NCBI GenBank assembly: GCA_011372335.1
Contig: DRSY01000028.1
Span: 1 to 11,584, forward strand
Length of the DNA stretch: 11,584 nucleotides
Origin: Candidatus Woesearchaeota archaeon
GTDB taxonomy: Archaea > Nanobdellota > Nanobdellia > Woesearchaeales > SM23-78
Reading direction: 5' to 3'
Shown: positions 1 to 11,584 of the stretch, piece by piece
How positions within the stretch are numbered: position 1 is the stretch's first letter
How the letters are laid out: each line of letters opens with the position of its first letter
The notes under the pieces: model-generated
Seen by the model: the letters and a program-made list of their open reading frames with translations, nothing else
Databases searched by the model: none
Told to the model about the DNA's origin: nothing
Position numbers and translations under genes: made by a program

Positions 1-111
1 AGCGCATCCAGTAATGCTCTGAACACCCACCCTTATTTTCCTTGATTTCTTCTCTGTTTTTTTAACCATTTTTCCCTTAAGGGATTTCTGCTTTTTTTTC
101 TTAATACTCAT
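1..111 (-). CDS. hydD: [NiFe]-hydrogenase small (delta) subunit, N-terminal fragment
   Basis: This is the start of a gene running off the left edge; 37 codons are visible. After a lysine-rich head of about 24 residues comes KIRVGVQSITGCA. That is how hydrogenase small subunits begin: a beta strand leading to the first Cys of the proximal 4Fe-4S cluster (usual form T/S-x-C-x-G-C), with the next cluster residues cut off. The small subunit passes electrons between the Ni-Fe site in the alpha subunit and the diaphorase part of the enzyme. The ATG at 109-111 directly follows the TGA of the gamma gene, implying translational coupling. A second ATG at 67-69 is preceded by AAGGGA and could be the true start, giving a shorter head. 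The identity rests on this short motif plus operon order (beta, gamma, delta). Confidence 0.8.
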   Translation of the reverse strand, partial: MSIKKKKQKSLKGKMVKKTEKKSRKIRVGVQSITGCA

Positions 112-912
112 TCATTCATGAACCCCTTTAACCTTATCATACCTGAACACAGGGCCGTCCTTGCACACGTATAAGCCAGAGATCATGCAATGACCGCACA
201 TACCCACCCCGCACTTCATCCTCCTCTCAAAACTCACAAATATCTGGTCGTGGTTAAAGCCGAGCTTCTCAAGAGTCATGATTGTGAACTTAATCATTAT
301 CGGAGGCCCGCATATCATGACTGCTTTGTTCTTATTATTAAGCCCTGACTCCTCCACGATCTTTGTGACAAGACCAACCCTGCCCTTATAATCCTTGGGT
401 GCTTTGTCAACAGTAAGGTGCAAGTCAAAGATCCTATTCCACACCTCCATATCTTTCTTAAAAAGTATTTCCTCAGGTCGTTTAAAGCCGAAGAACACAT
501 GAACTTTTTCGTAATCAGCTCTGTGCTTCTCCACGTACTTAAGCACACCTCTTAGAGGAGCCACTCCTGTACCCCCGCCGATAATCACAAGATTGTTTCC
601 TATTAAATCCTTCATAGGATAACCATTACCATAAGGACCTCTGAGCCACATATAACTTCCTGGTTCTAGTTCTAATAACTTATTACTAACACTCCCTACT
701 CCGCGGATGTTAAACTCAATAAAGTCATGCGAGCAGGAGCACACAGAGAAAGGTGCTTCTCCAACACCCGGAACAGATACTTGGAAGAACTCTCCTGGGT
801 CATAGCAAAGCTTTTCTTTTTCTCCTCTGGGTCTCTCTAATTTAAACAAACAAATATCTGTGGTCTGTGCTTCTTTCTTCACAATCCTAAAAGGCTTTGG
901 GCTGAACAACAT
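112..912 (-). CDS. hydG: Group 3b [NiFe]-hydrogenase gamma subunit (FAD/NAD(P)-binding, 2Fe-2S)
   Basis: A 266-residue flavoprotein that moves electrons between NAD(P)H and the iron-sulfur chain of a cytoplasmic hydrogenase. It belongs to the ferredoxin-NADP reductase-like family that includes the sulfhydrogenase gamma subunit and the PyrK electron-transfer subunit of dihydroorotate dehydrogenase. Visible parts are an FAD-binding barrel with GEAPFSVCS (residues 51-59), a nucleotide-binding GGGTGVAPLR (112-121), CGPPIM (201-206) and a C-terminal 2Fe-2S site with Cys234, Cys239, Cys242 and Cys250 (C-x4-C-x2-C-x7-C). PyrK shares this architecture, but the beta subunit upstream and small subunit downstream decide for hydrogenase. 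The ATG lies three bases after the beta stop and the stop abuts the delta ATG, so it is an internal operon gene. Length is close to the usual one and all key residues are present. Confidence 0.93.
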   Translation of the reverse strand: MLFSPKPFRIVKKEAQTTDICLFKLERPRGEKEKLCYDPGEFFQVSVPGVGEAPFSVCSCSHDFIEFNIRGVGSVSNKLLELEPGSYMWLRGPYGNGYPMKDLIGNNLVIIGGGTGVAPLRGVLKYVEKHRADYEKVHVFFGFKRPEEILFKKDMEVWNRIFDLHLTVDKAPKDYKGRVGLVTKIVEESGLNNKNKAVMICGPPIMIKFTIMTLEKLGFNHDQIFVSFERRMKCGVGMCGHCMISGLYVCKDGPVFRYDKVKGVHE

Positions 913-915
913 TTT

Positions 916-1878
916 TCATACTCTGGACTGGTCAAACTTGTTAATCACCTCTGTAAAGTCAATAAGCCTAGGACATGCTTCTATGCACCGACCACAACCA
1001 GTGCACATATCCACGCCGAAGTTCTCCCTGAAGTATTGTAGCTTATGATAAATCCTGTGCTTGAAACGAGTAAGCCTGTCCTTTCTAAAAACAAAGCCTC
1101 CTGCTACGAGTGTGAAGTTAAGGAACTGGCATGAATCCCATTCCTTATAACGTTTACCGCGCTTCATATCAGGTTCTAACTCATCAATCATATCAAAGCA
1201 CAAGCAAGTAGTGCAATGAGCAGTGCACTTACCACAACTCAGGCATTTCTCATTTTCTTTCTCCCAAGCAGGATCATCATAGTACTTAGCAAGGTCTTTT
1301 CTATCAAGCTTCTTCTCACACCTTATAGGGGGGATTAAGAAGTCATAATCCTCTAATTCCATTATTAAGGCTTCTCCCTTAGCACTTCCTGCTTCAACAT
1401 AATACTTATCCCCTAAGTCGTGGAAGAACAAGTCATAGTACCTCTCCAAGTCCATTGACTCGCAGAAACAGTACTCGCTAGGAGGAGGGTCACAGTTAAT
1501 GCCTAAGAGCAAAGTGTTCTCTCTTGCAAGTCTGTAATAGTCGTCCTGGTACTCGCCTGATAAGAAGAGCTTATCCAGTCTTAGGAGGCCGTTAAAATCA
1601 CAGAGCCTGCCTCCGAATATTACTCTGGGTTTAAGCTTAATCTCGTCCTCTTTGAACAGTTTTTTCTTAGTAAGGTTCAGCGTGAATAAGTCTTGCTTCG
1701 CAGGTGAGAAGAACTTCTTAATAGGGAATAAGGGTCTGCCTTCCAAGCAGATATCATCATAATCCCTTACTACTTCAAATCGGAGCGTGTCTCTCTTAAC
1801 AGGAGCTATGAGATCAGCACCCCTAGAAACCCTGCGTAAAAACGCGTCCAACCTCTTTTTCTCCAAAACCTTACCCAT
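916..1878 (-). CDS. hydB: Group 3b [NiFe]-hydrogenase beta subunit (4Fe-4S ferredoxin-type)
   Basis: A 320-residue iron-sulfur subunit linking the hydrogenase small subunit to the flavin subunit in the cytoplasm. It resembles Pyrococcus HydB and the AsrA sulfite reductase subunit. The N-terminus (DLIAPVKR) and FGGRLCDFNGL match the family. Cys129, Cys137 and Cys139 lie in NCDPPPSEYCFC. Two C-terminal cluster motifs follow: CLSCGKCTAHC (Cys212, 215, 218, 222) with further cysteines in CLCFD, and CTGCGRCIEACP (Cys292, 295, 298, 302). WDSCQF between them is also typical. I chose the ATG at 1876-1878: a TATA box sits 28 bases upstream, as at other leaderless genes here, and the protein then begins like its relatives. 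The frame stays open to a TTG at 1926, which would overlap the protease gene, but its only SD-like sequence is almost adjacent to the codon. AsrA is the alternative; the neighbours argue against it. Confidence 0.92.
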   Translation of the reverse strand: MGKVLEKKRLDAFLRRVSRGADLIAPVKRDTLRFEVVRDYDDICLEGRPLFPIKKFFSPAKQDLFTLNLTKKKLFKEDEIKLKPRVIFGGRLCDFNGLLRLDKLFLSGEYQDDYYRLARENTLLLGINCDPPPSEYCFCESMDLERYYDLFFHDLGDKYYVEAGSAKGEALIMELEDYDFLIPPIRCEKKLDRKDLAKYYDDPAWEKENEKCLSCGKCTAHCTTCLCFDMIDELEPDMKRGKRYKEWDSCQFLNFTLVAGGFVFRKDRLTRFKHRIYHKLQYFRENFGVDMCTGCGRCIEACPRLIDFTEVINKFDQSRV

Positions 1879-1902
1879 ACTTCCTAAGAAAGAAAAAGCA
1901 GG

Positions 1903-1910
1903 TATATAAA
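1903..1910 (-). promoter_or_regulatory. TATA box for a leaderless hydB transcript
   Basis: On the minus strand this reads TTTATATA. Its centre is about 28 bases before the ATG at 1878, so transcription would begin at or next to the start codon. It lies in the 40-base gap between the protease and hydB, suggesting that the structural genes can be transcribed separately from the protease. The same ten-base block (GGTATATAAA on the plus strand) recurs at 8804-8813 before the ABC ATPase gene. Confidence 0.6.
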
Positions 1911-1918
1911 AGTTATTG

Positions 1919-2296
1919 TTAAACAAGCCCCTTAATCAACTCCTGGATCTCTTTTACTGCTTTCTCCTCGTCATACCCTTGGGGGATGCCAATAATATTA
2001 ACCTTTTCCACTTTCCCTGTCTCTTTCAGCAGTTTCAAGAAATAGCTCAAATCAAAGTCGTGCAAAGAAAAGATTACGCTAAACTCCAGACTGTCAATAT
2101 CATCAAATACTTCAACCTTATCAATACCCTTCGCAACATCAAGTATTAATACATCTTTAAGCTCATAGTTAAGTAAGTCATCTGGCTTAGTGCAGTGCTC
2201 AACTCTAAAACCCTTCTTACCCAGCTTCTCACCAAGCCTAAACGCAAGATTATCTTCTTCTAAGTAGGGGTTGCCAAAAACAAGTATTTTTCTCAT
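1919..2296 (-). CDS. [NiFe]-hydrogenase maturation protease (HyaD/HybD/HycI-like)
   Basis: A 125-residue protein of the hydrogenase maturation endopeptidase family, which clips the C-terminal tail of the large subunit once nickel is inserted. The N-terminus MRKILVFGNP matches the family's first strand and GN turn. Candidate nickel-sensing ligands are all present: an acidic pair at Glu14/Asp15, Asp53 in ILDVAKG and His79 in SLHDFD. The E. coli HybD ligands are Glu16, Asp62 and His93. The family's usual Asp-Glu order near the first ligand appears as Glu-Asp here. IIGIPQGYD near the C-terminus fits the family's closing strand. It is shorter than the usual 150-160 residues. The ATG at 2296 was chosen because a TATA box lies 28 bases upstream; the frame is open eight codons further. 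It is first in the operon, with hydB next, and its likely substrate is the alpha subunit outside the window. Confidence 0.85.
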   Translation of the reverse strand: MRKILVFGNPYLEEDNLAFRLGEKLGKKGFRVEHCTKPDDLLNYELKDVLILDVAKGIDKVEVFDDIDSLEFSVIFSLHDFDLSYFLKLLKETGKVEKVNIIGIPQGYDEEKAVKEIQELIKGLV

Positions 2297-2320
2297 ACCA
2301 AAATATTTATAAGAAAACAC

Positions 2321-2328
2321 TATTTAAA
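2321..2328. promoter_or_regulatory. TATA element between divergent protease and EamA genes
   Basis: TATTTAAA on the plus strand reads TTTAAATA on the minus strand, so it could serve both directions. To the left its centre is 28 bases from the protease ATG (leaderless geometry). To the right the expected start near 2350 would leave a leader of about 15 bases carrying the GGTGG ribosome site of the transporter. A second AT-rich block at 2304-2312 could instead serve the transporter. Confidence 0.5.
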
Positions 2329-2353
2329 GCTTGTTATGAAATAACAAAAAAGA

Positions 2354-2358
2354 GGTGG
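2354..2358 (+). promoter_or_regulatory. Ribosome binding site deciding the GTG start of the EamA gene
   Basis: GAGGTGG ends six bases before the GTG at 2365, a good Shine-Dalgarno match and spacing. It supports the GTG rather than any later start. Confidence 0.7.
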
Positions 2359-2364
2359 TTCTTT

Positions 2365-3279
2365 GTGAATAACAAGAAGGGGTTGTTATTTATTCTTGGA
2401 ACAGCATTAATTTCAGGCATATCTATCTTTATTAATAAATTCGGAGTGAAAGGGATTGATGCTTACTTATTCACAGGAATAAAGAACTTAATTGTTGCCC
2501 TACTCTTATGCTCATTAATCCTCTTAGTAAGAGATTACAGAAAATTAAGGGAGTTAACAAGAAAAGATCTTGTAAGATTATTCTTAATAGGCCTCACAGG
2601 AGGAAGCATTCCTTTCCTATTATTCTTCAAAGGTTTACAAATGACAAGCGCATCCCAAGGAGCCTTTATTCACAAAACAATGTTTGTATGGGTTAGTATA
2701 TTAGCACTAATATTTTTAAAAGAGAAACTGAACAAGGGCATAATCATAGGAGCTGTTCTTCTCTTAGCAGGTAATTTATTATTGTTAAAACTGAATAACT
2801 TTGTTTTCTCAACAGGCGACTTATTAATCCTCGGAGCCACGCTGCTCTGGAGTACAGAAACAATTATCTCAAAACACACACTAAAAACATTAGACAGCAG
2901 GATCGTTGCGTTTGGCAGGATGTTCTTTGGCTCATTACTAATCATAATCTTCCTAACAATAACTAATAGAATCTCATTAATCAAAGCTTTAACAACCACG
3001 CACATCGCATGGATTCTTATAACATCAGTCTTCCTCTTCGGATATGTCTTCACATGGTACTCTGGGTTGAAACAAATAAAAGCAAGTGTTGCAACAAGCA
3101 TCCTCCTCCTAGGCTCTGTAATAACCACTATGCTTAACTTATCCTTTGCTAATATAACAATAACACTTAGCCAGATAATCGGCGTAACCCTCTTAATCAT
3201 AGGAGTAGCATCTGTTGTTGGGTTCACAACGATTATAAAGAAAATTCAATCAAGTTTTTCTATTGCAAAAGCCAAGTGA
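2365..3279 (+). CDS. EamA/DMT-superfamily membrane transporter
   Basis: A 304-residue integral membrane protein with about ten hydrophobic helices, roughly at residues 6-24, 35-55, 69-88, 98-118, 125-142, 152-168, 180-200, 213-232, 240-262 and 268-289. It shows the two-fold repeat of EamA proteins: each half opens with a helix ending in a small-residue and Lys stretch (SGISIFINKFG near 17-27; WSTETIISKH near 162-171). FLKEKLN after helix 4 and the short C-terminal basic tail are also typical of drug/metabolite transporters. The substrate cannot be told from sequence; amino acids, nucleotides or metabolites are all carried by relatives. It starts with GTG behind a good ribosome site. It diverges from the hydrogenase operon, and its last 34 bases overlap the end of the convergent HypC-fusion gene. 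Confidence 0.9.
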   Translation: MNNKKGLLFILGTALISGISIFINKFGVKGIDAYLFTGIKNLIVALLLCSLILLVRDYRKLRELTRKDLVRLFLIGLTGGSIPFLLFFKGLQMTSASQGAFIHKTMFVWVSILALIFLKEKLNKGIIIGAVLLLAGNLLLLKLNNFVFSTGDLLILGATLLWSTETIISKHTLKTLDSRIVAFGRMFFGSLLIIIFLTITNRISLIKALTTTHIAWILITSVFLFGYVFTWYSGLKQIKASVATSILLLGSVITTMLNLSFANITITLSQIIGVTLLIIGVASVVGFTTIIKKIQSSFSIAKAK

Positions 3280-3752
3280 ACACTTACTTTATCTCCTTTC
3301 TTCACATCAGGAACCAGGGTGGCAAAAACCTTTCTAATAATCCCATCATACTTCACGCTTAGAATATTGTCCTTCTTACCAATAACTTCTGCCTTATGAA
3401 CCTTGCATAGTTCTTTAAAAGAAGGCGTGGCTGTTGCGTAATCACCGTCGCCTGCTTCAATAAACTTGTTATGCTCTTCTAACCAGTACTTCCGAAGCAC
3501 TTCTATATCCCAGTAGTCCTTGTTCATCTGCGCAGCCACGATTCTTATCCTCTTAAAAGCGTTTGGAAAACAAGATTCGAGGTAATCCCGCTTAAGAGTC
3601 TTCTTCCCAAAAAGAAGCTTTTCAAGGATCTCAGCATCCTCTTCACTCAGCTTGTGCTGATGCTGCAAGTTACGAATACAAGGATAAGCATACATTAAGA
3701 AATATCTTTCAGGGCTTATCCCCGCGCTTATTTGTTCTCGCTCTTCTCCCAT
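3246..3752 (-). CDS. HypC-domain fusion protein, probable hydrogenase maturation factor
   Basis: A 168-residue protein whose last 54 residues align without gaps to HypC, the chaperone that carries the Fe(CN)2CO group with HypD. Cys116 falls on HypC Cys2, and LVPDVKKGDKVSVHLAFAIEKLD ends as HypC does, including the conserved His (His159). The usual C-x-x-x-P-G start is replaced by CKVHKA, so the Pro-Gly is missing and the Cys is internal. Residues 1-114 form a mostly helical domain I cannot firmly name; YFLMYAYPC near 17-25 recalls the YAFPPN-like motif of an uncharacterised family I remember beside hydrogenase genes, unverified. The ATG lies inside the end of hypC (25-base overlap), implying coupled translation. 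An ATG at 3695 is an alternative start. Context and domain both point to hydrogenase maturation; the exact step is unknown. Confidence 0.75.
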   Translation of the reverse strand: MGEEREQISAGISPERYFLMYAYPCIRNLQHQHKLSEEDAEILEKLLFGKKTLKRDYLESCFPNAFKRIRIVAAQMNKDYWDIEVLRKYWLEEHNKFIEAGDGDYATATPSFKELCKVHKAEVIGKKDNILSVKYDGIIRKVFATLVPDVKKGDKVSVHLAFAIEKLD

Positions 3753-3946
3753 ACCCTAATCGCCTCTAAGGCTTCTTTCCTAGGGATTTTCTGGATAACA
3801 AACCTGGCTTGTACAAGAACATAATCCCCTGGTTTTACACTTACTAGTTCTGTGCTTACCTCTCTTCTCTCACCAGAGTAATCAATTAGTGCTAACCTTT
3901 TCTCCTTATCAACTCGGACTACTCTGCCAGGGATTCCTAAGCACAA
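3728..3946 (-). CDS. hypC: HypC-family hydrogenase maturation chaperone, TTG start
   Basis: A 72-residue small beta-barrel chaperone that binds HypD and delivers the Fe(CN)2CO unit to the hydrogenase large subunit. I chose the TTG at 3944-3946. It gives the family's N-terminus MCLGIPGRVV, with the essential Cys at position 2, and lies five bases after AGGTGG. The GTG at 3953-3955 would place three residues before Cys2 and sits inside that ribosome site. The rest fits: IDYSGERREVSTELVSVKPGDYVLV, then a helix with a basic and acidic tail. One oddity is VQARFVI at residues 45-51, where nearly all HypC proteins have V-H-x-G-F-A; the conserved His is Gln46. It overlaps and precedes the fused HypC gene. 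HypD, HypE, HypF, HypA and HypB are not in the window. Confidence 0.9.
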   Translation of the reverse strand: MCLGIPGRVVRVDKEKRLALIDYSGERREVSTELVSVKPGDYVLVQARFVIQKIPRKEALEAIRVWEKSENK

Positions 3947-3951
3947 AAAAA

Positions 3952-3957
3952 CCACCT
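3952..3957 (-). promoter_or_regulatory. Ribosome binding site fixing the TTG start of hypC
   Basis: The minus strand reads AGGTGG, then TTTTT, then TTG TGC. The five-base spacing picks out the TTG at 3946 and hence a Met-Cys N-terminus. Confidence 0.75.
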
Positions 3958-3988
3958 ATTAATTATTTATCAATAAAAACCAAAACGA

Positions 3989-3996
3989 GTATAAAA
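3989..3996 (-). promoter_or_regulatory. Probable TATA box of the hypC operon
   Basis: TTTTATAC on the minus strand, about 46 bases before the TTG start. The predicted transcript start near 3967 leaves a leader of about 20 bases holding the ribosome site. The adjoining T-rich stretch (3993-3998 read on the minus strand) could also end transcription of the upstream thioredoxin-like gene. Confidence 0.45.
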
Positions 3997-4034
3997 AATA
4001 ATTTTTTTTATGAGTAACAAAACCACAAGAAGTA

Positions 4035-5855
4035 TCAGCAGTTACCTTGTGGCTGCGCCTCTGTGCTTCCTTCAAGCGTAGTGTTACACTCCTCTGGTGG
4101 CTCATCAAAAGCCTTGCATAACGCTTGTTTATAAGCTTCAGGAGTCCTCGGACCACTATACAACTCTCCGTCAATGAACACCGTAGGGCTTCCTCTGACT
4201 TTAAGCTTATCCCCTAACTGCTTATCAGCAGTCATAAGCTCAACTGCTTCTTCTTCTTCACACTGCTTTATTCTATCCGTGTCAAGCCCAAGACTCTCTG
4301 CTACAGGCTCCCAGCAACTATCAGCATTACCTGAATTACACTCCGTGTTCATTGCAAGAGCGAACTTGAACCAGTTAGCAATACCATCATACTTAAGCAC
4401 ACAAGCCTCTCTTATGTCTTGGTGCAGCTCCTGAATACCATGCATTGAGCAGAGCTTGTCATCATTAATACAATAATTAGGACCGCCCCCTCTATAATTA
4501 CTATAAATAACGTAGTGAGGCTTAAACTCAGCTTTGTCCTTTAATAACTGGTAAACAGGTTCTATGGCTTGCTCTGCCTGGTTACCGAACGGGCAGTAGC
4601 TCATCACAAAGAAGTCAATCTGGGGCTTGTTATCACCAAGCGTAACACCGATAGCGTCGTAATAAGCAATTCTTGCTTCTTCATTAACAAAATAAGTGGC
4701 TCCAGTCACCGCGTCTCTTAACTTGTACTTATCACCTGTTTTCTCAAAAGCGGTTCTTAAATCAGGGTTCTCCTTCCACGACTTGGTCTCCTCAAGACTC
4801 TTGTCAAAGATATAAGCAGGCACCACTTGTATGTTATACTCCTCTATAAGTTGTTTTCCTTCTTCACTACTAGCATCAACAGGTCTTGGTTTTGCTCCTA
4901 GGAATAATTGCTGGGTTACCTCCACAATCCTAGTTGTATCACAAGCAGCACCCTTACAATCCGCAGAAGTAAGAATAATGTACTCCACGCTCACAGGCTC
5001 CTTGTACGTACAATAAGCATCTGGCTGCCCAGCATTATTACAAACACCTATCATGCCTTTCTCTGCAGTGCAATCAGCGTCTGTGACGCATTCAGGGATT
5101 TCCTTGCATGCTTCGTGCTCAACGTGCTGGCACACAGCTCTTTGAAAGGATAATGAATCCCGCCTCCCTTTATAAAGAGCATCATTAAAATACATGGTGG
5201 GGCTTGCTGTTGCTCCCATAGCCTGTGTTCTTTGCATGGATTCCCTTAGTAACATCTTACCCTCGTCTCCTTCTAAGCAACTTCTTAGTTTCTCAACATC
5301 CATGTTATTCTCCTTAGCACAACCCACCCAGTTAGTATCAACATTAGCCCGGTCCTTGTTCTGGCAAACAATGAATTTCATGTACACGTAGTTCTCAGGG
5401 TAATACTTCTTTGCGCACAGCTGTACGATATCCCCTTTAACCTCTTTTTCGCCATGCAAACTCTGGAACTGCCCTGGGCTTGGCTCAGTCACAATATAAT
5501 CCAGGTTAAAATCTATGACATCACCCATTTGTTCAAGCACAGGGTAAAAAGCATCCTCCACCTGGGTTCCGTACGGGCATTGACTCATAACATAGAACTC
5601 TACTTTTACCTTATTATCACTAACAACCTGATTAGTAGCAAGAGATGTGTTTCTTAATAAGAGAATAATCACAAGAGTGATGATTATGACAAGAAAAACA
5701 GCAGAAAGCACTGGATAAAAAGTCCCTGGAAGTTTTTTTTCCTTTTCCTTAATCTTTTTTTCAATGCTCGGCTTGGAGCTTTTTGTTTTTTCTCTTGTTC
5801 TATGCTCATCAAACCCAGCTTCTCTTTTATACCTTGATTTCTTTGAAGTTTTCAA
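4035..5855 (-). CDS. Membrane-anchored protein with three thioredoxin-like modules
   Basis: A 606-residue protein: basic cytoplasmic head, one membrane helix (about 48-68), then a large outer part expected to act in disulfide chemistry. Module 1 (about 80-240) has SQCPYG (Cys93) and a cis-Pro loop ASPT (Pro219). A cysteine-knot-like linker has Cys256, 262, 272 and 282. Module 2 (about 288-352) has CKGAAC (Cys300, Cys305) and VVPAY (Pro346). Module 3 (about 411-585) has SYCPFG (Cys421) and GSPT (Pro557). Modules 1 and 3 also carry HG-x2-E followed by a Cys, recalling DsbA/GILT-type proteins. Both their active sites are C-P-x-G, lacking the second Cys of CxxC. I chose the TTG at 5855 because GGAGGTG lies six bases upstream; the frame opens at a GTG at 5876 that overlaps this site. 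Substrate and redox partner are not visible. Confidence 0.85.
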   Translation of the reverse strand: MKTSKKSRYKREAGFDEHRTREKTKSSKPSIEKKIKEKEKKLPGTFYPVLSAVFLVIIITLVIILLLRNTSLATNQVVSDNKVKVEFYVMSQCPYGTQVEDAFYPVLEQMGDVIDFNLDYIVTEPSPGQFQSLHGEKEVKGDIVQLCAKKYYPENYVYMKFIVCQNKDRANVDTNWVGCAKENNMDVEKLRSCLEGDEGKMLLRESMQRTQAMGATASPTMYFNDALYKGRRDSLSFQRAVCQHVEHEACKEIPECVTDADCTAEKGMIGVCNNAGQPDAYCTYKEPVSVEYIILTSADCKGAACDTTRIVEVTQQLFLGAKPRPVDASSEEGKQLIEEYNIQVVPAYIFDKSLEETKSWKENPDLRTAFEKTGDKYKLRDAVTGATYFVNEEARIAYYDAIGVTLGDNKPQIDFFVMSYCPFGNQAEQAIEPVYQLLKDKAEFKPHYVIYSNYRGGGPNYCINDDKLCSMHGIQELHQDIREACVLKYDGIANWFKFALAMNTECNSGNADSCWEPVAESLGLDTDRIKQCEEEEAVELMTADKQLGDKLKVRGSPTVFIDGELYSGPRTPEAYKQALCKAFDEPPEECNTTLEGSTEAQPQGNC

Positions 5856-5861
5856 GAATAA

Positions 5862-5868
5862 CACCTCC
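5862..5868 (-). promoter_or_regulatory. Ribosome binding site for the thioredoxin-like gene
   Basis: GGAGGTG on the minus strand, six bases before the TTG at 5853-5855. It is the best Shine-Dalgarno match in the window and argues against the upstream GTG codons, which would contain it within the coding region. Confidence 0.75.
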
Positions 5869-5901
5869 ACCAGCACTAGTTTAAAAGAAGTTAAAAGCTT
5901 G

Positions 5902-5909
5902 TATTTAAA
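5902..5909 (-). promoter_or_regulatory. TATA box for the thioredoxin-like gene
   Basis: TTTAAATA on the minus strand. A start about 25 bases downstream, near 5880, would give a leader of about 25 bases containing GGAGGTG. The gap from here to the permease stop at 6004 shows nothing else I can name. Confidence 0.5.
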
Positions 5910-6003
5910 AAGTTTATCTAATATTCCCTTTATTCCTTTTGTTCTTTCTCATTTATTCCTTAAAGTCCTAGAATGGTTTCTTAGCCGCACCCCTTAGCTG
6001 CTT

Positions 6004-7728
6004 CTAAGAGAGGCATTCTCCTTTTTTTATTCTCTTCCGGGATAGCAAGGCATGAAGAAGTATCATAACAAGGAATATTATTAGAGCCGCTCCGAACAAG
6101 ATTAGGATGGGTGTTAATACTTCTTGGAAGGATATCCTGAATAACAAGGACTTCCTTAAAAGCTCTGATGCAAGCACATAAGGATTATACTTTACTATGC
6201 CTGACAAACCCGGCGCAAGGGTTTCTAAAGGGATAACAAGGTTAGATAAGAACATGAGCACTGCTCCGATGACTATCGAAGCCATGATTGCTCCTTCCTG
6301 GGTTGAGAACAAGTAGCCAATAATCATGCCTAGGATAATGAAAAAAGTGGTTGTAACAAGGATTATTAACAGAGTAGACAAGACGTTTTTAAACAAAGGT
6401 ATGTGCAGGAAATAATTAGCTAGCCAGAGGATAATAAAGGTTTGTAGAATAATCACTGTGAAGCTGGTTATGAATGTTGTGATTATAAAGAGGGAATGTG
6501 TTGTAGGCGTGATAGAATTTCTGAAAAAAGCTTTTGAGTTCTTTTCAAAGAGGATAAGAGTGCTTGACAAGAGCAAAGCAACAAACATTATTACAAGAAC
6601 CAGGATGAAAGGAAACATAAATACTTGTTTTGATGTTTCTGATACTACCGGCTCAATTCTTGTGTTCACAGGGCTTACAATAGTCTCTGCGCTCGTTACG
6701 CTTATCCCAGCAAGGTTGTGTTTGCTCCTCTCAAGAGCTATTCTTAACTCGGATACGCTGCTCTGTATATCCGCGAGGTTATTCTTAGCTGATTCTATTC
6801 TTTCTTGCGTCTTCTTATTCAGCTGCTTACTCATATTCAGGTCTGATTCGAGCTGTGAAATAGAAGAAGAGGTTTTTTCAATAGCATCAAGGGTCTCTTG
6901 AATCCTCAGGCGGGTCTCGTTATACAGGGTTATGGTCTTATTCTTTAATTTTTCAAAATCCTGGATTTTTTCTTCAGACCTGTTTTCGCCCCAGTGCTCA
7001 TAATCCTCAACCAGGATTTCAAGGTATTCCTGCGTCTTATTTATTAATTCAAAGCCTTGTTCCTCTAGCGAAAGGATGGTCTTATTAAGCAAGATTACAC
7101 TCTTATTAGTACCTGAAAGACGAACATCCCTTGTCTCAAGCTTCATCGCCTCTGTATTACTCTTAGCTTTTTGTAAGTCAAGCATCAAAAGATTTATCTT
7201 GGGATTCAGCTCGCTTAATAATATTAAATCAGCATTTATATCATCAATCGTATTATTTATTTTAGAGAGAAGAAGTTGTGTTAAGGAGTAACTCAACTCT
7301 TTTGATTCAATTTCAAGGGTTTCTGATACCGAATTAATAATTTTATAGACAAGATTCATCCTAGAGTAATCCACCAAGAACCTGAGCTCATTAGTTTTCT
7401 CGTTGCTTATCTGAAAATTTTTTGGAAAGATTATGCATGTATGAATTATTCCTTGTTCTATCTTATGAACACAGGTCTGTTCATCCTTAAACTCTTGAAC
7501 ATAATACTTGCTCTGCTTAAGCCCGTCTATAAAGGCGTTTGTAAGATTATTGTAGTCAGGAGCGTAATAACCCACACTTAACTCATAAGATGTTTTACCG
7601 CTAAAAGCCAATCCAACCAGTAAGATGATTAGAAGAGGCCCTATTAGTACTATAAAAGCAGAGGCTTTGGATCTGATTAAAAGCTTAAAATTCTTCTTTA
7701 TAATACTTACACTGCGTCCTACTCTCAT
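6004..7728 (-). CDS. ABC-2 type exporter permease with large coiled-coil ectodomain
   Basis: A 574-residue permease with six membrane helices: one at about 24-43 and five at about 369-393, 411-437, 449-475, 479-502 and 537-562. This is the ABC-2 layout with a very large loop (about 44-368) after helix 1, as in exporters of the YhgE/Pip and DrrB-like groups. The first loop part has SYELSVGYYAPDYNN and FPKNF, typical of the family's globular ectodomain; residues about 130-340 look like coiled coil with many heptad Leu/Ile. Nine N-x-S/T sequons lie in the loop (Asn61, 158, 208, 215, 230, 249, 263, 270, 298), which fits surface N-glycosylation. SGIVKYNPYVLASELLR near 509-525 is a usual ABC-2 motif. 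It lies 73 bases downstream of the ATPase gene with GAGGG before its ATG. The substrate is unknown. Confidence 0.87.
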   Translation of the reverse strand: MRVGRSVSIIKKNFKLLIRSKASAFIVLIGPLLIILLVGLAFSGKTSYELSVGYYAPDYNNLTNAFIDGLKQSKYYVQEFKDEQTCVHKIEQGIIHTCIIFPKNFQISNEKTNELRFLVDYSRMNLVYKIINSVSETLEIESKELSYSLTQLLLSKINNTIDDINADLILLSELNPKINLLMLDLQKAKSNTEAMKLETRDVRLSGTNKSVILLNKTILSLEEQGFELINKTQEYLEILVEDYEHWGENRSEEKIQDFEKLKNKTITLYNETRLRIQETLDAIEKTSSSISQLESDLNMSKQLNKKTQERIESAKNNLADIQSSVSELRIALERSKHNLAGISVTSAETIVSPVNTRIEPVVSETSKQVFMFPFILVLVIMFVALLLSSTLILFEKNSKAFFRNSITPTTHSLFIITTFITSFTVIILQTFIILWLANYFLHIPLFKNVLSTLLIILVTTTFFIILGMIIGYLFSTQEGAIMASIVIGAVLMFLSNLVIPLETLAPGLSGIVKYNPYVLASELLRKSLLFRISFQEVLTPILILFGAALIIFLVMILLHALLSRKRIKKGECLS

Positions 7729-7801
7729 CTTCCCTCTTTGCTTCTTAACTCATAATACTTACATACTCGTTACGACGTACGCACATATTTTTTTTGTTCT
7801 T

Positions 7802-8782
7802 CTAACGTGTTATTCTGAGGAATAACTCATCCAAGCCAGGTCTTGAAACCCGGATATCAATGAGTTCTTCTTTCAAAGTTTCAAGGGTGTGAATTAATTT
7901 ATGCAGAACCATGTGTGGCTGATCAGAATAAATGATAAGTTCAGAACCTTTTATCTTAATATCAAAAACTCGGCTTCCTGGTTGTTTTAAGGCATTCGCA
8001 ATATTAGCGTACGCGCCAGGGTAAGTCTGGATTCTTATTTCCTGGGAATCCGCGTACTTTGTCTTTAGTCGTGCAGGGGTGGCAACATCAATAATCTTGC
8101 CATCCTTAATAATAGCTATTCTAGAGCAAAAAGCTTCAACCTCAGACAGATGGTGGCTTGCAAGGATAATTGTTGTTCCCTTCTTATTAATCTTCTGAAC
8201 AAGGCTCCAGATGTGGGCTCTTAGTAAAGGATCAAGGTCTGATGTGGGCTCATCAAGAACGAGTATTTCTGGATCATGAATTAACGCACAAGCAATATCA
8301 AGCCGTCTCCCCATTCCTCCGGATAAGTCTCCGGCAAGGACATCCTCTGCTTTTTTTAAATCCATTAAGGTAAGCAAGATGTCTGTGTTTGACTCAAGGG
8401 CTTTTCTTGGAAGATCATATAAAGAGCCGAAATACATAAGGTTCTCTTTCACGGTTAGCTTCTTGTAAAAAGAAGGGTCCTGACTTCCAAAACCGAACAG
8501 AGTCCGAGCAAGTCGGGGTTGCTTATAAACAGAAGCGTATAAAGGCTTGTTTTTTCCTTGTTTCCGCTTGACAAAATAATCATACCTGAACTTAACATCT
8601 CCTTCCTCGGGAGCAAGATAACCAATCAGCGTTCTTAACAGAGTCGTCTTACCACTTCCACTAGCACCAACCAAACCAAAGATTTCTCCTTCATAAATAT
8701 CAAGAGAGACTCTCTTAAGCACAGTAAGGTTACCAAACCGTTTAGTAAGGTGCTGAACCCGTAGAATGGGTGGTCGTTGCAT
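7802..8782 (-). CDS. ABC transporter ATP-binding protein
   Basis: A 326-residue ATPase powering the ABC-2 permease encoded next. Motifs in order: Walker A GASGSGKTT (39-47), Q-loop Gln101 in GFGSQDPSFY, signature LSGGM (153-157), Walker B ILVLDEP (173-179) with catalytic Glu178, D-loop SDLDP, and switch His210 in ASHH. Between Walker A and the Q-loop there is an unusually long basic stretch (about 65-95, YDYFVKRKQGKNK) where drug-exporter ATPases are normally shorter. A C-terminal extension of about 80 residues ends in SRPGLDELFL, common in this class. The ATG at 8780-8782 was chosen because a TATA box lies 28 bases upstream; the open frame extends 24 further codons that read as non-homologous and contain that box. 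The gene is divergent from yjbQ. Confidence 0.92.
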   Translation of the reverse strand: MQRPPILRVQHLTKRFGNLTVLKRVSLDIYEGEIFGLVGASGSGKTTLLRTLIGYLAPEEGDVKFRYDYFVKRKQGKNKPLYASVYKQPRLARTLFGFGSQDPSFYKKLTVKENLMYFGSLYDLPRKALESNTDILLTLMDLKKAEDVLAGDLSGGMGRRLDIACALIHDPEILVLDEPTSDLDPLLRAHIWSLVQKINKKGTTIILASHHLSEVEAFCSRIAIIKDGKIIDVATPARLKTKYADSQEIRIQTYPGAYANIANALKQPGSRVFDIKIKGSELIIYSDQPHMVLHKLIHTLETLKEELIDIRVSRPGLDELFLRITR

Positions 8783-8805
8783 AATAAAAAAAGAACCTTT
8801 TGAGG

Positions 8806-8813
8806 TATATAAA
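8806..8813 (-). promoter_or_regulatory. TATA box for the ABC exporter operon
   Basis: TTTATATA on the minus strand, centred about 28 bases before the ATG at 8782, giving a leaderless transcript. The extended block GGTATATAAA (plus strand, 8804-8813) is identical to the one upstream of hydB. Confidence 0.65.
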
Positions 8814-8871
8814 CTTTGCCATAAAAACAGGGAATAAGAAATAATGAAAAACATAACACGAGGAGAAAATA

Positions 8872-8879
8872 TTTATAAA
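8872..8879 (+). promoter_or_regulatory. TATA box for yjbQ homologue
   Basis: TTTATAAA preceded by a purine-rich AGGAGAAAA stretch that could be the TFB recognition element. Its centre is 28 bases before the ATG at 8904, so the transcript should be leaderless. Confidence 0.65.
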
Positions 8880-8903
8880 AACAAAGAGAATTCTTAGAAG
8901 AAC

Positions 8904-9308
8904 ATGAAAATTATTGTTTCAACAAATAAGAAACAAGACTTGATTGATATCACAGAAAGGGTTAATGATCTTGTTAGGAAGAGTGGTGTAGAGGAAGGAG
9001 TGTGTGTTGTTTTTGTAAGGCACGCAACAGCAGCACTAATCATTAATGAGAACTACGACCCCAATATATGCATTGACTTCCTTAATGCGCTTAATAAAGC
9101 GTTTCCTGAGCATGCCGGTTATCTCCATGACAAAGTGGATAATAATGCTGCTGCTCATATAAAAGCAGCAATCCTAGGACCTGGTGAAACAATAATTATA
9201 GAGAAGGGAAAGTTAAAACTCGGTACATGGCAGGCCTTGATGCTAGTAGAACTTGACGGCCCGCGAAGCAACAGGGAAGTAGAAGTTAGAATTATTAAAA
9301 CATGTTAA
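8904..9308 (+). CDS. yjbQ: YjbQ (UPF0047) family protein
   Basis: A 134-residue single-domain protein of the YjbQ/UPF0047 family, which is widespread in archaea and bacteria. Databases label it 'secondary thiamine-phosphate synthase enzyme' from weak complementation in E. coli; its physiological role is not settled. Family motifs are clear: VRHATAALIINEN (38-50, with His40 and Glu49), HDKVDNNAAAHIKA (75-88, with His75, Asn80/81 and His85), LGPGETIII, and GTWQALMLVELDGPR (107-121). The clustered His residues make a metal or phosphate site plausible. Length is normal and nothing is missing. It is leaderless, diverges from the ABC exporter and converges on the pilin-like gene, so it is probably transcribed alone. 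Confidence 0.93.
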   Translation: MKIIVSTNKKQDLIDITERVNDLVRKSGVEEGVCVVFVRHATAALIINENYDPNICIDFLNALNKAFPEHAGYLHDKVDNNAAAHIKAAILGPGETIIIEKGKLKLGTWQALMLVELDGPRSNREVEVRIIKTC

Positions 9309-9390
9309 GACATAGAAAAGAGAGGCGTACAAGTCAAGAAGCAAGACTAAAAGATTTAAGATCACGAATCAAGATGATTCAAAGTAAAGC

Positions 9391-9396
9391 TTTTTT
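9391..9396 (+). terminator. Poly-T terminator after yjbQ
   Basis: A run of six T, about 85 bases past the yjbQ stop, in the convergent gap. Oligo-T is the intrinsic terminator in archaea. No strong hairpin precedes it. The minus strand also has T-rich tracts here (9403-9407) that could end the pilin-like gene. Confidence 0.35.
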
Positions 9397-9423
9397 ATTA
9401 GTAAAAAGTTAAAGAAAAGTTTT

Positions 9424-9921
9424 TTACTTAGCACACATATCCAGGATTATTTCTACATTCTCAAAAGAATTTAATGGGAGAATTTCAAATCCCTGTTCCT
9501 TACTTGTTACTCTTGAATCACAACCAAGGTTAACAAAACGTATAGGAGTCCTCTCAATTGAGAGATTAAAACTCACACCCCAATCAATCAAGGTTTGGTT
9601 AAGAATATTAAAAATGGTCTTATTAACTACTTCGCAGCTTCCACGATAATCCTGGCAACTGATTGAAGGAAAAGTGTTTGCGCAGTCTACGATTAAGTCT
9701 GCTAAGGAAAGATTATAGCAGTCTTTAACACTGGTGTGAAGTATACTCACCAAAAAATTAGTGGCTAATTGTTTATTCATATACCTCTTAGGAAGGTTTT
9801 GAGGCGGATTACTCATTTTATAAATAGTGTATATCATGAGTGCAGTTATTACTATTATAACTATGATTACCAGACCAATCATTTCTAGCTGAGCCTTTTT
9901 GTCAATATGCTTCTTAATCAT
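9424..9921 (-). CDS. Type IV pilin-like surface protein (KKAQ signal)
   Basis: A 165-residue protein with an archaeal pilin-like N-terminus: basic head, KKA|QLEMIGL (cleavage expected after Ala10), then a hydrophobic helix to about residue 31. The Glu is at +3 of the mature protein rather than the usual +5. The outer part has six cysteines (68, 80, 89, 96, 134, 163), which could form disulfides, and four N-x-S/T sequons (70, 100, 108, 119). No further domain is recognisable. It would be processed by a prepilin peptidase and either assembled in a pilus-like filament or kept at the membrane. GGAGG lies 12 bases before the ATG, a rather long spacing, with no in-frame alternative between. It follows another pilin-like gene on the same strand, separated by a promoter-bearing gap. 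Confidence 0.7.
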   Translation of the reverse strand: MIKKHIDKKAQLEMIGLVIIVIIVITALMIYTIYKMSNPPQNLPKRYMNKQLATNFLVSILHTSVKDCYNLSLADLIVDCANTFPSISCQDYRGSCEVVNKTIFNILNQTLIDWGVSFNLSIERTPIRFVNLGCDSRVTSKEQGFEILPLNSFENVEIILDMCAK

Positions 9922-9961
9922 TATGCTTGTCTTCCTCCTTTTTCCGATAATCCTTCTTCCC

Positions 9962-9969
9962 GTATAAAA
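9962..9969 (-). promoter_or_regulatory. TATA box for the downstream pilin-like gene
   Basis: TTTTATAC on the minus strand. The predicted start near 9940 lies just before GGAGG. The same octamer stands before the hypC operon. Confidence 0.45.
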
Positions 9970-9974
9970 CCATT

Positions 9975-9988
9975 AAAAACCCAAAAAA
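9975..9988 (-). terminator. Poly-T terminator after the RKAQ pilin-like gene
   Basis: On the minus strand this reads TTTTTT GGG TTTTT, preceded by a run of six A and CC that can pair with the first T run. It lies about 35 bases after the stop of the gene ending at 10023 and before the next TATA box, separating the two pilin-like genes. Confidence 0.5.
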
Positions 9989-10022
9989 GGTTTTTTATTC
10001 CATTTTATTTTTTATTTGGTTT

Positions 10023-10547
10023 TTACTCATACACAAACACATCCATTATTCCAAAAGCATACGTGCGGGTTATAGGATTATAAAGACTCACAGGAATTGA
10101 TACTATATCTGTTGTCTTAGTTGCGCCGGGATGCTCGTATAATACCCAGTAATCCCTGCCAGGAGTGTGAGTATTATACGGATAAACCTCTGTGATTACA
10201 ATCCTGGATTTTTTGAGTAAGTCAAAGTAATAGTTTTGAGCATAAGTGCTCTGATTCCTACTCTCAGCCAGAAAATCCTCAAACACCATGAGCTTAGTAA
10301 TATCTATACATAAGAAGTCTGTGGCGCCTAGGACGGAGCATTCTAGTTCAGGCCAAGAACTAAGCCTTTGAGCCAGTTCTATAATTCGCATATTCCTGAG
10401 GTTCTTCTTCTGCTCTAAAAGGTGGTGTTCGTGGAATTTTGAGTAAGCTACGAAGCCAAGCAGGATTATGATGAGAATAAAGAAAACTACGAAAATGGTT
10501 TCTGTCATTTGTAGCTGAGCTTTCCTATTACTCATTTTTTCTTCCAT
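10023..10547 (-). CDS. Type IV pilin-like surface protein (RKAQ signal)
   Basis: A 174-residue protein beginning with a short polar head, RKA|QLQMTETIF, and a strongly hydrophobic helix (about 17-36), so it looks like an archaeal prepilin or pseudopilin with cleavage after Ala10. A following helix (KKNLRNMRIIELAQRLSSW) matches the amphipathic extension often seen after the pilin transmembrane part, and ELECS and DFLCI give a possible Cys70-Cys80 disulfide. The C-terminal half (ITEVYPY to the end) looks like a beta-rich globular head. No named family is recognised. Two starts are possible: the ATG at 10547 used here, or the ATG four codons in at 10535, preceded by GGAAG. It is downstream of the partial surface-protein gene on the same strand, probably part of a pilus-like locus. 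Confidence 0.65.
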   Translation of the reverse strand: MEEKMSNRKAQLQMTETIFVVFFILIIILLGFVAYSKFHEHHLLEQKKNLRNMRIIELAQRLSSWPELECSVLGATDFLCIDITKLMVFEDFLAESRNQSTYAQNYYFDLLKKSRIVITEVYPYNTHTPGRDYWVLYEHPGATKTTDIVSIPVSLYNPITRTYAFGIMDVFVYE

Positions 10548-10602
10548 GCTACTTCATCTTGCTTCTTTTTTTATTTTTGTGTGAACCAAGAGGTCTGGGT
10601 GT

Positions 10603-10610
10603 AAAAAAAA
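10603..10610 (-). terminator. Poly-T terminator after the partial surface-protein gene
   Basis: Eight T on the minus strand, seven bases past the stop codon that ends at 10618. No hairpin is visible, as usual for archaeal oligo-T termination. Confidence 0.5.
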
Positions 10611-10617
10611 TATGAGG

Positions 10618-11584
10618 TCAGTATATTAATGGGCAGCTCTGTGCTTTTATCTTTGTTAAGATATAATTATTCAAAGACTTCAGCTTAGTAATAGCTATTA
10701 AGAGATTCCTAAGAGGAGTAAGAGCAGTGGTGTGCTGAGCCTCTTCTGAGTACCTCGAGATGTCCTTAAGATAGGCTTGAGCACTATCACCCGGGGCGGT
10801 GTAAAGAGAGCTGCAAGAACTATGAGTGTGAGCACTGTAATAAGCCATTCTTCTCTCGTGTAGCTTGCTAAGAAGAGCTAGTCTTTGTAAAACTTTTCTA
10901 AGAGTGCAATCATAAATAATCTTATCATGACTAATAACCGCTCCGAGCAATAGTTCTAAACCCAGGAAAGGAGCGCTTCCATTATAAACAAAGCCCTGTT
11001 TAGAAGCATACTTGAAAAAGCTTATGTTCCCATAATAGTAAGGATTAGTAGTATTAATCACAACAGCATAAACCTTTTCGGAGTTCTGGCCAGAATCAAA
11101 ATTAGTGAGTCTATTGTTAAGACCAGACTTGTTACGTATATCAAGCACAAACACCACTCGCTCATAATTATTATCCGGGTAAGCAGAGATGTCTTGCGGA
11201 TTATGAACCGCTCTGACTGTTGTATTGCCAGGCATAGCATTATAAATCTGAGCAATCACACTTGAGTTAATCACAAACACATATTCTATGTCTTTATTAG
11301 TTATATAAACAAGAGGTATTACTTTGAAAGGCGCCTTGAACACAAGGGTTTGTATTACGAGTTCTTTTCCCATAAGCTCTGTAGGTGAAAAAACCGCATT
11401 ATAATCATACCTAGTACTCCTAAGCGCTTCACCGACGTAATACTCTGATATTTCATCACAGTAAAACCGTATTCTTTTATCAACAAAATCAACGGTTTTC
11501 AGAGTGTTCTTTGCTGCTAAACTAACTCTGAGCAAGTTCTCAAGCTCCTGAGCTGCTTGCTGATCTGTTTTTTGTTCTTCTTGG
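10618..11584 (-). CDS. Unrecognised secreted or surface protein, 5' end beyond the window
   Basis: The reading frame is open to the right edge (322 codons visible). Although it contains a TTG at 11535, the upstream codons read as a normal Gln/Glu-rich helix (QEEQKTDQQAAQELENLLR), so the real start lies outside. I recognise no family. The visible part shows a mixed alpha/beta region (FVINSSVIAQIYN, VVFVLDIRN, VYAVVINTT), a hydrophobic patch near the middle (LGLELLLGAVISHDK), a Cys pair (SSCSSLY, QSCPLIY) and a helical C-terminal third. Six N-x-S/T sequons lie in the first two thirds, suggesting an outside location. Directly upstream of two pilin-like genes on the same strand, it is probably a larger component of the same surface structure, with a membrane anchor or pilin-like head expected beyond the edge. 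Confidence 0.6.
   Translation of the reverse strand, partial: QEEQKTDQQAAQELENLLRVSLAAKNTLKTVDFVDKRIRFYCDEISEYYVGEALRSTRYDYNAVFSPTELMGKELVIQTLVFKAPFKVIPLVYITNKDIEYVFVINSSVIAQIYNAMPGNTTVRAVHNPQDISAYPDNNYERVVFVLDIRNKSGLNNRLTNFDSGQNSEKVYAVVINTTNPYYYGNISFFKYASKQGFVYNGSAPFLGLELLLGAVISHDKIIYDCTLRKVLQRLALLSKLHERRMAYYSAHTHSSCSSLYTAPGDSAQAYLKDISRYSEEAQHTTALTPLRNLLIAITKLKSLNNYILTKIKAQSCPLIY

Follow-up and report, generated by a model that had tools for sequence, protein, structure and literature searches.

The window, by which we mean the whole 11,584-nucleotide stretch of Candidatus Woesearchaeota DNA analysed here, encodes a small HypC protein on the reverse strand (3728..3946), whose gene is overlapped over 25 bases (3728..3752, reverse strand) by that of a 168-residue protein, the companion (3246..3752, reverse strand), a distant relative of DUF6390. 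Convergent with the companion gene, and overlapping it by 34 bases, is the gene for an EamA/DMT-family permease on the forward strand (2365..3279). Further along, all on the reverse strand, are genes for a HycI-like hydrogenase maturation protease (1919..2320) and for the beta (4Fe-4S; 916..1926) and gamma (FAD/NAD(P); 112..912) subunits of a group 3b-type hydrogenase. The protease scores 25.7 bits against PF01750 (cut-off 23) and stays below the TIGR00072 cut-off; its orthologues are present at syntenic loci. The small and large hydrogenase subunits of this genome, which is 74% complete, are on another contig (L243). Next to hypC, a 613-residue protein with two DsbA/GILT-like thioredoxin-fold regions is encoded at 4035-5876 and adjoins the cassette in three related genomes as well (G001, G002 and G006). 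An ABC-2 membrane protein and an ABC ATPase follow at 6004-8854, with look-alike frames near the locus in G002 and G006.

The window's HypC exceeds the cut-offs of both family models, with 72.3 bits against PF01455 (cut-off 28.5) and 54.3 bits against TIGR00074 (cut-off 48). Its translation could start at the TTG at 3946, which together with the following TGC yields an N-terminal Met-Cys, or alternatively at a GTG at 3955. What it lacks is the conserved HypC histidine (H51 in E. coli, H45 in Thermococcus); the aligned column holds Gln46. The first-pass annotation had described a HypC with Cys2 but Gln46, and a 25-base overlap with its neighbour, and both are borne out by sequence and alignment. 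It had also placed a HypC-like domain at the end of the companion (residues 115-168; 3249..3410, reverse strand), and a structural match of this segment to HypC was indeed found: residues 116-168 are HypC-like in sequence and predicted fold, PF01455 matches above its cut-off, and His159 falls on His45. The companion's C-terminal domain thereby shares the predicted fold and the family histidine of the HypC/HybG/HupF chaperones (PF01455, TIGR00074), of which the small HypC, with Cys2 and without the histidine, is a member. It departs from them in that an extra N-terminal domain precedes it, the Pro-Gly after the cysteine is lost, and the cysteine itself (Cys116) is internal instead of a free N-terminal Cys2 and is not conserved (Cys in 32 and Ser in 7 of 39 companions); its TIGR00074 score is 25.2, against a cut-off of 48. 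The N-terminal domain is mostly helical and carries Cys25 and His94, which like His159 are invariant in all 39 short companions aligned (of 41; L099 was excluded, as was L075 with its HypC and companion in a single frame). Solved-structure matches spanned only the HypC part of the companion, its N-terminal parts being barely covered by the comparison, and no cofactor motif was recognised. A separate canonical HypC was looked for elsewhere in the genome and none was present in the 74% that is assembled. Passages of the literature describe the HypC histidine as a possible iron ligand (PMC12134894) and place it in a cavity at HypD, with the proposal that HypC alone, via Cys2, hands Fe(CN)2CO to the large subunit (PMC11565642).

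A draw of 287 genomes from the archaeal order gave 99 with a HypC match, and the 101 HypC loci of these genomes were classified. HypD occurs in 23 of the 287, and 22 of these also have HypC. Of the 77 genomes that have HypC and no HypD, 75 have HypC paired with the short companion (41 genomes), with DUF6390 (29) or with a fused HydE-like domain (5). The short companion overlaps HypC or lies within about 350 bases of it; nearly full-length homologues of the window's companion were found in 19 of the 98 genomes searched, its own included. A longer relative, assigned to Pfam DUF6390 from three tested copies, stands at 27 further loci (26 in HypD-less genomes and one, a truncated copy, in a HypD genome) and on another contig in three more HypD-less genomes (G036, G243 and G270). 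HHalign links the two families across 113 columns (97.8%, E 1e-12). This relation is seen by profile-profile comparison only, as PF19927 (cut-off 25 bits) gave no match for the window's companion at E up to 1; judged by its sequence, the companion is a relative of DUF6390 and not a member. DUF6390 proteins have about 240 residues, against 168 in the window's companion; their N-terminal domain is longer and they have a helix at the C-terminus. Eight of 80 DUF6390 rows were set aside, some because of truncation and others by choice; among the 72 aligned, every row has His123 and His207, and 71 have Cys20 and Cys149. PF19927 matched in 35 of the 287 genomes: the 29 HypD-less genomes with HypC, G022 (which also has the short companion), G184 and G121 (a partial match), the two of the 35 with HypD, and G032, G096 and G253, in which no HypC was matched.

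Loss of the HypC histidine follows the distribution of HypD closely. In all 77 HypD-less genomes HypC is His-less, with Gln, Ser, Asn or rarer residues in its place, while the 22 HypD genomes hold 24 HypC loci, of which 23 keep the histidine and the 24th is a truncated remnant. The Cys2 column holds a cysteine in 100 of the 101 loci. Chance loss was rejected on these counts (0/77 against 23/24), and mis-assembly because the arrangement of the window recurs in 41 genomes. The first-pass annotation had asked whether loss of the histidine and presence of the companion go together. They do in all 41 short-companion genomes, but five HypD-less genomes carry fusions of a Gln-bearing HypC with a HydE-like radical SAM domain and no companion, so that His loss in this order tracks the absence of HypD rather than fusion alone. 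His-less HypCs with no companion found also occur in G119 and in G172, the latter a doubtful 46-bit match without Cys2. The gene after HypC in G119 is not a companion by profile; it encodes a 264-residue orphan (L122:7786-8577) that overlaps the end of hypC, matches no family over cut-off and could be a further companion type. Outside the draw, 45 DUF6390-linked HypCs from genomes unmatched to it have His in 12 cases, Gln in 31, Ser in one and Tyr in one; all 12 His-keeping cases are titled Thermoplasmata, and HypD was absent from the 11 of these 12 genomes that were searched for it. In the HypC tree, which is poorly resolved, the histidine changes state 11 times in all, three times inside the order, with no fewer than four changes forced. 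With three steps in the order, and with cassettes moved as units, the link between His and HypD does not amount to 77 independent events. A HypC that keeps Cys2 and loses the histidine may be what is to be expected of a carrier working without HypD.

HypD, HypE and HypF are the standard proteins thought essential for the iron-carbonyl-cyanide site of [NiFe] enzymes. Genome-wide profile searches covered 80 of the 99 HypC genomes (41 with the short companion, 20 with DUF6390, 15 canonical and 4 with the fusion). HypD was found in all 15 canonical genomes and in none of the other 65. HypE over cut-off gave the same split, with weaker matches below cut-off in some of the others, and HypF over cut-off was found in 10 of the 15 and none of the 65; among the matches listed, those to HypF in companion genomes cover only regions characteristic of acylphosphatase, YrdC and Kae1 proteins. 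At profile cut-off, all three are missing from the 61 genomes of the order that have the short companion or DUF6390, and HypD had no match in the 74% of the window's own genome that is available. Fifty genomes reached through DUF6390 loci gave no HypD either; one of them is G048 again, leaving 49 further genomes, and completeness and kinship are not given for this set. The [NiFe] large subunit, on the other hand, was found in 77 of the 80 genomes and in 62 of the 65 without HypD, the exceptions being G003, G118 and G254. An [FeFe]-hydrogenase was rejected as the client of the cassette, PF02906 being matched in five of the 80 genomes (three canonical ones, G002 and G073).

Within the window's genus, gene sets are swapped at one locus, flanked in each case by the Dsb-like gene on one side and by the protease, beta and gamma genes on the other. 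The slot holds HypC, companion and EamA in the window and in G001, and HydG with a HypC-HydE-like fusion in G002. In G006 it holds an EamA remnant abutting a HypC remnant (L140:7269-7475) with no companion match, and HypC, HypD, HypE and HypF are encoded on another contig. Another HypD genome, G059, has a truncated DUF6390 without the Cys20 region. The broken remnants of the companion cassette bear on the order of gain in G006 and G059 only. A third HypD genome, G184 (L180), has a full-length DUF6390, the sole one of the 72 aligned rows without both Cys20 and Cys149, and no EamA or HypC match beside it. Apart from G006, G059, G184 and G121, no trace of a companion cassette was found in HypD genomes. 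Mapped onto a large-subunit tree of 69 sequences, the cassette label has 26 changes (mean of shuffled labels 33). The canonical label has 16, a total no lower than with shuffled labels, and starred branches force at least 11 of them. An independent-pairs test was concordant in 11 of 11 pairs (16 on all branches); as the His state entered in it was taken from the HypD label, it speaks for repeated cassette exchange and not for separate losses of the histidine. These trees are of the quick kind, with labels given per genome, and some HypD genomes carry more than one hydrogenase.

The two replacements can each be compared with the window's cassette. A HypCD scaffold with HypE and HypF, found in relatives that share the hydrogenase but not the companion cassette, has the same presumed product and client, the iron fragment of the [NiFe] large subunit, whereas the companion cassette has no HypD, HypE or HypF and has the companion and a permease instead. 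The other resembles [FeFe]-hydrogenase maturation by HydG and HydE. A fusion of HypC with a HydE-like radical SAM domain adjoins HydG at L118:5391-8167, L124:2579-5387, L128:4372-7420 and L133:245-2951, and a fifth fusion (L127:6321-7655) lies next to a HydG-like frame at 4936-6330. HydG, a radical SAM enzyme like HydE, is present in all four fusion genomes tested, which have no HypDEF (in G254, L124, the match contains one in-frame TGA), and no [FeFe]-hydrogenase was found by PF02906 in three of these four (G241, G155 and G254), G241 and G155 having a [NiFe] large subunit. In the slot of G002, beside the same hydrogenase as in the window, HydG scores 518 bits and HydE 253.7 bits, against a cut-off of 254.6. 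HydG together with the fusion is a possible radical-SAM route to the [NiFe] site, and it suggests that one hydrogenase may receive its diatomic ligands by quite different means. The window's genome differs in that HydG had no match there.

Most companions have the permease next to them. Among the loci scanned in the order, EamA lies near HypC at 36 of 41 short-companion and 21 of 23 DUF6390 loci, and at none of the 23 canonical or five fusion loci. HypA and the protease are linked at 34 and 37 of the 41 short-companion loci, respectively, and at 18 and 20 of the 23 DUF6390 loci. In a wider collection, the best 80 of 450 confirmed DUF6390 stretches (about 20 of them from genomes of the draw) have EamA nearby in 74 cases, the large subunit in 66, HypC in 65, the protease in 32 and HypA in 20, and HypD, HypE or HypF in none. 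The window's permease matches, below their cut-offs, TIGR00950 and YddG, models of carboxylate/amino-acid/amine transporters and of an aromatic amino-acid exporter. In the HypD-bearing cases examined (G184, G059 and two plasmids discussed below), the permease is not beside DUF6390, and in G006 it is a remnant.

In our view, a cassette consisting of His-less HypC, companion and EamA permease probably takes the place of HypD, HypE and HypF in maturing the group 3b-type [NiFe]-hydrogenase encoded beside it. Support comes from the gene set, its linkage to the hydrogenase, the absence of HypD, HypE and HypF in profile searches, intact large-subunit motifs, and replacement by two other cassettes beside the same hydrogenase. 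That the three proteins are present yet missed, being divergent, unassembled or supplied by a host, is conceivable for a set made mostly of metagenome bins, with the window's own genome incomplete and 50 others of ungiven completeness. It is nonetheless very unlikely, given that the same HypD and HypE profiles separate canonical from other genomes without exception, that 42 of the 52 genomes with completeness of 90% or more and contamination of 5% or less have the large subunit without HypD (all 52 have the former, 10 the latter), and that HypD is missing from the one-contig genome G016 and from archaeon AR10 (L236), titled a complete genome. These hydrogenases might instead do without a normal Ni-Fe(CN)2CO site, having other ligands or being inactive, in keeping with which no genes for ligand synthesis were seen; we know of no biochemistry for them. 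We find this quite unlikely: in 48 large subunits taken from companion genomes, RxCGxC is present in all, PRG in 47 and DPCxxC in 46 (both with misses are cut by the stretch end), their active-site cysteines and the PRG arginine being as in HypD-bearing relatives. Moreover, HypA and the protease stay linked in the order, though near only 20 and 32 of the 80 DUF6390 loci, and members of this hydrogenase lineage rely on HypCDEF in G006 and on HydG in G002. The first-pass annotation had proposed two complementary HypCs acting as a heteromeric carrier with HypD. The complementary pair has stood, as linked genes with complementary residues at the histidine, conserved in 41 of 41 short-companion genomes; its partnership with HypD is scarcely credible, with HypD absent from 61 of 61 companion genomes of the order and from the 49 further ones. 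A heteromer of HypC and companion without HypD is likely.

Under our preferred reading of a HypD-free maturation cassette, HypC would still carry the iron fragment on Cys2 to the apo-large subunit, and the companion would stand in for HypD as its partner, supplying the histidine from its own HypC-like domain, with Cys25 and His94 (Cys20 and His123 in DUF6390) as further iron-binding or catalytic residues. The balance for and against these residue roles seems to us even. More tentatively, the permease might import a substrate or precursor of the iron ligands. Equally tentative is a broader picture in which the route without HypD, HypE and HypF is fed by the permease: HypC and companion would provide a Cys/His/His scaffold on which an iron-ligand synthon is either received from outside or assembled by novel chemistry. 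A single hydrogenase lineage would then have three unrelated systems of ligand supply to switch between: HypDEF, HydG plus HypC-HydE, and companion plus permease. For the EamA type, import of a precursor seems to us somewhat more likely than synthesis by the companion. A special case of the cassette reading, about which we are rather doubtful, is salvage: a ready-made Fe-CN/CO complex, or else a donor of the ligands, would come in through the permease from the surroundings or from partner cells, leaving HypC and companion only the task of loading it into the large subunit. To our knowledge no imported Fe-CN-CO compound has been described, and the permease's matches, an aromatic amino-acid exporter among them, lie below cut-off and do not give the direction of transport. 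In its favour, transporter and carrier genes make up the conserved neighbourhood and no CO- or CN-forming enzyme is seen in the cassette, the permease is missing beside DUF6390 or broken in the HypD-bearing cases examined, the record titles include DPANN archaea and Patescibacteria, and external CO can enter the cofactor, according to a passage of PMC12134894. In another special case the companion would itself be an enzyme making CO and/or CN from a metabolite through its invariant cysteine and two histidines. Their conservation in both families fits this, as does the loss of both DUF6390 cysteines in the one row known from a HypD genome, but with no cofactor motif recognised and solved-structure matches confined to the HypC part, in a comparison that barely covered the rest, we regard it as unlikely. 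Whatever the chemistry, many genomes with apparently intact [NiFe]-hydrogenases are without HypD, HypE and HypF, and nearly all carry one of a few small replacement cassettes. These consist of two or three genes and are directly testable, and the HydG type offers an enzyme that makes CO and CN. If the cassette reading is correct, DUF6390 and a group of EamA permeases would gain a function.

A literature search turned up nothing on DUF6390 or HypD-less [NiFe] maturation, including in the sections covered of PMC12134894, PMC11565642, PMC7304191, PMC8421398, PMC12727194 and PMC9431212, preprints being outside its scope. A family partly like HypC also adjoins the group 3b hydrogenase gene clusters of CPR bacteria; in the sections covered of that paper, neither maturation nor a lack of HypD nor a companion comes up (PMC7304191). 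In the wider collection, the best 80 of the 450 DUF6390 stretches are titled Woesearchaeota and other DPANN archaea, Thermoplasmata, Patescibacteria and a few other bacteria. One record titled Aminicenantes bacterium (L179) is in fact G048 of the archaeal order, and the bacterial titles of L167 and L231 may reflect mis-binning too. Among viral contigs, no relatives of the companion were found. DUF6390 also occurs inside complete hypFCDE operons on plasmids of Sulfobacillus acidophilus and Mycobacterium intracellulare, with its cysteines and histidines kept and a His-bearing HypC. Together with the HypD of G184 and G121, these operons indicate that DUF6390 is not only a substitute for HypD and can also work alongside HypDEF. 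The Mycobacterium plasmid encodes a second HypC-like protein as well (L263:10070-10780), whose N-terminal part differs and whose HypC domain, at the C-terminus (44.9 bits), keeps the histidine but has no Met-Cys, a design resembling that of the companion.
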